A stretch of DNA of 64,000 nucleotides from an uncultured Glaciecola sp. (GTDB lineage Bacteria > Pseudomonadota > Gammaproteobacteria > Enterobacterales > Alteromonadaceae). The DNA is taken from contig CANMCE010000002.1 in assembly GCA_947496235.1 (NCBI GenBank), positions 310,001 to 374,000 on the forward strand. The letters are read 5' to 3'. The notes below the pieces were generated by a model that searched no databases, had not been told where the DNA came from, and saw nothing but the letters and a program-made list of their open reading frames with translations. Of the stretch, positions 1-64,000 are shown in pieces. Position numbers and translations under genes: made by a program. How positions within the stretch are numbered: the first letter of the stretch is position 1; each line of letters starts with the position of its first letter.

Positions 1-115
1 TATAGTGTATAGAAATAGCAAAAGGAATCAATTAAAATTTAAAATATTTAATTTTTATTGATAATATTAAATTATTGCGCTACATTAAATTCAACTCCGT
101 GGAAAGGAAATCGTT

Positions 116-568
116 ATGAGTTGGACTATAGACACAATAAATCAAGCTCTACAGGACAGTCAGTTTTATCAAAAGTATTTGGTAAAGCCTGAGCTGAGAG
201 CCGCTTCTTTATTGCTAACATTCGAAAGTTACGGAGATTTACCCGTAATTTTGGCGGTCAGTGACAAACAAATGTTAATAGAGGTAGCGCTTGTAGAGCG
301 TGATGAATTTAGCAACCCAGCTGAAATCGACTATCGATTATTGACCACCCACAAATATTTACCACTAAGCACAATTGCCATAGAAAAAATTAATGGCGTT
401 GACTGGTATGTGCTATTTGGCGCATTGTCCACGGACAGCAACCTTGAGTTAATTGCTGAAGAATTATTTGCTTTGGTGCAAAACACTTTCAGTGTCATTG
501 ATGCTTTAGAGCCACATTACAAGTTTAATAAACAAATTCCCCAAGCAGAACAAGGAGTCATGAAATGA
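116..568 (+). CDS. DUF2170 family protein (YjfI-like)
   Basis: This 150-residue cytoplasmic protein has no signal peptide or membrane segment and resembles the DUF2170/YjfI family, whose biochemical role is unknown. The start is supported by a strong ribosome site (GGAAAGGA) just upstream. Its stop overlaps the start of the PspA-like gene (ATGA), so the two are translationally coupled. YjfI proteins are commonly encoded directly before a PspA homologue, which is the main support for the call. It is the first gene of a four-gene envelope-stress operon; an accessory role to PspA is inference from position only. Confidence 0.75.
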   Translation: MSWTIDTINQALQDSQFYQKYLVKPELRAASLLLTFESYGDLPVILAVSDKQMLIEVALVERDEFSNPAEIDYRLLTTHKYLPLSTIAIEKINGVDWYVLFGALSTDSNLELIAEELFALVQNTFSVIDALEPHYKFNKQIPQAEQGVMK

Positions 569-1254
569 ACATATTTAGTAAGTTATTCAGTGCATTAAAA
601 GGCGGGGCTAACGAAATGGGTGAAGCAGTTGTAGACGCCAATGCCATTCGAATTTTTGAACAGGAAATCAGAGAAGCAAAAGCGGATTTGGCAAAAGCAA
701 AAGAAAGTGAAATTTCTTTAGTGGCCTCAAAGAAACAAAATGAAGCCAAAATCACCCAACTAGAAAAGCAAATTGAGGAATATGAGTCACATGCTTCAGC
801 AGCTTTGGAAAAAGGAGATGAAGCGCTAGCTCTGGAAACCGCTGGTCATATTGCAAAACTTGAGTCTGACAAGGCAACAACAATGGAAAGTGTTAGTCAA
901 TTTAGCAGCCATTGCGACAAGATAAGAGCTCAAATAGTCAAAACTGAGAATCAAATTAAAGAAATGGAAAGTCAATTAAGCCAAGTAAAAGCGACTGATT
1001 CAGTACACAAAGCACAACAATCCATTCATAGTAATCTGAACTCTGGATCATCATCAGTGGCATCAGCGAAAGAGAGTCTTGAACGAATTAAAGAAAAACA
1101 GGCTGACTTTGAGGCCAAGCAAGCGGCAGCGGAAGAATTGGAAACGGCCAGTTCTTTAGATCAAAAGTTAAAAGAAGCGGGAATTAAAACCTCTGGTAAA
1201 AGTGCTGAAGATGTTTTGGCTGCAATAAAGGCAAAGAAGGCAAGTGCTAAATAG
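565..1254 (+). CDS. PspA/IM30 family protein
   Basis: The product is a 229-residue, highly charged, almost entirely helical protein with long heptad-rich coiled coil from about residue 25 to 155 and no membrane segment, matching the PspA/IM30 (ESCRT-III-like) family in length (about 220-230) and composition. Family members form peripheral scaffolds on the inner membrane and stabilise it under stress. The start overlaps the stop of the DUF2170 gene. It sits in a YjfI-YjfJ-like pair followed by YqiJ-like and YqiK-like genes instead of with pspB/pspC/pspF, so it is probably the YjfJ-type paralogue and not the phage-shock regulator PspA itself. Confidence 0.85.
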   Translation: MNIFSKLFSALKGGANEMGEAVVDANAIRIFEQEIREAKADLAKAKESEISLVASKKQNEAKITQLEKQIEEYESHASAALEKGDEALALETAGHIAKLESDKATTMESVSQFSSHCDKIRAQIVKTENQIKEMESQLSQVKATDSVHKAQQSIHSNLNSGSSSVASAKESLERIKEKQADFEAKQAAAEELETASSLDQKLKEAGIKTSGKSAEDVLAAIKAKKASAK

Positions 1255-1304
1255 TTAGCTAAAGATAAAACGTCTATTGCTCTTTCAAGCTTACAGGAAT
1301 TTCT

Positions 1305-1958
1305 ATGATTGAGTTTTTATTGAGTGACGCAAATACCCTATATACGGTGGCAATATGCATAGTGATAGGGCTTGGCTTAGTTGAAGGTCTCGCAATGATT
1401 TTCGGCCTAAGTATTGGTGCGCTGTTTGATGGCATATCTCCGATAGATATGGATTTTGAACTGGAAGCTGAAATATCGTCGGGAGGATTAACTGGAATAC
1501 TAGGTTGGTTAGCCCTGAATCGCTTGCCATTGATGATTTGGTTTGTGTTATTTATGACTTGTTTTGGTCTTTCTGGCTGGACTGCGAATTACTTATTCGG
1601 AAGCCTGTTTGGAGTGCTACTGCCGACATTAATTAGTTTTCCAGTTGCATTGGCGGTAGGGCTTACCCTAACAGGAAGAATAGGTAAACGATTGGCTAGG
1701 TTTATGCCCAAAAATGAAAGCTCAGCGATAAACACTGACACCTTTGGAGGCCGAATTGCGACAATTACCTTAGGGACAGCTCGCGTTGGTTCACCAAGCG
1801 AAGCGAGCTTTGTGGATAGCTTTAAACAAAAACACTACGTAATGGTTGAGCCAATAGAAAACGGACAAGAATTTCACGTTGGGCAGCAAGTAGTATTGGT
1901 GGAAAAAGGACCTAACAGTTGGTTGGCAACAAATATGGAAGCATCCACGGAAAGTTAG
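1305..1958 (+). CDS. YqiJ-like inner-membrane OB-fold protein
   Basis: This 217-residue protein has hydrophobic segments around residues 10-35, 65-90 and 95-130, then a soluble C-terminal part (about 145-212) with the V-G-x-x-V-x-V pattern expected of an NfeD-like OB fold. Length and layout match YqiJ, which is normally encoded directly upstream of the flotillin YqiK, as here. A role assembling or anchoring flotillin microdomains is established for NfeD-type partners in general and inferred for this gene. It begins 50 bp after the PspA-like gene, after a GGAAT-type ribosome site. Confidence 0.8.
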   Translation: MIEFLLSDANTLYTVAICIVIGLGLVEGLAMIFGLSIGALFDGISPIDMDFELEAEISSGGLTGILGWLALNRLPLMIWFVLFMTCFGLSGWTANYLFGSLFGVLLPTLISFPVALAVGLTLTGRIGKRLARFMPKNESSAINTDTFGGRIATITLGTARVGSPSEASFVDSFKQKHYVMVEPIENGQEFHVGQQVVLVEKGPNSWLATNMEASTES

Positions 1959-2006
1959 TATGACACAAAGTTGTCATTAAGAAGATAAATAGGAAAGGAG
2001 TTATTT

Positions 2007-3815
2007 ATGGAAACATTTACATCAGGCGGCACCTCTTTTACGTTAGTAATGGTTGGTGTAGGCATTTTATCCGTCATTGTTTTAGGTCTGATATTTGCCA
2101 AACTATATAAAAGAGCAACTAAAGAAACTGCTTTTGTTAGAACCGGTCTCGGCGGTGAAAAAGTTATAAAAGATGGCGGTGCCATAGTTCTACCCGTAGT
2201 TCATGAAACTATTCCGGTAAATATGAATACCCTTAGAATCGAAGTCTTAAAAACGCAGAAAGATGCATTGATCACCAAAGATAGAATGCGAGTGGATGTA
2301 AAAGCAGACTTCTATTTGCGAGTGGCGCCGAACGCTAATGGCATATCAATGGCGGCGCAAACTTTAGGTACAAGAACCACGCGAGCTGACGAAGTTAAAC
2401 AGCTTATGGAGTCGAAATTTGTCGATGTATTGCGAGCCGTTGCAGCTGAAATGACAATGACCGAAATGCACGAGCAAAGGGCTGATTTCGTTCAAAAAGT
2501 CCAACAAAGCGTTGCGAATGATTTGGAGAAAAATGGTTTAGAACTTGAATCTGTGTCTTTAACTGGTTTTGACCAAACAGATTTGGAATATTTTAATGAA
2601 AACAATGCGTTTGATGCCGAGGGTCGCGCTCGCCTTGCTAAAATTATTGAAGAAAAGCGTAAAGAAACCAATGATATTGAGCAAGAAAACCGTATAAAGA
2701 TTGAGCAGAGAAATTTAGAAGCTGAAATGCAATCTTTAGATATTAAGCGTGGTGAAGAAGAGGCACGTTTAACTCAAGAACAAGTATTAGCTTTTAAACG
2801 TCAGGAACAAAAGGCTGAAATTGCCAAGCAGAGGGAAATGAAGGAGCGAGAAGAGCGGGAAGCGGAAATTGCCAAGGAACGCGCAGTTGAAGTTGCTGAA
2901 ATTGCCAAAGCTCGAGAGATTGAAACCCAAGAAATTGACAAAAATAAGGCTCTTGAACAAGCTCGAATCGAACAGCAGAAAGATATTGAAGTTGCCGAGC
3001 AGGTGAAAGAAATCGCGGTTGCTATTAAGTCTGAGGAAGAATCAGCAGCCAGAGCGAAAGCGGCAGAAGCAGAAAAACTCAAAGTTGAAAAAGAAGAAGC
3101 GGTAACTACAGCTCGCCAAGTTGCGGAAGCAAATCGTAAGAAAGAAATCGAAGTTATTGACGCGAAAAAAGAAGCTGAACGTGAAGCTGTTGGTGTTACC
3201 GTAGAAGCAGCTGCCAAGAAAAACGCAGCACATGACACAGCTGAGGCTATATTAACTGAAGCTAAAGCTAAGTCAGATGCGCAAATTTTAGAAGCTGAAG
3301 CAAGAGAGAAAATACTTGCAGTTGAAGCTGAAGGTAAGCAAGCGCTACACGAAGCAGAGAATATTCTTAAAGATGAGCAAATTGAACTTCAGCGCGCCCT
3401 TGCAATCCTTAAAATATTACCAGAGGTCGTTGCGAATGCAGTTAAACCTCTTGAAAATATTGAAGGTATTAAGATTCTTCAAGGATATGGTGTTGCCGGA
3501 AATGGTACAACACTATCAAACGGCTCGGCTGGCGCAGGGCAATCAAACGGTGGAATTGCAGAGCAGGTTACCAATGCAGCACTGAGCTATCGTGCAAACG
3601 CTCCCATAGTGGATTCTTTACTAAAAGAGTTGGGTATGGTTGAGGGCGACGGCGCAGGTTTAGAAGAGCTTATCAAAGGAAACAGTGCGATTTTAAATAC
3701 TAAGGCTGTCAAATCGAATGGTATGACAAACATAGAACCTAGCACAAATGGCGTCTCAATGTATAAACCGACAGACACTACCGATAAGGATCAAACTTCG
3801 GACAAAGACGAGTAA
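2007..3815 (+). CDS. Flotillin-like SPFH protein (YqiK family)
   Basis: The 602-residue protein has one N-terminal membrane segment (about residues 10-32), an SPFH/Band-7 domain (about 40-205), and a very long Ala/Glu/Lys-rich coiled coil (about 210-460), followed by a C-terminal flotillin region and a Gly/Ser/Thr-rich tail. This is the architecture of bacterial flotillin of the YqiK type, slightly longer than the E. coli protein. Flotillins organise membrane microdomains. A strong ribosome site (AGGAAAGGAG) precedes the start. It is the last gene of the operon, with a hairpin terminator about 35 bp downstream. Confidence 0.9.
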   Translation: METFTSGGTSFTLVMVGVGILSVIVLGLIFAKLYKRATKETAFVRTGLGGEKVIKDGGAIVLPVVHETIPVNMNTLRIEVLKTQKDALITKDRMRVDVKADFYLRVAPNANGISMAAQTLGTRTTRADEVKQLMESKFVDVLRAVAAEMTMTEMHEQRADFVQKVQQSVANDLEKNGLELESVSLTGFDQTDLEYFNENNAFDAEGRARLAKIIEEKRKETNDIEQENRIKIEQRNLEAEMQSLDIKRGEEEARLTQEQVLAFKRQEQKAEIAKQREMKEREEREAEIAKERAVEVAEIAKAREIETQEIDKNKALEQARIEQQKDIEVAEQVKEIAVAIKSEEESAARAKAAEAEKLKVEKEEAVTTARQVAEANRKKEIEVIDAKKEAEREAVGVTVEAAAKKNAAHDTAEAILTEAKAKSDAQILEAEAREKILAVEAEGKQALHEAENILKDEQIELQRALAILKILPEVVANAVKPLENIEGIKILQGYGVAGNGTTLSNGSAGAGQSNGGIAEQVTNAALSYRANAPIVDSLLKELGMVEGDGAGLEELIKGNSAILNTKAVKSNGMTNIEPSTNGVSMYKPTDTTDKDQTSDKDE

Positions 3816-3849
3816 ATTTCTCGATTGAATGAACAAATATAAACACGCT

Positions 3850-3890
3850 CTAAGCAGTTGTATTTAAATGCAACTGCTTAGTATCGTTTT
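3850..3890 (+). terminator. Rho-independent terminator after the flotillin operon
   Basis: An 11-bp perfect stem (CTAAGCAGTTG at 3850-3860 paired with CAACTGCTTAG at 3871-3881) with a 10-nt loop is followed by a T-rich stretch. It lies 35 bp after the flotillin stop codon. Confidence 0.7.
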
Positions 3891-4024
3891 GCGCTGATGT
3901 TGTTTTTAAAAAGGTTTTCATATTCTAAAAATGAGCAAAACGTAAACAGATTGTTAAAAAAAGTCAATTGTGATTTAAATCTAGGTTTTACACACTAGTG
4001 TTTTGCCTAGCTAGCGTGCACATC

Positions 4025-5239
4025 ATGATGGCATTTCGTTTGAGTTTTATCGGATTACTCTTTTTATCCTTTTCTGCTTTTGTTAGCGGAAACCAAGACA
4101 AACAATCTTGTGAACAATATCATCCAACAGATTTTTCTGCACTTCCGACCATTACGAGTTTTCCTGATCCTTTTCTATTACTTGATGGTAAGTCGATTAC
4201 AACCAAATCTCAGTGGGAATGTGTTCGAAAACAAACCAAAGCTAAATTCGAACATTGGGAATTAGGTGAAAAACCGACGTCACCCGCAATTGTGAAAGGT
4301 GAAATATCAAAGGACAAACTTTTAGTTCAGGCCGGCAATAACGAGAAATTAATTGAATTTACTGCCGACATTTCTTTACCCAAACAGGGCAGTGCTCCCT
4401 ATCCTGCAATTATAGCCTTGGGGCGTTTTTCCTTAGATAAAGAATTATTGAATGATGCGGGTGTGGCGGTCATCACACTAAACAATAATCAACTGGGCGA
4501 GCAATTTGGTGGCCATTCAAGAGGAAAGGGTAAATTCTTTGATCTCTATGGGGCAGAGCATTCTGCAAGCGCTATGATCGCTTGGAGTTGGGGAGTAAGC
4601 CGCATTCTGGATGTACTTGAAGCCTCAGAACAAAGCATGTTTGATAGTTCTCGAATTGGTATCACTGGCTGCTCTCGTAATGGCAAAGGTGCTATTGTAG
4701 CTGGGGCATTTGATGACAGGTTAGTATTAACTATCGCCCAAGAATCAGGCTCTGGAGGCTCGGCCAGTTGGCGTTTATCGGATTATCAAAGAAGTATTGG
4801 TCAAAACGTCCAGACCCAATCGCAAATCGTAACTGAAAATGTATGGTTTAGAGAAGATTTTAAGCAGTTTAGTGGCAAGACTGCCAAAATACCTGTGGAC
4901 CATCACCAACTTATGGGTTTGATAGCCCCGAGAGGATTATTAGTAATTGAAAATACTTCCATGGAATGGCTGGGTAATCTAAGTTCTTTTTACACTGCGA
5001 ACCTAGCGAAAACTATCTGGCAAGCCCATGGAGTACCTGAAAATATCGCTATCCATCAAGTAGGAGGGTATCAACACTGTCAGTTACCCGAAGCTCAAAA
5101 GCCTTTGGTTAAGAAATATATCGAACATTTTTTACTCGGTGAAGGTGAGCTCGAAGATGAAATCAATTTTACTGATGGCAACTATAAATTCACAGTGTCC
5201 GACTGGCAACCATGGAATGTGCCAAAACTAAACCACTGA
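4025..5239 (+). CDS. CE15 glucuronoyl-esterase-like enzyme
   Basis: This is a 404-residue secreted alpha/beta hydrolase. The motif GCSRNGKGA carries the nucleophile Ser217; Glu240 in QESGSGG follows 23 residues later and His351 lies in GGYQHC, giving the Ser-Glu-His triad characteristic of bacterial CE15 4-O-methyl-glucuronoyl methylesterases. Such enzymes cleave ester links between glucuronic acid and lignin or other alcohols. A hydrophobic signal peptide covers the first 20 or so residues. A GTG in frame at 3998 is possible, but ATG at 4025 or 4028 sits right before the signal peptide and is preferred. It converges on the cupin gene (3 bp between stops) and belongs with the polysaccharide locus; the natural substrate is not evident. 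Confidence 0.8.
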   Translation: MMAFRLSFIGLLFLSFSAFVSGNQDKQSCEQYHPTDFSALPTITSFPDPFLLLDGKSITTKSQWECVRKQTKAKFEHWELGEKPTSPAIVKGEISKDKLLVQAGNNEKLIEFTADISLPKQGSAPYPAIIALGRFSLDKELLNDAGVAVITLNNNQLGEQFGGHSRGKGKFFDLYGAEHSASAMIAWSWGVSRILDVLEASEQSMFDSSRIGITGCSRNGKGAIVAGAFDDRLVLTIAQESGSGGSASWRLSDYQRSIGQNVQTQSQIVTENVWFREDFKQFSGKTAKIPVDHHQLMGLIAPRGLLVIENTSMEWLGNLSSFYTANLAKTIWQAHGVPENIAIHQVGGYQHCQLPEAQKPLVKKYIEHFLLGEGELEDEINFTDGNYKFTVSDWQPWNVPKLNH

Positions 5240-5242
5240 TAA

Positions 5243-6253
5243 TTATCGATTAATTTTATTTATCAGCAAAGCTCGCATTTTTCTCGCTAATAAAGGCGAT
5301 ACTTCATCCAGCATACCCAGCTTGTCTTCTGGTATGTGCTTGTTAGGGGCTGGGGAAAATACATAATGCTCAAAAAAAGCTTTCCAAGCTTCTCTTTGTG
5401 CTTGAGGAAGACTTTTAATTGCCAGCATCGCATGGATAAGGGCATCATTAGGTACGCCTACGTGATCGTCAACTTGGCGCCACCAGTAATTAACCAGAAT
5501 ATTGAAGTCGCTCAACGCCTCTACATGATGCCACCAAGTTGCCGGAATATAGATAGCGTCACCCGGTGAAAGCACCGCGCACTGAGCGCTTACGAGCGCT
5601 TGTTTAAATTTTGGATATTTGTCGAAGTCTGGGGCATGGAAATCTACTAAGCTGGCTGCTTGCCCGGCTGGAGTAAAATCAATTGGGCCAATGTACAAAT
5701 TCTCTATTTGCTCGGGTGGGAACAAGGTAAATCTGCGTTGGCCTGCGACATTGCATGCAAAGTTATCTGGAGCATCATGGTGAGCGGCTATTCGGCTTTG
5801 ATTGCCCATCCAAATGCTGGCCAAGGCGTTGGGTAAAAAGCCTATATCATTACTTTTTCTAAGACTCGGAAAAATACTATCAACCATGGTAGAACCAACA
5901 TAACGGGTTGGAGGGTTTGATTCGGTCTGGGATTGTTTGATGGCTGAAAAAACATCCCTGAGATTTTGATGGCTACGGGTAAAATTAAACCCTGATAAGT
6001 CTTGGTTGTAAAACAATCTACCTTTACACTCTGCGGGCGCTTGCATCAAATGAACGGGATTATCGTTATAAGCTGCTAACAAATATGCTTTTAACGCATC
6101 TGTAGACTCTTGTGCAACTTTTACCAATGGCCAATCACGAATAAAACCCTTTAGTACGACCGGCTGTGCGGCGTCCACTAGCTGTTTTGGATATCCCTCA
6201 TTAGCATTGTATTCAATACTTTCAATTTGGGGTAAAGACGAAAAAATATCCAT
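5243..6253 (-). CDS. Cupin-like (JmjC-type, Cupin_8) protein
   Basis: The 336-residue cytoplasmic protein matches the Cupin_8/JmjC-like family of 2-oxoglutarate/Fe(II) oxygenases. An H-x-D metal pair is visible in AHHDAPDNF and the distal His in WWHHVEAL, with FTLFPP in between as in FIH-like hydroxylases. Its ATG shares one base with the SapC stop codon (TAATG), so the two are translationally coupled. Proteins of this type recur next to tryptophan halogenase and SapC genes beside TonB receptors in Alteromonadales and Caulobacterales. Hydroxylation of a protein or small molecule is inferred from the family; the substrate is unknown. Confidence 0.8.
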   Translation of the reverse strand: MDIFSSLPQIESIEYNANEGYPKQLVDAAQPVVLKGFIRDWPLVKVAQESTDALKAYLLAAYNDNPVHLMQAPAECKGRLFYNQDLSGFNFTRSHQNLRDVFSAIKQSQTESNPPTRYVGSTMVDSIFPSLRKSNDIGFLPNALASIWMGNQSRIAAHHDAPDNFACNVAGQRRFTLFPPEQIENLYIGPIDFTPAGQAASLVDFHAPDFDKYPKFKQALVSAQCAVLSPGDAIYIPATWWHHVEALSDFNILVNYWWRQVDDHVGVPNDALIHAMLAIKSLPQAQREAWKAFFEHYVFSPAPNKHIPEDKLGMLDEVSPLLARKMRALLINKINR

Positions 6254-6987
6254 TATAAGGTACTATTTTTTCGTTCGATCAAACGCGTTAAATTACCTAA
6301 GGAAGCGATGATCATATAAATGTCTTTTAGCATACCTTGTGAGTGTAATTGTCCAATCTGTTCTGCGTTTAGCGCTGCTAATACGTCTTGGTTAATTGTA
6401 TAAAGCTCGCCAAGACTAATTTTCTGTCCATTATGTAAACTAATACTCAGGTTAACAGGTTCAATCAATGCCAATTGTTCTAGGGCTTCAATAAAGATAT
6501 CGGTTTGCTGATGCCCCTCGTGTAATGCCAATAAAATGCTACTGACTTCTTGTAGATAACCACTTTGTCCACCATGAGGCATAAATACACTTTCACCTTC
6601 AGTCTGGCTGATGCGTGGACTTTGCATATCAATGAAAACAACAGGTGTTTGTTGACCCTGTTGATTTTGAAAGCCAATTAAAAAAGGCTTACGTTTAATG
6701 CTTAAAGGCACATAGTGTGCTTGCCAGCCATCCTTAGTTAGAAACAGATTTTCACTTTCCGCCATTCCGAACAGAGCGATAAGTTCAAACTTTTTGGAGT
6801 GTGAGTTTTTGCGCAAAAAAATTGGAAATTCAGTTTGCGCGGCCTCTAATTCACTTGGAATCAGAGTTGTGTAGCTTTGCAACTCGCCATAGTCTGGATG
6901 CAGATCAGTAATGATCTTAATATCTTTATGGGTGATATTGTCGAGCATTTCATGTTGTGTACTGATATTGTTATCTAACTTTGACAT
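6253..6987 (-). CDS. SapC family protein
   Basis: This is a 244-residue protein without a signal peptide, showing the SapC-family pattern: an N-terminal region with YGELQSYTTLIPSE, an F-P-I-F-x-R-K motif, and the central ALFGMAESENLF block. SapC was named from Campylobacter S-layer export, but in TonB-receptor loci its role is unresolved. It lies 31 bp downstream of the halogenase and overlaps the cupin gene by one base, so halogenase, SapC and cupin form one translational unit. Confidence 0.8.
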   Translation of the reverse strand: MSKLDNNISTQHEMLDNITHKDIKIITDLHPDYGELQSYTTLIPSELEAAQTEFPIFLRKNSHSKKFELIALFGMAESENLFLTKDGWQAHYVPLSIKRKPFLIGFQNQQGQQTPVVFIDMQSPRISQTEGESVFMPHGGQSGYLQEVSSILLALHEGHQQTDIFIEALEQLALIEPVNLSISLHNGQKISLGELYTINQDVLAALNAEQIGQLHSQGMLKDIYMIIASLGNLTRLIERKNSTL

Positions 6988-7018
6988 AGGACTAGCTTCT
7001 TCTGGTTTTCATTTTCAT

Positions 7019-8581
7019 TTAGGGTGCAGGTTGCAGTCCCTGTTGCCTAATACTTTCAATAAGATCTCGATTGGTGGGCAAACCACGCACCAATTTTTGT
7101 GTCATTTGATGGTTTTTCTTCAAATGCTGTTGCGCCAAAGCATGATTTAACGACTTTCTTTGAGTCGGTGGTGGTATGGAAGAAAAGCCCATGCCATATA
7201 ACACGTACTGGTAACTTGCAGTGGGAAAAATTTCATCTACATGGGTAAAATCTTGATGCCATGGCGGCTGGTAGCGCCATAATTCCAATAATGTTTGCAA
7301 ATCTTTTGGAATAGTCTCAGGGCGGCAGTTGTCAATCCAATACTCGGTATCTGTGCGCTTGGTTAACACATAATGCAGTTTTAAGAAGTCAATAATACGG
7401 TCCCAACGATAACTGAACTTATCGTTAAATCGTTTTGAGACTATGTCCATTATGCCTCTTGTAGCTGGTAATTGCTCACTAATCATAGCGGCAGATAACT
7501 CAACTAGGACCAAAGCGGAAGCCTCTAAGGGTTCTAAAAAGCCAGCGGATAAACCCACGGCGACACAGTTTTTATGCCAAAACTTTTCACGATGCCCAGG
7601 ATTAATCTCAATTTTCCTAACATTCAATTGAGCTGCTTTTTGCTCTCCGATCAAATTGGAAATGTAGTTTCTGAGCTCTACTTCTGCGGCATTTTGTGTC
7701 GTATGAGCACTGGAATAAACATGGCCCACACCTCGGCGGCTAGGTAGTCCAATATCCCATATCCATCCAGCGCTTTGCGCGGTACTTAAGGTATGAGATA
7801 GGATAGGACTTTGTTCGCTTTCGTAGGGTACATGGGTCGCCAGTGCGGTATCGTTAAACAAGATATCTTTGCATGATTTGAAACCGATGCCATAGTGTTC
7901 GCCCAGCAATAAAGATTTAAACCCAGTGCAGTCGATAAACAAATCACCCTCTATCTCGCCCGACTGTTTGGTCGAAAGCGAGGCAATGTCACCATTTTCT
8001 GCTGAATTTACTGCGGTGACATGATCTAGAATATGCCTTACGCCTAATTTTTCGGTGCAATGTTGTTGTAAAAATTGGGCAAATTTTCCTGCATCCAGAT
8101 GATAGGCGTAATTGGCTACGTGGGCGTATTCAGGGGTGGTAATTTGCTTAGGCGCAAGACCGTTTTCACATAACTGGCTTTGAAAGCAAACCGCGTCTGC
8201 AAAAGATACTTTATCAGCATGAGGTTGCCAAAATGGCGCTAGATTAATTTCATTAAAGCCTTGCGGCAACACCAGTGGATGATAATAGGCATCGTCATCT
8301 GCGCCTGTGACCCATTTGGCAAATTTAGCCCCTTGTTTAAACGAAGCGTCACAATATTTAAAAAAGTCTGTTTCACTGATCCCGGTTTTACGTAAGGTAC
8401 TGCGCATGGTCGGCCAGGTACCCTCTCCAACGCCGATAGTCTTCACGTCTGGGGATTCAATTAGGCTGACCTTAATTCCTTTGTCGCTATGGGCACAATG
8501 TTCCGCCGCTAATACAGCGCAGGTCAACCAACCGGCTGTGCCGCCGCCCACTATGACGATATTGCGAATAGGCTTGTCCAT
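7019..8581 (-). CDS. FAD-dependent tryptophan halogenase family protein
   Basis: The 520-residue flavoprotein starts with MDKPIRNIVIVGGGTAGW; GGGTAGW is the FAD-binding GxGxxG motif. The halogenase signature WxWxI is present as WIWDIGLP, and a Lys in SFKQGAKFAKW corresponds to the catalytic-lysine region of PrnA-type halogenases. An in-frame ATG further upstream would add 22 residues, but the Rossmann start favours 8581. Genes of this class beside TonB receptors are numerous in marine bacteria; whether they halogenate tryptophan is untested, and some may act on peptides or glycans. It is the first gene of the three-gene unit downstream of the receptor terminator. Confidence 0.85.
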   Translation of the reverse strand: MDKPIRNIVIVGGGTAGWLTCAVLAAEHCAHSDKGIKVSLIESPDVKTIGVGEGTWPTMRSTLRKTGISETDFFKYCDASFKQGAKFAKWVTGADDDAYYHPLVLPQGFNEINLAPFWQPHADKVSFADAVCFQSQLCENGLAPKQITTPEYAHVANYAYHLDAGKFAQFLQQHCTEKLGVRHILDHVTAVNSAENGDIASLSTKQSGEIEGDLFIDCTGFKSLLLGEHYGIGFKSCKDILFNDTALATHVPYESEQSPILSHTLSTAQSAGWIWDIGLPSRRGVGHVYSSAHTTQNAAEVELRNYISNLIGEQKAAQLNVRKIEINPGHREKFWHKNCVAVGLSAGFLEPLEASALVLVELSAAMISEQLPATRGIMDIVSKRFNDKFSYRWDRIIDFLKLHYVLTKRTDTEYWIDNCRPETIPKDLQTLLELWRYQPPWHQDFTHVDEIFPTASYQYVLYGMGFSSIPPPTQRKSLNHALAQQHLKKNHQMTQKLVRGLPTNRDLIESIRQQGLQPAP

Positions 8582-8654
8582 CAAAATTTTGTCTCTTTGT
8601 GTTACAAACTCGGAAAAAGCGTCTTTAATATTGTAGGACAATACCAAGTCTGGT

Positions 8655-8697
8655 CCAAAATAAAAAACAAGAAGCCATCTTTCGACAGCTTCCTGTT
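8655..8697 (-). terminator. Terminator or attenuator between TonB receptor and halogenase
   Basis: Read on the minus strand, AACAGGAAGC (8697-8688) pairs with GCTTCTTGTT (8675-8666) with one mismatch, and is followed directly by a run TTTTATTTT. It lies 15 bp after the receptor stop codon and before the halogenase start, so it probably lowers transcription into the halogenase-SapC-cupin genes. Confidence 0.7.
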
Positions 8698-8711
8698 CTT
8701 CTTCCCCTTAC

Positions 8712-11690
8712 TTAATCAAATGTGTAGCGCGCTCCTAAGGTGTATCTTGCGCCATATTGACGGCCGAATAGGAATTGGTTACGGTAGCGACCGTAGCCTT
8801 CTTCCACTTCGTTGGTGATGTTGTACCCTTCTAAAAACAAGGTTAAGTTTTCATCAACACTATAGTTCACACTAAAATCAGTGATATTGGTTTCAGCCAC
8901 AAATTGAGGTGGTGCATCTGCTGAACCCTGGGCTTGTCCGATGCCCAATAGATAGCTATCACGCCAAGCGTGAGTGACTTTTACTGACCAATTGTCATCT
9001 TCATAGAAGAGTTGGAAGTTTGCGGAGTCACTCACACCTGTCAATGGTGCTTGCACCGCAAGACTGCTAGGATCAAAGGCAGAATCACTATTCACAATAG
9101 TGGTGTTAAACGACACACCTAATCCGGTATCGGAAATCATGTGAGAAACCGCAAATTCAATCCCATCCACAGTCTGAGTTTCAGGATTATTAGTAGGTTG
9201 AGTAACTTGCCATTCCATTAGGGGGTCATTTTCATTTTGACGTACGATTTGTACCTGACAACAATCATCGTCCGAACCGCCACCATCAGCAATAATACGT
9301 TCCCAAATGGCCGAAACTGTTGGCGCAATGCCATCAGCTTCTAACGCTGCTCTGGCAGCATTTGCTCTAGGACCAATCAAAGGATCTCTTAGACCATCAA
9401 ACGTCACTATATTAAGCTGGTTGTTGATAAAGTTTTTAACGTCTTTGCGATAGTATCCCAGTGCTACATAACTAGCGTCATCGTAGTACCATTCCCAAGT
9501 TAAATCGAAATTCGTCGATTCAAATGGTTGTAACATTGGGTTTCCAGCGCTACCTGTTCGACTATCTGGTTTAGGGTTAGGCGATAAACTGCGCCCAGCG
9601 CCTAAAGAGCCAAGGGAAGAGCGAGTTATGGTTTTACCGATTGATGCTCTTACAAACATGTTCTCGTATATTTCAGCTTTTATATCAAGGGCTGGTAACA
9701 GTACATCGTATTCACCTTCTCCTGATACAAAGCTATCTTCATCTGCTACATAGCGTAATTGCCATTCAGTTGGATTTGTCCAAACCACAAAATCTTCGGC
9801 GCGTTGTAAATTCTCACTGGAAGTGGTGGTTTCTTCGTATCTTAGTCCTAGATTCACATCTATTGGAATATCACGCAGTTCGAAGAACATGGTGCTAGCT
9901 AAATAGGCTGAATTAGTCTCTTCCAAAACAGAGCTTTCACCGACTTGTCCAGATTCGTTGAACGGGTCAGTTGTAAAGCTCGGGAAGAAGGCAATTAAAC
10001 GCGATAAAGCTTCGCCCAAATTGTAGTCATAGTAGTAATTTGTTGTTAAGCCAGCACCGCCACCGACAAATTCATCCAACAAGTCCCCTGTGTCCACGCG
10101 AGTGAACATGCTATCTGGGAAAATTGCCTGATTACCGTTGTACCCATTAGGACCTTGGTTACCACTGAACCCTGTACGACCAAAAAATTCCTGTTCTGTC
10201 CTCGCCATACCAAACTTCACATTGGTCAGGAAGCTATCGTTGGGATTTATCCATTCAGAGTGGAACTGCAATTGTTCAACTGTCGATGTACCAATATTAC
10301 GGCTAAACTGAGCAAACAATGGGTCTATGTCACCTGGTTGAGCTTCGGTCGCACCATTTGGCCAAGTCATGGAGAAATTTGGAATTTGTCCGGAAGTGAA
10401 GTCATAGGTTTTAGTCACAATATTGTTTGGCGCAATTATCAACAAGCTACTTGCATTGGTACCATCATCTAGTCCATTGTCCGTGTCTACTTGTGAATCA
10501 TGGTAATCTAATTCAACTCTAAAGTTGTCAGTTGGATACCATTCCCAATTAAAGCCAATAGAGTCTTGTTCCACTAGAGTAGTTTCGGCTGAACGAGAAT
10601 GTGCAAAGTCATTTTGAATTTCTGTGAATTTAACTGCTGTGCCATTTTCGTCTAATTCATATGATGAAACGTTACCACCAAAGTTAAACCAGACACCAAA
10701 ACCAAAGCCCTCACGTGCCGTTTGCGCTTCTGCATACATATAGTCTGCGGTAAATGTCATATCATCTGTGGGCGCATATTGCAGGGTTAAATGAGCATTG
10801 GTTCTTTCTCTTTGAATATCATTAACGTCATAGGAAATTTGACGTGGAAAGAAGGTGTTACCGACTTTTCCGTCAAGCACTGAGCCACCTGCTGTATCAG
10901 CGTCATCATCGATGGCATCTGCTCGAGGGTCAACTACATTAGTTGCAGAGCCCATGGCTGCGGTATTCGCTAACCAGCCAGGAATGATGGCGTTTTCTTG
11001 GCGGAACGAACGTTCTTGATACGAGGCAGATAAAGAAACACCAATACGATCATCCGCAAAGGTCTGACTGTAAAGAGCCGCTAGTTCTGGTGTTACATCT
11101 TCTCCTAGTTCATTAGATTCATCGTAGATACCCTTACCAGAAAGTGAATATCTTAAACCTGGTTTATCTAGAGGTTTAGCAGTTGAAATATCAACTGTCG
11201 CGCCTAAACCACCTGTGGGCAAGTCAATGCGAGTAGATTTAAATACTTCTAACTGACTTACACCCTCAGAAGATAAGTTTTCTAGGTTGAATGAACGCGT
11301 ATTCCCTGTTCCAGGCATTTGACGGCCATTTAACAATAATAAGTTAAAAGATGGACCAAAACCCCTGACCGTAATCTGGCTACCTTCATTGTTGCTTCTG
11401 CTGATAGTAACACCGGTAATTCTTTGTAAAGACTCAGCGAGGTTGGTATCTGGGAATTTACCCATTTCTTCTGCAGAAATAGCGTCTACGATACCGGAAG
11501 CTGACATTTTAATGTCTTGAGCTCTGGCTAAACTTCCTCTTATCCCCGTAACTTCGATCACTTCTGTTGGTGTGTTTAAATTGGCTTCATCCGCTTCTTC
11601 CTGTGCATGAACAGGGGCTAACATGGTTGCTCCCAGAATCACAGAAATGGTGGCTGATAACCTATTTTTAGAAAATTTAATGTGTTTCAT
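8712..11690 (-). CDS. TonB-dependent receptor, glycan-uptake type
   Basis: The 992-residue outer-membrane receptor has a signal peptide ending near residue 29 (VHAQ), a short spacer with the TonB-box-like stretch EVIEVTGI, a plug domain (about 45-165, with ITVRGFGPSFNLLLLNGRQ) and a large beta-barrel ending in an aromatic YTFD. This matches the long Alteromonadales/Xanthomonadales receptors that import oligosaccharides and not siderophores. It follows a GH16 laminarinase on the same strand, which suggests beta-glucan oligomers as cargo. The ribosome site (AGGAT) is close to the ATG. A stable hairpin sits just upstream in the leader. Confidence 0.9.
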   Translation of the reverse strand: MKHIKFSKNRLSATISVILGATMLAPVHAQEEADEANLNTPTEVIEVTGIRGSLARAQDIKMSASGIVDAISAEEMGKFPDTNLAESLQRITGVTISRSNNEGSQITVRGFGPSFNLLLLNGRQMPGTGNTRSFNLENLSSEGVSQLEVFKSTRIDLPTGGLGATVDISTAKPLDKPGLRYSLSGKGIYDESNELGEDVTPELAALYSQTFADDRIGVSLSASYQERSFRQENAIIPGWLANTAAMGSATNVVDPRADAIDDDADTAGGSVLDGKVGNTFFPRQISYDVNDIQRERTNAHLTLQYAPTDDMTFTADYMYAEAQTAREGFGFGVWFNFGGNVSSYELDENGTAVKFTEIQNDFAHSRSAETTLVEQDSIGFNWEWYPTDNFRVELDYHDSQVDTDNGLDDGTNASSLLIIAPNNIVTKTYDFTSGQIPNFSMTWPNGATEAQPGDIDPLFAQFSRNIGTSTVEQLQFHSEWINPNDSFLTNVKFGMARTEQEFFGRTGFSGNQGPNGYNGNQAIFPDSMFTRVDTGDLLDEFVGGGAGLTTNYYYDYNLGEALSRLIAFFPSFTTDPFNESGQVGESSVLEETNSAYLASTMFFELRDIPIDVNLGLRYEETTTSSENLQRAEDFVVWTNPTEWQLRYVADEDSFVSGEGEYDVLLPALDIKAEIYENMFVRASIGKTITRSSLGSLGAGRSLSPNPKPDSRTGSAGNPMLQPFESTNFDLTWEWYYDDASYVALGYYRKDVKNFINNQLNIVTFDGLRDPLIGPRANAARAALEADGIAPTVSAIWERIIADGGGSDDDCCQVQIVRQNENDPLMEWQVTQPTNNPETQTVDGIEFAVSHMISDTGLGVSFNTTIVNSDSAFDPSSLAVQAPLTGVSDSANFQLFYEDDNWSVKVTHAWRDSYLLGIGQAQGSADAPPQFVAETNITDFSVNYSVDENLTLFLEGYNITNEVEEGYGRYRNQFLFGRQYGARYTLGARYTFD

Positions 11691-11710
11691 AGTTATCCTA
11701 TTCTTCTAAG

Positions 11711-11742
11711 CCGACCTCATTTCATAGTTTGAAAGAGGTCGG
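11711..11742 (-). promoter_or_regulatory. Intercistronic hairpin in front of the TonB receptor
   Basis: CCGACCTC at 11711-11718 pairs with GAGGTCGG at 11735-11742, and inside it TTTCA (11720-11724) pairs with TGAAA (11730-11734), leaving a single bulged A and a 5-nt loop. There is no T tract on the minus strand, so it is more likely an mRNA stabiliser, processing site or attenuator between the laminarinase and receptor than a simple terminator. Confidence 0.5.
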
Positions 11743-11765
11743 GAAAATCTGTGTTTTTGTTCGAT

Positions 11766-14700
11766 TTATTGTAAGAACACCACGTTATCTAAGCGGTAAA
11801 CCGCACCGTTGCCTGTTCCCCACGCAGGAAATACCATAATGACGTCAATAGCGCTGACATCTATGCCACCATCTTGCAATTGGGTTAAATCAAAGGTGTA
11901 GGTTTGCCATTGGCCAACCACAGGCGCTAGCCCTTCAAGGCTATCTGTTAAATCCAACTCAACAGCCGAAGTATTGCCATCAGCTTCCATTTTCATTAAC
12001 CAGACATCACCTTCAGCTTCTGAAATTAGCTTCATTTCAAACTGGAATTGCCCAGCAGCTAGAATACTGCTGGCATCAAAAGGTACGCCATCATCGCGGC
12101 TGTAAAAACCCATGACGGTGCCAGTGTTAGCATTGATGCGGAATTCCGCGGTTGCGCCATGCTGGGCATCATCCATTTCAACCGTTGGCGTGGTTCCGCC
12201 GCAGCAATCCCATAAAGGCCATTGCTCGTTTACTTGATCAGCAAATACAGTGAAATACGCGTTAGCTATACCGGTATTTCCACCGCTGGTGATGCCGGTT
12301 ATGTCCGATGGGTTACCAATAAACAGATTATCAACGCGATAAACAGCACCCGCACCTGTTCCCCATGCTGGGAAGATCATGATAACGTCGATAGCACTTA
12401 CGTCTAAACCTTGATCAGAGAGTGATAACAAATCGAAGGTGTATGTTTGCCATTGACCTTCCACCGGTGCAGCGCCTTCTTGGGAACTTGTAAGTTCAAC
12501 CTGAACTTCGGTGGTAGTGTTGTCTGACTCTAGCTTCATTAACCAAACGGGGTCACCAGCTGGCATGGAATCCACTTTCATCTCAAAGGTGATTACACCT
12601 GTGGTCAGGATCGAAGATGCGTCAAAAGGTAATTCAGATTCACCGTTACGGCTGTTGAAACCTAATACTGTGCCGTTATTATCATTGATTCTGAATTCCG
12701 CTGTAGCACCATGCTCAGCATCATCCATTTCAACCGTTGGTGTTGTGCCACCACAACAATCCCAAAGCGGCCAATCAGGATTTACTCCGTCAACAAAACC
12801 TTGTAACACAGGGCCTGAAGGTGCGCCTGAAGCTGTCGGATCGTAGATTTTAAAGTTATCCACACGATACACAGCGCCGGCACCTGTTTGCCAAGTTGGG
12901 AATATCATTAAAACATCAATCATACTGACATCTAAGCCAGCATCAGCTAAATCGGAAAGGGCAAAGGTATAGGTTTGCCATTCGCCTTCAACAGGTGCAA
13001 CATCTTCTTGAGAAGTTGAGAGTGCAACTTCCACCGCAGTGGTTGCGCTATCCGATTCAACTTTCAATAACCATGTGGTGTCAGCTGTAGTTGCGTTGAC
13101 TAATTTCATGTCAAACTGGACTACACCGTTAACCAAAATAGCAGAAGCATCGAAAGCTTCACCTGCGCCACCATCTACTGAACGAGAAGTAATCCCAAGC
13201 ACAGTCCCATTGTTGTCATTAATACGGAATTCTACGGTGTTACCATAAGGCGCTTCGTCTTCTTCAATGGTTGGCATTGTGCCGCCACAACAATCCCATA
13301 CAACCCAGCCTTCTGCTAAATCGTCTTCAAAAAGATTTAATTGCGGGGAAGCGACTGCACCATCTTGCTCTATGCGCACATTGTCAACACGATATTTTGC
13401 ACCGCCACCTGTACCCCATTCAGGGAAAATCATGATGACATCTATGCTGCCAACATCTAATCCAAGGTCGCTAAGTTGCTGAATAGGGAAGGTGTAAGAT
13501 TGCCATTCTCCAACCACGGGGTCTAAACCCTCGACACTCTCGTTTAGGGCTAACTGAGCCGACGAAGTATTGCCATCCGCTTCAACTTTCAACAGCCAAG
13601 TAGTTGCACCACCAGTCGGAGATACCACTTTCATGTCGAATTTCAAGCTACCAATGCCAATCATAGCACCAGCATTGTAGGATTCTTCGCTTTCACCAAT
13701 GCGGCTGTTGAAGCCTAGTACAGTACCTGCATTATCTAGAATTTCAAATTCAGCCACTGAACCATAAGTAGCATCATCATCCATTACTACCTGCGGAGTC
13801 GTGCCGCCACAGCAATCCCAAAGTGGCCAATCAGGATTTTCGCCGTCAGCGAAAATTGTGATAGGGGTAGCTGTAGGAGGTGCCGGTGGTGTAGGAGAAG
13901 GTGCTTTACCTTCAACTAAGGCGTCCTCTTCGTCATCATATCCTGGACGTATAGTTTCACAGCCTTTGCCTGTAGCTGGATCGACAGAACACTCATACAC
14001 ACGTACGTAATCAATTTGGTACGTTTGACCATTTTCAAAAGCGGTAGCATCTATACCGCCTTCATTGACATTTTCTGGCCAATCGCCACCTACGGCCAGA
14101 TTGAGCAACAGATGGAAAGGTTGATCAAATGGCTCTGGACCGTAAGTGACTTCAGGCTCACCAGTAACTGGATTAAACTGAGGGGTATACCAGCCTTTGT
14201 GACGTAAGCCAATGGCTTCGCCAGTGCTGTTGTAACGAACTTGAGACTGACGTTGAGTAGCATACAAATAACCATTCATATACCAGCGAAATTCGCCTTC
14301 CTGCCATTCAATGGCATAGGTATTAAAATCATCTGCGGGGTTTAAACCATCAGGTGGGAGATATTCTTTACCTGATGAATCGTTATTAGGCCAAGCATTA
14401 CCATAATGCAAGGTGCCATGAATATGTCTTTCTGGATTGCCATTTTGATCCATAGCACCAAGATTTACCGCCTCCATGATGTCTACTTCACCAGACTTTG
14501 GCCATTCGCCGTATTCATAGTCAGAAGGTAGCATCCAAAATGCTGGCCACGAACCTTGTCCACGGGGTAACTTAGCGCGCATTTCAACACGACCATAGGT
14601 AAAATCCATTTTACCTCGAGTATTTATCCGCGCTGAAGTATAAGCTTTTTCAGCCCCGGCTTCTGCTGGTAAAGCTACAATATTAAGTACACCGTCTGCT

Positions 14701-14975
14701 AAAAATAAATTTTCCGGACTGTCGGTGTAACATTGCTGCTCATTGTTTCCACCGCCGGCACAATTAATCTCATAGTTCCAGCTGCTGGTGTCCAAGGAAG
14801 CGCCATCAAACTCGTCTGCCCATACAAGTTGCCAATCGGAGATAGGTTGAGATGTGTCAATCTCAACAATTTCTGTATTCGTAGTGGTTTCGCTGCCACC
14901 ACAAGCTATTAGTGAGAGAGCAAATACAGGTATCAAGGCATGTCTCGATAATGTATTTACGTGTTTTTTTACCAT
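11766..14975 (-). CDS. GH16 laminarinase lipoprotein with four C-terminal WDCCGG modules
   Basis: This 1069-residue lipoprotein has a lipobox (LIAC, Cys25), a GH16 catalytic domain (about residues 45-335) and four homologous modules beginning near residues 372, 545, 723 and 907. The catalytic motif E163-V-D165-I-M-E168 is intact, so an endo-beta-1,3-glucanase is expected. Each module starts with a PLWDCCGGTTP-type motif and ends with a YRVDN-type strand; they resemble the galactose-binding-like C-terminal domain of marine ExoP-type glucosidases, so they are probably carbohydrate-binding. A Pro/Thr linker (about 360-370) joins catalytic and binding parts. The ribosome site GGAG precedes the ATG. 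It heads the leftward polysaccharide operon and is much longer than single-domain laminarinases. Confidence 0.88.
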   Translation of the reverse strand: MVKKHVNTLSRHALIPVFALSLIACGGSETTTNTEIVEIDTSQPISDWQLVWADEFDGASLDTSSWNYEINCAGGGNNEQQCYTDSPENLFLADGVLNIVALPAEAGAEKAYTSARINTRGKMDFTYGRVEMRAKLPRGQGSWPAFWMLPSDYEYGEWPKSGEVDIMEAVNLGAMDQNGNPERHIHGTLHYGNAWPNNDSSGKEYLPPDGLNPADDFNTYAIEWQEGEFRWYMNGYLYATQRQSQVRYNSTGEAIGLRHKGWYTPQFNPVTGEPEVTYGPEPFDQPFHLLLNLAVGGDWPENVNEGGIDATAFENGQTYQIDYVRVYECSVDPATGKGCETIRPGYDDEEDALVEGKAPSPTPPAPPTATPITIFADGENPDWPLWDCCGGTTPQVVMDDDATYGSVAEFEILDNAGTVLGFNSRIGESEESYNAGAMIGIGSLKFDMKVVSPTGGATTWLLKVEADGNTSSAQLALNESVEGLDPVVGEWQSYTFPIQQLSDLGLDVGSIDVIMIFPEWGTGGGAKYRVDNVRIEQDGAVASPQLNLFEDDLAEGWVVWDCCGGTMPTIEEDEAPYGNTVEFRINDNNGTVLGITSRSVDGGAGEAFDASAILVNGVVQFDMKLVNATTADTTWLLKVESDSATTAVEVALSTSQEDVAPVEGEWQTYTFALSDLADAGLDVSMIDVLMIFPTWQTGAGAVYRVDNFKIYDPTASGAPSGPVLQGFVDGVNPDWPLWDCCGGTTPTVEMDDAEHGATAEFRINDNNGTVLGFNSRNGESELPFDASSILTTGVITFEMKVDSMPAGDPVWLMKLESDNTTTEVQVELTSSQEGAAPVEGQWQTYTFDLLSLSDQGLDVSAIDVIMIFPAWGTGAGAVYRVDNLFIGNPSDITGITSGGNTGIANAYFTVFADQVNEQWPLWDCCGGTTPTVEMDDAQHGATAEFRINANTGTVMGFYSRDDGVPFDASSILAAGQFQFEMKLISEAEGDVWLMKMEADGNTSAVELDLTDSLEGLAPVVGQWQTYTFDLTQLQDGGIDVSAIDVIMVFPAWGTGNGAVYRLDNVVFLQ

Positions 14976-15331
14976 TGTTGTTCTCCAGTGTGGTTTCTCT
15001 CAAAGCACGTTCGTTTTTGTCATTTTGTTACCAGTATCAGGTTAAATCCTGGTCTTTTAAGCAATACGCGCTGAAGTCACCAAATCAAATGACCTTTTCT
15101 TCAGCCTGTAGCCTATTCAAATGTAATATAATTGTTAATAGCTGAGAGTGGTAAATGCGCTAAGTGGGATTTTTGCTGAGATGAAACGGATTTGTGTTTA
15201 TTAAACAGGCAACAATTTATTTACTAAAAGTAGCAATTTGTCGCAAATCTAGTCCCTTTTATCTTGTTTAAGTTGTGTAAATCATCCATTGATTTATGTT
15301 GCTAAGCCTTAAAAGTGTAAAGGACAACAGA
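14976..15331. promoter_or_regulatory. Divergent intergenic region between the two GH16 genes
   Basis: These 356 bp separate two divergently read laminarinase genes and must hold both promoters. The region is AT-rich, and no coding frame looks credible. I see no perfect long dyad here; the only clear element is the ribosome site AAAGGA at 15319-15324 for the rightward gene. Confidence 0.5.
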
Positions 15332-16738
15332 ATGATAAAAATCACTAATAAGCTTGGATTGTCTAGCTTAGTGTTTGCTATGAGTACAATGCTTGTTGGA
15401 TGTGTGCAGGGAGATGTTCAATCAAAATCTACACAAGTCACTCAAACGCAAGATGAAAATTCAGACAGGCAACAATCCGTTTCACCTTTTGCTATGGGCG
15501 TGGTACATGCTATTAATGTTGGAGGCAATGAATACCATGATCTAAGCGGTATTGTTTATTCGGCAGATAAGATTATTTCAGGTGAAACTCGCACTTTAAA
15601 TGAAGCGATAAAAGGTACTCAAAATCCCACCTTATTTCAGTCTTATCGTCAGGGCGAATTGGAATTTTCGTTGCCGGTTGAGGACGGTACTTTTGCGTTA
15701 ACCTTTCTTTTTGCAGAACCTAACGAGTCAGCCCAAATTGGTCAAAGAGTGTTTGATGTTCTCGTTAATGACCAAGTCGTGATTCCTGATTTAGATATTT
15801 TACCTGCCAGAGATGTAAAGCCCTTATCAGCCCTAACCCGCAGCGTGTCAAATATTCAATCTGAAGACGGGAAATTGAACATAAAATTGCAGGCCAAAGT
15901 TGGTGAGCCGGTATTAAATGGCGTTATTGTCAGAAAGTCAGTGCAAGATACCCGAAACTGGTCGCTCATATTTCAAGATGAATTTAATCAAGATGGAAAA
16001 CCAGATCCTAGCAAATGGTCTTATAACATATGGCCTGCAGGGCAAGTAAACGACGAAGACCAGGCCTATACCGACAGATTAAAGAATGCACGCGTTGAAA
16101 ACGGCAATTTGATAATCGAAGCTCACAAAGAGGAATACGGCAACGCTCAGTACACATCAGCGCGTTTGCTGACAAAAGGTAAAGCGGACTTTTTATATGG
16201 CAAGGTCGAAATGCGAATCAAAGTGCCAGCGGGACAGGGCACTTGGCCGGCGGCTTGGATGATGCCAACCGATTTCTTTAAATATGCCACAACTTGTAGC
16301 CCCGGTGGTGAAAGGCAAGGCGATGCAAAATGTGATGCATGGCCAAATTCAGGTGAAATTGATATTCTAGAGCACGTTGGCTACGACATGAATCGAGTGC
16401 ATGGCACTGTTCATACTAAGTCCTATTATTGGGTTAATTTCGAACAGCGAAAAGGCAGTATTGAAGCCGAAGCAGTCAGTGAAAACTTCAGACTTTATTC
16501 ACTAGAATGGACACCTGAATACATCTTTATCAGCTATGACGATATTCCATATTTTTATTATCACAACGAAGGTGAAGGCTGGGAAGCCTGGCCTTTTGAT
16601 CATCCCTATCACATCATCCTTAACTTAGCTATTGGCGGCGGCTGGGGCGGCGCTGGTGGTCCCACTGATGACAGTATTTTTCCAGTGCGAATGGAAGTGG
16701 ATTATGTGCGTATTTATCAACTTGCCGACGATAATTGA
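15332..16738 (+). CDS. Malectin-like plus GH16 laminarinase lipoprotein
   Basis: The 468-residue lipoprotein has a lipobox LVGC near residue 25, a malectin-like carbohydrate-binding domain (about residues 55-205, opening with AINVGGNEY) and a GH16 catalytic domain (about 210-465). The catalytic motif E342-I-D344-I-L-E347 is intact. ATG at 15332 is preferred over an in-frame upstream ATG because AAAGGA lies 8 bp before it and the signal peptide begins there. A cell-surface beta-1,3-glucanase is the likely function. It is divergent from the larger GH16 gene and lies just upstream of the LytS/LytTR pair. Confidence 0.87.
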   Translation: MIKITNKLGLSSLVFAMSTMLVGCVQGDVQSKSTQVTQTQDENSDRQQSVSPFAMGVVHAINVGGNEYHDLSGIVYSADKIISGETRTLNEAIKGTQNPTLFQSYRQGELEFSLPVEDGTFALTFLFAEPNESAQIGQRVFDVLVNDQVVIPDLDILPARDVKPLSALTRSVSNIQSEDGKLNIKLQAKVGEPVLNGVIVRKSVQDTRNWSLIFQDEFNQDGKPDPSKWSYNIWPAGQVNDEDQAYTDRLKNARVENGNLIIEAHKEEYGNAQYTSARLLTKGKADFLYGKVEMRIKVPAGQGTWPAAWMMPTDFFKYATTCSPGGERQGDAKCDAWPNSGEIDILEHVGYDMNRVHGTVHTKSYYWVNFEQRKGSIEAEAVSENFRLYSLEWTPEYIFISYDDIPYFYYHNEGEGWEAWPFDHPYHIILNLAIGGGWGGAGGPTDDSIFPVRMEVDYVRIYQLADDN

Positions 16739-16808
16739 TGTTATGTTTGATTGTTGAGTAAGTAATTTATGCATCAGGCACTGAATACACACCTTTTTAA
16801 CTTTAGCA

Positions 16809-16831
16809 TTTGTTTACATAACGTAAACAAA
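16809..16831. promoter_or_regulatory. Perfect dyad in front of the two-component operon
   Basis: TTTGTTTAC (16809-16817) and GTAAACAAA (16823-16831) form a perfect 9-bp inverted repeat with a 5-bp spacer, 12 bp before the ribosome site of the kinase gene. Position and symmetry suggest an operator, possibly autoregulatory; the regulator is unknown. Confidence 0.5.
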
Positions 16832-16854
16832 TCTATAACCTGTGAGGGTATTTA

Positions 16855-18048
16855 GTGCTTCACCAAGAATTAGAGTTGATGCTGAAAAATTTAAAGGATA
16901 ATCAAGAGTTCTTTACCGATTTTGGGTCGATGCGGTATTGGCAGGTCGCATTTTGGGGATTCTTGGGAATTGTCACTTTTTTCACCTTAACACTTTGGTA
17001 CAGCCAAGCCAGTGTTATATATGTTATTCCTACCATCATTCAATCGGTGTTAGGGCTGATATTTTCTCATATCCTGCAATATCTCCTTGTTTATTTTTGG
17101 CAAACCAACCTTTGGTTTAAATCTGTCATTAACGTTATCTTGGTGGCAATTGTTTCACTCGCTTGGACCTTTGCGCGTATGTGGGTTTTCCAATTAATCA
17201 CTGGAGAATCTCATATATGGAACGAGTTTGGTGGATGGTATTTTAGTAGTATTTTCATTTTCGTGAGCTGGACTGCCGTGTTTTACGGGGTTCAATACTA
17301 CCGCTTATTACAAGAAAAAAAGAAAGACATGCTTAACGCAGAAGCAGCGGCTAGAGAAGCTAGATACAAAAGAGTACAAGCCCAAGCCACCGCGCGTGAC
17401 GCTCAACTTCAAATGTTGCGCTATCAATTAAATCCGCACTTTTTATGTAACACCCTGAATGCCATAAACGCCTTGATTGAAGTAGAGGAAAACGAAAAAG
17501 CTCAGATGATGACAGTCAACTTGAGTCAGTTTTTACGCTATTCATTAGATAATATTCCTGATGGTAAAATTCCATTACAACAAGAAGTCGACATTTTGTG
17601 GTTGTACCTCAAAATTGAGAAAACCCGTTTCGAAGACAGACTTCAAGTTGTATTTGATGTTGAAACCGAATGCGAGCAGGCGTTTGTGCCTAGTCTTATT
17701 CTTCAGCCTCTGATTGAAAACTGTATGAAGCATGCAATTGCCAAATCCGAGTCTGGCGGCACAATCAAAATTTCAGCGAAAAAAAATCGAGATCTACTCG
17801 AATTGATGGTTGAAGACACAGGTTCGAATGAGCATACAGAAAATGAAAAAGCCGCTGCTAGCCTAAACAAAGGGGTAGGGCTTGAAAATACTAATCAACG
17901 TTTGGATATTCTGTATGCTGGTGAATACAAAATTACCGTGACACAATCCCAATTAGGTGGCTTAAAAACTCTAATTCAACTACCTTTTGAAACCGAAGAC
18001 ACACAAATAGCTCGACACCTAGAACCAGAAGAAAGAGGCGAGCAATGA
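16855..18048 (+). CDS. LytS/YehU-type sensor histidine kinase
   Basis: This 397-residue inner-membrane kinase has four hydrophobic segments (about residues 27-150), a short coiled coil, and a His_kinase domain with phospho-acceptor His195 in LNPHFLCNTLNA, then an HATPase with an N-box-like LIENCMKHA. The family motif is usually LNPHFLFN; the Cys is a small variation. It starts with GTG, supported by GAGGG six bases upstream. Its stop overlaps the response-regulator ATG, so the two make a cognate pair. There is no periplasmic sensor domain; the signal may be sensed in the membrane. Adjacency to the laminarinase suggests, but does not prove, glycan-linked control. Confidence 0.88.
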   Translation: MLHQELELMLKNLKDNQEFFTDFGSMRYWQVAFWGFLGIVTFFTLTLWYSQASVIYVIPTIIQSVLGLIFSHILQYLLVYFWQTNLWFKSVINVILVAIVSLAWTFARMWVFQLITGESHIWNEFGGWYFSSIFIFVSWTAVFYGVQYYRLLQEKKKDMLNAEAAAREARYKRVQAQATARDAQLQMLRYQLNPHFLCNTLNAINALIEVEENEKAQMMTVNLSQFLRYSLDNIPDGKIPLQQEVDILWLYLKIEKTRFEDRLQVVFDVETECEQAFVPSLILQPLIENCMKHAIAKSESGGTIKISAKKNRDLLELMVEDTGSNEHTENEKAAASLNKGVGLENTNQRLDILYAGEYKITVTQSQLGGLKTLIQLPFETEDTQIARHLEPEERGEQ

Positions 18049-18857
18049 TGCTTAGGGCGATTATTGTGGATGACGAGCCACTTGCATTAGGCGTATTGCG
18101 ATCCAAATTATCCAAAACCCATCAAGTGGAGATTATCGCCCAATGTAAAAATGGTCGAGAGGCCGTTGAAGCTGCACTTACCCACGCCCCCGACGTGATG
18201 TTTTTAGATATTCAAATGCCTGGTCTTGATGGCTTAGGTGTAGTGAAACGACTGCAAGATGATGCATTACCACTAATAGTGTTTACCACCGCCTTTGAGC
18301 AGTACGCGATAGATGCCTTTGATTTGCACGCTGTCGACTATATTTTAAAGCCAATTGATCAGGAGCGTATTGATCGCGCGGTAATACGAGTGAAAGAAAG
18401 ATTAGCTATGCAACCAGCAATATCTAATAAATCTGGCATCATTGGCGCAATTGGCGAAATACGAAAATACAACGGTCGTGAAGATAAAGAAGCTTCCACA
18501 TTATGGAGTGATGAGGACGCAGAACAGAAAAAAATTCTAATCAAAGAACGTGACGAAATTGTCCTTTTAGAACAGGATGATATTGCCTGGATGGATGCTG
18601 CAGGCGATTATGTTTGCGTACATGCCAAGGGTGAAACCTACATCAAAAGAAGCACCTTAAAAGAGCTATTGAGCCAGTTAGACACAGAAAAATTTAAACG
18701 TGTTCATCGCTCAACCATAGTCAATTTAAATTATGTCGAAAAAGTACTTCCTCACACAAAAGGAGAGTTTTTTTTAGTTTTGCAGCAAGATCAAAAACTC
18801 AAGGTATCTCGTAATTATAGGGACGCAATTAAACAGTTTTTACAGGCGGGCGTATAA
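18045..18857 (+). CDS. LytTR-family response regulator
   Basis: The 270-residue protein has an N-terminal receiver (about 1-120) with phospho-acceptor Asp55 in FLDIQMPG and the conserved Lys in YILKPID, and a C-terminal LytTR DNA-binding domain (about 165-268, with HRSTIVNLNYV). It is the AlgR/LytR type. The start overlaps the kinase stop as ATGATG, so either of two adjacent ATG codons could be used. A long linker (about 125-165) separates the domains. Confidence 0.9.
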   Translation: MMLRAIIVDDEPLALGVLRSKLSKTHQVEIIAQCKNGREAVEAALTHAPDVMFLDIQMPGLDGLGVVKRLQDDALPLIVFTTAFEQYAIDAFDLHAVDYILKPIDQERIDRAVIRVKERLAMQPAISNKSGIIGAIGEIRKYNGREDKEASTLWSDEDAEQKKILIKERDEIVLLEQDDIAWMDAAGDYVCVHAKGETYIKRSTLKELLSQLDTEKFKRVHRSTIVNLNYVEKVLPHTKGEFFLVLQQDQKLKVSRNYRDAIKQFLQAGV

Positions 18858-18948
18858 ATTCCTTTAGAGTAAACGCAGACATTCGGTTTTTCCTTTAAAT
18901 GATTTATACTGCTTAAATATTTCCTTCCAATAACATTTGGCCACACAC

Positions 18949-20259
18949 ATGACCATTGATTCCATAAAAACAACATTACAAGGGTATTGGGATACGGCGT
19001 TAGCGCACATAACGGATCCTTCAGTACACCTTCAGGCCGTGAGTGTAATTTCAGTTTATATTGTTGCCTTTTTCTTGGCCAGAATCTTTCGTAATGCCAT
19101 GCCTGTAACCCGTAATAAGCCAAGTGAATCAAGTCACTCGATTCAGATGTTGGCGTATAAATTAGGTAAATTTTTCTTTCCTATAGTAGCCATTGTCTTA
19201 CTAAAGGTTTCTACTGTATTAGGTGCTCAGTTCCAGTTTGATGCATGGTTGTTGAATATTGCCTTGGTCATTGCGGTGATGATTTTTCTCAATTCCGCTA
19301 TTGAAGAGTTTGTGAAAAGCGACAACTTAACGCTGTTTCTGCGATTTATAGTATTACCTATCGTTTTTCTGCATCTTATTGGTGTGTTGCCATTCTTTAC
19401 TCAGGCACTTTCAAGCGTTTCATTAAATATTGGCAATATCGAAGTTTCACTTTATGGCTTAGTCAGGGTTGTAGTTTTTGGCGCCTTGCTATTTTGGATG
19501 GGACGAGCATCCAATTCGATTGGTCAAAATATTATTCGTAATCATAAGACTCTAGATATCAGTACCAAAGAGGTTTTTGCCAAGTTATTTGAGGTTGCCC
19601 TGTTCTGTGTCATTTTCTTGCTTCTACTCAATATCATGGGCATAAACCTAACTGCCTTGGCAGTCTTTGGTGGTGCAGTAGGTGTTGGGCTTGGATTAGG
19701 TTTACAGTCTATCGCATCTAACTTTATATCGGGCATAATCATTCTGCTCGACAGATCCCTTACTGTAGGAGACTATGTTGAATTGGATGATGGTACCAAG
19801 GGTTTTGTTCGCGAATTTAAAATGCGCTATGCGGTACTAGAAACCTACGACGGTAAAGATATCCTAGTACCCAACGAGAAGTTTATTAATTCGTTATTGG
19901 TTAACTGGACTCATAAAGATTCTAAGCAGCGATATCGAATTGATTTTTCCGTGGCCTATAAAACCGATATCAGAGCCATGTGTGAAATTGTTAAAGAAGC
20001 GGTAGCCCAGCATCCTCAGGTTATTAGTGGCGAAGATATTCCTTTTGAACTTAGACCAGACTGTGAAATAGACAGCTTCGGGGATTCTGGCGTTAACATG
20101 TTTGTTGAGTTTTGGATGGAAGGTATTGACGACGGCAAGAATCGCGTAGGCGGCGATTTACTATTGATAGTATTTGAAACCTTACGTGAACATAATATTG
20201 AAATTCCATTTCCTCAACGTGAAGTTAAAATTTTGGATACTGGTAAAACACCAGAATAA
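18949..20259 (+). CDS. MscS-family mechanosensitive channel
   Basis: The 436-residue inner-membrane protein has about five N-terminal hydrophobic segments, followed by the glycine/alanine-rich pore helix and beta domain of MscS (GGAVGVGLGLGLQSIASNF then GDYVELDDGTKGFV). Family members release solutes under hypo-osmotic stress. A TTG codon in frame at 18937 is possible, but the ATG is preferred. A hairpin terminator follows about 50 bp after the stop. Confidence 0.88.
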   Translation: MTIDSIKTTLQGYWDTALAHITDPSVHLQAVSVISVYIVAFFLARIFRNAMPVTRNKPSESSHSIQMLAYKLGKFFFPIVAIVLLKVSTVLGAQFQFDAWLLNIALVIAVMIFLNSAIEEFVKSDNLTLFLRFIVLPIVFLHLIGVLPFFTQALSSVSLNIGNIEVSLYGLVRVVVFGALLFWMGRASNSIGQNIIRNHKTLDISTKEVFAKLFEVALFCVIFLLLLNIMGINLTALAVFGGAVGVGLGLGLQSIASNFISGIIILLDRSLTVGDYVELDDGTKGFVREFKMRYAVLETYDGKDILVPNEKFINSLLVNWTHKDSKQRYRIDFSVAYKTDIRAMCEIVKEAVAQHPQVISGEDIPFELRPDCEIDSFGDSGVNMFVEFWMEGIDDGKNRVGGDLLLIVFETLREHNIEIPFPQREVKILDTGKTPE

Positions 20260-20307
20260 ATTTCACATAAGCTTTTAATAGTCAGGGAATTTCACCTTTA
20301 GTTGACT

Positions 20308-20340
20308 GAACACCAAGTATCTTCTTGGTGTTCATTATTC
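20308..20340 (+). terminator. Rho-independent terminator after the MscS gene
   Basis: GAACACCAAG (20308-20317) pairs perfectly with CTTGGTGTTC (20324-20333) over a 6-nt loop, followed by ATTATTC. It lies just upstream of the next gene's ribosome site. Confidence 0.65.
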
Positions 20341-20355
20341 AACTATGAGGTAAAC

Positions 20356-20934
20356 ATGTATAAACTAATCTCTGCAGCCGCTTTACTAGCTGCTTCCGGC
20401 AGTGTTCTGGCTGCACCTTCTTATGATTTTGTTCAAGTATCCTATGTGCAAACAGAATTTGAAGACCTTAAACCATTTAAACTTAAAGGTTTTGAAATAA
20501 AAGGCAGCATGGAACTAGGTCGCAATTTTTTTGTTCAAGCTAATTATTTCGACACAGAGGATAACATAAGCGAATTTGCTTTAGATATTGAGCGATGCGA
20601 AATCAACTTTGGCTATATTCAGCGTATTTCAGACGTTACCAGTATTGATTATCAAATCGGCTATGGCGAAATTGATATCTTGTTCGACGATAGTGAGCAG
20701 GAATTTAAAGATGGGACTAACTATTACACACCACAGGTTAACTTGCGCCATCATTATTCAGCAAACATTGAAGTCTATGCCGGTTTGGAATGGCAATTAT
20801 GGGACGAGGGTTCTGATCAGAAGGCTTACAAACTAGGCGGTCAATATAATTGGGACAATCTTGCTGTAGGTTCTCAATACACCAAATTTTCAGATTCAGA
20901 AGTCTTTGCTGTTTTCGTCAAATATCAATTCTAA
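20356..20934 (+). CDS. Small outer-membrane beta-barrel protein
   Basis: The 192-residue protein has a clear signal peptide (cleavage after SVLA, about residue 19) and alternating polar/aromatic strands throughout, ending in FVKYQF with a C-terminal Phe, as expected of an 8-stranded outer-membrane barrel. ATG at 20356 is chosen because GAGG lies just upstream and the signal peptide begins there. I cannot name a family with confidence; OmpA-like or OprF-N-like small barrels are the closest type. It appears to be monocistronic, with hairpins on both sides. Confidence 0.75.
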   Translation: MYKLISAAALLAASGSVLAAPSYDFVQVSYVQTEFEDLKPFKLKGFEIKGSMELGRNFFVQANYFDTEDNISEFALDIERCEINFGYIQRISDVTSIDYQIGYGEIDILFDDSEQEFKDGTNYYTPQVNLRHHYSANIEVYAGLEWQLWDEGSDQKAYKLGGQYNWDNLAVGSQYTKFSDSEVFAVFVKYQF

Positions 20935-20958
20935 TTTGCCATCTAGCGTTGTATTTGC

Positions 20959-21004
20959 TGTTACTGACCATAAACATCTAGTTATGGGTCAGTAACATTT
21001 CTTT
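20959..21004 (+). terminator. Rho-independent terminator after the barrel gene
   Basis: GTTACTGACC-ATAA pairs with TTATGG-GTCAGTAAC (arms 20959-20973 and 20982-20997) with one bulged G and an 8-nt loop, followed by TTTCTTT. Confidence 0.7.
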
Positions 21005-21111
21005 ACACAGAAATTTCACTTTCACTAAATTACGACTGTATACTTTGCTTTTTGTTATCATAATGCACTCATTGGTGTTGCGTTGATCGTCTATAAAGAG
21101 CAAAGGACAGC

Positions 21112-21786
21112 ATGAATAAATCACAGAAATACGGCGCATTGGCAGCCATTGTGTGTGCTGCAAGCTTCATTATTGGATTGTCGCTGATATTAATCCTAGT
21201 GCCTGATTTCAATCAGGGTGCAGATCAAAGACTCGATATCATCAAAGAGCATGCTTTGTTAATGCAAGTTTGGTATTTCTTGGTTTACATTGTATTTGCC
21301 ATCAGTGTACTCATCTTAACAAAAAGCATATTGGTTAAAGAGAAAAGAGAACATTCTGCACTAGAACAAGTTACTACCATCGTCAGCTACCTTTGGGCAA
21401 GTTACATTGTAGTCAGCGGATTAATTGCTATCGTTTCCATTCAGTTTATCTCGTCGAGTACTGACGCTTTTACATTGAATTCAACAGACCTTTGGCAAGA
21501 TATTTATAAAATTCAAATGGGTCTCGGTGAGGGCGTTGAATGGGTTGCAGCAATTTGGGTGTTACTTGTTAACGCTTGTCTTCACCAAGGAAATCGGTTT
21601 AATCGTTCACTGATTATCTTTGGTGTAATCACTAGCATATTCGGCTTAGCTACCTTAATTCCTTCGTTGACAGAAGTGGGTGCTATATTTGGATTGTTAC
21701 AAACCCTTTGGTTTTTGTGGGTATGTCTGTTGTTATTTAAAGGTTTTCGTGAAACTAGAGATAATGGCGATATAATAGGAGCATAG
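21112..21786 (+). CDS. DUF4386-like membrane protein
   Basis: This 224-residue protein has about six hydrophobic segments (roughly residues 8-32, 52-75, 88-112, 138-155, 163-185, 188-212) and resembles DUF4386-type integral membrane proteins of unknown function. A ribosome site AAAGGA lies just before the ATG. It has no visible catalytic motif and no operon partner. Confidence 0.65.
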   Translation: MNKSQKYGALAAIVCAASFIIGLSLILILVPDFNQGADQRLDIIKEHALLMQVWYFLVYIVFAISVLILTKSILVKEKREHSALEQVTTIVSYLWASYIVVSGLIAIVSIQFISSSTDAFTLNSTDLWQDIYKIQMGLGEGVEWVAAIWVLLVNACLHQGNRFNRSLIIFGVITSIFGLATLIPSLTEVGAIFGLLQTLWFLWVCLLLFKGFRETRDNGDIIGA

Positions 21787-21805
21787 ATATCCTATATGGC
21801 AATAT

Positions 21806-21985
21806 CTAGGGAGACGGCCTTAATTCAATGTCTGCTTTAGCTTCAGTAGTTTTCTGCTTTGGTTGGCTTACATCATATGGCTGTGCACCATAGTTCGCAA
21901 GATGCAAAGCAGCTCCGCCCGTGACCACTATACTCAAGGTTAACCCAAGTAGGCTGACAAAAAATAAACAGAGTTTCCGTTTCAA
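21806..21985 (-). CDS. Small 59-residue membrane or exported protein with TTG start
   Basis: On the minus strand a frame of 59 codons begins with TTG at 21985, six bases after a strong AAAAGGAGA ribosome site. The product starts MKRKLCLFFVSLLGLTLS, a basic N-terminus and one hydrophobic helix (about residues 6-28), followed by a hydrophilic Lys/Glu/Pro tail. That is a typical small membrane or exported protein. I do not recognise a family. It lies alone between the DUF4386-like gene, which it faces, and the katG gene. The non-ATG start makes it easy to miss; reality rests on the ribosome site and protein-like composition. Confidence 0.5.
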   Translation of the reverse strand: MKRKLCLFFVSLLGLTLSIVVTGGAALHLANYGAQPYDVSQPKQKTTEAKADIELRPSP

Positions 21986-22120
21986 ATAAATCTCCTTTTT
22001 ACTTAAAACTTGTAAAGGGTTTGGTTGATATTTGCATTATCGCCTGTTTTTGGCCAAAAGATTTGCCTTATCAACTGAATCATTTGCCTATTCGTACATA
22101 TTTTTGTGTTTTGAATTTAG

Positions 22121-22155
22121 CAGGATTGAGCATGTGTAAAAAATGCTCAATCCTG
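22121..22155 (-). terminator. Hairpin after katG
   Basis: CAGGATTGAGCAT (22121-22133) and ATGCTCAATCCTG (22143-22155) form a perfect 13-bp stem with a 9-nt loop, 20 bp past the katG stop. The minus-strand tail is not a clean T run, but the stem is strong and well placed for a terminator. Confidence 0.6.
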
Positions 22156-22175
22156 ATCTTTGTATAAGGTTAACG

Positions 22176-24443
22176 TTAATTAAGATCAAAACGATCTAGT
22201 TGCATAACCTTGCTCCAAGCTGCTACGAAATCTTCGGCAAATCTTTGTTGAGCATTGTCGTAGGCATATACTTCTGCCACAGCTCTCAATTCAGAATTTG
22301 AGCCGAAAATTAAATCCACAGGTGTTGCTGAGAATTTTAAGTCGCCGGATTTTCTATCATAACCATGATAAATATTGCCGCCTTGATGTTTCTTCCAAAC
22401 TGTAGACATATCTAACAAGTTAACAAAGAAATCATTATTCAAGGTTCCTGGGTTATCAGTAAATACGCCATGCTTACTGCCATCCCAATTGACATCTAGT
22501 GAACGTAATCCACCAAGTAAAACAGTCATTTCAGGTACGGTTAAATCAAGTTGATCAGCCTTATCTACTAACATTTCCGTTGGTGATCGATAACTCGCTT
22601 GTGCATCGTAATAATTTCTAAAGGCATCAGCACTTGGTTTTAACAGATCAAAGGACGCAACATCTGTTTGCTCTTGCACTGCATCACCTCGACCGGGAGT
22701 AAAGGGCACTTCTACTTTAACACCCGCTTCTTTGGCGGCATTTTCAATTGCCGCTGCGCCTCCGAGTACAATTAAATCAGCCAGAGATACTTTTTTCTTA
22801 CGCGAATCAAAGTCTTGCTTAATTTCTCGAAGTGCCTCTAACACCTGGGCTACTTCATCAGGATTATTTACCTGCCAGTCTTTTTGTGGCGCCAGTGCAA
22901 TTCGGGCACCATTCGCTCCACCTCGATTGTCGCTGGCTCTAAAGGTAGAAGCTGATGCCCAAGCAGTGCGAATTAATGCTTGATTGGAAAGACCTGCATC
23001 TAATATCTTCGACTTCAATTTCCGAATATCACGACTGCTTGGTAAATCATGTTTAACTTCAGGTATAGGATCTTGCCAAATGAGAGTTTCAGACGGCTTT
23101 TCATCCCCTAGTAAAACACTAGCAGGTCCCATATCTCTGTGCGTAAGCTTGTACCATGCTTTGGCAAACGCCAGTCGATATTCCTCTGGGTTTGCTAAAA
23201 AGCGTTCGGCAATTTTCTTATATTCAGGATCAAATTTAAGCGCCAAGTCTGCTGTTGTCATGACGGGAGAATTAAACTTACCCTCTACATGAGCATCAGG
23301 CACTGATTTGTGCATGGATTCATCAGTGGGAATCCATTGAATTGCACCTGCTGGGCTACGCGTTTGTTGCCATTCTAAATTCAATAGATTCGACAAATAC
23401 AATGTAGTCCATTGGGTAGGTGCCTGTGTCCATGCGCCTTCTAAACCACTGGTAATGGTGTCTTCAGAGTGACCTTTACCGCAATTGTTTTTCCAACCTA
23501 AACCTTGCTGTTCAATACCCGCCGCTCCAGGTTCGGCTTCCATACAATCTGCTGGCTTGTGAGCGCCATGCATTTTACCAAAGGTATGACCGCCTGCAAT
23601 AAGTGCAACGGTTTCCTCATCGTTCATTGCCATGCGGCCAAAAGCCACTCTTATATTACGCGCTGAACCCACAGGGTCTGGTTTACCTTTTGGCCCCTCA
23701 GGATTTACGTAGATTAGTCCCATGTGAGTAGCACCTAATGGACGTTGCAGCTTGCCGTCTCGTTCTTCCCGGTCACTGGCAAGCATTTTAACTTCAGGTC
23801 CCCAGTAAACTAAATCGGGCTCCCAATCATCCGCTCGCCCACCTGCGAATCCAAAGGTTTCGAATCCCATGTTTTCTAAAGCAACATTTCCAGTAAGAAT
23901 CATAAGATCGCCCCAAGATAAAGCTTCACCATATTTTTGCTTTATGGGCCATAATAGTCTGCGAGCTTTATCGAGATTTCCGTTGTCAGGCCAGCTATTT
24001 AAAGGGTCAAAACGCATTTGGCCACCAGCGCCACCGCCTCTTCCGTCAAGGGTGCGATAAGTACCAGCGGAATGCCATGACATACGAATGAAGAATGGCC
24101 CATAGTTACCAAAGTCAGCCGGCCACCAATCTTGCGATGTAGTGAGTAAAGTATCTATATCTTTTTTAACCGCGGCTAAATCTAGTGTAGAAAAAGCTTT
24201 TGCATAATTAAAATTTTCACCCAGAGGGTTGGATCTACTGTCATGGTCTCTCAGCGGGGACAAATCCAGTTGATCGGGCCACCAAAAATTATTCGATTTT
24301 GGCGCAAATGTTTTGCTATGACCAGTGCCCATAGCGCCAGCGGGTTTAGTCATTTCTTGATTAGCATTTGCGAACGTAATGTTTGTGCTCAGTGCCAAAG
24401 TGCAAGCGATCACTGATGGCAGAAGTTTTGTACGTATTGTCAT
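22176..24443 (-). CDS. katG: Catalase-peroxidase KatG with signal peptide
   Basis: The 755-residue haem enzyme destroys H2O2 by catalase and peroxidase reactions. Distal Arg-Trp-His are visible in [11 protein letters not shown], the adduct Tyr in [11 protein letters not shown] and the proximal His in [11 protein letters not shown]; both N- and C-terminal peroxidase-like domains are present at full length. The first about 26 residues form a signal peptide ([10 protein letters not shown] then NANQ), so this is a periplasmic KatG like KatP and not the usual cytoplasmic form. The ribosome site AGAGGA precedes the ATG. A long inverted repeat lies in the leader. Confidence 0.95.
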
Positions 24444-24461
24444 TGTTGTGTCCTCTGTATG

Positions 24462-24513
24462 ATCAAGGTGTTCAATTTTGTGTGTGCTTTCTTCCCTCGG
24501 CGCCCACCTTGAT
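24462..24513. promoter_or_regulatory. Wide inverted repeat in the katG leader or promoter
   Basis: ATCAAGGTG (24462-24470) and CACCTTGAT (24505-24513) are perfect 9-bp complements with a 34-bp spacer, starting about 19 bp upstream of the katG start. It could be a leader hairpin or paired operator half-sites. No regulator can be named from sequence. Confidence 0.4.
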
Positions 24514-24730
24514 GATTGTTATTGAAATTAACATCTTCATTACAAAATATAGCAGTGGAAAAAATTTTGGTGTAATGGATTAAAGCGATAGTTGTAATAG
24601 GGAAAATCGATTCAATAAAATACTGATAGAAAATAATGGGTTATGGAGTTAAGAAAAGTGTTATTGCAGCATATCATTAGATGTTTTAGGGTTGTTAGAT
24701 TAGGTAACTCTCCTTCAGGTAAGCATTAAT

Positions 24731-25663
24731 ATGTCATTTAATTTTGACCAGTGGCAAAAAATTCAAAGCATTCAAAGTTTGTGGAGCGGCTATGGAGAAA
24801 TTGCTCGATATCAGTCGGAATTAAATGAGCAAACCATCATTGTAAAAGAGATCAACTTAACTCAAAGTGAAAAGCATCCTCGGGGCTGGAATACGGATAT
24901 CTCTCATCAACGTAAATTATCTTCTTATGCGAATGAAATCTGTTTTTATCGAGAGTTTGCTCATTTAACAAATAGCTTATGTAAGGTGCCTGCTTATATT
25001 CATAGTCAGCAGTCTCAAGAACGCTTATTCTTGATAATGCAGGATTTAGATGCATTAGGATTTACCAAGCGACATGCTGATGGCAATTTGCAAAAGGCTA
25101 AACAAGGCTTAACTTGGTTGGCCAACTTTCACGCAACATTCATGCTGATGGATGCCCCTCAACTTTGGCCAATTGGCACTTATTGGCACTTAAAAACTCG
25201 GCCCGATGAATGGCAAGCAATGCCTATTGGAGAGCTTAAAGATAAGGCCAAAGATATCGACCAGATGTTAAATTCTGCAAGGTTTCAAACCCTTGTTCAT
25301 GGCGACGCTAAGCTGGCAAACTTTTGCTTTCATAACAATGAAGATAAAATCGCCGCCGTGGATTTTCAGTATGTTGGCAAGGGCACACCAGTAAAAGATG
25401 TAGCCTATTTTATTGGGAGTTGTTTTTTCGCTGATCACCTTGATGATTATGCAGATGAACTCTATGAATATTATTTGGAAAAATTATCCGAGGCGTTGTC
25501 ACCAAGATTTTCGCCATCAGAAATACAGGCAATACTAGAGGAATGCCAAGCACTTTATTGCTATGCATGGGCTGACTTCGAGCGCTTTCTGCAAGGTTGG
25601 TCGCCAGGGCATAAGAAGCTGAGTTCTTATTCCGCGAAATTGACTTTTCAAGCCTTAAGATAA
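24731..25663 (+). CDS. Aminoglycoside-phosphotransferase/ecdysteroid-kinase-like protein
   Basis: This 310-residue cytoplasmic protein has the kinase-like fold of APH/choline kinase/EcKL proteins: catalytic loop VHGDAKLANF and the DFQYVGKGTP metal-binding segment 25 residues later, followed by a helical C-terminus. Family members phosphorylate small hydroxylated compounds; the substrate here is unknown. It is convergent with the TSUP permease gene, and nothing nearby clarifies its role. Confidence 0.75.
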   Translation: MSFNFDQWQKIQSIQSLWSGYGEIARYQSELNEQTIIVKEINLTQSEKHPRGWNTDISHQRKLSSYANEICFYREFAHLTNSLCKVPAYIHSQQSQERLFLIMQDLDALGFTKRHADGNLQKAKQGLTWLANFHATFMLMDAPQLWPIGTYWHLKTRPDEWQAMPIGELKDKAKDIDQMLNSARFQTLVHGDAKLANFCFHNNEDKIAAVDFQYVGKGTPVKDVAYFIGSCFFADHLDDYADELYEYYLEKLSEALSPRFSPSEIQAILEECQALYCYAWADFERFLQGWSPGHKKLSSYSAKLTFQALR

Positions 25664-25681
25664 TAATGAACCCCGACTCCA

Positions 25682-26434
25682 TTATCCTAAGAAAGGGGAG
25701 ATGAGTAGCCTGATGGCGAGTAAGGTGATCAGTATTTTGAAAATGATTGCGAATTTTTCTGCTGGGATTTTGTTGAGTGCTTTTAACCCAATCCAAGTGC
25801 CAATGAAGCCGCTGATAATCATCAAGGCGATTAAACCTAACCAATCAGTGAAAATGAAACCAATAAAACCGAAAGTAAAAATTTTCAGCCCGTGTTGCAT
25901 CGACATGCAGGCAGCGAAAGTCGCGACTATAGCGTGTTTATCTGTGCGTTGAGCATGTAATACAGAAGCAACCAAAGGGCCGGTGGCACCGAGGAACATG
26001 GATAAAAAAGTAGTAATAAAACCAGTGAGGATTTGTAAGCTATTGGGCAGTTCTCTTTTTTTGGGTTTTACTCCCCAAGTAAGCAATAGCACAAACACTG
26101 CGATACTAATTTGAATTACATTCGCGGGCAGTTGCACGATAACAAATATGGAAATTACTGCAGCTAGAATGGCGCCAAAGACGAAGTATGCAAAAATGCC
26201 TTTGTCTAGGTGTCTATGAGTAAGCATCATTCGGTTCGCATTAGAACCAAACTGTACCAATCCATGTACCGGTATCAAGGCACCAATTGGTAGCACATTC
26301 GCCATTAAAATGATCAATAAAAGCCCACCACCAATGCCAAGTGAGGCAGTGACAAATGATGTAATACAGGATGCTAAGATCAAAACAAGGGTGGTTTGAG
26401 GGCTTATAGCTTCCGGAACAAAAAACTCAATCAT
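25682..26434 (-). CDS. TauE/SafE (TSUP) family permease
   Basis: The 250-residue inner-membrane protein has about eight hydrophobic segments and the glycine-rich TSUP pattern (ASLGIGGGLLLIILMANVLPIGALIPVHG near the N-terminus and GLKALNKIP near the C-terminus). TSUP proteins export or import sulfite, sulfonates or other organic anions; substrate not predictable here. It is divergent from the M3 peptidase gene. Confidence 0.85.
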   Translation of the reverse strand: MIEFFVPEAISPQTTLVLILASCITSFVTASLGIGGGLLLIILMANVLPIGALIPVHGLVQFGSNANRMMLTHRHLDKGIFAYFVFGAILAAVISIFVIVQLPANVIQISIAVFVLLLTWGVKPKKRELPNSLQILTGFITTFLSMFLGATGPLVASVLHAQRTDKHAIVATFAACMSMQHGLKIFTFGFIGFIFTDWLGLIALMIISGFIGTWIGLKALNKIPAEKFAIIFKILITLLAIRLLISPFLG

Positions 26435-26516
26435 TGATGCGCGGTACTATGCTTGTGAGCATAAATTTCGTAATATAGAAAAAAACATAATAATAAATAA
26501 ACGACAGGAAAGCATC

Positions 26517-28712
26517 ATGAAATATCCTATAGTTAGCGCCATTTCAATGGCCGTTATTCTTGGTTTAGCTGGTTGTAGTCAACCCGATACCAGCAGCTCT
26601 ACTACAACAACTGAATCTAGTGCTCAAACGAGTGCAGAACAAGCGTTTGAAAATCCACTTTTAGCGCCATTCGCGGGACCTTATGAAGGTGTGCCTGCCT
26701 TTGACAAAATGGATTTGACTTATTTAAAGCCTGCACTTGAAAAAGGCATGGAATTATCTTTGGCAGACTATCAAGCAATTGCAGATAATCCAGCACCAGC
26801 GACCTTTGAAAATACCTTTGTAGAAATGGAAAAAGCAGGTGAAGAGCTAGACCGGGTGTATACCTATTACGGTATATGGGCATCTAATTTATCATCGCCT
26901 GAATTTAGGGAAATCCAAAAAGAAATGGCACCAGAGCTTAGTGCTTTTGGTTCTAAAATTACTCAAAACGCAAAACTATTTGCGCGCATTAAAGCGGTTT
27001 ATGAAGGCGAGGAATTCGACACCCTTACTGAAGAAGAGCAGCGAATTGTCACTGCTACTTATAACCGGTTTGTGGGCAGTGGTGCTGAACTCGACGAAGA
27101 AAGTAAAAAACGCTTTGCAGAAATCAATCAAGAACTAGCCCAATTGCATACTCAGTTTCAGTCTAATGTGCTTGCTGATGAAGAAAACTACGTGCTTTAT
27201 TTGACCGAAGAACAGCTTGGTGGTCTACCTGATTCGTTCATTCAAGCATCAGCTGCCGCTGCTTCTAGTAGAGGACAAGAAGGTAAGTATGCAATTACTA
27301 ACACCCGTTCGTCTATGGATCCTTTCTTAACCTATTCTACCGAAAGAGCCTTAAGAGAGCAGGTCTGGAAAACCTATTATAACCGTGGCGATAATGGTGA
27401 TGAATTTGATAACAATGAAATTATTAAACAAATACTGAAGCTACGCCATGAACGTGTGCAAATGTTAGGGTTTGAAAACTATGCGCAATGGCGCTTACAA
27501 GATCGCATGGCAAAAACACCCGAAAATGCCATGAATTTGATGGAAAAAGTATGGCCAGCTGCAATTGCGCGTGTTGAGGAAGAAGTGGCCGATATGCAAG
27601 CAATCGCAGATAAAGAAGGCGCAGACATTACCATCGCACCTTGGGATTATCGTTATTATGCTGAAAAAGTAAGACAAGCCAAATATGACTTAGATTCAAA
27701 CGAAGTGAAGCAATATTTGCAGCTTGATAAGTTAAGAGAAGCCATGTTTTATGTGGCGGGTGAGTTATTTAATTTTAACTTCACACCAGTGCCCGAAGGC
27801 AAAGTGCCAGTGTTCCATGAAGACGTGAAGGTTTGGGAAGTCACGGATAAAACCAGCGGGGATTTAGTGGGATTATGGTACTTAGATCCCTTTTCACGCA
27901 AAGGTAAACGTTCAGGGGCTTGGGCGACTTATTATCGCTCGTACACCACTTACCAAGGTGAAACCAATGTACTGTCGTCAAACAACTCTAATTTCGTAAA
28001 AGGCGTACCTGGAGAACCTACGTTAATTTCTTGGGATGATGCAGAAACTTACTTCCATGAGTTTGGCCATGCGCTTCACTTTTTATCTGCAAAAGTAAAA
28101 TATCCGAGTTCTCATTCTGGGGTGAGAGATTACACGGAATTTCAATCACAGTTATTGGAAAGATGGTTAATTACGGATCCGGTGATTAATAACTATTTGG
28201 TGCACTATAAAACTGGCGAACCTATTCCAGAAAGTTTGGTTACCAAGATTAAAAATGCATCTACTTTTAACGAAGGATTTAAAACCACTGAATACATGGC
28301 GTCTGCTATCATGGACTTGTTGTATCACACAACAGACCCTGCCACTATCGAACCAGATACATTCGAAGCTGAGGAGTTAGCAAAACTGGGTATGCCAGAA
28401 GAAATTGTAATGCGTCATAGATCTACTCAGTTTGGTCATGTGTTCTCTGGAGAAGGCTATGCGGCGGCTTACTATGGTTACATGTGGGCCGAAGTTTTAA
28501 CATCTGATGCAGCTGAAGCCTTTGCCGAAGCTCCCGGCGGTTTTTACGATAAAGCAACCAGTGAAAAATTAGTGGATTATTTGTTTTCAGTCAGAAATGC
28601 CATGGACCCAGCCGAGGCTTATCGTAAATTCAGAGGACGAGATGCCAAGGTGGAAGCCTTAATGCGCGACCGTGGTTTCCCTGTAAACCAAGACGATAAA
28701 TCTGAAGATTAA
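26517..28712 (+). CDS. M3 family metallopeptidase lipoprotein (Dcp-like)
   Basis: The 731-residue lipoprotein has a lipobox LAGC near residue 20, a Ser/Thr-rich linker and an oligopeptidase-A/Dcp-type M3 domain. The zinc site is intact: His514-Glu515-x-x-His518 in YFHEFGHALH, with the third ligand probably Glu541 in DYTEFQSQ. Dcp enzymes remove C-terminal dipeptides and thimet-type relatives cut short peptides; the lipid anchor places this one in the periplasm or at the outer membrane. The ribosome site is GACAGGAAAG. A strong terminator follows. Confidence 0.9.
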   Translation: MKYPIVSAISMAVILGLAGCSQPDTSSSTTTTESSAQTSAEQAFENPLLAPFAGPYEGVPAFDKMDLTYLKPALEKGMELSLADYQAIADNPAPATFENTFVEMEKAGEELDRVYTYYGIWASNLSSPEFREIQKEMAPELSAFGSKITQNAKLFARIKAVYEGEEFDTLTEEEQRIVTATYNRFVGSGAELDEESKKRFAEINQELAQLHTQFQSNVLADEENYVLYLTEEQLGGLPDSFIQASAAAASSRGQEGKYAITNTRSSMDPFLTYSTERALREQVWKTYYNRGDNGDEFDNNEIIKQILKLRHERVQMLGFENYAQWRLQDRMAKTPENAMNLMEKVWPAAIARVEEEVADMQAIADKEGADITIAPWDYRYYAEKVRQAKYDLDSNEVKQYLQLDKLREAMFYVAGELFNFNFTPVPEGKVPVFHEDVKVWEVTDKTSGDLVGLWYLDPFSRKGKRSGAWATYYRSYTTYQGETNVLSSNNSNFVKGVPGEPTLISWDDAETYFHEFGHALHFLSAKVKYPSSHSGVRDYTEFQSQLLERWLITDPVINNYLVHYKTGEPIPESLVTKIKNASTFNEGFKTTEYMASAIMDLLYHTTDPATIEPDTFEAEELAKLGMPEEIVMRHRSTQFGHVFSGEGYAAAYYGYMWAEVLTSDAAEAFAEAPGGFYDKATSEKLVDYLFSVRNAMDPAEAYRKFRGRDAKVEALMRDRGFPVNQDDKSED

Positions 28713-28723
28713 GTTTCACCAAT

Positions 28724-28752
28724 GACCCTGATGAAAATCAGGGTCTTTTTTT
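28724..28752 (+). terminator. Rho-independent terminator after the M3 peptidase
   Basis: GACCCTGAT (28724-28732) and ATCAGGGTC (28737-28745) form a 9-bp stem with a GAAA tetraloop and a seven-T tail. Confidence 0.9.
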
Positions 28753-28778
28753 ACTGAAGAAGTAACCACAAAACAACT

Positions 28779-29122
28779 GTCATTCCGTTCAAGAACGGAA
28801 TCTCCATGGAACAAACCGATGTTTCAACAAAGACTCGTCATTCCGTTGAAGAACGGAATCTCCTTGGAACAAACTGAAGTTTAAACAACGAATCGTCATT
28901 CCGTTGAAAAACCGAATTCCTTGGAAAAAACCGATGTTTCAACAATGACTCGTCATTCCGTTACAAAGCGGAATCTCCTTGGAACAAACTGAAGTTTAAA
29001 CAACGAATCGTCATTCCGTTGCAAAACGGAATTCCTTGGAAAAAACCGATGTTTCAACAATGACTCGTCATTCCGTTGCAAAACGGAATCTTCTTGGTAC
29101 AAACCGATGTTTCTACATTGAA
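28779..29122. repeat. Six-unit tandem repeat with internal palindrome
   Basis: Six head-to-tail units of 57-58 bp start at 28779, 28837, 28895, 28952, 29010 and 29067. Each opens with GTCATTCCGTT and holds the complement AACGGAAT, forming a small hairpin. Units alternate between two versions (GATGTTTCAACAA in units 1, 3, 5 and roughly 6; GAAGTTTAAACAACGAATC in units 2 and 4), so the array looks built by duplication of a two-unit block of about 115 bp. There are no unique spacers between units, so it is not CRISPR. No coding frame is evident. Confidence 0.9.
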
Positions 29123-29142
29123 AACAACAGTCAACGAGCTTC

Positions 29143-29252
29143 CATTGACATTTCCTCTAATTTGGCATGAAATTAATCTAAACATGCATATCTAGCAACT
29201 ATCGATTTATGCATAACTAGACGCGTAGATAATAAGATCGTTATAACTTTCA
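29143..29252 (+). repeat. Dispersed repeat, copy 1
   Basis: This 110-bp stretch is clearly homologous to 47104-47210, with shared blocks TTTGGCATGAAATT, CATATCTAGCAACT, TCTAGACG/CTAGACG and AGATCGTTA. It precedes a small accessory gene group and follows the tandem repeat. It contains small dyads (ATGCATA/TATGCAT). It is noncoding as far as I can see; a mobile or recombination-related element is possible. Confidence 0.7.
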
Positions 29253-29257
29253 GAGGA

Positions 29258-29506
29258 TTGAATTTGAAATCATTGGATGATTACAAAACAATAATCGATG
29301 ATCTGGAAAATCAGAAAGGACTCACTATTGAGCTTTAAAGTAATCAAAGTAGATCGCTAATTTTATTTGGCATTTTATTTTTTCTACAGACTCGGGTAAT
29401 GACAAGGATGACCATCCATAAGCAACATGTGAAAATTGGCTTAAACTTTCGTCTTTTGGTGACTGATGTTCACATTGCTAACGGGGAAATTCTATGCATA
29501 GAGTGA
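29258..29506 (+). pseudogene. Possible decayed small gene with an internal TAA
   Basis: A TTG start at 29258 follows CAGAGGA and encodes 26 charged helical residues (MNLKSLDDYKTIIDDLENQK and on) before TAA at 29336. The frame then stays open to TGA at 29504-29506, including a hydrophobic segment, as if one codon (for example CAA) had mutated to TAA. Without a homologue this remains weak; alternatively it is a short leader peptide or chance. It directly follows the dispersed repeat. Confidence 0.25.
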
Positions 29507-29587
29507 CGTCATATAACACTTGTTCATATTCGGATGTGAGGCAAACCGGATTCACTTCATTAATGGCTAAAAAGCATTAAGGTCGCA

Positions 29588-29932
29588 ATGAATCAGTTCG
29601 CGAAAATTCTTAGAGGATATTCGAAGCTAAAGTTCAAAATGCTTGGGTACGCAACCATTAAGGATATTCCAACGGATAAGTTTAATTACATTATCGTATC
29701 ACTTGTTACTTCGGGATGGAGAAAAACGTATATTTACAACGGATTTGATGCTTGGATAGACTACGGCAAAGTAAAATTAAAGAAAAATGGCCGCCGTCTT
29801 ACTTTCGAATGGGATAACTGGGCGGAGGGTAGCGTTGAAGGTTCGGTCAAAGATATTGAGAAGTTGGCTAGAAAATACAATTTAACTGTTACTAACGAGT
29901 GGCGTTGGTCAGAGTATGATGCAAAGCCCTGA
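29588..29932 (+). CDS. Orphan hypothetical protein, 114 residues
   Basis: A basic, aromatic-rich cytoplasmic protein with no signal peptide or membrane segment and no family I recognise. The first 45 residues are Lys-rich; the middle has WIDYGKVKL and LTFEWDNWAEGSVEG, a mixed beta pattern; the end is a short helix. AAGGTCGC lies before the ATG as a weak ribosome site. It sits in an accessory patch between a dispersed repeat and an attC-like hairpin, next to another orphan gene, which suggests a horizontally acquired cassette. Confidence 0.6.
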   Translation: MNQFAKILRGYSKLKFKMLGYATIKDIPTDKFNYIIVSLVTSGWRKTYIYNGFDAWIDYGKVKLKKNGRRLTFEWDNWAEGSVEGSVKDIEKLARKYNLTVTNEWRWSEYDAKP

Positions 29933-29966
29933 CAAATTTGTACAGATAAAAAGGAAAAATATAAGA

Positions 29967-30293
29967 ATGGATCTCGAATCTCTTAGACTTATCACAATTA
30001 TTGGTTCTTTAGCTGCAATCATGCTCTACATCTACAGAATTGTATGCACTGTTAACCTAATGCGGTCTGATTCTCCAAAATTAGAGGGATACAACAGACT
30101 TATTTATGCAGGATTGATTTTTATCATACCTCTGGGCATTGGTGCTTGGATATATGATTTTGTAGTAAACAATAAAAAGGTATCTCCTTTATTTCTTTTT
30201 CCTTTTGCAATTGTTGTAACAACCTTTATCCAAGGCATGATTATACTCTTACCTCACGTAAATAAGTTTAACTTCGATTATATTGGTTGGTAG
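29967..30293 (+). CDS. Orphan small membrane protein, 108 residues
   Basis: The protein has three hydrophobic segments (about residues 5-28, 45-66 and 75-98) and no recognisable family. ATG at 29967 is preferred to an in-frame ATG at 29916 inside the previous gene because AAAAGG lies upstream and the longer form would add a polar stretch. It follows the 114-residue orphan by 34 bp and probably shares its transcript. An inverted-repeat structure starts right after its stop codon. Confidence 0.6.
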   Translation: MDLESLRLITIIGSLAAIMLYIYRIVCTVNLMRSDSPKLEGYNRLIYAGLIFIIPLGIGAWIYDFVVNNKKVSPLFLFPFAIVVTTFIQGMIILLPHVNKFNFDYIGW

Positions 30294-30638
30294 CGGCATA
30301 ACTAGCGGATTAACTCGTTCGTTGGTATGAAACACTGTGACATGCCGCGAATACAATGTCACGGTAGTTAAGCAAGTTATCTCGATTTTCATCGCGACGA
30401 CAATTCTTCATTGAGCCACTTAAGTTACTATTAATGGTAACTTGAAAATTAATTTAAAAAAATTTGTGAGATTTTCTTTTTCGCTGCGAATAATTAGTTA
30501 AATAAGGTTTGATAGCAAGATTATGAAGATCGTAACTAGGGGTTTAGTGTAATGGTGAAGACGTTAGTTTCCAATAGATCACAAGCAAACCCAGTCCCTC
30601 TTTTATTCATTAATTTATGTAAACAGGGTTTCTTATAG
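30294..30638. other. Intergenic stretch with attC-like and tRNA-like structures
   Basis: 345 bp without a credible gene. It begins with GCATAACTA (30296-30304), whose near complement TAGTTAAGC is at 30365-30373; inside lies GTGACAT/ATGTCAC (30337-30343 and 30356-30362). Further on, 30540-30592 is bounded by GGGTTT and AAACCC and loosely resembles the 5' half of a tRNA-Gly. The rest is AT-rich and presumably carries the sigma-factor promoter. Confidence 0.4.
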
Positions 30639-31154
30639 ATGCCATTTTTAAATAAAAGTGAGGTCAAGGTTAGTAAGCGAGAGTTGTTTTTGGAACTCGT
30701 TGAAAAACACAAAGGGATCCTTTTTAAAGTCACTCGTTCATACTGCAAAAATGAGTTTGACCGAGAAGACCTAACACAAGAAATTCTGGCCCAAATTTGG
30801 CGTTCTTTAGATACCTACAATGACGATTTTAAAATTACAACCTGGATGTATCGAGTGGCCTTAAATGTCGCCATTTCATTTCACCGAAAGGACAAGTCAG
30901 GTGCGTTTAAACACTATGAGATAGAAGACAAACTACTCAGTTATGACATGAATGAAGAAGCAGAAAACGAACAGAGCATAATCCAACTCTATACCTTTAT
31001 AAATCAGCTTAACGATATAGATAAGGCTGTATTGTTGATGTATTTGGAAGGGGAAAATCAGTCGGAAATTGCTGCCAATTTAAGCATTTCGATTTCAAAT
31101 GTCTCAACCAAAATTAGTCGAATTAAACAAAAATTTCAGCACAGTGCTGGGTAA
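30639..31154 (+). CDS. ECF-type RNA polymerase sigma factor
   Basis: The 171-residue protein has sigma-70 region 2 (about residues 20-85, with DLTQEILAQIWRSLDTY and WMYRVALNVA) and region 4 (about 115-168, with a helix-turn-helix around EGENQSEIAANLSISISNVSTKISRIKQK), and lacks regions 1 and 3, as ECF factors do. No strong ribosome site is visible before the ATG. The next gene encodes a membrane protein positioned like an anti-sigma factor. Confidence 0.88.
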   Translation: MPFLNKSEVKVSKRELFLELVEKHKGILFKVTRSYCKNEFDREDLTQEILAQIWRSLDTYNDDFKITTWMYRVALNVAISFHRKDKSGAFKHYEIEDKLLSYDMNEEAENEQSIIQLYTFINQLNDIDKAVLLMYLEGENQSEIAANLSISISNVSTKISRIKQKFQHSAG

Positions 31155-31175
31155 AACTTCAAGGTGGAATTGAAT

Positions 31176-31835
31176 ATGAATTTAGAGCAAATGCAATCAT
31201 TATGGCAAGACCACAGCCTAAAGTTAGAAGAGTGTATAAGCCTCAATAAAAGGCTACTCAATGAGAAACAGAAAGAAGAACAAAAAAGCAAGTTGCACAA
31301 TCTAGTTGTGTCCAGAACGCTGGAAGGAGCTTTGTTTTTTATCATCTGTGTAGCATTGTCTAAATATATTGTTTCCTCTTGGAGCCTATCTGCACCTGTG
31401 GTGTCTGCAGTTGTACTAAATGTTTTTGCCATTGTTGGTCTAGCCGGCAATATCGGTCAAATAACACTGTTAAATAAAATAGACTTTGCGAAACCCATAA
31501 AACAAACCTTAACTGACCTTATTGTGGTTAGGTCTCACAATATGCAAATTTTTAAACTAATAATGCTCTCGGCACCCTTCTATATGGCTTATGTATTTTT
31601 AGGTTATGACATTATTTATGAACTTGATCTTTACTCATTGATGTCAGCTGAGACAAAAATTGCGTTTGCTGTGATTTCATTAGTGTTTGTTGTACTTGTT
31701 GTCGTCTTAATAACAAAGTTAACGCCAGAAAATCGAGGTAACAAGATTATAGACTGGCTATATAGAGAAGTATCGGGCGAGAAGCTGACGCATTTATTGG
31801 ATGAAATGGAAAATATAGACAGAGCCAAGAGATAA
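31176..31835 (+). CDS. Membrane protein encoded beside an ECF sigma factor
   Basis: The 219-residue protein has a charged cytoplasmic N-terminal helix (about 1-38, MNLEQMQSLWQDHSLKLEE and on), two hydrophobic segments (about 40-85), and two more (about 120-175). ATG at 31176 is chosen because AAGGTGG lies 8 bp upstream; an in-frame GTG overlaps that site. Proteins with this helix-plus-membrane layout are often found directly after ECF factors. An anti-sigma role is inferred from position; there is no zinc-binding HxxxCxxC motif. Confidence 0.65.
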   Translation: MNLEQMQSLWQDHSLKLEECISLNKRLLNEKQKEEQKSKLHNLVVSRTLEGALFFIICVALSKYIVSSWSLSAPVVSAVVLNVFAIVGLAGNIGQITLLNKIDFAKPIKQTLTDLIVVRSHNMQIFKLIMLSAPFYMAYVFLGYDIIYELDLYSLMSAETKIAFAVISLVFVVLVVVLITKLTPENRGNKIIDWLYREVSGEKLTHLLDEMENIDRAKR

Positions 31836-31900
31836 AATCGATAGGACTTGCTTAGCTGTCAGTTTTTAATACAGACAAACTTTAACAAAAGGAGTGTTAT

Positions 31901-32491
31901 ATGAAATATTTAATTGTCGCCGTGTTGGCACTATTTACACTAAGCGCAAATAGCGCTAATACCGACCAGCCGTCAATAGAGCAACCCAAGCTAAGTGATT
32001 ACCGGGTTGGTGAAAAATGGATTTGGGAATTTAAAGGCGTCACAACACAAGGTGAAGTGCGCTCTGAAGGACGAGATGCCAGGGAAGTGGTTGAAGATAA
32101 CGGCGTATTAAGCATAAAAACGCAGCACGGCTTAATTCCTGTATCTAACATAGTGAAACCAATAACAAGCGACACGCCTAGATTTAAGTGGCCGTTAGAA
32201 GTGGGAAAAAAGTGGGTATACGAAAGTCATTGGGAAAGCGAAGACGGTACCACAGGTAAAACGGTGCAAAACGTCGAGGTCTTGTCGTATAAAGAAGAAA
32301 CAGTTGGAGCGGGAAAGTTTATGGCTTTCACTATTGCTTACAAAGGAACAGTGAGTAATTCAAGGGGGTACATTGCAGATTCTGAAGAAGTATATGTGTA
32401 TTCTCCAGAAGTGAAAAACTTCATCAAACTCACCCAAACACAAGATGACTTCCACTATGTAGAGGAGTTGGTAGAGTACAGCAAACCCTAG
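31901..32491 (+). CDS. Exported protein of unknown function, 196 residues
   Basis: A signal peptide (cleavage near residue 19, SANSANT) leads into a soluble, Trp- and Glu-rich beta-type domain containing GEKWIWEFKG and GKKWVYESHW, two similar strands that suggest an internal duplication. No family is recognised. AAAGGAG precedes the ATG. It follows the ECF sigma/membrane pair and may belong to its regulon or operon. Its stop codon lies inside a 22-bp palindrome. Confidence 0.7.
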   Translation: MKYLIVAVLALFTLSANSANTDQPSIEQPKLSDYRVGEKWIWEFKGVTTQGEVRSEGRDAREVVEDNGVLSIKTQHGLIPVSNIVKPITSDTPRFKWPLEVGKKWVYESHWESEDGTTGKTVQNVEVLSYKEETVGAGKFMAFTIAYKGTVSNSRGYIADSEEVYVYSPEVKNFIKLTQTQDDFHYVEELVEYSKP

Positions 32492-32508
32492 CGTTTTTAA
32501 ACGCTAGG
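32487..32508. terminator. Palindromic terminator holding two opposed stop codons
   Basis: CCTAGCGTTT (32487-32496) and AAACGCTAGG (32499-32508) form a 10-bp stem. The rightward gene's TAG is at 32489-32491 in the left arm, and the leftward gene's TAG reads from 32506-32504 in the right arm. It could terminate both transcripts. Confidence 0.65.
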
Positions 32509-32929
32509 TAATTATCATCTTTGATAACTCGATCGTAAATCCAATTAACGCTAAAACCAGCCCAACTCCCCCGATCGCGTTTCCTCGACCGAGAACAATG
32601 CCGAGTCTGACAAATACCTTGCTTATAAATATCACAACACCTATAAACACGGTAAATACAGTAAAGGCTAAGTTTGCAACTATGCTCATCCTAGGTTCTA
32701 AGATTGAGATTATAGCCACAGATATCACCCATATAGCAATATAAGCAACTATTGCCACAAGATTCCAATCTTTCCTAGTGGCAGGGCGTCCTACAAACCG
32801 GAACTGAACATTTTCGAAAAAGACTTTGAGGCGTTCTGATAAGACGGGTAAATAAAGTTCAACCGTCACTAACATTAAACCAATGACTTGAACGGTAAAA
32901 CTCACCCAATTTATTATACTGTCGGTCAA
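32504..32929 (-). CDS. Small four-helix membrane protein
   Basis: The 141-residue protein has four hydrophobic segments (about residues 8-28, 55-78, 82-105 and 115-138), separated by a basic loop. I recognise no family and no catalytic residues. It is convergent with the exported protein above, sharing the palindromic terminator, and is apparently monocistronic. Confidence 0.6.
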   Translation of the reverse strand: MTDSIINWVSFTVQVIGLMLVTVELYLPVLSERLKVFFENVQFRFVGRPATRKDWNLVAIVAYIAIWVISVAIISILEPRMSIVANLAFTVFTVFIGVVIFISKVFVRLGIVLGRGNAIGGVGLVLALIGFTIELSKMIIT

Positions 32930-33177
32930 GATATACTAACTTCCCTGCCTTATATTCTTCGTGCAAACCAGTATAACCCTATCGGGAGAACAAGGATACT
33001 TCTCGGTCAAAATGGTGTTTTCGGATGAAAATCTAGGTTGTGCGCTCAAGAAGTAAACTTAGTTTGTTGATTTTGACAAAAAAATGAATTTTTTACGTCA
33101 TTGCTATTAACAGGCATCTTGCCTAGTGGTAAACTCCGCGTCAGTCATTTAGCGATGACTATTGTAAACCTTCAAAT

Positions 33178-33254
33178 GCGGCGTTAGCTCAGCTGGATAG
33201 AGTAGTTGGCTTCGAACCAATTGGTCGGGAGTTCGAATCTCTCACGCCGCGCCA
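33178..33254 (+). tRNA. tRNA-Arg (anticodon TCG)
   Basis: The 77-nt gene folds into a full cloverleaf: acceptor GCGGCGT/ACGCCGC, D arm GCTC/GAGT, anticodon arm GTTGG/CCAAT with loop CTTCGAA, T arm GGGAG/CTCTC with TTCGAAT, discriminator G and an encoded CCA. The anticodon TCG reads CGA. A T-rich tail (CTCCCTTTTTTT) follows and can act as terminator. Confidence 0.95.
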
Positions 33255-33271
33255 CTCCCTTTTTTTCATGC

Positions 33272-33946
33272 CTATCTTGGCGGATCTATATTGTTCGCAA
33301 TACTGTTGTTGACTCTAAACCAACCCGCAATTGACAAGCGCTGTGTGTTGGCTGGCAGAACTTCATGCTCAAACTCTTCACTTAGAAAAATGACTACTGT
33401 GCCGAATTTAGGTTCTACTTTTATGCCTTGAGTGTCATTTTCATCGCGATAAATCACCAATTCGCCGCCATCACCGGGTTGCCAATCTTTATTCAAGTAG
33501 GTCACTAAGGATAACACGCGGTTGGTATCGCCTTTAAAAGCATCTAAGTGGCGCTTATAAAAATGCCCCTTTTCATATACTGCGAAATGGCTTTCAAACG
33601 AGAACAAACCTAAAAACAAACGACGATTTAAGAAAGTCTGAATGTCTGTAGTCCAGTTTAACCAACTAGCGCCTGCAGGGCTTTCACCATTAATCCAAGC
33701 AATTTCATCATTTCGTACTTTTTCGTTTACTTGTTGATTAAGCTCACGTCCGATGCCTGCCTCGTTAAATTTTTCATTCGGCATTTGAGTGATATGAAAG
33801 TGCAGCATATCAGCAAGCTCATTGGGTAATGCATTTGTTTGGATGCTATAACCTTTTTGAAGTATGTCTTGGGTTATTTGATTGAGAAGTGAACGCGTAT
33901 TGTCAGTGCAAGACTGAAGGCTTTGTTCTGCTAGTATCTGCTCCAT
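33272..33946 (-). CDS. 2OG-Fe(II) oxygenase (prolyl-4-hydroxylase-like)
   Basis: The 224-residue cytoplasmic protein has the iron ligands H-x-D in YKRHLDAFKGD and the distal His in FEHEVLPANTQRLSI, with the 2-oxoglutarate-binding Arg 9 residues later. This is the P4H-like 2OG-FeII_Oxy_3 pattern. The substrate is unknown. It lies just after tRNA-Arg on the opposite strand and shares no operon. Confidence 0.85.
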   Translation of the reverse strand: MEQILAEQSLQSCTDNTRSLLNQITQDILQKGYSIQTNALPNELADMLHFHITQMPNEKFNEAGIGRELNQQVNEKVRNDEIAWINGESPAGASWLNWTTDIQTFLNRRLFLGLFSFESHFAVYEKGHFYKRHLDAFKGDTNRVLSLVTYLNKDWQPGDGGELVIYRDENDTQGIKVEPKFGTVVIFLSEEFEHEVLPANTQRLSIAGWFRVNNSIANNIDPPR

Positions 33947-34138
33947 GAGCGCTCTTGGAATATTTATTGTTGACGCTTTTTACGCGCTTTTGAACCCCTT
34001 ATCAAACAAATTATTTTTATCTTCACAGACAAAAATAATTTGCTAGTCAACAAGTTAAATAAAGCCAAATGAGCCAGTTCGGCATTTCATACGTAGCCAC
34101 TAACTCAATCTAGGTATTCAACAGGATTAGACAATATT

Positions 34139-35281
34139 ATGCGACAGAAAATAGCGTTTCTAATAACAATGCTTTTGGCTTCAAGCTTTGCAACGGCCGA
34201 AGAAATTGAGATGAAAGGCAGTCAAGGAGCATCTTTAAATGCCACTGTGTTAGCATCGTTCGATCAACCTTGGGCAATGACCTTTTTACCCGATGGTCAA
34301 AGCTTGGTAACGGAAAAAACCGGTGCAATTTGGATGCTGGATAAAAATCAGAAAAAGCTGTTCACACTCGAAAATGTGCCTAAAACGCAGGCCCGGGGTC
34401 AAGAAGGATTAGGGGACATTATCTTGCATCCAAACTTCTCTGAGAATAATCAAATTTATGTGTCCTATGTTGAAAGAGATCCAGAAGACGACGCATACAG
34501 TGGCGCTGTCATTGAGCGTGCTACTTTGAATACAGCCAGTGGTAAAGCAAGTTTATCAGACCGCGAAATTATATGGCGTCAATCGCCTAAAATGACCGGC
34601 AACGGTCACTACTCGCATCGAATGGTGTTTTCCCCAGATGGGTATTTATTTATCACTTCAGGTGAGAGACAAAAATTCACGCCGTCACAAAATATGGCAA
34701 TGAATTTGGGCAAAATTCTGCGTTTAAATGATGATGGTTCCGCACCAGAAGACAATCCTTTTTATGGTAACGGCGAGGTAGCAAATCAAATCTGGACCCT
34801 TGGCCATCGTAACCCTCTAGGCATCGACTTTGATGCCCAAGGGAATTTGTGGGCCCACGAGATGGGACCTCGTCATGGTGACGAATTAAATCTGATAGAA
34901 CGCGCCCGTAACTATGGTTATCCAATGGTGTCTCAAGGAGATCATTATTCTGGCGTGAAGATTCCTAACCACGAAGACTACCCAGTGTTTTATTCACCTA
35001 AAGTGGCTTGGGTTCCAGCGATTAGCCCGGCCGGATTTATTATCTACAAAGGAAATGTTCATAAAGACTGGTCTGGCAATGGCTTTATTGGTGGCTTATC
35101 GTCAAGAGCCTTGGTCAGAGTCGCGTTTGAGCAGAAGCAAAATGGTGATTGGAACGCAGAAGAAGCCGAGCGTTATGAGTGGGGTGCGCGAGTGCGCGAG
35201 ATTGATCAAGATGCACAAGGCAACATTTTTGTACTAGAAGATGGGCCTGAAGGTAAATTACTAAAAATTCTACCTGAGTAG
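34139..35281 (+). CDS. PQQ-dependent soluble aldose sugar dehydrogenase
   Basis: The 380-residue periplasmic protein has a signal peptide (cleavage near SFATA, residue 20) and a six-bladed propeller of the GSDH/YliI family, with GLGDIILHPNF, the active-site region GNGHYSHRMVFSPDGYLF and HRNPLGIDF...EMGPRHGDELN all in place. Family members oxidise aldoses to lactones with PQQ and calcium. No PQQ-synthesis genes are in this window. A bidirectional terminator follows. Confidence 0.9.
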   Translation: MRQKIAFLITMLLASSFATAEEIEMKGSQGASLNATVLASFDQPWAMTFLPDGQSLVTEKTGAIWMLDKNQKKLFTLENVPKTQARGQEGLGDIILHPNFSENNQIYVSYVERDPEDDAYSGAVIERATLNTASGKASLSDREIIWRQSPKMTGNGHYSHRMVFSPDGYLFITSGERQKFTPSQNMAMNLGKILRLNDDGSAPEDNPFYGNGEVANQIWTLGHRNPLGIDFDAQGNLWAHEMGPRHGDELNLIERARNYGYPMVSQGDHYSGVKIPNHEDYPVFYSPKVAWVPAISPAGFIIYKGNVHKDWSGNGFIGGLSSRALVRVAFEQKQNGDWNAEEAERYEWGARVREIDQDAQGNIFVLEDGPEGKLLKILPE

Positions 35282-35301
35282 ATTGTAAGTTACTTTGTAA
35301 T

Positions 35302-35328
35302 AAATGGGGCGATATTTTCGCCCCATTT
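35302..35328. terminator. Bidirectional terminator
   Basis: AAATGGGGCGA (35302-35312) and TCGCCCCATTT (35318-35328) form an 11-bp stem with a 5-nt loop, T-rich on both outgoing strands, between the convergent sugar dehydrogenase and GFA-like genes. Confidence 0.85.
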
Positions 35329-35343
35329 TCATTTGCATTAAAC

Positions 35344-35754
35344 TTAACTTGGATAAGCATCAAAACAAGTGGCTTGTTTACCTTCATCAAACCAAGCTGG
35401 TCTTTCTTGCCAGAATATATTCGCCATGGGTCTAATTTCTGGATCATCATCCAAAAATCCTGCTGGCACAACTAAATATGAATTATCTCGGCTTGGATAA
35501 GGTACTTGAGAGCCACAACTTGAGCAAAAGGCATTTCTAAACCTTTCGGCTTCAGGTAAATCATATTGTTTTACTAACTCTTTGCCTGACACCCAAGTCA
35601 ATTTGTCAGGTGTGGTAAATAGCAAAGCGGCAAAGGCAGTACCCGCCTTCTTTTGGCAACGATTACAATGGCATTGAAAAAAACGCTGAAAAGGCCCCTC
35701 AACGCTGCATTTTACTTGACCACACAAACAGCTCCCAGATACGGTTTTTGACAT
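35344..35754 (-). CDS. GFA (CENP-V) family zinc protein
   Basis: The 136-residue protein shows the cysteine pattern of the Gfa/CENP-V fold: CLCGQVKC at the N-terminus, CHCNRCQK about residue 30 and CSSCGS about residue 75, which bind two zinc ions. The family includes glutathione-dependent formaldehyde-activating proteins, but most members are of unknown function. Monocistronic and convergent with the sugar dehydrogenase. Confidence 0.85.
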   Translation of the reverse strand: MSKTVSGSCLCGQVKCSVEGPFQRFFQCHCNRCQKKAGTAFAALLFTTPDKLTWVSGKELVKQYDLPEAERFRNAFCSSCGSQVPYPSRDNSYLVVPAGFLDDDPEIRPMANIFWQERPAWFDEGKQATCFDAYPS

Positions 35755-35894
35755 AAAAATACCCTTCTAATTATTCTAATAAAAATGCTAAAACGCCTTG
35801 TTAAATAGACAGTAATATTGAGTAAAAAATTTCTCAAGTAATTATAGAAAAAGTCGATAAATCGTTATACCCACAAAAAGCATTTGGAGTAGTT

Positions 35895-36428
35895 GTGCAA
35901 AAAGGTTTTACATTAATTGAATTAATCATAGTGATTGTCATTTTAGGCATATTAGCGGTGACCGCCGCCCCGCGTTTTATCGATATTTCAGATGATGCGC
36001 ATGAAGCTGCAACGCGAGCTGAAGCGGCGGCCTTCAAAACTTCTGTTCAATTAGTGTATGGTTTGTATCAAATGCGCCAAACATCTCCATTAACCGTAGG
36101 CGATCAAACGGTGTATATAGACTCTGTTTCTGGCTATCCCACAGGTGATGGCAGTGGCGCACAGTTTTGCGTAAATCTCTGGACCCGTTTGTTAAACAGC
36201 TCTGAGACAGTTAATGGAGTTTCTAATCCTGCGTCAGCACTTGCTGATGGTTGGAATTCATTTGGTTTTACTGAAATGTGCGCGTACGGTAAACAATATG
36301 GGGATCGTACGTTCGCCAGTGGAAATTTACCTCACTTTGTGTATTACATTCGCGATTTTGGTCCTTACACATACAACGGCCAAACCTATCAAGGTTCAGC
36401 CGGTGATGTGCAGGTTATTAACTTCTAA
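35895..36428 (+). CDS. Type IV pilin-like protein (MSHA type)
   Basis: The 177-residue prepilin has the very short leader MQKG followed by FTLIELIIVIVILGIL, with the conserved Glu5 and a hydrophobic helix, then a globular domain (about 35-177) with two Cys (CVN, CAYG) that may form a disulfide loop. It starts at GTG, supported by TGGAG upstream. MSHA pilin subunits look like this, but no assembly genes are nearby, so it is an orphan pilin. It overlaps the RND gene stop by a few bases in convergent orientation. Confidence 0.82.
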   Translation: MQKGFTLIELIIVIVILGILAVTAAPRFIDISDDAHEAATRAEAAAFKTSVQLVYGLYQMRQTSPLTVGDQTVYIDSVSGYPTGDGSGAQFCVNLWTRLLNSSETVNGVSNPASALADGWNSFGFTEMCAYGKQYGDRTFASGNLPHFVYYIRDFGPYTYNGQTYQGSAGDVQVINF

Positions 36429-38881
36429 GCCTTAGCTGGCGCTACTTCATCTTCATTGATGTCTGTCGCCGGCTTAACTACAAATTTTTGTAGCAAAGTC
36501 GGTAACACTGTTAAATCACAGAACAGAGCAAATAGCATAGCGCTGGCTGTCAATAAGCCAAAATACACGCTAGGCATAAAATCAGAGAACATAAACATGC
36601 CAAAGCCTAATGCAATGAGCGTCGTGGTATAAGTAATCGCCAATCCAGTATGAGAAAACGCGCTTTTTAGTCCACTAAGTTTGTCTTGGTTTTGTCCTGT
36701 TATAAAGGCATCCATAAAGTGAATAGTGTCATCTACCGCTATGCCCATGGCGATCGCAGCTATGGTAATTGTCATCAAATCTAATGGGATACCTAGCCAT
36801 CCTATAAGCCCCAAAATTGCAGTAGTGGTAATGATATTGGGTACCAGAGCAATTAGCGCTAGCTTCAACGACCTGAATATAATCAAAAGTACAATACCGA
36901 GTGCTATGTAAACAATGCCTAATGTAGTGATTTGTGAATCGAAAAGGCGTGAAAGTATATCCTGGTACAAAATGAACAGATTGGTTAGTTTATATTGTTC
37001 TGGTTCTAAACCAGACGCGGCTAAATCGGCTTTGATGTTGTCCAGTAGTTGCTGGCGATTTAGATCAGGTAAAGAGTCTTTTATTCGAGTTGATATTCGC
37101 AAAGTTTTTGAGTCTGTATCAACGTAGGCCCCTAACAGTTGATCAATAACCTCTTTGTCCACCACTTCATAGATAACGTCTAATTCGTATTCAGTGAGCG
37201 GCATATTTTGATTAACTTGTTTTGCTAACAGGGTGAAGTTAATTAAAGAGGTTACATTGCCGGATGCTTCAAAAGCATCAATAGTGGCATGACTCAAGTG
37301 CAACTGATTTATGGTCTCGGCACGTAAGAACAAGTCACCCTCTTGGGCATTAGGCAAGTTTATAACCACATCTAATGCGGTTGAACCACCAAACTGCCGG
37401 TCTATAAAACTGAGCTCTTGGTAGATCTTGGTGTCTTGGTGAAAGTAGTTGATGAAACTATTTTCAACGGTAAGCCTACTAATTCCTACACTTAAACCGA
37501 TTAAAATTGCTAGCGGAATTATGGCGGTTTTGGCTGGGTGATTAATTACCCATGACTTAACTTTGTTGAGTAGCGACTTTACCCAAGTATACTCATGCGC
37601 TTCTTTAGTCGCTGGCAAAAAGCTCAATATCGCAGGAAACAGCAGTAAAGCCACTAGTAAAGTCACAAGATTGGAAATTAGCATCATGATACCGAAATCC
37701 ATTACCGGTTGAATGCCACTAAATATCAGCGATGCAAACCCGATTGAAGTGGTTATGGCGGCAAAAAAGCAAGGTGCTATTTTATCTGTAAGTGTGGCTA
37801 TCACTCGTTCTTTTTGAGTTAAACTTTCGTCATCTCGGCTGATTTCTCGATAACAGGTAATTAAGTGAAGCATTATGGCCAAGGTTAATATGAGTTGTAA
37901 GGCGATAAAGTTGGCAGATATGACAGTGGCTGGGATTTGCAAAATTGCCAATACGCCCATAGTCACAGTGATACTAGCACCACAGGCCAGTATTGGAAAG
38001 ATGACCCATTTCACACTTCTATAAAGTATTGCCAGTAACAAACAGATAAGCGCGGCAATGCCAATGCCAAAATAAACAAGATCTTGTTTTACTATTTCAA
38101 TTAAACGCAGGCCAACAACATAACTTCCCCCAATGAAGATATCAGCATCAGCATCTGTAGACGCAATTATTTGCTCGATTTGTGCTAATTCTTGTTGTCG
38201 AGTTTTCCCTATCTGCTCCTCAATTTTACTGGCTTCTTGTTTTAATGAGTCAAGGGTTTGTTGTTGTTCGTCAGACAATTCTCCATCTAAAGTTTGCGCT
38301 TGAATATCTAACATTTGCGCGTTTAATGCTTCTAATTCTGAATTTTTCTTAAACACCAATTGAATTGACGTGGCATCTTGTTGTTCGTTAACCAAAAGAT
38401 CCGTATAAATGGGATGCTCACTGAGCATATTTCGCATTTGCTCAACAGAATATTGCTGTTTTTGGTAGGTTAAATCAGCCACATTATCAATTTGCAGTAA
38501 GTTAGTAGCACTTGAAATTAGGGGGACATTAAGAATCGAGTTGGTCGTTTCCAATCGCTCTATTTGTTCAAATTGATTTGTTAACTGCGCTAAATCTTGA
38601 AACGTTTGCTCAGAAAAAAGCGCATGATTACGTGGTTGGTAGGCAATTAAAATGAACTCGGATGGGGAGAATTTCTCATTCGCAAGCTGAGTTTCAATGT
38701 AGAGTTCGTTATTTTTCGTTAACAGCGTGTCAGCAGACGCATTAATTTTAAACTGTGTTGAAAAATAAGCTAATGCTGCAAACGTTATCGCAAATAAGAT
38801 GATTATGGGTATGCGATCACTTACTATAAATTTTGCAATGGTTTGACTTATGAGATGTTGTTTACCCGAACTACTACTCAT
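36425..38881 (-). CDS. RND-superfamily (MMPL-type) exporter
   Basis: The 818-residue inner-membrane protein has two repeats, each with one leading membrane helix, a periplasmic domain and a five-helix bundle (total about 12 helices). It is the sterol-sensing-domain-like RND/MMPL type found in Gram-negative bacteria and related to lipid exporters. The first periplasmic domain contains a coiled-coil stretch (about residues 165-225). ATG at 38881 is preferred because GGAGG lies 7 bp upstream, inside the end of the mlaA gene, with an 8-bp overlap. Linkage to MlaA suggests a lipid-transport role. Confidence 0.82.
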   Translation of the reverse strand: MSSSSGKQHLISQTIAKFIVSDRIPIIILFAITFAALAYFSTQFKINASADTLLTKNNELYIETQLANEKFSPSEFILIAYQPRNHALFSEQTFQDLAQLTNQFEQIERLETTNSILNVPLISSATNLLQIDNVADLTYQKQQYSVEQMRNMLSEHPIYTDLLVNEQQDATSIQLVFKKNSELEALNAQMLDIQAQTLDGELSDEQQQTLDSLKQEASKIEEQIGKTRQQELAQIEQIIASTDADADIFIGGSYVVGLRLIEIVKQDLVYFGIGIAALICLLLAILYRSVKWVIFPILACGASITVTMGVLAILQIPATVISANFIALQLILTLAIMLHLITCYREISRDDESLTQKERVIATLTDKIAPCFFAAITTSIGFASLIFSGIQPVMDFGIMMLISNLVTLLVALLLFPAILSFLPATKEAHEYTWVKSLLNKVKSWVINHPAKTAIIPLAILIGLSVGISRLTVENSFINYFHQDTKIYQELSFIDRQFGGSTALDVVINLPNAQEGDLFLRAETINQLHLSHATIDAFEASGNVTSLINFTLLAKQVNQNMPLTEYELDVIYEVVDKEVIDQLLGAYVDTDSKTLRISTRIKDSLPDLNRQQLLDNIKADLAASGLEPEQYKLTNLFILYQDILSRLFDSQITTLGIVYIALGIVLLIIFRSLKLALIALVPNIITTTAILGLIGWLGIPLDLMTITIAAIAMGIAVDDTIHFMDAFITGQNQDKLSGLKSAFSHTGLAITYTTTLIALGFGMFMFSDFMPSVYFGLLTASAMLFALFCDLTVLPTLLQKFVVKPATDINEDEVAPAKA

Positions 38882-39776
38882 TTTCATCCTCCGGCGTTTC
38901 CTCAGGCGTAGCATTCATCAACTCATTTCTATTGGTGCTTTGGATGTGCTGGTTACGAAAATAAAGATAAGGGTCTTCAGAAGATTCATATAATTCGATG
39001 TATAAATCCGCTTGTGCTGAAAAATCATCAAATCCATCAAAGGTTCGCAGATAAAAGTCATCAGGGCTATCTACTACTTCACCTATGGGATGAATTAATC
39101 CTTCGCCTATAATCGATGTAGTTCCACGCAAATCTGATTGGCCCAGAAGGGGTAACACTATATAAGCACCGCTTCCCACGTCATAATCCATCAGTGTTTC
39201 AGCGAAGGTTTTGGGCTCTTTTTTAATGTCAAACCAATCACTGGCCGGATCAAATAATCCCACGATACCAATTGTACTGTTGATCAGAAATCGCCCGAGA
39301 TTGCGACCTGCATCTGAGAACTCTCCAGTGAGTGCATTGTTGAGGAGATTTAACGGTTCTCGAATATTGTCAAAGGCATTATCTACGCCTTTTTTCACAG
39401 GGTCTGGAACCACCTTGTTATAACCTTTGGCGAGAGGAATAAGCGCATAAGTATAGGCATAGTGATTAAAGGTAAATATAGGGCGATTTAGCCATTCCAA
39501 TGGGTCGTAATAAGCCTGATCTGGCGCTAGTGAGTCTTCACCTAAGTTTGCGTCTGTGGCACTTATTACCGTAGGGTTAATAGTAATTTCGCCATTAGAA
39601 GTTTGTATAGTGGTAGGTTTAGCCTGAGATAATTGTGTCACCTTATCATTAGCTTGGGTATTTTCTTGATTGGATGTCGCTGTTTGTTGATTATCTGCGT
39701 TGTTCGTTGCACATCCCGCTAGCGAGAACAATACAACTATAAAGATCCCTATCGTTGGCGTTATTTTTCTTTTCAT
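38874..39776 (-). CDS. mlaA: MlaA (VacJ) family lipoprotein
   Basis: The 300-residue lipoprotein has lipobox SLAGC near residue 22, a poorly conserved Gln/Asn/Thr-rich spacer to about residue 80, and a full MlaA domain (DPLEWLNRPIFTFNHYAYTY; NNALTGEFSDAGRNLGRFLINSTIG; DPASDW). MlaA removes mislocalised phospholipids from the outer leaflet of the outer membrane. ATG at 39776 is preferred over an upstream in-frame codon because GGAG lies just before it. The gene overlaps the RND exporter and is not with mlaBCDEF. Confidence 0.88.
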   Translation of the reverse strand: MKRKITPTIGIFIVVLFSLAGCATNNADNQQTATSNQENTQANDKVTQLSQAKPTTIQTSNGEITINPTVISATDANLGEDSLAPDQAYYDPLEWLNRPIFTFNHYAYTYALIPLAKGYNKVVPDPVKKGVDNAFDNIREPLNLLNNALTGEFSDAGRNLGRFLINSTIGIVGLFDPASDWFDIKKEPKTFAETLMDYDVGSGAYIVLPLLGQSDLRGTTSIIGEGLIHPIGEVVDSPDDFYLRTFDGFDDFSAQADLYIELYESSEDPYLYFRNQHIQSTNRNELMNATPEETPEDENE

Positions 39777-40002
39777 GTTTACTCCGTTGTCTCCACAGCG
39801 CATTGATAGTAATTGCCGATTTAAACTCCATCTGCTTTTTGCATTTTTTACGCCAAAGAAAAATTGAGTAGCAAAGTAATTAACTACATGAAAACATAAT
39901 AAAAAAAATGATGGACAGCCTAACGCAGCAATAGGATTGGTAAAAATATTCTTATTAATGTGAATTCTTTACCTATTCCTAAGCCACTAACAATTCGTAA
40001 AT

Positions 40003-40743
40003 TTATTTCGGTTGTCGTCTCAGGTTTTCAAACAATGAAGGTTCCCAAGGCCGCATGGCCAACAACAGACCAAAATGCTGTCGTTGATTCAAGGGTAATG
40101 CCTGGTCTTCAATATTAAGCTGGGCGGCTTCTTTAGTAATTTGATTAAGTTTGCGTTGAATAATGTTTATTGAGGCATCTGAATACCGACCTCTTAAATA
40201 AAAACGAAAATTCCATTTTTCTCCTTTTTTTGGCGCCATAAACTTCACCATGACTTCTTGCTCCATAAAGCTCTCTAATTTTCCGCCCGGTTTCCAACGA
40301 AAATCTTGTGCAATAAGACTTCTGTACTTGTTATTCGGTAACAGCTCAATAATGCGTAATCTGTCTAGCTTAACCAGTAAACGTATAGCTTCGTGCTCAT
40401 CAATGGTATATTGCGCTATGATTTCTTCAAAGGTCCATCCATCTCTTACACAAACCGCTACCAATAATAATTTAGGGTTATCCAATAATTCATTTTCTTG
40501 TTCAGAGGTCAGTTCGCTGATTTTGTCTATTCGTTTTTCCGTCATGGCGAATAAATCAGCCAAGGTCATGTTTACCAAGTCGCAGATTTGTTCAAGTCTT
40601 TCCAAAGTAAAACTCGACTGTGAAAACATGCGTTTTATATTGGCTTCGCTCATATCAAGGGAAGAAGCAATAAATCGATAGGTGATATTTTGATTTTTGA
40701 GTAGAGATTTAAGTGTGGCAACGACCTGATTAATTTGACTCAT
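40003..40743 (-). CDS. XRE-family helix-turn-helix regulator
   Basis: The 246-residue protein has a Cro/C1-type helix-turn-helix in the first 70 residues (ITYRFIASSLDMSEANIKRMF, then LERLEQICDLVNMTLADLF) and a larger C-terminal region without a recognised domain. It is divergent from the 123-residue exported protein and DUF2145 genes, so control of these is a reasonable inference. The 134-bp gap between them is very AT-rich and would hold both promoters. Confidence 0.85.
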   Translation of the reverse strand: MSQINQVVATLKSLLKNQNITYRFIASSLDMSEANIKRMFSQSSFTLERLEQICDLVNMTLADLFAMTEKRIDKISELTSEQENELLDNPKLLLVAVCVRDGWTFEEIIAQYTIDEHEAIRLLVKLDRLRIIELLPNNKYRSLIAQDFRWKPGGKLESFMEQEVMVKFMAPKKGEKWNFRFYLRGRYSDASINIIQRKLNQITKEAAQLNIEDQALPLNQRQHFGLLLAMRPWEPSLFENLRRQPK

Positions 40744-40877
40744 AATGTAAATCCACGAAAAAGTATATTTATAGTATACCTAAAGCGTACTAATTTTATA
40801 CATTTCATACAATGGTTTACATATTTGATACCTAGCAATAATCTGGATCCCGCATCTAAACAAAAGGAAAGTAAAAC

Positions 40878-41249
40878 ATGAAAACACCTAAATTAATTAT
40901 TGCAACATTCTTAGTAACCACTTCATTTTTATCATTTGCAGAGGGCGGCGCTTCGCAACATAGCGGCCAAGCCAGCAAACATTCAGTTCTAGCGGTTGCT
41001 CATGGTACAGCTTCTACCGCGAAGGCTGCCAGTGCGGTTGCATCTGTTCCTGTGATGGTGGCTGGTGGATTTAGCGTCGCAACAGGAAGTGTATTGGTGG
41101 CTTCTGGAGAGAAGCTGGCTCAAATTGCTGATAGTGATCAACCTCTAATCATCACTGAAAAAGTAATCACGGTAGACCCTGCCCCTAATAAGGTGGTGAT
41201 AGAGCAAACTCAGACCACTAAAACCAAGAAAACGACTATTGAACAATAG
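40878..41249 (+). CDS. Small exported Ala/Ser/Val-rich protein
   Basis: The 123-residue protein has a signal peptide (cleavage near LSFAE, residue 22), an Ala/Ser/Gly/Val-rich middle with a weakly hydrophobic stretch (about 50-80) and a Lys/Thr-rich tail. AAAGGAAAG precedes the ATG. No family is recognised. It ends 29 bp before the DUF2145 gene and probably forms an operon with it; the pair may act together in the periplasm. Confidence 0.7.
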   Translation: MKTPKLIIATFLVTTSFLSFAEGGASQHSGQASKHSVLAVAHGTASTAKAASAVASVPVMVAGGFSVATGSVLVASGEKLAQIADSDQPLIITEKVITVDPAPNKVVIEQTQTTKTKKTTIEQ

Positions 41250-41278
41250 TCGCTAAAGCTTATAAAAAGGAGCTAGCC

Positions 41279-42100
41279 ATGAAAAAGTACTTATTTATTT
41301 TAATCTCTTGCGGTTTGATTTTATTTTCCAGCACTGATGTACAGGCTGGCAGTCAGGCCAATGCAGAAGCTAAATTTGCCCCTGAAGAGATAATAAATTT
41401 TGCAAAAAGCGTAGAGCAGTATGCGGCGCAAAAGGGTGCTAGAGCATTTTTAATCGCAAGAGTGGGAAGACCAAGTGAAGACTTACCTAAAGGTATTCAC
41501 TTTACGCATACTGCAGTAGCCATTTATTCACAAGTGACATTGGATTCTGGAGAACAAGCTTTTGGATATGCCATCTATAACTTGTATCAAAAAGCGGATG
41601 ATAAAAAGCATAGCTTTTTAATGACAGATTATCCTGTGGATTTTTTCTGGGGAGCTCAGGAATTAAATGCCGGGATTATCATTCCCAACAAAGATGTGCA
41701 ATTAGGATTAATTCAGTTGATTGCATCGGGCAACTATAAAGCGCTGCACAATGAAAACTACTCAGTCATTGCGAGTCCATTTAACAGCACCTATCAAAAT
41801 TGCACAGAGTTTACGTTAGACATGGTCAATAGCGCTATTTATAGCACTACAGATATCCCTAGGCTAAAAGCCAATGCTAGAAGCTATTTTGATGCACAAC
41901 GAGTGCACACAAGCCGCTTTAAACTGATGTTAGGAGGTATTTTTATGGAAGATGTGTCCACCCGTGATCATAAAGATAAAGTAGAAACAGCTACATTCAC
42001 TAGCATAGGTCGCTATCTGAAAAAATATGATTTAGTTACCGACGCCGTCTCCTTGCGCCAAGTTGGTACTGATATCCAAGTGACGCAGACTCAACTTTAA
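41279..42100 (+). CDS. DUF2145 family exported protein
   Basis: The 273-residue protein has a signal peptide (about residues 1-23) and matches DUF2145: RVGRPSEDLPKGIHFTHTAVAIYS near residue 60, DYPVDFFWG near 120, and QNCTEFTLDMVNSAIY near 180. The conserved His in FTHTAVA and Cys in NCTEF suggest a papain-like/NlpC-like fold, which is inference. AAAAGGAG precedes the ATG. A hairpin follows the stop. Confidence 0.8.
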   Translation: MKKYLFILISCGLILFSSTDVQAGSQANAEAKFAPEEIINFAKSVEQYAAQKGARAFLIARVGRPSEDLPKGIHFTHTAVAIYSQVTLDSGEQAFGYAIYNLYQKADDKKHSFLMTDYPVDFFWGAQELNAGIIIPNKDVQLGLIQLIASGNYKALHNENYSVIASPFNSTYQNCTEFTLDMVNSAIYSTTDIPRLKANARSYFDAQRVHTSRFKLMLGGIFMEDVSTRDHKDKVETATFTSIGRYLKKYDLVTDAVSLRQVGTDIQVTQTQL

Positions 42101-42116
42101 TCAACTTATCCATTTG

Positions 42117-42154
42117 AATTCTGCCACTATTATGCAATTTGTGGCAGAATTTAC
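42117..42154 (+). terminator. Hairpin after the DUF2145 gene
   Basis: AATTCTGCCAC (42117-42127) and GTGGCAGAATT (42141-42151) form an 11-bp stem with a 13-nt loop, followed by TTA. The T tail is short. Confidence 0.6.
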
Positions 42155-42201
42155 ACCATTGATAACCTATTAGCGCAAACTTTTCATCTTTAGGAATTTC
42201 A

Positions 42202-42804
42202 ATGCAACCTAATGAAATAGGCCTTGCCTATGACCAATTAACCCCTCTTTTTAATAGCAGTGATTTTAATCGCAGCTATGGCATAGAACAGCATAAGCGA
42301 GCGCTTAAATTTGTAAAAAATCCAGCATCAGCCTTTGACGTTGGTTGCGGGTGTTCAGGACGCATTTTTGATTTACTTATTGAGCATGGGCTTACAGCCA
42401 AGGGAATAGATGTATCTGAACAAATGGTTGCTTTAGCAAAAGAGCGCCATCCAACAATAGACATTATTTGCGGTGATATTTGCGAGTATTCGTTTACTGA
42501 GCAATATGATTTTATTACAGCATGGGACAGTATTTGGCATATTCCATTGGCATCGCAACAAGCTGTTATGGATAAATTAGTCAATGCTTTAGCGCCTGCT
42601 GGCGTACTTTTGTTTTCTTTCGGCGGAACTGAAAACGCTGATAAACATGTTAACACAGCCATGGGGCCAGCGATGTATTATTCGACCTTAGGCACTAACG
42701 GCTATATTGAACTTCTGCTTTCTAAAGGAATGCAGTTAAAACATTTAGAGTTCGATCAATTTCCTGAGCGCCATGGGTACTTAATCGCCCAAAAACCAGA
42801 ATAA
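42202..42804 (+). CDS. Class I SAM-dependent methyltransferase
   Basis: The 200-residue cytoplasmic enzyme has motif I AFDVGCGCSGRIF (about residue 48), motif II-like KGIDVSEQMVALAKERHP and a WDSIWHIPL motif IV region. Substrate unknown. It stands alone, converging on the HNH nuclease gene with 5 bp between stops. Confidence 0.82.
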   Translation: MQPNEIGLAYDQLTPLFNSSDFNRSYGIEQHKRALKFVKNPASAFDVGCGCSGRIFDLLIEHGLTAKGIDVSEQMVALAKERHPTIDIICGDICEYSFTEQYDFITAWDSIWHIPLASQQAVMDKLVNALAPAGVLLFSFGGTENADKHVNTAMGPAMYYSTLGTNGYIELLLSKGMQLKHLEFDQFPERHGYLIAQKPE

Positions 42805-42809
42805 TGGGT

Positions 42810-43355
42810 CTATTGCCAGTTTCTTCGCGCGGAAAAATGCGCGCTTAAAAATGCCATTTGATCGGCTAAAATTTTACGATTCATTAAGAAAAATCGCTCG
42901 TACATATTGGGCGTAAAAGGCACCGCGAGTAGTTTCATATTTGCTTCTTCAGGTGTTTTTGCGCCTTTAATATGATTGCATCGTCGACAAGCTGTAGCGG
43001 CATTGGTCCAGGTGTCTTTTCCGCCTTTCGAACGCGGAATGATATGATCTCTGGTCAATTGAGTAAGGGCGAAGTGTCCACCACAATAAAGACACATTTG
43101 CTGGTCACGACGAAACAAGAAACGATTAGTGAGTGAAATATGGCCTTTATCTTCAGTAATTTGTCCATCACAACCAATAATAGATGAAATTTTAAGTTGG
43201 CTCTGCTCGCCTTTACTGTTCCACCCACCATACAAGATTTGTTCGGTCTCACCTAATTCAAAGATAACTTTACCTTGGCAGTAGCATTTGGCGGCTTCTT
43301 CAGCGCTAATCCAAGATTTTGGCATTCCGGATTTATTCAGCTTGAGTATCATCAT
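42810..43355 (-). CDS. HNH endonuclease family protein
   Basis: The protein (181 residues from the ATG chosen) has the HNH zinc-finger nuclease motif: CLYCGG, then LTRDHIIPRSKGGKDTWTNAATACRRCNHIKG, with both CxxC pairs and the His-Asn-His set. Two adjacent ATG codons (43355 and 43352) are plausible starts. Such stand-alone HNH proteins are widespread in gammaproteobacteria and of uncertain role; nothing here ties it to a phage or restriction system. Confidence 0.85.
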   Translation of the reverse strand: MMILKLNKSGMPKSWISAEEAAKCYCQGKVIFELGETEQILYGGWNSKGEQSQLKISSIIGCDGQITEDKGHISLTNRFLFRRDQQMCLYCGGHFALTQLTRDHIIPRSKGGKDTWTNAATACRRCNHIKGAKTPEEANMKLLAVPFTPNMYERFFLMNRKILADQMAFLSAHFSARRNWQ

Positions 43356-43580
43356 AAGTGTTGTCTCGCTGTTTTTCTTATTATGCACCCTAATCATAGT
43401 CGTAAAACGTGACAGTGGTATTAAATAACGCTTTTTTCTTTCATTTGTTCAGTTAGAGCGGTTGAGGATAGGCATAAATTTACATACCTCAGTATAAACG
43501 CAGGAGTGTCGCTTTTGTCGTCTAGTTAAGGAGTTTTTGCTACTATCTCAGCATGTTAACCAGAAAGTAGTCGGTACAAC

Positions 43581-44144
43581 ATGAAGACATTTTCAAGTGG
43601 AGATGTTGCTACTATGTGTGATGTCACTTCACGAACAGTGATGCGATGGATCACCGCAGGCAGGTTGAATGCGTTTAAGTTGCCTGGTAGAGGAAACAAC
43701 CGAATTCGAGAAGATGATTTAATTTCATTTTTAAAGGAAAATCATATACCTATGCCTGCTGAACTCAGTTATGACATCGAAGTAAGAGGTTGTTTACTCA
43801 TTGCTAATGACAAGCATCTTGTTCGTCATGTAAAACGCATCGCCAGAGATGCAGATTTCGATGTTATGCATTTTCAAAATGCCTTGCAGGCTGGATATTG
43901 CATAGCCAAAGAGCGCCCATGTTTAATCGTGGTAGACAGTGAGCTCAGTAATATTGAAGTGGGTGAATTGCTAGCGCAATTGGAAAGTATGAATGATTAC
44001 AATCCACAGATATTTATTTTTGGTAGCCAAGGCGTTAACGGTAATGTGAAGAAGTACAAAGGTGATATTCGTATGTTTCACAAACCGATGGATTTAAACG
44101 CGTTTGCGTTATCAATTGAACAGATTTCAAGTTGGGAAAATTGA
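43581..44144 (+). CDS. Excisionase-type HTH fused to a receiver-like domain
   Basis: The 187-residue protein has an N-terminal MerR/excisionase-type HTH (about residues 1-55: SGDVATMCDVTSRTVMRWI and LPGRGNNRIREDDLISFL) and a C-terminal receiver-like domain (about 68-185). The receiver keeps a candidate phospho-acceptor Asp119 in LIVVDSELSN and the Lys-Pro pair in FHKPMD, but the N-terminal acidic pair is only partly kept (AND). HTH-then-receiver order is the reverse of most response regulators. No kinase is adjacent. Confidence 0.78.
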   Translation: MKTFSSGDVATMCDVTSRTVMRWITAGRLNAFKLPGRGNNRIREDDLISFLKENHIPMPAELSYDIEVRGCLLIANDKHLVRHVKRIARDADFDVMHFQNALQAGYCIAKERPCLIVVDSELSNIEVGELLAQLESMNDYNPQIFIFGSQGVNGNVKKYKGDIRMFHKPMDLNAFALSIEQISSWEN

Positions 44145-44216
44145 CAAAGATTTGGAACTAAGTCATGGCGCAGGGAAGCACCGTTCCAACAATCTGAATT
44201 CTGTTTTAGCCGAGCA

Positions 44217-45467
44217 CTATTCTTTATGTGCTTGAAATGCCAATGCAACGTCATCGACCAGTAAACCTTCCAATGCTATTCCAACAACCAGAATCAACGA
44301 CTTTTCAGGTGTCTTTTCATCTTCGATAAGGCGTGTGCTGTAGTGGCTAATAAAGTGGTTGGAAGATTCATCATAGGTAATTTCAGATAAATAAAACTGA
44401 TTTTCTTGCAAATTTAATATTTTGCTTTCATCGCCTTGCCAAAAATCAGACGTTACATCTGAAGTGGCAACTAGCGCACCTTCACTGTTGGTAATCATAA
44501 TTTCATGAATAAAAGACTTCTTCTGTTTAACACCTTGAACAAATTTCGACATTGGAAGCTCCATCATGGTTTCAGCAAAGTCGGGTACAAGGTTGTTCTC
44601 TACAGAGTGTCGCCATGCTTTGTCTAAGCTTAGCACTTCTTCAATGGTGTAATTATGGTCATCAAATTCTTTTTGAATTTGACGAAAACTGTTTGAGGAG
44701 AATAGTGGTAACAGGTCATGCTCAATAAAGTTGATCACTTTTTCCCTTTCAAACGCACTTAATTTGGTAATTTCTTTGTTGCAATTTCCAATCTGTTGAT
44801 TAAATGCCTCAACGACATGGGGATGTTGGTCAACAAACTGATTAGAGAAGGTGAGTCGTTTTGGTGAATATCTAACAAAAGACTCTCTCACACTCACCTG
44901 TTTAAAATTCTGTTGCAAACTTTTTTGTGTCTGGTGGCGATCAGCAATAAAAAGATCAAATCGACCCGCTACAAATTGAGAAACAAGTTGATCAATGCTA
45001 CGTGCATGAATAAAAGACCTAGTCCCTTGTTCTTGTAACCAAGTTTCCTCTGAACTGCCTTTTATGGTCCCAATTTTGGGATGCTTGTCGATTAAATCGT
45101 TTTGTGCGAGCGAATATGCAAACCACTTTTCAAGATAAACAGGATGTGAAGAAACACCTATTGCTGCGCCTTTGCTATCGGTAAGGTATATACCATCCAT
45201 CTTACCATTAATGACTTCTCGTCTCGCTCTTGTCCAGGGAACTTCCTTAATGATTGCTCGGTAATTAATTGCATTAAAAGCACAGGCAACAATGCTTTTC
45301 ACTTTATCTCGAGTATAGGTATCTGAGATGACCTTTTCTTGAGAAATTGGAGCAGTTGCTAGCACTATCACTTGCCTTTCAATGCCTGGCAAGGATTCAC
45401 TAGCGTTACTTGCTTTACTGAATGAAAGCATTATTAAAACAAGGGAACAAGAGATGAAGAGTCTCAT
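44217..45467 (-). CDS. Periplasmic binding-protein domain with C-terminal Cache-like domain
   Basis: The 416-residue exported protein has a signal peptide (about residues 1-22), a type-2 periplasmic-binding-protein domain (about 30-260, with VPWTRARREVINGKMDGIYL and RFDLFIADRHQ) and a C-terminal part (about 275-412) whose pattern (HEIMITNSEGALVATSDVTSDFWQ) resembles the PDC/Cache sensor fold. It has no membrane helix or output domain after the sensor parts, so it is not a receptor kinase or cyclase by itself. It may be a soluble sensor partner for another receptor. Start is followed closely by the signal peptide. Confidence 0.65.
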   Translation of the reverse strand: MRLFISCSLVLIMLSFSKASNASESLPGIERQVIVLATAPISQEKVISDTYTRDKVKSIVACAFNAINYRAIIKEVPWTRARREVINGKMDGIYLTDSKGAAIGVSSHPVYLEKWFAYSLAQNDLIDKHPKIGTIKGSSEETWLQEQGTRSFIHARSIDQLVSQFVAGRFDLFIADRHQTQKSLQQNFKQVSVRESFVRYSPKRLTFSNQFVDQHPHVVEAFNQQIGNCNKEITKLSAFEREKVINFIEHDLLPLFSSNSFRQIQKEFDDHNYTIEEVLSLDKAWRHSVENNLVPDFAETMMELPMSKFVQGVKQKKSFIHEIMITNSEGALVATSDVTSDFWQGDESKILNLQENQFYLSEITYDESSNHFISHYSTRLIEDEKTPEKSLILVVGIALEGLLVDDVALAFQAHKE

Positions 45468-45888
45468 CGACTGAAACTTAGCCTTGATAAAAAGAGGTTA
45501 TCTGAATTTTTGGAGACAATTTGTACATTTTCTAACTTCCTCTTTTTACATCAACTGCGTGGTATTAACTTATCGGAAATCCGAAAATATTCTTAAAAGG
45601 CAAATGCAAAAACAGCTGCTAGAGCTATACAAAAGTCTAATGAGTATACATTTTTGGCTTTCTTGAGTAAATAAAAACGTGCCTACAGCCGTTAAAAATA
45701 AAGGTTTTAACATAAATTTAACCTTGCATCTACCTGTTTATTATTACGGTAACAAATGTTGTATAAATATTGGTCACTCGACCGTGGTTTTTGTACGTTC
45801 AGTTAATAAAGCTGAACGCTGGGCGAATATGAGTATCCGCAGTTTATAGTTAAATAAGTCTCCTACATAAAACTAAGGAGATTTAAGC
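45468..45888. other. Intergenic region without a clear gene
   Basis: 421 bp, AT-rich. A 60-codon frame here has poor protein composition and no ribosome site and is not accepted. The one structural feature is CGTTCAG (45796-45802) with CTGAACG (45812-45818), a 7-bp inverted repeat. AAGGAG before 45889 is the ribosome site of the next gene. Confidence 0.5.
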
Positions 45889-46719
45889 ATGTACGAAAAT
45901 CATTTAATCATAGGTGCTACAGGTAAAACAGGTTCAAGGGTCGCAAGCAGATTGCAAAAGCTCGGCTACAAGCTAAAACTAGCGGCTCGAAAGGCTGAAG
46001 TTTATTTTGATTGGTCGCATAGCTCGACTTGGGCACCGGCAATGAATGGGATTGATGCCATTTACGCCACTTATTTTCCAGACTTGGCGATGCCACAAGC
46101 TAAAGGTGATATTCTCGCATTGTGTCAAATTGCCAAACAGAACGGCGTTAGACACATTACATTACTTTCCGGTAGAGGCGAAAAAGCGGCCCAAGAATGT
46201 GAGCAAATTCTACAAGACTCTGGGCTTTCTTGGACCATAGTGAGGGCAAGTTGGTTTAATCAGAATTTTAGTGAAGGTCTATTTACACAATTCATTTTGG
46301 ATAGAAAGTTATCCCTCCCTGTCGGTCATGTAAAAGAGCCTTTTATTGACGTGGATGACATTGCAGACGTAGTAGTGGCATCTTTGACTCAAGAAGGCCA
46401 CAGCGGTCAGTTGTATGAAGTGACGGGGCCTGAATTGTTAAACTTTCAGCAATTAGCTGATCTCTTTAGTAAACAACTGGGAGAAAGGGTTGAATTTGAA
46501 CAAATTAGCATGCAGCAATTTCAGCAGAATCTGCAAGCATTAGGCGTTGATGGGGACACTATTGGTATGTTGACCTATCTTTTTAATGAAGTATTAGATG
46601 GCCGGAATGAATACCGCTGCGCAGGTGTGCATCAAGCGTTAGGTCGTCCCGCAAATAGCTTCAAGCAATTTATTGCGGGTAATCTTGAGTGCTTTATGCC
46701 AGCGGATGTGTCCGCTTAA
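45889..46719 (+). CDS. NmrA-like NAD(P)-binding protein
   Basis: The 276-residue cytoplasmic protein has a Rossmann start IIGATGKTGSRVASRL and the NmrA/ergot-alkaloid-synthesis-like pattern (HITLLSGRGEKAAQ, WTIVRASWFNQNFSEG, FIDVDDIADVVVASL). Members are NAD(P)H-dependent quinone reductases or redox-sensing proteins. AAGGAG precedes the ATG. It has no operon partner. Confidence 0.82.
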   Translation: MYENHLIIGATGKTGSRVASRLQKLGYKLKLAARKAEVYFDWSHSSTWAPAMNGIDAIYATYFPDLAMPQAKGDILALCQIAKQNGVRHITLLSGRGEKAAQECEQILQDSGLSWTIVRASWFNQNFSEGLFTQFILDRKLSLPVGHVKEPFIDVDDIADVVVASLTQEGHSGQLYEVTGPELLNFQQLADLFSKQLGERVEFEQISMQQFQQNLQALGVDGDTIGMLTYLFNEVLDGRNEYRCAGVHQALGRPANSFKQFIAGNLECFMPADVSA

Positions 46720-47103
46720 GCCTAACCGCTTCTGTTTTAGTTGGTCAAACTGATTGCAGGGGCTTTTATGGGTCATCCAAGAGAAATTGAGGATTTATTA
46801 GTACGCATTTTAGCCCTTAACTACGAAGAAGCGCCATAGTGACGAAAGTCACTATCTCCTTGGAATACGCTAATGCTTCTATATCAAGAACTACTTTAAT
46901 CAGTGAAATTAAGCTCTGCTTAGCGGACTTTTATTTTATCTAAGCATGAAAAACGACTCGAATACATAGCTAGTCTCGGTTTCCTGCACTCAATAAACAA
47001 TAGATTGTAAGTAACCAATTGAATTTAATAATAATGTTGAAAGCGAGAATTCACCCCATGGATCTTTTCTTGAGAGTTGTTGAAGCGAAAGAATACGCCT
47101 TAC

Positions 47104-47210
47104 ATTGACATTTCGTCTGGTTTGGCATGAAATTGACTTATGTAAGCATATCTAGCAACTGTCAATTTGGTCATATCTAGACGTGTAGATAAAAAGATCG
47201 TTAACTTTCA
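47104..47210 (+). repeat. Dispersed repeat, copy 2
   Basis: Homologous to 29143-29252 along its whole length, with small gaps, in the same orientation. It ends nine bases before the YefM operator repeats. It also holds TATCTA/TAGATA arms (around 47174-47191) that could form a small hairpin. It is apparently noncoding. Confidence 0.7.
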
Positions 47211-47218
47211 ATCGCACA

Positions 47219-47282
47219 AGACTTGTCTTTTTAACTGTACAACTTAGTACTTATTAGATAGACTTGTCTTATAACCTGTACA
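47219..47282 (+). promoter_or_regulatory. Duplicated YefM operator
   Basis: Two 23-bp near-identical direct repeats (47219-47241 and 47260-47282), 41 bp apart, each start with AGACTTGTCT and end in CTGTACA. TGTACA is the known core of YefM-YoeB operators in E. coli, where two such sites flank the promoter. This predicts autorepression of the toxin-antitoxin operon by YefM. Confidence 0.72.
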
Positions 47283-47294
47283 TGAGAAAATATT

Positions 47295-47549
47295 ATGAGA
47301 GTTGTATCTTTTACAGAAGCCAGAAACGGATTGAAGACGGTTTTAGATAATGTGGTCAATGATGCAGATACCACAGTAATTACTAGACGGGACGCTGAAG
47401 ATGCCGTGGTAATGTCCCTCGACTATTACAACAGTTTGATGGAAACAGTCTATTTACTTAAGTCGCCTGCTAATGCTGCTCATTTAGCAAAGTCTATTTC
47501 CCAATACAAAAAGGGTGAATATACTCAGAGGGATTTGGTGGATGAATAA
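47295..47549 (+). CDS. yefM: YefM family antitoxin
   Basis: The 84-residue Phd/YefM antitoxin has the typical N-terminal DNA-binding fold (MRVVSFTEARNGLKTVLDNV, then TVITRRDAEDAVVMSLDYYNSL) and a disordered toxin-binding tail. It neutralises YoeB and represses its own operon. It overlaps the toxin gene by 8 bp. Confidence 0.93.
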   Translation: MRVVSFTEARNGLKTVLDNVVNDADTTVITRRDAEDAVVMSLDYYNSLMETVYLLKSPANAAHLAKSISQYKKGEYTQRDLVDE

Positions 47550-47805
47550 AAGATTATTGTCATGGACTGATGAATCTTGGAAAGACTATTTGTACTGGCA
47601 AACTCAGGACAAGAAGACGCTTAAACGCATCAATAAACTTTTAATGGATGTAAAACGCTCACCTTTTGAAGGAATTGGAAAGCCTGAACCGCTTAAAGAA
47701 AATCTAAGCGGTTTCTGGTCGCGAAGAATTGATGACACCAATCGTTTAGTTTATGCCGTAGAGAGCGATTCAATAGTCGTAATCTCTTGCCGTTATCATT
47801 ATTGA
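47542..47805 (+). CDS. yoeB: YoeB/Txe family mRNA-interferase toxin
   Basis: The 87-residue RelE-fold toxin has the YoeB signatures W-x-x-W near the N-terminus region (DESWKDYLYWQ), the basic core KRSPFEGIGKPEPLK and NLSGFWSRRIDDTNRLVY, and the C-terminal catalytic SCRYHY. YoeB cuts ribosome-bound mRNA. An upstream in-frame ATG would add nine residues, but ATG at 47542 overlaps the antitoxin as usual for this family and gives normal length. Confidence 0.93.
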   Translation: MNKRLLSWTDESWKDYLYWQTQDKKTLKRINKLLMDVKRSPFEGIGKPEPLKENLSGFWSRRIDDTNRLVYAVESDSIVVISCRYHY

Positions 47806-47819
47806 TAGATGGGAAAAAA

Positions 47820-47887
47820 GTTAACAAAACGATGAAAACGAATTTTTACAAAGAGCGCGTAAAAACCGCTTATCGAAAGTGTTATGT
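47820..47887 (+). other. attC-like imperfect hairpin after yoeB
   Basis: Starting 15 bp after the yoeB stop, TAACA (47822-47826) pairs with TGTTA (47880-47884), CGAT (47830-47833) with ATCG (47872-47875), and TTTTTAC (47843-47849) with GTAAAAA (47859-47865), with extra unpaired bases. It ends in GTTATGT. The layout resembles an integron attC site; with no T tail it is not a normal terminator. No integrase lies in the window. Confidence 0.35.
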
Positions 47888-47904
47888 GACTGGTTGTTGA
47901 CCAT

Positions 47905-48138
47905 ATGGAAACGGAATTTTTGGAAATTGAATCTTATACTATCGCAAGTGACGTAGGCGACAGAGACGGCATAGGAGTAGAGTATTATTGCCATGGAATA
48001 ATGATCATGGAAATCTTCAGAGACGATACGAAAAGAACCAGAGAAGTAACTTTGTACAAAAAAGAGTTACCACTTGCACTGATTGAAAGAGCGATCAAAA
48101 TATTCAAACAAGAAATACCTGAAGAGTTCGAAGACTAA
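47905..48138 (+). CDS. Orphan 77-residue protein
   Basis: An acidic soluble protein with a beta-rich first part (VEYYCHGIMIMEIFRDD) and a C-terminal helix (LALIERAIKIFKQEI). I recognise no family. No clear ribosome site lies before the ATG. It is bracketed by perfect 13-bp inverted repeats (47879-47891 and 48147-48159), and a toxin-antitoxin pair precedes it, so it is probably cassette-borne accessory DNA. Confidence 0.55.
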   Translation: METEFLEIESYTIASDVGDRDGIGVEYYCHGIMIMEIFRDDTKRTREVTLYKKELPLALIERAIKIFKQEIPEEFED

Positions 48139-48753
48139 ATTGGCAAAGTCACATAACACATATGAGCCTCAGGCCTGTCAATGAAAAAAGAAAATCCTTT
48201 GCTCACTTTTTCAAGATAAAGCCAATTTTATGAGCAAGGGCGGATACGGCCTTGCATTTGACTAATCTGGCGTAGGATGCAAGTTGATGATCGTGGGGGA
48301 ATAGCTTAATTTCCCCAAAGTCGAATAAGATGGTAAGGGCTAGGACTTTCTCGCTACCTAGAAATGTGTTCAGAATAGTATAGACATTATTTCATAATTT
48401 CTGGCGCTAACTGTTCTTGCGTATACGTTCCTTTTTCAGGAAATTACAACCCTGTCAAACGCTCATGTTCTTCTCGTCTACTCATGGTATAAAACCTCGC
48501 ATTCGAAAATTCGATGGCTATATTGTGGTTAGTGTTGCCTCTAATTTATAAAAAATCGAAGACCTGATTTACCTTTCAAATCTGGACTATTTCTGTGATA
48601 ACCCCTCATTCATCTCCATGCGTAAATTTTAGTTATAGGAAATCCATCAATATTGGCTTACCCTGTATCTAACTCTGAGGGGGCTGGTAAATTAATGGCG
48701 ATTCAGTTAGATTAGCTTGGCAACAACGTCTGTAATTTAACAAGTCATAGGCT
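48139..48753. other. Intergenic region with transposase and gene remnants
   Basis: 615 bp with no intact gene. It starts with the right-hand 13-bp inverted repeat, then holds the minus-strand remains of an IS110-like transposase (48203-48391), and upstream of that (on the minus strand) two further protein-like scraps in other frames: one ending EQLAPEIMK at 48387 and one ending EEHERLTGL at 48444. The last roughly 200 bp before the serine hydrolase show nothing notable. Confidence 0.5.
48203..48391 (-). pseudogene. C-terminal remnant of an IS110-like transposase
   Basis: A 62-codon open stretch on the minus strand has no start codon and includes VLALTILFDFGEIKLF and HDHQLASYARLVKC. This aligns by eye to the C-terminal Transposase_20 domain of IS110 elements, where a GPxTAxxLLAEIGDxxRF block is followed by QLAAYxGLVP. 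The N-terminal DEDD catalytic part and the element's ends are missing, so it is a decayed fragment. Confidence 0.5.
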
Positions 48754-50010
48754 ATGTCTATCTATTTTAAAATACTTGTCGCTTTTCTCTTCTTATTACC
48801 TCACATTGCGATGGCGAATCAACCTATTAACGAGCTTGAGCACAGTAGGGATAAGTTCAAACATTTTGAGATAACGTCTTTTCCCCTCGGGGGCGAGCAA
48901 ACACGTTTTGTATGGTTAAATATGCCTGCCTTTTTTAATCACACTGCTATAACGGCGGCTGAAGCTTTACCATTGGAGAACGAGAACAGCCTAGATTTTG
49001 CTCAGACGCAAATTATAGTTGATGAAAAACCGCGAACATTAGACGCTTATATAAAATCAGATGATCGTATTGATAGCGTAGTTGTGGTGTATAGAGGCAA
49101 TATAATTTTTGAACACTACAACTCACATACAGCCTTGGACCGACATGCGGCATGGTCGGTTTCAAAAGTAATGGTATCAGCTGCCTTAGCTGAATTAGTA
49201 AAGCAAGAAAAAATTGACTTAACAGCGCCTGTAAAAACCTATTTACCTTCTTTTTCTCATTCTGATTGGGGGCAGGTGTCGGTTCAGAGCGTAGCTGACA
49301 TGCAGTCAAAAATGGGCTGCAACGATAGTCATGAGTACGATGATCCTCAAAACTGTGTCTATCGTGTTGATGAAATTTTTAACATAGTACCGCAAAAAAC
49401 GCTGTCATTAAGTAGTGCCCAAGACTACCTAATGGCGGTAAAAACAAACCCTTCTGCTACTTCATTTTCAGAATATAACTCGGCAAATACACTTATTTTG
49501 GGATTTATAATTGAAGCTGTAACAACCAAACCTTTGTACCAAGCTCTGGCAGAGCTTGTATGGCAACCGATGGGAGCTGAATCTGATGGTTTGATGTTAA
49601 TAAATAGTTTTGGTGAGTCGTATGCTGGTGGTGGTATTAGTGCTAGGCTAAACGATATCGCTAGATTTGGTTTGCTGATGATTTCGAACGCAAATTCATC
49701 GATAAAATTTCACAAAGAAGTTTACGGTCTCAATTATGAGCGTAGGTCAGAAACTTTTTCAGCAGCCCGAAAAAAAAGCTTAAACCAATTGTTTAATGGC
49801 GACCCGCCACAACAAAGTAAAATGCAATGGGATCTAATTTGGTCTAACGGTGATATGTTCAAAGATGGTTTTTCTGGGCAAGGGTTATATGTTTCATCCG
49901 AAAATAATTTTGTCATGGCTTGGTTTGGAACTGCTGATAAAAATTTCGAAACTCACAATTTACTGCCCATTGCACGGCAGTTATCAAACAAGTTAGCCGA
50001 AGTTCAATAA
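48754..50010 (+). CDS. Serine hydrolase, beta-lactamase/NylB-like
   Basis: The 418-residue exported protein has a signal peptide (about 1-21) and a PF00144-type fold: the SxxK nucleophile motif in AWSVSKVM, the Tyr motif in FSEYNSANTLILG, and GDMFKDGFSGQGLY as the C-terminal box. The Y-N-S arrangement is more like 6-aminohexanoate-dimer hydrolase relatives than true class C beta-lactamases. Substrate unknown. It is convergent with the alpha/beta hydrolase gene, with 8 bp between stops. Confidence 0.82.
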   Translation: MSIYFKILVAFLFLLPHIAMANQPINELEHSRDKFKHFEITSFPLGGEQTRFVWLNMPAFFNHTAITAAEALPLENENSLDFAQTQIIVDEKPRTLDAYIKSDDRIDSVVVVYRGNIIFEHYNSHTALDRHAAWSVSKVMVSAALAELVKQEKIDLTAPVKTYLPSFSHSDWGQVSVQSVADMQSKMGCNDSHEYDDPQNCVYRVDEIFNIVPQKTLSLSSAQDYLMAVKTNPSATSFSEYNSANTLILGFIIEAVTTKPLYQALAELVWQPMGAESDGLMLINSFGESYAGGGISARLNDIARFGLLMISNANSSIKFHKEVYGLNYERRSETFSAARKKSLNQLFNGDPPQQSKMQWDLIWSNGDMFKDGFSGQGLYVSSENNFVMAWFGTADKNFETHNLLPIARQLSNKLAEVQ

Positions 50011-50018
50011 AGATTATT

Positions 50019-50858
50019 TCAGTGCTTGTTGGCGAAATTGTTTATCCAATTAGTGGCTGAAGAAAATGTTGCTTCCATGTTGTTGTGACCTTGATTTGAA
50101 TAGAGGATATATTCGTATTTGTGGCCACTCTCAATTAATTTGTTGAGCTTGCTAATAGACAAATCAACAGGAATACTTCCATCTTTCCCTCCAAATATCC
50201 AAAGACCAGCAATATCCAGTGTTGCCAAATTTTCACTTGAGTCCGTATCCTTACCGAGAAAATCTGGCCAAATATACCTTTGATGTCTGGCGCTAAGCGC
50301 TTCTTTAAAACTCGGAACATTTTCTTGATCCCAATCTGAGGTATATTTGCTAAAAATGTCTTCTTCACTCACTTTGCAAACCGGCCCACTCCATAACACC
50401 AAAAAATCCACCTCCGCGCTTTTTTCAGCAGCTAAGGGAACAATCCAACCGGCTTGACTAATACCAGTTAAACCAAGAGGAAGCGTTTTTGTTCTTGGAT
50501 GATCGCGCAGAACATTTAGTGCCGCAATTGCATCATCAGCTAGCAATTGAAGGTTTTTTTCACCCACACTTTGCTGACTTTCATAGTTACCGCCCGAACG
50601 ACCTGCACCTCGCTTATCGTAAACCAGAGCAGCAACACCATCTGAAGCAAAGCGCGTCGCCCAATGCATATTTCGTTTCTGTTTTCCTGAACCATGAACA
50701 AAAACAACCGCAGATCGGATTTCTCCATTCTTTGGAAAAACAATGGTGCCAGAAAGTTTTTCCTTATGACTAATAAAGGTTATTTCTTCGCTGTCGAATT
50801 CATCGCCGAAAACGCAAGTGGTAATGAATAGAAAAATAATGGAGATAGAAATTTTCAT
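50019..50858 (-). CDS. Exported alpha/beta hydrolase
   Basis: The 279-residue protein has a signal peptide (MKISISIIFLFITTCVFG) and an alpha/beta hydrolase fold with oxyanion segment VHGSGKQKR, the nucleophile in LTGISQAGW, an acid in FGGKDGSIP and the His in NQGHNNME. It resembles acyl-peptidase/esterase-like periplasmic hydrolases. An upstream in-frame start (50924) would bury the signal peptide, so ATG at 50858 is preferred. Confidence 0.8.
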   Translation of the reverse strand: MKISISIIFLFITTCVFGDEFDSEEITFISHKEKLSGTIVFPKNGEIRSAVVFVHGSGKQKRNMHWATRFASDGVAALVYDKRGAGRSGGNYESQQSVGEKNLQLLADDAIAALNVLRDHPRTKTLPLGLTGISQAGWIVPLAAEKSAEVDFLVLWSGPVCKVSEEDIFSKYTSDWDQENVPSFKEALSARHQRYIWPDFLGKDTDSSENLATLDIAGLWIFGGKDGSIPVDLSISKLNKLIESGHKYEYILYSNQGHNNMEATFSSATNWINNFANKH

Positions 50859-51112
50859 TCTTAGATTCTCGTTAAGTTTGTTCACAGTACGAACGCAAAA
50901 ATCAAACCAGTCCTTTAAGTTCATGAAAAGTAAGGTGAATAGAAAAGCAATATTTTGTGAGAGCTAATATTTTCACCAAATAATGGCGAGTTTTTTTAAA
51001 TTTTGCGAGATTTAAAAATGCTTGATTATTCCAGAGTAGATAGCAGTCGAATTTCATGATCATCTATCGTATATTGGTCGTGGATATAAGTTATGTAACA
51101 TTGGATAGGCGA

Positions 51113-52084
51113 ATGGAGTTTGATCATACTCAGCGAACAGCCACTACAATTGACGATGGTTCTCTTAGTAAGCTGCTGAACAATCTGCAAATGAAAAGCG
51201 CATTCTATACTGCTTCTGAGCTACGAAAGCCGTGGTCAACGCAGATGCCACCAATGCTGCAATGTATGATGTTCCATTTTGTTGTAGAAGGAGATGCGAC
51301 CTTTTCTTGCGGTGACGAGAGTCTTGAATTATCGCAAGGTGATTTCATCCTTTTTCCAAAAGGCGAAGGGCATATAGTATCCGACGGAGAATGCAAGACG
51401 GCAACGCCCTTGGCCGAACTGCCTATTGAGTGCATTACTGAGCGTTATGAAAAATTAACCTTTGGAGGCAATGGGGAGCTTACTCGTTTAGTTTGTGGTG
51501 CCATGGTATTTGATCATCCGTTAGCAAAAAAAATTGTCGAAATACTGCCTTCTTTCATTTTGATAAAAAAGTCTAACGTAGAAACTGCGAGTTTAATTGA
51601 AAGCATTAGCCAGTTACTAAAATCAGAATCACAACAAATTTCTTTAGGTGCAGAAGCCGTCATTTCCCGATTGGCCGAAATCTTGGTAATAGCAGCATTA
51701 CGCGAATTTTTAGGTCAACTGAATGAAACATCACTTGCTTGGTTGGGAGCTTTGGAAGATGACCGTATAGGAAAAGCCATGAAGTTGATTCATGACTCAC
51801 CGGACAAACACTGGAGCTTAGAGGGATTAGCCAAAGAAGTCGGAATGTCTCGAACGAGCTTTTCTCAGCAATTTAAACGTTTGGTGGGAGATACGCCGAT
51901 GGAATATTTAACTGAGTGGCGCATGTCGCTTGCGTTTTCCAAGTTAACACTTAGCAAAGACACAGTATTGTCTATCGCGTTGGATATTGGTTACCAATCC
52001 GAATCGGCATTTTCGCGGGTATTCAAAAAGGTCATAGGTAAGAGCCCCCGCGAGGTTAGACGAAGTGCTGAACCTTTAAGCTAA
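51113..52084 (+). CDS. AraC-family regulator with cupin-type sensor
   Basis: The 323-residue protein has an N-terminal cupin-like domain (about 30-170, with FVVEGDATFSCGDESLELSQGDFILFPKGE) of the Cupin_6 type and a C-terminal AraC double HTH (about 215-315, ending GYQSESAFSRVFKKVIGKSPREVRR). ATG at 51113 follows AGGCG and is preferred to an upstream in-frame ATG at 51056 that adds an unusual stretch. Targets are not evident; the divergent alpha/beta hydrolase is a candidate. Confidence 0.87.
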   Translation: MEFDHTQRTATTIDDGSLSKLLNNLQMKSAFYTASELRKPWSTQMPPMLQCMMFHFVVEGDATFSCGDESLELSQGDFILFPKGEGHIVSDGECKTATPLAELPIECITERYEKLTFGGNGELTRLVCGAMVFDHPLAKKIVEILPSFILIKKSNVETASLIESISQLLKSESQQISLGAEAVISRLAEILVIAALREFLGQLNETSLAWLGALEDDRIGKAMKLIHDSPDKHWSLEGLAKEVGMSRTSFSQQFKRLVGDTPMEYLTEWRMSLAFSKLTLSKDTVLSIALDIGYQSESAFSRVFKKVIGKSPREVRRSAEPLS

Positions 52085-52090
52085 TACCTT

Positions 52091-53044
52091 TTATTCATAC
52101 GCGGGATCACAAGCTTTCAGCGTGTACTTGTACCCTAATTCACTGTCAGGATCTTCACTGATCAGCAACACTGAATTTTCATCAATAATTACGCTGCGCT
52201 GATTTTCTTCTTTCGTGCATATGCTTTTTTCGTATGCTTCAAAGGTGAAAATAAAATCTGCGATTAATTTTTTAATCGACAGGTTGACCTGTTTAAATTG
52301 ATTAAAATATTCAATGTCTTCTTCTGATAAATCACTGACTTTGCGTGTATTTACCACATTATCATTCTGTTCACTCAGGTTTATTTCTAACGTGCTTAAC
52401 TCAGGATCATCTACCACATAAGGGGCAATAAGTACTGTCATACCTGCAATCATTGGTGGGATCAATAAAATTCTAAGTAGCATGGTTCTGCCAGCGTACT
52501 CCTTATCTTCCCAATGGATATTAATGTTGACCCCAAAGGGTTTTAGTAGCAGGCGAATAATGATCCAGATATTTAGAATGATTAGCGTCAATATCAATAT
52601 CATCAGCGAAGAAACACCAATCCAGAAGGGCGCAATAACTAATGTGCTAAACCCCAAAGTAAATACAAAAGGGAAGGGTTCAATGCCGGTGATTTCATTT
52701 ATTTTGAGCGCTGCGAAGGCAAGTGATACATTCGCCATGGAAGCATAGAGCACAATAATGGCGATTTTGCCGCCTTTGGTTTCCCAAAATTTGTGAAATA
52801 ACAAATAGGTTTCGCGACCAAACCCAATGACCGAGAAGAATAGCGCTAGATAAGATAAGAACTCAGGTTCGCTAGTTAAGATTATTGTCAATAACCAAAG
52901 CGCTGCCGCTATCAGATAAGCTCTCTGGGAAAAATTAAGTTTGAAAAAAAAACGTTTAAACCTAACCAACCTAGTTGCAAAAAAAGCAATTAGCCTATTG
53001 AACCAAGGCAGTTTATTGGGCAAAGAAGTAAGATAGTTTTTCAT
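52091..53044 (-). CDS. Membrane protein of unknown function
   Basis: The 317-residue protein has a basic N-terminus, about five hydrophobic segments (roughly residues 40-60, 63-85, 95-115, 125-175 as two, 195-215) and a soluble acidic C-terminal domain (about 220-317) with two Cys. I recognise no family. It is convergent with the AraC gene. Confidence 0.6.
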   Translation of the reverse strand: MKNYLTSLPNKLPWFNRLIAFFATRLVRFKRFFFKLNFSQRAYLIAAALWLLTIILTSEPEFLSYLALFFSVIGFGRETYLLFHKFWETKGGKIAIIVLYASMANVSLAFAALKINEITGIEPFPFVFTLGFSTLVIAPFWIGVSSLMILILTLIILNIWIIIRLLLKPFGVNINIHWEDKEYAGRTMLLRILLIPPMIAGMTVLIAPYVVDDPELSTLEINLSEQNDNVVNTRKVSDLSEEDIEYFNQFKQVNLSIKKLIADFIFTFEAYEKSICTKEENQRSVIIDENSVLLISEDPDSELGYKYTLKACDPAYE

Positions 53045-53212
53045 CCAAGATACCTAGCATAAGCATAAAAAAAGTCCATTTCGAAGCGCTAATCATTTAC
53101 TATTTACCAGTATACTCAGATTTTAATATTCAAGTATAGAGCGCGAGAATATTAAGTTGTAACAATTTTATAATAATAACAGTCAATTACGACAGAAAGT
53201 TAGGACACTTTA

Positions 53213-53920
53213 ATGAAAACAATCGGTATGTTAGGCGGTATGAGTTGGGAATCTACCATCAGTTATTACAAAATTATCAATGAAGTAGTGAGATCAGAAT
53301 TAGGTGGATTGAATTCCGCCAAAATACTCCTTAACAGTTTAAATTTTGATGAAATAGCAAAATTGCAACAACAGGGTGATTGGCCAGAAATGACTAAGAT
53401 CTTATGTGATTCAGCTAGATCGTTAGAAGTAGCAGGGGCAGACTTTATTGTTATTTGTACCAATACTATGCACAAGATAGCACCAGAAATCAGGGAAAGT
53501 ATTTCTATTCCTTTGTTGCATATAGCGGATACGACCGCGATTCGATTGCAGACTGATGGTATTAAAAAGGTTGGTTTGCTTGGCACTCGCTTTACTATGC
53601 AACAAGATTTTTACAAACAACATCTAACTAAAGGGTTTGGAATAGAAGTTATCGTTCCAAATGATGAACAACAAACCAAGGTTCACAACATAATTTACAA
53701 GGAGCTTTGCCAAGGAGTTGTCAAAGAAGAATCAAGAGCATGCTATCAAGCGATTATGGCAGACTTACATAATAGAGGTGCACAAGCTATCATTTTAGGT
53801 TGCACTGAAATTGCCATGCTAATTGAACAAATTCACGTAACTGTTCCCATCTACGACACCACCAGAATTCACGCCACTGAGGCTGCACGGTTAGCCATTG
53901 CTAGTAGTATCGCCTATTAA
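53213..53920 (+). CDS. Aspartate/glutamate racemase family protein
   Basis: The 235-residue cytoplasmic protein starts MKTIGMLGGMSWESTISYY and holds both catalytic cysteines, in ICTNTMHK (about residue 83) and LGCTEIAMLI (about 195). It resembles the YgeA-type broad-specificity amino-acid racemase. It is monocistronic. Confidence 0.88.
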   Translation: MKTIGMLGGMSWESTISYYKIINEVVRSELGGLNSAKILLNSLNFDEIAKLQQQGDWPEMTKILCDSARSLEVAGADFIVICTNTMHKIAPEIRESISIPLLHIADTTAIRLQTDGIKKVGLLGTRFTMQQDFYKQHLTKGFGIEVIVPNDEQQTKVHNIIYKELCQGVVKEESRACYQAIMADLHNRGAQAIILGCTEIAMLIEQIHVTVPIYDTTRIHATEAARLAIASSIAY

Positions 53921-54027
53921 AATAGTAGTCATCATGAGAGACAGCCAATATAAGTCGACAAGGTACAAGGTTAACACTTGCCTAATACCATAGGGCTATA
54001 TTGGCATTCACTCATTTTATTTATAAT

Positions 54028-54047
54028 TTGATTCTATATCGAATCAA
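54028..54047. promoter_or_regulatory. Upstream dyad, candidate activator site
   Basis: TTGATTC (54028-54034) and GAATCAA (54041-54047) form a perfect 7-bp inverted repeat with a 6-bp spacer, about 100 bp upstream of the sigma-54 promoter. This is the usual distance for an enhancer site of a sigma-54 activator; the activator encoded at 56732 is the natural candidate. Confidence 0.5.
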
Positions 54048-54141
54048 TTGATGCAAAAAATATATCAACTGAGAAAGCCAAGTTATGAGTAACAATGTTG
54101 TAACATCGTATTTTTGGCTGTTTACAGCTATTTAACAAAGT

Positions 54142-54157
54142 TGGCCTAACAGTTGCA
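54142..54157 (+). promoter_or_regulatory. Sigma-54 (-24/-12) promoter
   Basis: TGGCCT at 54142-54147 and TTGCA at 54153-54157 match the consensus TGGCAC-N5-TTGCA, with the invariant GG (54143-54144) and GC (54155-54156) exactly 10 bases apart. It precedes the alcohol dehydrogenase gene of a cluster that encodes its own sigma-54 activator. Confidence 0.78.
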
Positions 54158-54195
54158 GAGGGGCTATCACCAAAGGAATATAAAAATAAAATCAA

Positions 54196-55344
54196 ATGTC
54201 AGTAGCTTATTTTAAAACTGCGAGAAAACTTATCACGGGATCTGGCTCAGTAAAAAAACTTGCAGAAGAAATGCAACAATTAAATATACAGTCACCTGCA
54301 ATAATTACTGACCAAGGCGTAACCAAATCTGGAATTTTAGACAATATTACTGAACAAATTAAAAGCAATAATTTAATTATTATTGATGATATTCCCCCAG
54401 AACCTGAAGTGAATGTGATTGAAGGTTATGTCAGTCACTTAAGAGACCATAAGGTTGATGGCATTATTGCCGTTGGTGGTGGCAGTGCTATCGATAGTGC
54501 AAAGGTTCTTGCTGTATCAATTGAGCACCAAGATGTAATAAGCAGCATGTTTGGTGAAAATAACGTAAAGGGTCGTTCAACGCCTTTAATTGCAATTCCA
54601 ACCACTGCTGGCACTGGGTCTGAAGTTACCAATATTGCAATTTTATCTGATCCCGAAGAACAATTAAAAAAGGGAATTGTAAGTGACTTCCTTTTGCCTG
54701 ACATCGCAATTGTAGCGCCTGAGATGACAGTAAGTTGTCCTAAAAAAATAACAGCGGCGAGTGGCATAGATGCATTTGTACATGCGTTAGAAGCATTTTT
54801 GTCTGTAAATGCTAGTTTGCTGACCGATGCACTAGCGAAACAGGCCCTACCATTAATTTTTAATGCATTACCTAAAGCGTTTGCGAGGGGAGACGATTTG
54901 CAAGCCCGTGAACATATGGCAACTGGCAGTTTGCTCGCAGGCTTAGCATTCGGAAATGCAGGGGTAGGTGCTGTTCATGCGTTAGCATACCCTTTGGGTG
55001 GTCGCTACCATCTTTCTCATGGCATGAGCAATGCGGTGATGTTGCCTCATGTAATGAAATGGAATGCGATAGCTTGTCAGTCACGCTTTATTGAAGTGGC
55101 TCAAGTATTAGGGCTCCCCACACAGGGTTTGAGCAAAGACGCTATCGTAGATAACGTACTAAACGCTATTGAATCACTTTGCCGTCAAGTTGAAATACCT
55201 TCCAATCTTAGACATTTTAATATTGCGCAAAGTGACATTCCCGTTTTAGCGCAAGAAGCTAGTAAGGTAACGCGTTTATTAAGAAATAATCCTCGAGATC
55301 TTGACCCTGTTGACATAGAGTCAATTTATCGCCAAGCCTATTAA
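54196..55344 (+). CDS. Iron-containing alcohol dehydrogenase
   Basis: The 382-residue cytoplasmic enzyme has the NAD-binding GGGSAIDSAKVL motif (about residue 95), PTTAGTGSEVTN (about 138) and the metal-binding Asp/His set (SGIDAFVHALEAFLS, then GAVHALAYPLGG and HLSHGMSNAVMLPH). It resembles type-III Fe-dependent dehydrogenases such as 4-hydroxybutyrate or lactaldehyde/1,2-diol enzymes; the substrate cannot be fixed. It is the first gene after the sigma-54 promoter and is followed closely by the permease gene. Confidence 0.9.
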   Translation: MSVAYFKTARKLITGSGSVKKLAEEMQQLNIQSPAIITDQGVTKSGILDNITEQIKSNNLIIIDDIPPEPEVNVIEGYVSHLRDHKVDGIIAVGGGSAIDSAKVLAVSIEHQDVISSMFGENNVKGRSTPLIAIPTTAGTGSEVTNIAILSDPEEQLKKGIVSDFLLPDIAIVAPEMTVSCPKKITAASGIDAFVHALEAFLSVNASLLTDALAKQALPLIFNALPKAFARGDDLQAREHMATGSLLAGLAFGNAGVGAVHALAYPLGGRYHLSHGMSNAVMLPHVMKWNAIACQSRFIEVAQVLGLPTQGLSKDAIVDNVLNAIESLCRQVEIPSNLRHFNIAQSDIPVLAQEASKVTRLLRNNPRDLDPVDIESIYRQAY

Positions 55345-55358
55345 TTGAGCAATTAGTT

Positions 55359-56732
55359 ATGTCCTCAAGCAACCCTACACCGGAATCAAACGAAACAGCC
55401 CACTGGCCCCTAGGACCATTCAAAGTCCGACTCCCATTTGTACATTATAAAATGGAATGGCCAGATTATTTTCAGGGTTTACTTATGTGCGCCGTGGATC
55501 TTGCGGCTATTCCATTGATGACCGAGTTGCTCGGTATGCCATTTGAGGCAGCCATTGCCATCGTTATGCTAAATGGATTGCTGTATCTAGCGCATCATTT
55601 ATTAGGTGACCCAGTAGTGCCAGGCTGGATAACGCCTGCAATTCCAATATTAATGGCCTATGTAGAAACCTTTGATCCTGGTGCTGATAGGGTGCATGCG
55701 TTAATTGCGTTTCAAATAATGTTTGGCTTGCTGGTGATCTTTTTAGGCATCACAGGCTTGGCAACCAAGGTGGTGTATAAAATACCAAGTGCCATTAAAT
55801 CCGGCATTATTATTGGCGCGGGTATAGCGGCGATAGCAGTTGTCTTTAAAGCCGGTGGTCGCTTTGATCAATACCCATTTACTATCAGTATTGCCGTGGG
55901 TGTCGCATTTTATCTGATATTTTCTCCCCATTTTGCCAAATTACGCCATCACAATAGTATTTGGGCTTTGGTGGGTAAACTCGGTGTGTTTCCCATCATC
56001 GTACTTGCTGTGATCATTGCTCCTTTGTTCGGTGAAGCGCCTTGGCCAGATGTTGAATGGGGATTTACTCAGCCTGATTTTATGCTCATGTGGACAGAAT
56101 ACACAGTGTTTGGTATCGGGTTTCCTCCATTGTTAATGTTTTTAACTGCAATTCCCACAGTATTAGCTGCTTACATAGTGGTGTTTGGTGACGTGTTACA
56201 GACCGAGGCGTTACTTGCAGAAGCTGATGAAATAAGAAAAGACGAAAAAATCGATTATGACCCAAATCGGTCTCACCTAATCTTCGGTGGACGCAATTTA
56301 ATAATGAGTATTTTTGGACCTGATGTTGTTATGTGCGGACCTCTGTGGGCGGCAATGCATGTTGTGATAGTTGAACGTTATAAGCAAGGTAAAGAAGCTA
56401 TGCGTTCAATTTTTGGTGGTTCAGGATCATTTCGATGGGGAACTAACACTGGACTATTGTTATTACCCATCGTCAGTCTTGTGCAACCAATTCTCGGAAT
56501 AGCATTAGCATTGACGCTACTAATTCAAGGATTTGTAAGTGTTCGCATTGGGGTATTGGAAGCCCGTTCTCAAAGAGATCTAGGAATTGCAGGCGTTATT
56601 GCCGCAGTACTTTCAGTAAAAGGGGCGGCTTGGGCTTTTGGTGTGGGTATATTGTTAACAGTTTTGATTTACGGACGGGATTTTTTCCGCGGGGAAACTG
56701 ATAAAACTTTCACTAAACATCAGGACAAGTAA
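55359..56732 (+). CDS. Multi-pass permease, distantly SLC23/NCS2-like
   Basis: The 457-residue inner-membrane protein has about 11-12 hydrophobic segments with conserved Pro/Gly motifs (PVVPGWITPAIP, IPSAIKSGIIIGAGI) and a cytosolic loop of charged residues (about 285-310). It looks like a solute transporter with distant similarity to NCS2-type permeases, but I cannot assign a substrate. It starts 14 bp after the dehydrogenase and its stop shares a base with the regulator ATG (TAATG). It is presumably the uptake system for the pathway's substrate. Confidence 0.65.
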   Translation: MSSSNPTPESNETAHWPLGPFKVRLPFVHYKMEWPDYFQGLLMCAVDLAAIPLMTELLGMPFEAAIAIVMLNGLLYLAHHLLGDPVVPGWITPAIPILMAYVETFDPGADRVHALIAFQIMFGLLVIFLGITGLATKVVYKIPSAIKSGIIIGAGIAAIAVVFKAGGRFDQYPFTISIAVGVAFYLIFSPHFAKLRHHNSIWALVGKLGVFPIIVLAVIIAPLFGEAPWPDVEWGFTQPDFMLMWTEYTVFGIGFPPLLMFLTAIPTVLAAYIVVFGDVLQTEALLAEADEIRKDEKIDYDPNRSHLIFGGRNLIMSIFGPDVVMCGPLWAAMHVVIVERYKQGKEAMRSIFGGSGSFRWGTNTGLLLLPIVSLVQPILGIALALTLLIQGFVSVRIGVLEARSQRDLGIAGVIAAVLSVKGAAWAFGVGILLTVLIYGRDFFRGETDKTFTKHQDK

Positions 56733-58111
56733 TGATGAATAATGTGGGTGAATTAAGCAATATTGCGAAGGTTTTAGATGCCCTTCAAGACGGCGTATTT
56801 ATTACTAATGGCAAAGGTTTAGCATTAAGTATTAATAAAGCCTATGAGCGAATCACTGGGTTGCAACGACACCGAATAATAGGGAAACACGTTAGCCAAC
56901 TGGTAGCTGATGGATTGATTTCTCGAAGTGTAAGTTTAGAAGTGATACGCGAACGTCGACCCGTTACGTTACAACAAACCATAATGGGAGATCGCAAAAT
57001 TTTAGTCAGCGGTAATCCCATGTTCAATGAAGCCGGTGAACTGGATTATGTTGTACTCAATGTTCGAGATGTGACTGAATTACTGCAAGCAAAACATGCT
57101 CAAGAACAGCTTGAGGATATTCTAAATCGTGTTGAACATTACAACGAAGAAAATAAAATTACCGATGCCCCCGATGGTTTGGTGCATAGCCGAGCAACGA
57201 GGGCCTGTTATGGAATTGCAGAAAAAGCAGCTAAAACAGATGTAAAAGTGTTAATTCAGGGAGAAACAGGTACTGGGAAAACACGGCTGGCCAAATTTAT
57301 CCACAAACAAAGTTTACGTGCCAACAAGCCTTTTATTGCATTAAATTGTGCAGCAATGCCAGAAGGATTAATTGAAGCCGAGCTCTTTGGCTATGTAGCG
57401 GGCGCTTTTACTGGCGCATCTAGTAAAGGTAAAGCTGGATTATTAGAGGTTGCTAACGACGGTACCTTATTTTTAGACGAAATAGGTGATTTACCTCTTT
57501 CACTACAGGCCAAATTATTAAAAGTCATCGAAGACAATAAATACTTACCCATTGGTGGTACTAAACAAAAATCTACAAATGTTAGATTAATTACGGCTAC
57601 CCACCATGATCTTCGTCAAGCCATAGATAAAGGGCATTTTCGTCAGGACCTTTATTTCAGAATTAATGTGTTACCTATTGAATTGCCAGCTTTGCGCTAT
57701 CGCACAGAAGAAATACCTAGCCTGTTGCAGCATTATCTTGGTTATTTTAGCCAACAGTATGACTGCGAATATCAACTCTCTGAAGAAGCTTTAGAATGGT
57801 TAACTCACTATGATTGGCCTGGCAATATTCGAGAATTAATTAATACCGCAGAACGTTTGGTTGTAACTAGTCCAGAAAAAATAATTAAGGCGCAAGATTT
57901 ACCGGAGGAAATGCGCGCGCTTCAAGCTATTGGCGATGATCAGATGGGAATAACGTTAAAGCAGCAAGTCCAAGGATTAGAACAACGCTTAATTGAAACC
58001 GCGTTACACAATCATAAAACAACCAGGGCGGCTGCAGCGGCTCTCGGTATTACCCAATCAACTTTAGTTAAAAAAAGACAAGCTTATCAAGCTAACTTCA
58101 AGGCCTCTTAA
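56732..58111 (+). CDS. Sigma-54-dependent activator (PAS-AAA+-Fis HTH)
   Basis: The 459-residue regulator has an N-terminal PAS domain (about 10-125), an AAA+ domain (about 150-390) with Walker A GETGTGKT, the sigma-54-contact loop GAFTGA, Walker B TLFLDEIGDL, and a C-terminal Fis-type HTH (about 420-455). There is no receiver, so it senses a ligand through PAS and not by phosphorylation. Translationally coupled on both sides (TAATG overlaps with permease and with the aldehyde dehydrogenase), so the activator is inside the operon it likely controls. Confidence 0.92.
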   Translation: MMNNVGELSNIAKVLDALQDGVFITNGKGLALSINKAYERITGLQRHRIIGKHVSQLVADGLISRSVSLEVIRERRPVTLQQTIMGDRKILVSGNPMFNEAGELDYVVLNVRDVTELLQAKHAQEQLEDILNRVEHYNEENKITDAPDGLVHSRATRACYGIAEKAAKTDVKVLIQGETGTGKTRLAKFIHKQSLRANKPFIALNCAAMPEGLIEAELFGYVAGAFTGASSKGKAGLLEVANDGTLFLDEIGDLPLSLQAKLLKVIEDNKYLPIGGTKQKSTNVRLITATHHDLRQAIDKGHFRQDLYFRINVLPIELPALRYRTEEIPSLLQHYLGYFSQQYDCEYQLSEEALEWLTHYDWPGNIRELINTAERLVVTSPEKIIKAQDLPEEMRALQAIGDDQMGITLKQQVQGLEQRLIETALHNHKTTRAAAAALGITQSTLVKKRQAYQANFKAS

Positions 58112-59562
58112 TGAAATTAACCGAACTACCAATCTTTAAACAATCATGTCTCTTAAATGGGCAATGGTACCAAACTGACGCTACGTCTAATGTGGAAAAT
58201 CCTGCCACTGGACAAGTGATAGGAAGAGTGCCAGTTATTACTGGAGAGCAGGTCAATAAAGCGATTGATGATGCAGAGTCAGCATTTAAGCTTTGGCGTA
58301 AAAAAACGCCTCAACACCGCAGTGAATTATTACAAGCTTGGTTTAATGAAATTCAAGACCATGAAGACGAATTAGCATTTATTATGACCTGTGAACAAGG
58401 TAAACCGTTGCATGAAGCAAAAGCTGAAATTGCTTATGCAGCAAGTTATGTGCGCTGGTTTGCACAAGAAGCAGTGCGTATTGAAGGGGAATCATTAGGC
58501 GGTTTAAACAATGATCAAAAAATTATTGTATCTAGAGATCCTGTGGGTGTTTGTGCAGCAATTACTCCATGGAATTTTCCTGCAGCCATGATCACTAGAA
58601 AAGTAGCTCCTGCACTGGCTGCTGGTTGTACTATGTTGGTTAAGCCAGCGCAGCAAACCCCATTTACTGCATTAGCACTGGCGGCGTTAGCCTGCAAAGC
58701 TGGGTTGCCTGATGGCGTGCTACAAGTGGTGACAGGTAAGGCCGCAGAAATCGGCGAAGCCTTCACAAGTAATAGCAAAGTACGCAAGTTAAGCTTTACT
58801 GGTTCCACAAAAATTGGTTCATTGCTGATGCAGCAATGTGCAAAAGACGTAAAGAAAATATCACTCGAATTGGGCGGAAACGCGCCATTATTAATTTTCG
58901 AAGACACAAACGTTGACTTTGTAGCTGATGAATTAATTAAAGCTAAATTCAGAAATGCGGGGCAAACCTGCATTTCACCCAATAGAGTTTATGTACAGAG
59001 TAGTATCTACCAAGCATTTTGCGATGCATTGGTGGCAAAAGTAGCAAAACTTAAGCTAGGTGACGGACTTTCTAACGATACGGATATTGGTCCTTTGATT
59101 GATCAAAGTGCTGTCAATAAGGTGAAAGAGCATATTGATGATGCTTTAGCAAAAGGCGCTAAATTACTCTGTGGTGGCATAGATGAAACTCAAGAAAAGC
59201 TATGGGTTGCACCAACTGTTCTGTCAGATGTGCCTAGCTATGCTAAATGTTGTGTAGAAGAAACATTCGGCCCATTGGTTCCGCTAATTTCCTTTGATAA
59301 TGAACAGCAAGCGCTTGCATATGCAAACGACACCGAATTTGGTTTAGCGGCTTATCTATTTTCAGACAACATCCACCAAGTCCAGCGTATTGTCGATGGC
59401 ATTGAAAGTGGCATGGTTGGAATCAATACCGGTGTTATTTCCGCCGCAAATGCGCCTTTTGGAGGCGTTAAAGCGAGTGGTATTGGACGCGAAGGTGCGC
59501 ACATTGGCATCGAAGAATATTTAGAAATGAAATATCAATGCTATGGCCAAAAAGGGCTATAG
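58111..59562 (+). CDS. NAD(P)-dependent succinate-semialdehyde-type dehydrogenase (GabD-like)
   Basis: The 483-residue enzyme is a full-length aldehyde dehydrogenase with TPWNFPAAMITRK, the NAD-binding FTGSTKIG, catalytic Glu in LELGGNAP and catalytic Cys in GQTCISPNRVYV. The closest type is GabD, which oxidises succinate semialdehyde to succinate, although related semialdehydes are possible. Its ATG overlaps the regulator stop. Pairing with an iron alcohol dehydrogenase suggests sequential oxidation of a hydroxy acid. Confidence 0.88.
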   Translation: MKLTELPIFKQSCLLNGQWYQTDATSNVENPATGQVIGRVPVITGEQVNKAIDDAESAFKLWRKKTPQHRSELLQAWFNEIQDHEDELAFIMTCEQGKPLHEAKAEIAYAASYVRWFAQEAVRIEGESLGGLNNDQKIIVSRDPVGVCAAITPWNFPAAMITRKVAPALAAGCTMLVKPAQQTPFTALALAALACKAGLPDGVLQVVTGKAAEIGEAFTSNSKVRKLSFTGSTKIGSLLMQQCAKDVKKISLELGGNAPLLIFEDTNVDFVADELIKAKFRNAGQTCISPNRVYVQSSIYQAFCDALVAKVAKLKLGDGLSNDTDIGPLIDQSAVNKVKEHIDDALAKGAKLLCGGIDETQEKLWVAPTVLSDVPSYAKCCVEETFGPLVPLISFDNEQQALAYANDTEFGLAAYLFSDNIHQVQRIVDGIESGMVGINTGVISAANAPFGGVKASGIGREGAHIGIEEYLEMKYQCYGQKGL

Positions 59563-59628
59563 CGTCAACAAAGGATGTTCCTTATCTCGTTGCTATATTT
59601 AAGGAATGAATTAAATAGGAGAATAATT

Positions 59629-60681
59629 ATGTTCAACATCCGAATTACACACAAAGCAATAAAAACAGCAGTAACTTTGGCTACCATGAGTTTTTGTTTA
59701 GCTGGTACTTCTATAGCAGCTGACGACAGCCCTATGACAACCATTCAGCAGGATAAACCTAAGAATTGGGGAAAATGGGGAAATGATGATGAAATTGGTG
59801 CTTTGAACTACTTAGACAAAGCACAGTTAATGCGCGGTTTGTCAGCAGTAAAACAAGGGCAAAAATTCATGTTACAACTACCTATGATTCATGGTGTAGG
59901 TCCTGTTTTTCCGGGACGAGTACCAGTAATGCACTTTATGTCACAAGATGAAGGTATTTATTCATCTAAGAAATCTGAACCCTTGGCCGGCGGTATGAAG
60001 TACTCTGATGATGCTGTGTTTATGTACCTCCAAGGGACCACTCACGTAGATGCCTTAGGTCACGCTTGGTATGGCGATGAAGTCTATAATGGAAAATCTT
60101 CGCAATCTTCAATTCATGGTCATGATTTTGTGGATATCTCAAAATTAGGTGAAGAAGGGATAACAGGCCGCGGCGTATTACTCGATATTGGTCGTTTACG
60201 TGGTGACACCAACCATAGACTAGCACCAAACGACTGTGTCACTTTGGACGATTTAAAAGCGGCTGCGAAAGAGCAAAAAGTCAGTGTTGAAAAACGTGAT
60301 ATTTTGGTCATTAGAACCGGTTCGATGGGAAGATTTTATGATGAAAACGACGCAAAAAATTGGTCGGCGTTAACAGAGCCTGGATTATGCTACAGCAAAG
60401 CATTAATTGATTGGATCGATCAAATGGAAATTCCAGTTATCGCAGCTGATAACTTAGCAGTTGAAAAATCCTTCCAAAAAATTGATGGCCAAGATTATGT
60501 TATTCCACTGCATGGCGCACTAATTCGTGATTTGGGCATAGTGTTAACCGAGCTTTATTGGTTAGATGATTTAGCCGATGCAAGTGCAAAAGACGGCCAA
60601 TACACATTCTTCTTCTCCGCTACTCCATTGAAGATGGAAGGTGGAACTGGATCGCCTGTCAACCCTATGGTTATTCGATAA
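59629..60681 (+). CDS. Exported cyclase-family hydrolase (kynurenine-formamidase-like)
   Basis: The 350-residue protein has a signal peptide (about 1-31, ending SIA) and a PF04199 cyclase domain with the metal motif YLQGTTHVDALGHAWY and the conserved HGHDFVDISKLG. Family members hydrolyse formamides, amides or lactone-like rings (kynurenine formamidase, isatin hydrolase). Here export places the reaction in the periplasm. ATG at 59629 follows TAGGAG and is preferred to an upstream in-frame ATG at 59575. It lies 66 bp after the aldehyde dehydrogenase. Confidence 0.85.
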   Translation: MFNIRITHKAIKTAVTLATMSFCLAGTSIAADDSPMTTIQQDKPKNWGKWGNDDEIGALNYLDKAQLMRGLSAVKQGQKFMLQLPMIHGVGPVFPGRVPVMHFMSQDEGIYSSKKSEPLAGGMKYSDDAVFMYLQGTTHVDALGHAWYGDEVYNGKSSQSSIHGHDFVDISKLGEEGITGRGVLLDIGRLRGDTNHRLAPNDCVTLDDLKAAAKEQKVSVEKRDILVIRTGSMGRFYDENDAKNWSALTEPGLCYSKALIDWIDQMEIPVIAADNLAVEKSFQKIDGQDYVIPLHGALIRDLGIVLTELYWLDDLADASAKDGQYTFFFSATPLKMEGGTGSPVNPMVIR

Positions 60682-60717
60682 CCCCAAACTAAAACTTCCC
60701 GTTAACAACATTGTTTA

Positions 60718-60736
60718 GAGCCATCAAGCATGGCTC
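60718..60736 (+). promoter_or_regulatory. Intercistronic hairpin before the porin gene
   Basis: GAGCCAT (60718-60724) and ATGGCTC (60730-60736) form a 7-bp stem with a 5-nt loop. It has no T tail and lies 45 bp before the porin start; it may protect or process the mRNA so that porin and hydrolase are made in different amounts. Confidence 0.4.
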
Positions 60737-60780
60737 GACGGGATAGTTGTGTCCAAATTTTGATTAGAAGGAATTTTTAC

Positions 60781-61947
60781 ATGCAAGTTTTTAACAAAAA
60801 AACAGCCCTTTCAGCGGGCTTACTGTTCAGCACTACTTTTTCAGCCAGCGCAGTGACACTAAGCAATAAAGGATGGGATTTTTCATTCAATGGTTTTCTC
60901 AACACTCATGCAGTCTATGTTGATTGCGATAGTGGCAGTGCAGTAGTTGCTGGTAACGCTTTGTTGTGTCTGGGCGAGAATGCCACTTCAGTTTCCAATG
61001 GTTACAGTCCTGCAAGTTTTAGTTTTTCAGCTAAAACTGAAAAACAGGGATGGACGTTAAAAGCGACCTTAGCAATAGAACCTGGAAATACCGACAACAC
61101 AGCATTTAATGGCAGTGGTGATAACAAAGCTTACAGAGCTTTTTTTGATGTGTCTCACGCTGATTATGGTAGTTTAAAAGCCGGTCGCGATTATGGCGTG
61201 TTTGGCATTGACATTGTGTTAGAAGATATGTCACTCGGTGGTGTCGGAGCCTCAGCAAGTGTAAGAACTCCATTGAATACCAGCCTTGGTGGTGCAGGTT
61301 ATGGCTATATATTTACTGACCGTCTGTCACAAATTACTTACTCATATTCCACTGCCTCGGGCGTTGATATGGCAATAGGTATTTACCAGCCTTTAGATCT
61401 CATTTCATTCGGTGGTAATGGTTACACTGGAGATACTGGTTCAAGTCGTTTTGGTGTGCACGGAAAACTGAGATTTAATTTTGATTCAGGTTATGTATCA
61501 ACAACCTTCATTAATCAAGATGTACAAACCTCATTTAATGACTATTCAGCGTCTGCTATTGATGTAACTGGTGCGATAGATATAGGCAAAACTCATTTAG
61601 TCGCTTCAGCATATTCTTCTAAAGGCATGGGATATTATGGTTTGTTGATTGATGCTGCAGATACTCAAGTGAATCCAAGAGATAGCGATGGTTGGTTTTT
61701 GCAAGCAACGCACATATTAGGAAATACAAAGGTCGGCGTAAACTATGGTCAATCTAATGTCGACTTAACTGAATTGGATACTAGTGTACAAGTAGCGGAA
61801 CAAACTAAAGCTACCTTTGGCGTTTATCATCCAGTAATGGATATATTCACATTGGCGTTTGAAGCTTCCGCTATAAAAGCTGAAAATCATGCTGGAGATG
61901 ATTTGTCTAATTCGGCGATAAGTATAGGTGTTATGACAAGTTTTTAA
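60781..61947 (+). CDS. Outer-membrane porin
   Basis: The 388-residue protein has a signal peptide (cleavage near SASA, residue 24) and the aromatic-girdle beta-strand pattern of a general Gram-negative porin, with GSLKAGRDYGVFGIDIVLEDMSLGG typical of loop-3/porin_4-type proteins and a C-terminal Phe (GVMTSF). AAGGAATTT precedes the ATG at 60781, preferred to an in-frame ATG at 60730. Its place in the cluster suggests entry of the pathway substrate. Confidence 0.85.
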   Translation: MQVFNKKTALSAGLLFSTTFSASAVTLSNKGWDFSFNGFLNTHAVYVDCDSGSAVVAGNALLCLGENATSVSNGYSPASFSFSAKTEKQGWTLKATLAIEPGNTDNTAFNGSGDNKAYRAFFDVSHADYGSLKAGRDYGVFGIDIVLEDMSLGGVGASASVRTPLNTSLGGAGYGYIFTDRLSQITYSYSTASGVDMAIGIYQPLDLISFGGNGYTGDTGSSRFGVHGKLRFNFDSGYVSTTFINQDVQTSFNDYSASAIDVTGAIDIGKTHLVASAYSSKGMGYYGLLIDAADTQVNPRDSDGWFLQATHILGNTKVGVNYGQSNVDLTELDTSVQVAEQTKATFGVYHPVMDIFTLAFEASAIKAENHAGDDLSNSAISIGVMTSF

Positions 61948-62040
61948 GGACTTACCTGCCTAAATTACTTTCGAATTTTGAGCTAATATATGACAAACAC
62001 CGTAACTATTTTAAAAGAAAAAATGGATAGGTGTTTTTAA

Positions 62041-62940
62041 ATGGTGATATACCGAAAGTGTTTAGTGATGATAGCTTCAGTAGTGATGCTAGTATCAATG
62101 TTGAGTTTATCTAACGTTGTACTTGCGCAGACTTACTCCATTGAAAATGTTAAAGATAATGTTTTTCGTTTTACTGCTGGCAACTATCATTCGGTTTTTA
62201 TAACCACTGAAGAAGGCACTATAGTAACCGATCCCATAAGCGAAGACGCAGCTAAGCATCTTCGCGCTTATTTACGCGAACAAAATCTACTTCCCATAAC
62301 ATACATGTTTTATAGTCATAATCATGTTGACCATGTAACAGGTGGCGAAATTTTATCGCAAGATTCGACGCAGGTTATTGCTCACAAATTAGCCGCTCAG
62401 AATATCGCATTTACCAAGGCTCCCACTCGGCTCGTAGATATTACATTTACTCGAAACCTTACAGTAAACTCTGGTACCACAAGTGTCGATCTTACTTATC
62501 ATGGACCAAATAATGGCTTGGGTTCCGTTAGTTACTTAATCCAGCCTGCGAATGTTCTTTATGTAGTAGATTGGATCGTCGTGGGTCGAATGCCATACAA
62601 AGATCTTATAGGCTATGACATAACGGGGATGATTAATTCAACCAAAGAAGTGTTAGCTACTAAAGACTTTGATCTGTTTATTGGTGGGCATGCAAGTATG
62701 GGTACGAGGCAAGATATTGAGCATTACCTAGATTATTTAGAAACGTTGTATTCTGCGGTAAAGGAGGGGATGCTAGCAGGTAAAACATTACCGGAACTTC
62801 AAAATAGCATAAAGCTTGATAAGTTTAGTAATCTTAAAATGTATGATGAATGGTTAACATATAATATCGAAGGAGTTTATAAATCGTTAATTAATGATTC
62901 ATATTTTAATTTTCGGCAAGATTTGGATACTGAATTTTAA
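62041..62940 (+). CDS. Exported MBL-fold metallohydrolase
   Basis: The 299-residue protein has a signal peptide (cleavage near VVLAQ, residue 30) and the metallo-beta-lactamase-fold motif HNHVDH (about residue 98) with later metal ligands in YHGPNNGLG and GGHASMG. Family members include lactonases, glyoxalases and esterases. The gene directly follows the porin. A 7-bp inverted repeat (AAACACC around 61995 and GGTGTTT before the start) flanks the leader; the ribosome site is weak. Confidence 0.85.
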   Translation: MVIYRKCLVMIASVVMLVSMLSLSNVVLAQTYSIENVKDNVFRFTAGNYHSVFITTEEGTIVTDPISEDAAKHLRAYLREQNLLPITYMFYSHNHVDHVTGGEILSQDSTQVIAHKLAAQNIAFTKAPTRLVDITFTRNLTVNSGTTSVDLTYHGPNNGLGSVSYLIQPANVLYVVDWIVVGRMPYKDLIGYDITGMINSTKEVLATKDFDLFIGGHASMGTRQDIEHYLDYLETLYSAVKEGMLAGKTLPELQNSIKLDKFSNLKMYDEWLTYNIEGVYKSLINDSYFNFRQDLDTEF

Positions 62941-63106
62941 TCACCCGTAAAGATCAAATTCGCTTATTACCAGAACTAACATTGTAAGCAAGTTCTCTAT
63001 CGTTAATTCAATTTAATTAATATAGAATCATTCTTATATTTCAGCATCTAACGATATTTTTGAGTATTTCTTATTAACCTGCTTTAAACAGATACAGGGA
63101 TGACAA

Positions 63107-64000
63107 ATGGCATACGATTTTGGTTCGCAAACCCTTGGAATAAAAAATCCATTTAAAACAGAAGGTAAACTTCGCACTGTAACTGGTGTTTTACTGCTAT
63201 TAGCTGGAATAGTGCCACTGTTAAACGTTGCAACGACCTTACCTTCAGATCCTGCTTATGCCTATGCATATGCCATCGCTGGATTTATTTTGGTTGCTGC
63301 TGGGATTACCCATATTGGAATAGGTCTATTTCAATTATTTCGCTATTTTGTCGGGCGTTCAGTGCCGACATCTTTAGCATTTAATAAAGCGCGCTCTGAA
63401 CGAGACAATGCAGAACATGAAAGACGCTTTTTGTTTTATGATGATGAACAATTACATTCAATGCTCATGGGACGAAAGAACCTGACGTTTCTTGAGCCTA
63501 TGGGTTGGGTAGCCAGGTTGCTTCATTCTGTTTTACCAAACTTAACTTTTTTACCTCATCCTATTCGAAATCTTGCCCAAGAAATCGGCAATTTGGTGGC
63601 TAACTTAATTACGGCCCTTTTGTGTTTGGCTATAGTGTTTTTTGTGGTAACGACGGGCTTGGCTGGTGAAGTTGCGAAAGAAGTAGCGATTCCCATACTC
63701 TCGATTCTGTTGCTCGTTTATCTATTGGTGGGATGGCAACGCACTGCAAAACATATTAATAACCCTGGCAAAAAAGGCGTAACCAAAACCAAAAATGCCT
63801 CTATTGCTACTTTGATATCTTTATCTATTCTAGTACCTGTAATAGTCGGTTATGTTGTGCAAAAGATTTTTGGCATCAGTGTTCAACAAGTACAGGATTT
63901 CAGTGAATCAGTCCCGCTATTCAGTGCTTGGCCAAATATTTTATTGTTGCTAGTAGCGATTGCGTTAGTGCTAGCGGGTATTTTGCCAAATTTATTTACC
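63107..64000 (+). CDS. Multi-pass membrane protein, truncated by the window end
   Basis: The frame is open from ATG at 63107 to the last base (298 codons), so the C-terminus is missing. It shows hydrophobic segments around residues 26-45, 52-80, 162-182, 190-205, 230-250 and 280-298, separated by charged loops. I do not recognise the family. AGGGATGACAAATG offers a weak ribosome site. It follows the catabolic cluster but with a 166-bp gap, so co-transcription is uncertain. Confidence 0.6.
   Translation, partial: MAYDFGSQTLGIKNPFKTEGKLRTVTGVLLLLAGIVPLLNVATTLPSDPAYAYAYAIAGFILVAAGITHIGIGLFQLFRYFVGRSVPTSLAFNKARSERDNAEHERRFLFYDDEQLHSMLMGRKNLTFLEPMGWVARLLHSVLPNLTFLPHPIRNLAQEIGNLVANLITALLCLAIVFFVVTTGLAGEVAKEVAIPILSILLLVYLLVGWQRTAKHINNPGKKGVTKTKNASIATLISLSILVPVIVGYVVQKIFGISVQQVQDFSESVPLFSAWPNILLLLVAIALVLAGILPNLFT

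Follow-up and report, generated by a model that had tools for sequence, protein, structure and literature searches.

For growth on what substrate does an uncultured Glaciecola sp. keep, side by side, two dehydrogenase genes, a permease, its own activator, a porin and exported hydrolases? The genes lie in the stretch of 64,000 nucleotides analysed here (the window; contig CANMCE010000002.1, positions 310,001 to 374,000). All seven open reading frames were found at the positions given in a preliminary description, and the gene row, the -24/-12 promoter and the TAATG overlaps, which are located at the permease/activator and activator/succinate-semialdehyde dehydrogenase (SSADH) junctions, are present as it stated (Table 1). 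The alcohol dehydrogenase (ADH) and permease genes are 14 nt apart. Pfam domains of the products are Fe-ADH; PAS, Sigma54_activat and HTH_50; Aldedh; PF04199; and Lactamase_B, while a Pfam search at E 0.001 matched no family to the permease or the porin. The starts of the PF04199 hydrolase (CYC) and the porin are probably those at 59629 and 60781, because an RBS-like sequence is followed there by a signal-peptide-like N-terminus, as judged by eye. From its sequences, the locus is probably an operon driven by sigma-54, and its growth substrate would be 4-hydroxybutyrate, gamma-butyrolactone or a related 4-hydroxybutyryl ester.

Table 1. Features of the gene row and its upstream region (window positions)
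Feature	Position	Strand	Basis
Operator dyad 1, TTGATTC-N6-GAATCAA, GATK-N8-MATC class	54028..54047	.	perfect 7-bp inverted repeat
Second dyad, imperfect, TTGAT..ATCAA	54048..54068	.	tandem, 20 bp downstream of dyad 1
-24/-12 (sigma-54) promoter TTGGCCTAACAGTTGCA	54141..54157	+	exact GG-N10-GC spacing
Iron-type alcohol dehydrogenase, predicted 4-hydroxybutyrate dehydrogenase	54196..55344	+	Pfam and NCBIfam profiles, invariant residues
Permease, PurT/SLC23-like clade, predicted 4-hydroxybutyrate uptake	55359..56732	+	7TAK match, neighbourhoods
PAS-AAA+-HTH sigma-54 activator	56732..58111	+	domains, conserved promoter/dyads; autoregulatory by position
Succinate-semialdehyde dehydrogenase, GabD-like	58111..59562	+	profiles, 3jz4 match, pAtC58 homologue
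CYC, exported PF04199 metal-dependent hydrolase, predicted periplasmic lactone/ester hydrolase	59629..60681 (ORF opens 59575)	+	
Trimeric-porin-like outer membrane protein	60781..61947 (ORF opens 60730)	+	model, fold matches
Exported MBL-fold protein, adjacent, judged outside the unit	62041..62940	+	0/80 loci

Is this row an operon at all, or a chance run of genes on the same strand? The chance of the latter is close to nil: the MBL gene and the upstream racemase gene are truly unlinked to the rest, as a chance run would have it, but the order of the other six genes is identical in five other gammaproteobacterial loci, with promoter and operators conserved, and this synteny contradicts it. The core, from Fe-ADH through permease, activator, SSADH and PF04199 hydrolase to porin, recurs among other marine Gammaproteobacteria, and the dehydrogenase-permease-SSADH set is also present in Bacillota, Flavobacteriia and Alphaproteobacteria. 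Synteny outside this strain, which had been proposed as a check on the initial reading, was therefore found, and the reading is not refuted on this ground. The counts below refer to the 80 closest permease loci. In the synteny comparison no permease ORF was called in L022, L069, L072 and L087, and L015 and L035 belong to one genome.

Where does the unit end? The upstream Asp/Glu racemase, AraC and membrane genes were each rejected as members, with homologues in none of the 80 loci (E 1e-20, within 6 kb). With the threshold relaxed to E 1e-8, AraC matches of 32-36% appeared in six loci (L059, L066, L069, L070, L078 and L098), which we take as general AraC similarity. At the other end, the MBL protein also has no homologue in the 80 loci; it is rare among genomes of the order (3 of 197 at E 1e-30, its own included), and a 50% relative sits in a different gene context. 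Its similarity to AttM is negligible (E 0.2), on which ground it was rejected as the lactonase, and it reaches the cut-off of no NCBIfam lactonase model. The hairpin ahead of its gene (z -0.75) gives no sign of a terminator. The MBL gene is physically next in line, and we judge it to lie outside the conserved unit, as a chance or strain-specific neighbour. Its product has Asn (GPNNG) at what we presume to be the place of the usual third His of the motif. The NNG is also seen in a relative from another genome (G093).

What, then, do the conserved genes say about the substrate? A Fe- or Zn-type alcohol dehydrogenase lies within 6 kb of the permease gene in 79 of the 80 loci, 44 loci have an SSADH with 40% identity or more, and a GABA transaminase adjoins the unit in four. 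In 21 loci the dehydrogenase beside the permease shares 66-72% identity with BlcB from the Agrobacterium plasmid pAtC58, whose blc genes are reported to serve gamma-butyrolactone degradation (PMC5924552). Permease, SSADH, Fe-ADH and IclR genes are grouped in Agrobacterium MWF001, in Thioclava and in a relative from the same order as the window (G049), and this gene set corresponds to blcR-SSADH-ADH-attM of pAtC58. The MWF001 locus, on a plasmid, has an Fe-ADH 85% identical to BlcB next to the permease and adds an AttM/BlcC-family lactonase (481 bits against a curated cut-off of 390), and in Kushneria (L081) the permease adjoins a 65% BlcC homologue. Because permease loci carry the BlcB-type ADH and, in Agrobacterium, the AttM/BlcC-family lactonase as well, and hence the blc set, these sequences best support a route from gamma-butyrolactone through 4-hydroxybutyrate to succinate. 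The series from hydroxy acid through semialdehyde to dicarboxylate, which the preliminary description had proposed with this very example, gains support from the blc-type neighbours, and the pathway that it could not name does have a name, being that of blcABC.

In the window's own dehydrogenases, the type of the ADH and the profile scores count against this assignment. The ADH, with 40% identity to BlcB, is not of the BlcB type; its D192, H196, H261 and H275, which we take to be metal ligands, are invariant in 63 aligned rows. It scores 267.2 bits against the 4-hydroxybutyrate dehydrogenase model NF058672, under the curated cut-off of 500, and higher against the ErcA, lactaldehyde reductase, choline dehydrogenase and sulfoacetaldehyde reductase models, all under their cut-offs too. 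In favour, a study on Pseudomonas putida reports that growth on 4-hydroxybutyrate requires an Fe-ADH gene, PP_2049; against, it reports that attempts to assay the dehydrogenase directly with 4-hydroxybutyrate failed (PMC7090098). The SSADH comes just under the curated cut-off of TIGR01780 (642.6 against 646.35), its best solved chain is an SSADH (3jz4, 590 bits), it is 52% identical to the pAtC58 SSADH adjoining BlcB, and its nearest paralogue within the genome has 35% identity. GabD-like enzymes can also use glutarate semialdehyde, and the sequence does not show chain length, so a C5 analogue, from delta-valerolactone or 5-hydroxyvalerate to glutarate, may be conceived; it is very unlikely, however, as the neighbours of blc and GABA-transaminase type are C4.

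How would the hydroxy acid enter the cell? The only solved relative of the permease in the PDB is 7TAK, PurT (372 bits over 427 residues), and no NAT/NCS2 (PF00860) match was obtained in Pfam at E 0.001. PurT is a purine transporter, which counts against hydroxy acid uptake. One could thus imagine that the permease imports a purine or another N-heterocycle whose ring CYC opens as an amidohydrolase-type enzyme, the more so as isatin hydrolase and kynurenine formamidase belong to PF04199 (PMC5341072, PMC6117287). From the neighbour families compared, we regard this as extremely improbable: CYC looks exported, and ring opening would therefore precede import, while the permease has an alcohol dehydrogenase nearby in 79 of the 80 loci, of the BlcB type in 21, and a sulfopropanediol dehydratase set in one fusobacterial locus. 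The neighbours tie the PurT-like clade, in our inference, to C4 hydroxy acids, which is new here. Perhaps hydroxypropanesulfonate or sulfopropanediol is also taken up within the clade, because of that fusobacterial member.

The candidate for ring opening would be CYC. It matches MGS0169 (5IBZ) at 1e-60 and keeps six of the seven mutagenised or proposed active-site residues of that enzyme, the seventh being changed from Gln to His; in the modified motif of the MGS0169/trans-dienelactone hydrolase branch, Q-x3-Q-x-D-x3-H plus R, H and E, it is the second Gln that is His here. Q153, H157, D159, H163, R115, H313 and E326 are invariant in 17 rows. For CYC, AlphaFold gave only a poor model (mean pLDDT 42.8), which was set aside. 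MGS0169 is described as a general short-chain esterase, and its type of motif is stated to occur also in trans-dienelactone hydrolase, a gamma-lactone hydrolase (PMC5341072, PMC6117287). Permease and CYC co-occur in the same 16 of 295 family genomes, the window's own included; against this, the window's is the only one of 369 class genomes to have both, one 56% CYC homologue being unaccompanied by the permease, and CYC is absent from 65 of the 80 permease loci. Since neither a BlcC-like nor a CYC-like neighbour was seen in the Bacillota among the 80 loci, what the loci have in common as substrate may be 4-hydroxybutyrate itself, with CYC acting on something else that yields it. Should CYC then free 4-hydroxybutyrate, or units derived from 1,4-butanediol, from some ester, oligomer or lactone other than gamma-butyrolactone? 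This is unlikely but worth weighing: the core without CYC in Bacillota and Halomonas-type loci and the esterase activity of MGS0169 would agree with it, against which stand the motif in common with a gamma-lactone hydrolase and the BlcC/AttM-type lactonase in two permease loci (L081 and L021). Of the two exported hydrolases that had been placed in the pathway, then, CYC stays, as a likely periplasmic opener of a lactone or ester, and the MBL protein does not.

What controls the unit? A GG-N10-GC promoter, an RpoN gene (one Sigma54_DBD match in the genome), upstream dyads and an AAA+ activator are all present. The promoter scores 26 of 30 in our own weighting of the sigma-54 consensus, and only three sites in the 64 kb, both strands counted, score at least 26, this one included. 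Dyad 1 was observed once in the upstream region against 0.01 expected; the second dyad misses the strict GATK-N8-MATC pattern. Sigma-70-like sites between 52000 and 64000 are fewer than in shuffles (21 against a mean of 35.7). A sigma-54 promoter of score at least 26 was found in all 30 examined loci with a PAS-type activator, and, of 30 regions besides the window's that encode such an activator, 29 have GATK-N8-MATC dyads, spread over two phyla; for L070 and L104 the promoter lies ahead of a revised ORF start, and the counts leave out L087, whose activator is of PAS type by similarity, as well as the Zn-ADH loci, L086, L088, L097 and L100. What is new here is this conservation of promoter and operators with the activator over two phyla, which supports the proposed sigma-54 control from within the operon.

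Put together for gamma-butyrolactone, the PAS activator, encoded by the third gene, would drive its own operon by binding the GATK-N8-MATC dyads, which in the window precede the -24/-12 promoter by about 90-115 bp. The substrate would pass the porin, whose model is moderate (mean pLDDT 64.6) and matches the folds of OmpF, Omp32 and DcaP, and would be opened in the periplasm by CYC. The resulting 4-hydroxybutyrate would be imported by the PurT-like permease and oxidised by the Fe-dependent dehydrogenase to succinate semialdehyde, and then, in a step well supported by homology, to succinate by the GabD-like enzyme. A broader idea, tentative and somewhat against the odds, is that the PurT-like clade serves widely in the uptake of small omega-hydroxy acids and that a marine exported PF04199 lactonase replaced BlcC, under one sigma-54 operator code common to Gammaproteobacteria and Bacillota. 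A testable function would thereby be given to an unnamed transporter clade, to a subfamily of exported PF04199 proteins and to a sigma-54 activator whose operator can be read. The finding also suggests that 4-hydroxybutyrate or its lactone is used by many bacteria, marine and Gram-positive; these monomers matter for polyesters such as poly-4-hydroxybutyrate and 1,4-butanediol plastics.

How much of this is known from other systems? Titles and abstract beginnings in the open-access literature gave no account of this cluster. Most likely the pathway is the known blc-type one in a new form, in which the enzyme that opens the ring is exported and unusual and the uptake protein is of a type that was not expected. 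Like the blc (attJKLM) operon of Agrobacterium fabrum C58, the window has Fe-ADH and SSADH in one operon, though these resemble their counterparts only at the identities given above, and in other Alphaproteobacteria members of the window permease's clade are found next to a BlcB-type ADH, an SSADH and IclR. However, a sigma-54 PAS activator with dyads takes the place of the IclR repressor BlcR, an exported PF04199 hydrolase that of the MBL lactonase BlcC/AttM, and permease and porin are added. The Fe-ADH gene of P. putida, likened by description, is likewise tied to 4-hydroxybutyrate, being required for growth on it, and lies in a different operon, with beta-oxidation genes. PurT, SLC23-like, differs in that the neighbours of the window permease suggest C4 hydroxy acids and not purines. 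Finally, CYC has in common with MGS0169 and the Pseudomonas reinekei trans-dienelactone hydrolase, the latter likened by its described motif, the PF04199 family and the Q-x3-[QH]-x-D-x3-H site; it keeps the R, H and E substrate residues of MGS0169 and departs from it in looking exported and in the His, and by this kinship we would assign it the opening of the ring.

All seven open reading frames, the promoter and the gene overlaps of the preliminary description are present in the window as stated there. The promoter has the exact GG-N10-GC spacing, and three sites on both strands of the window, itself included, have an equal or higher score. RpoN gives a single match in the genome and Sigma54_activat 18; the four lowest-scoring of these 18 probably belong to other AAA+ proteins. 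The exported MBL-fold protein (MBL), which had been counted as a member, is not included in the unit here, because it is rare in the order (match at 1e-30 in 3/197 genomes, own included) and its 50% relative in genome G093 lies in a different context, where no cluster genes were found nearby. MBL has Asn-Asn-Gly at the place usually occupied by the third metal His, and this Asn-Asn-Gly is kept in the G093 relative.

Coordinates of the features discussed
Feature	Sequence	Positions	Strand
Sigma-54 promoter (-24/-12)	window	54141-54157	
Gene row, Fe-type alcohol dehydrogenase to porin	window	54196-61947	+
CYC, exported PF04199 metal-dependent hydrolase	window	59629-60681	+
MBL, outside the unit	window	62041-62940	
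Locus of the permease relative with sulfopropanediol dehydratase and neighbours, Fusobacteria ZRK30 plasmid	L023	1625-9380	
CYC relative at 56-57%	L121	8222-9358	

How far is this unit conserved? With the permease as anchor, 14 of 60 genomes (own included) have a match at E 0.001; identities besides the own genome are 80% (G021), 73% (G049), one 43%, and 31-34% for the remainder. The distant relatives at 31-34% (L005-L014) are found in 9/12 other genus genomes and one genome of another genus. A profile scan of genome contigs with a 7-sequence permease alignment gave at least 529 relatives, of which the best 80 were taken; these are the closest permeases, many mutually related, and not a random sample. 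Within 6 kb and at E 1e-20, 79/80 have an alcohol dehydrogenase (Fe type 58, Zn type 22, both in one), 44 an SSADH (at least 40% identity), 42 a sigma-54 activator, 15 CYC, nine the porin, four a GABA transaminase, three a BlcR-like gene and one an AttM/BlcC-type lactonase, while MBL and a racemase were each found in 0/80. The Zn type, assigned by similarity, usually replaces the Fe type, and one cluster comprises 16 loci (e.g. L045, L057, L075, L081, L096); its nearest NCBIfam model is NDMA-dependent alcohol dehydrogenase, at a score below the cut-off.

Gene content and synteny could be established directly. The window order Fe-ADH, permease, activator, SSADH, CYC, porin recurs in five loci, of Alteromonas profundi, Bowmanella (two), Spongiibacter and Paraglaciecola. 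The Aliiglaciecola locus is without SSADH, that of Aliidiomarina has the porin divergent, and the Porticoccaceae-type loci L034, L040 and L048 are without activator and porin, L038 without porin. The order activator, Fe-ADH, permease, SSADH is found in 12/13 Bacillota loci (the exception, L087, has no SSADH nearby), and in 4/5 Bacteroidota loci a GABA transaminase-CYC pair accompanies dehydrogenase, permease and SSADH (L091 is without GABA transaminase and CYC); the transaminase is above the TIGR00700 cut-off in 2/2 members tested. Marinomonas-type loci (L046, L051, L073, L090, L094, L095, L101, L106, L108, L109) place three genes ahead of SSADH, Fe-ADH and permease: one for a histidine kinase, one for a sigma-54 activator of the receiver type, and a separate one for an exported protein resembling binding proteins; this set may be an alternative sensing system for the common dehydrogenase-permease core.

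At family-wide thresholds (permease E <= 1e-150, CYC E <= 1e-60), the permease is found in 16 of 295 family genomes and CYC in the identical 16 (own included), in each on a single contig at a distance of 2.6-4.3 kb. The distribution is patchy, because 0/12 other genus genomes have either gene at these thresholds. Among 369 class genomes, five have the permease and six have CYC, the window's genome being the sole overlap, and this counts against a strict permease-CYC link. The CYC relative in G678 (56% identity), without permease, adjoins a putative LysR regulator gene, judged by reading; the remaining four are at 43-44%. The L121 CYC relative (56-57%), without permease and with a LysR-like gene alongside, could help define the CYC substrate.

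Conservation also extends directly to the promoter and the operators. PAS, Sigma54_activat and HTH_50 are found in 5/5 activator representatives (Alteromonas, Halomonas-type and Bacillota loci), while two Marinomonas-type activators have a response-regulator receiver where the others have PAS. By our own consensus and weights, a promoter scoring at least 26 lies upstream of the dehydrogenase in 30/30 examined loci with PAS-type activators (8 gammaproteobacterial, 10 Halomonas-type, 12 Bacillota, among which L070 and L104 only with the gene start corrected). It was found in 0/25 other loci examined (three CYC loci without activator, four IclR, 11 Marinomonas-type, seven Brucella/Ochrobactrum-type), an imperfect control because another gene precedes the dehydrogenase in the IclR and Marinomonas-type loci; in the latter, a promoter scoring at least 28 precedes SSADH in 9/11. 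Dyads of GAT[TG]-N8-[AC]ATC, candidate operators, number 49 against about 1.1 expected from shuffles in 31 regions including the window, a count which describes the pattern rather than tests it on fresh data, since the pattern was derived from these very loci. At least one occurs in 30/31 regions (L102 has none), against one (L048; 0.8 expected) in the 25 other regions; the Marinomonas-type loci have none. Where a region has two strict dyads (19 regions), their starts are spaced by 20-21 bp (5) or 30-33 bp (14), namely two or three helical turns. Promoter and dyad counts come from related sequences and are not independent, and they are spread over two phyla.

CYC matches 5IBZ, which is MGS0169, at 1e-60. 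MGS0169 is described as an esterase that Mn stimulates and that acts weakly on isatin, and its motif is reported for trans-dienelactone hydrolase too (PMC5341072). With an 18-residue offset counted by hand on the alignment, R87, Q127, Q131, D133, H137, H286 and E299 of MGS0169 pair with R115, Q153, H157, D159, H163, H313 and E326 of CYC, and conservation of these predicted catalytic residues is seen directly: all seven CYC residues, H157 in place of the second Gln included, are invariant across 17 rows, two of which come from the same genome. Since the N-termini of these rows, judged by eye, resemble signal peptides, the predicted ring opening would probably be periplasmic, and CYC is a plausible candidate for an exported lactonase.

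The only solved relative of the permease is 7TAK PurT; members at about 40% adjoin acyl-CoA genes on Halomonas and Stutzerimonas plasmids. Next to the ZRK30 member (57%), possibly a C3 sulfonate transporter, are an Fe-ADH, a TauE protein and a (2S)-3-sulfopropanediol dehydratase with its activase; the dehydratase scores 1644 bits against a cut-off of 1000, the activase 594 against 500. The product expected there is 3-hydroxypropanesulfonate, a sulfonate analogue of 4-hydroxybutyrate, and this analogy would fit a small hydroxy-anion substrate common to the permeases.

In Thioclava and the order relative G049, a 73% permease lies with IclR, SSADH and Fe-ADH, and in Agrobacterium MWF001 the same permease has these plus an AttM-family lactonase. 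The gene set blcR, SSADH, Fe-ADH and attM of Agrobacterium C58 was seen directly in sequence, and is reported to function in gamma-butyrolactone degradation (PMC5924552). BlcB is assigned to the 4-hydroxybutyrate route in the literature. Of the 58 permease loci with Fe-ADH, 36 carry an enzyme of the window type, which shares 50-68% identity with the window Fe-ADH and 36-41% with BlcB. Another 21 carry the BlcB type, at 66-72% to BlcB and 37-40% to the window Fe-ADH, and the enzyme of L086 is intermediate (56% to BlcB). Together with the Zn type, three dehydrogenases thus occupy the slot beside the permease, so that the reaction, not descent, would be the common factor. The window SSADH shares 52% identity with that of pAtC58 and 35% with its next paralogue in the own genome. 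The comparison with BlcB strengthens the C4 reading, and the cluster may newly allow a function to be assigned to the permease; substrate, transport direction and inducer are what we infer. Judged from sequence, the unit in the window would encode the blc-type gamma-butyrolactone/4-hydroxybutyrate route in a variant form under sigma-54 control.
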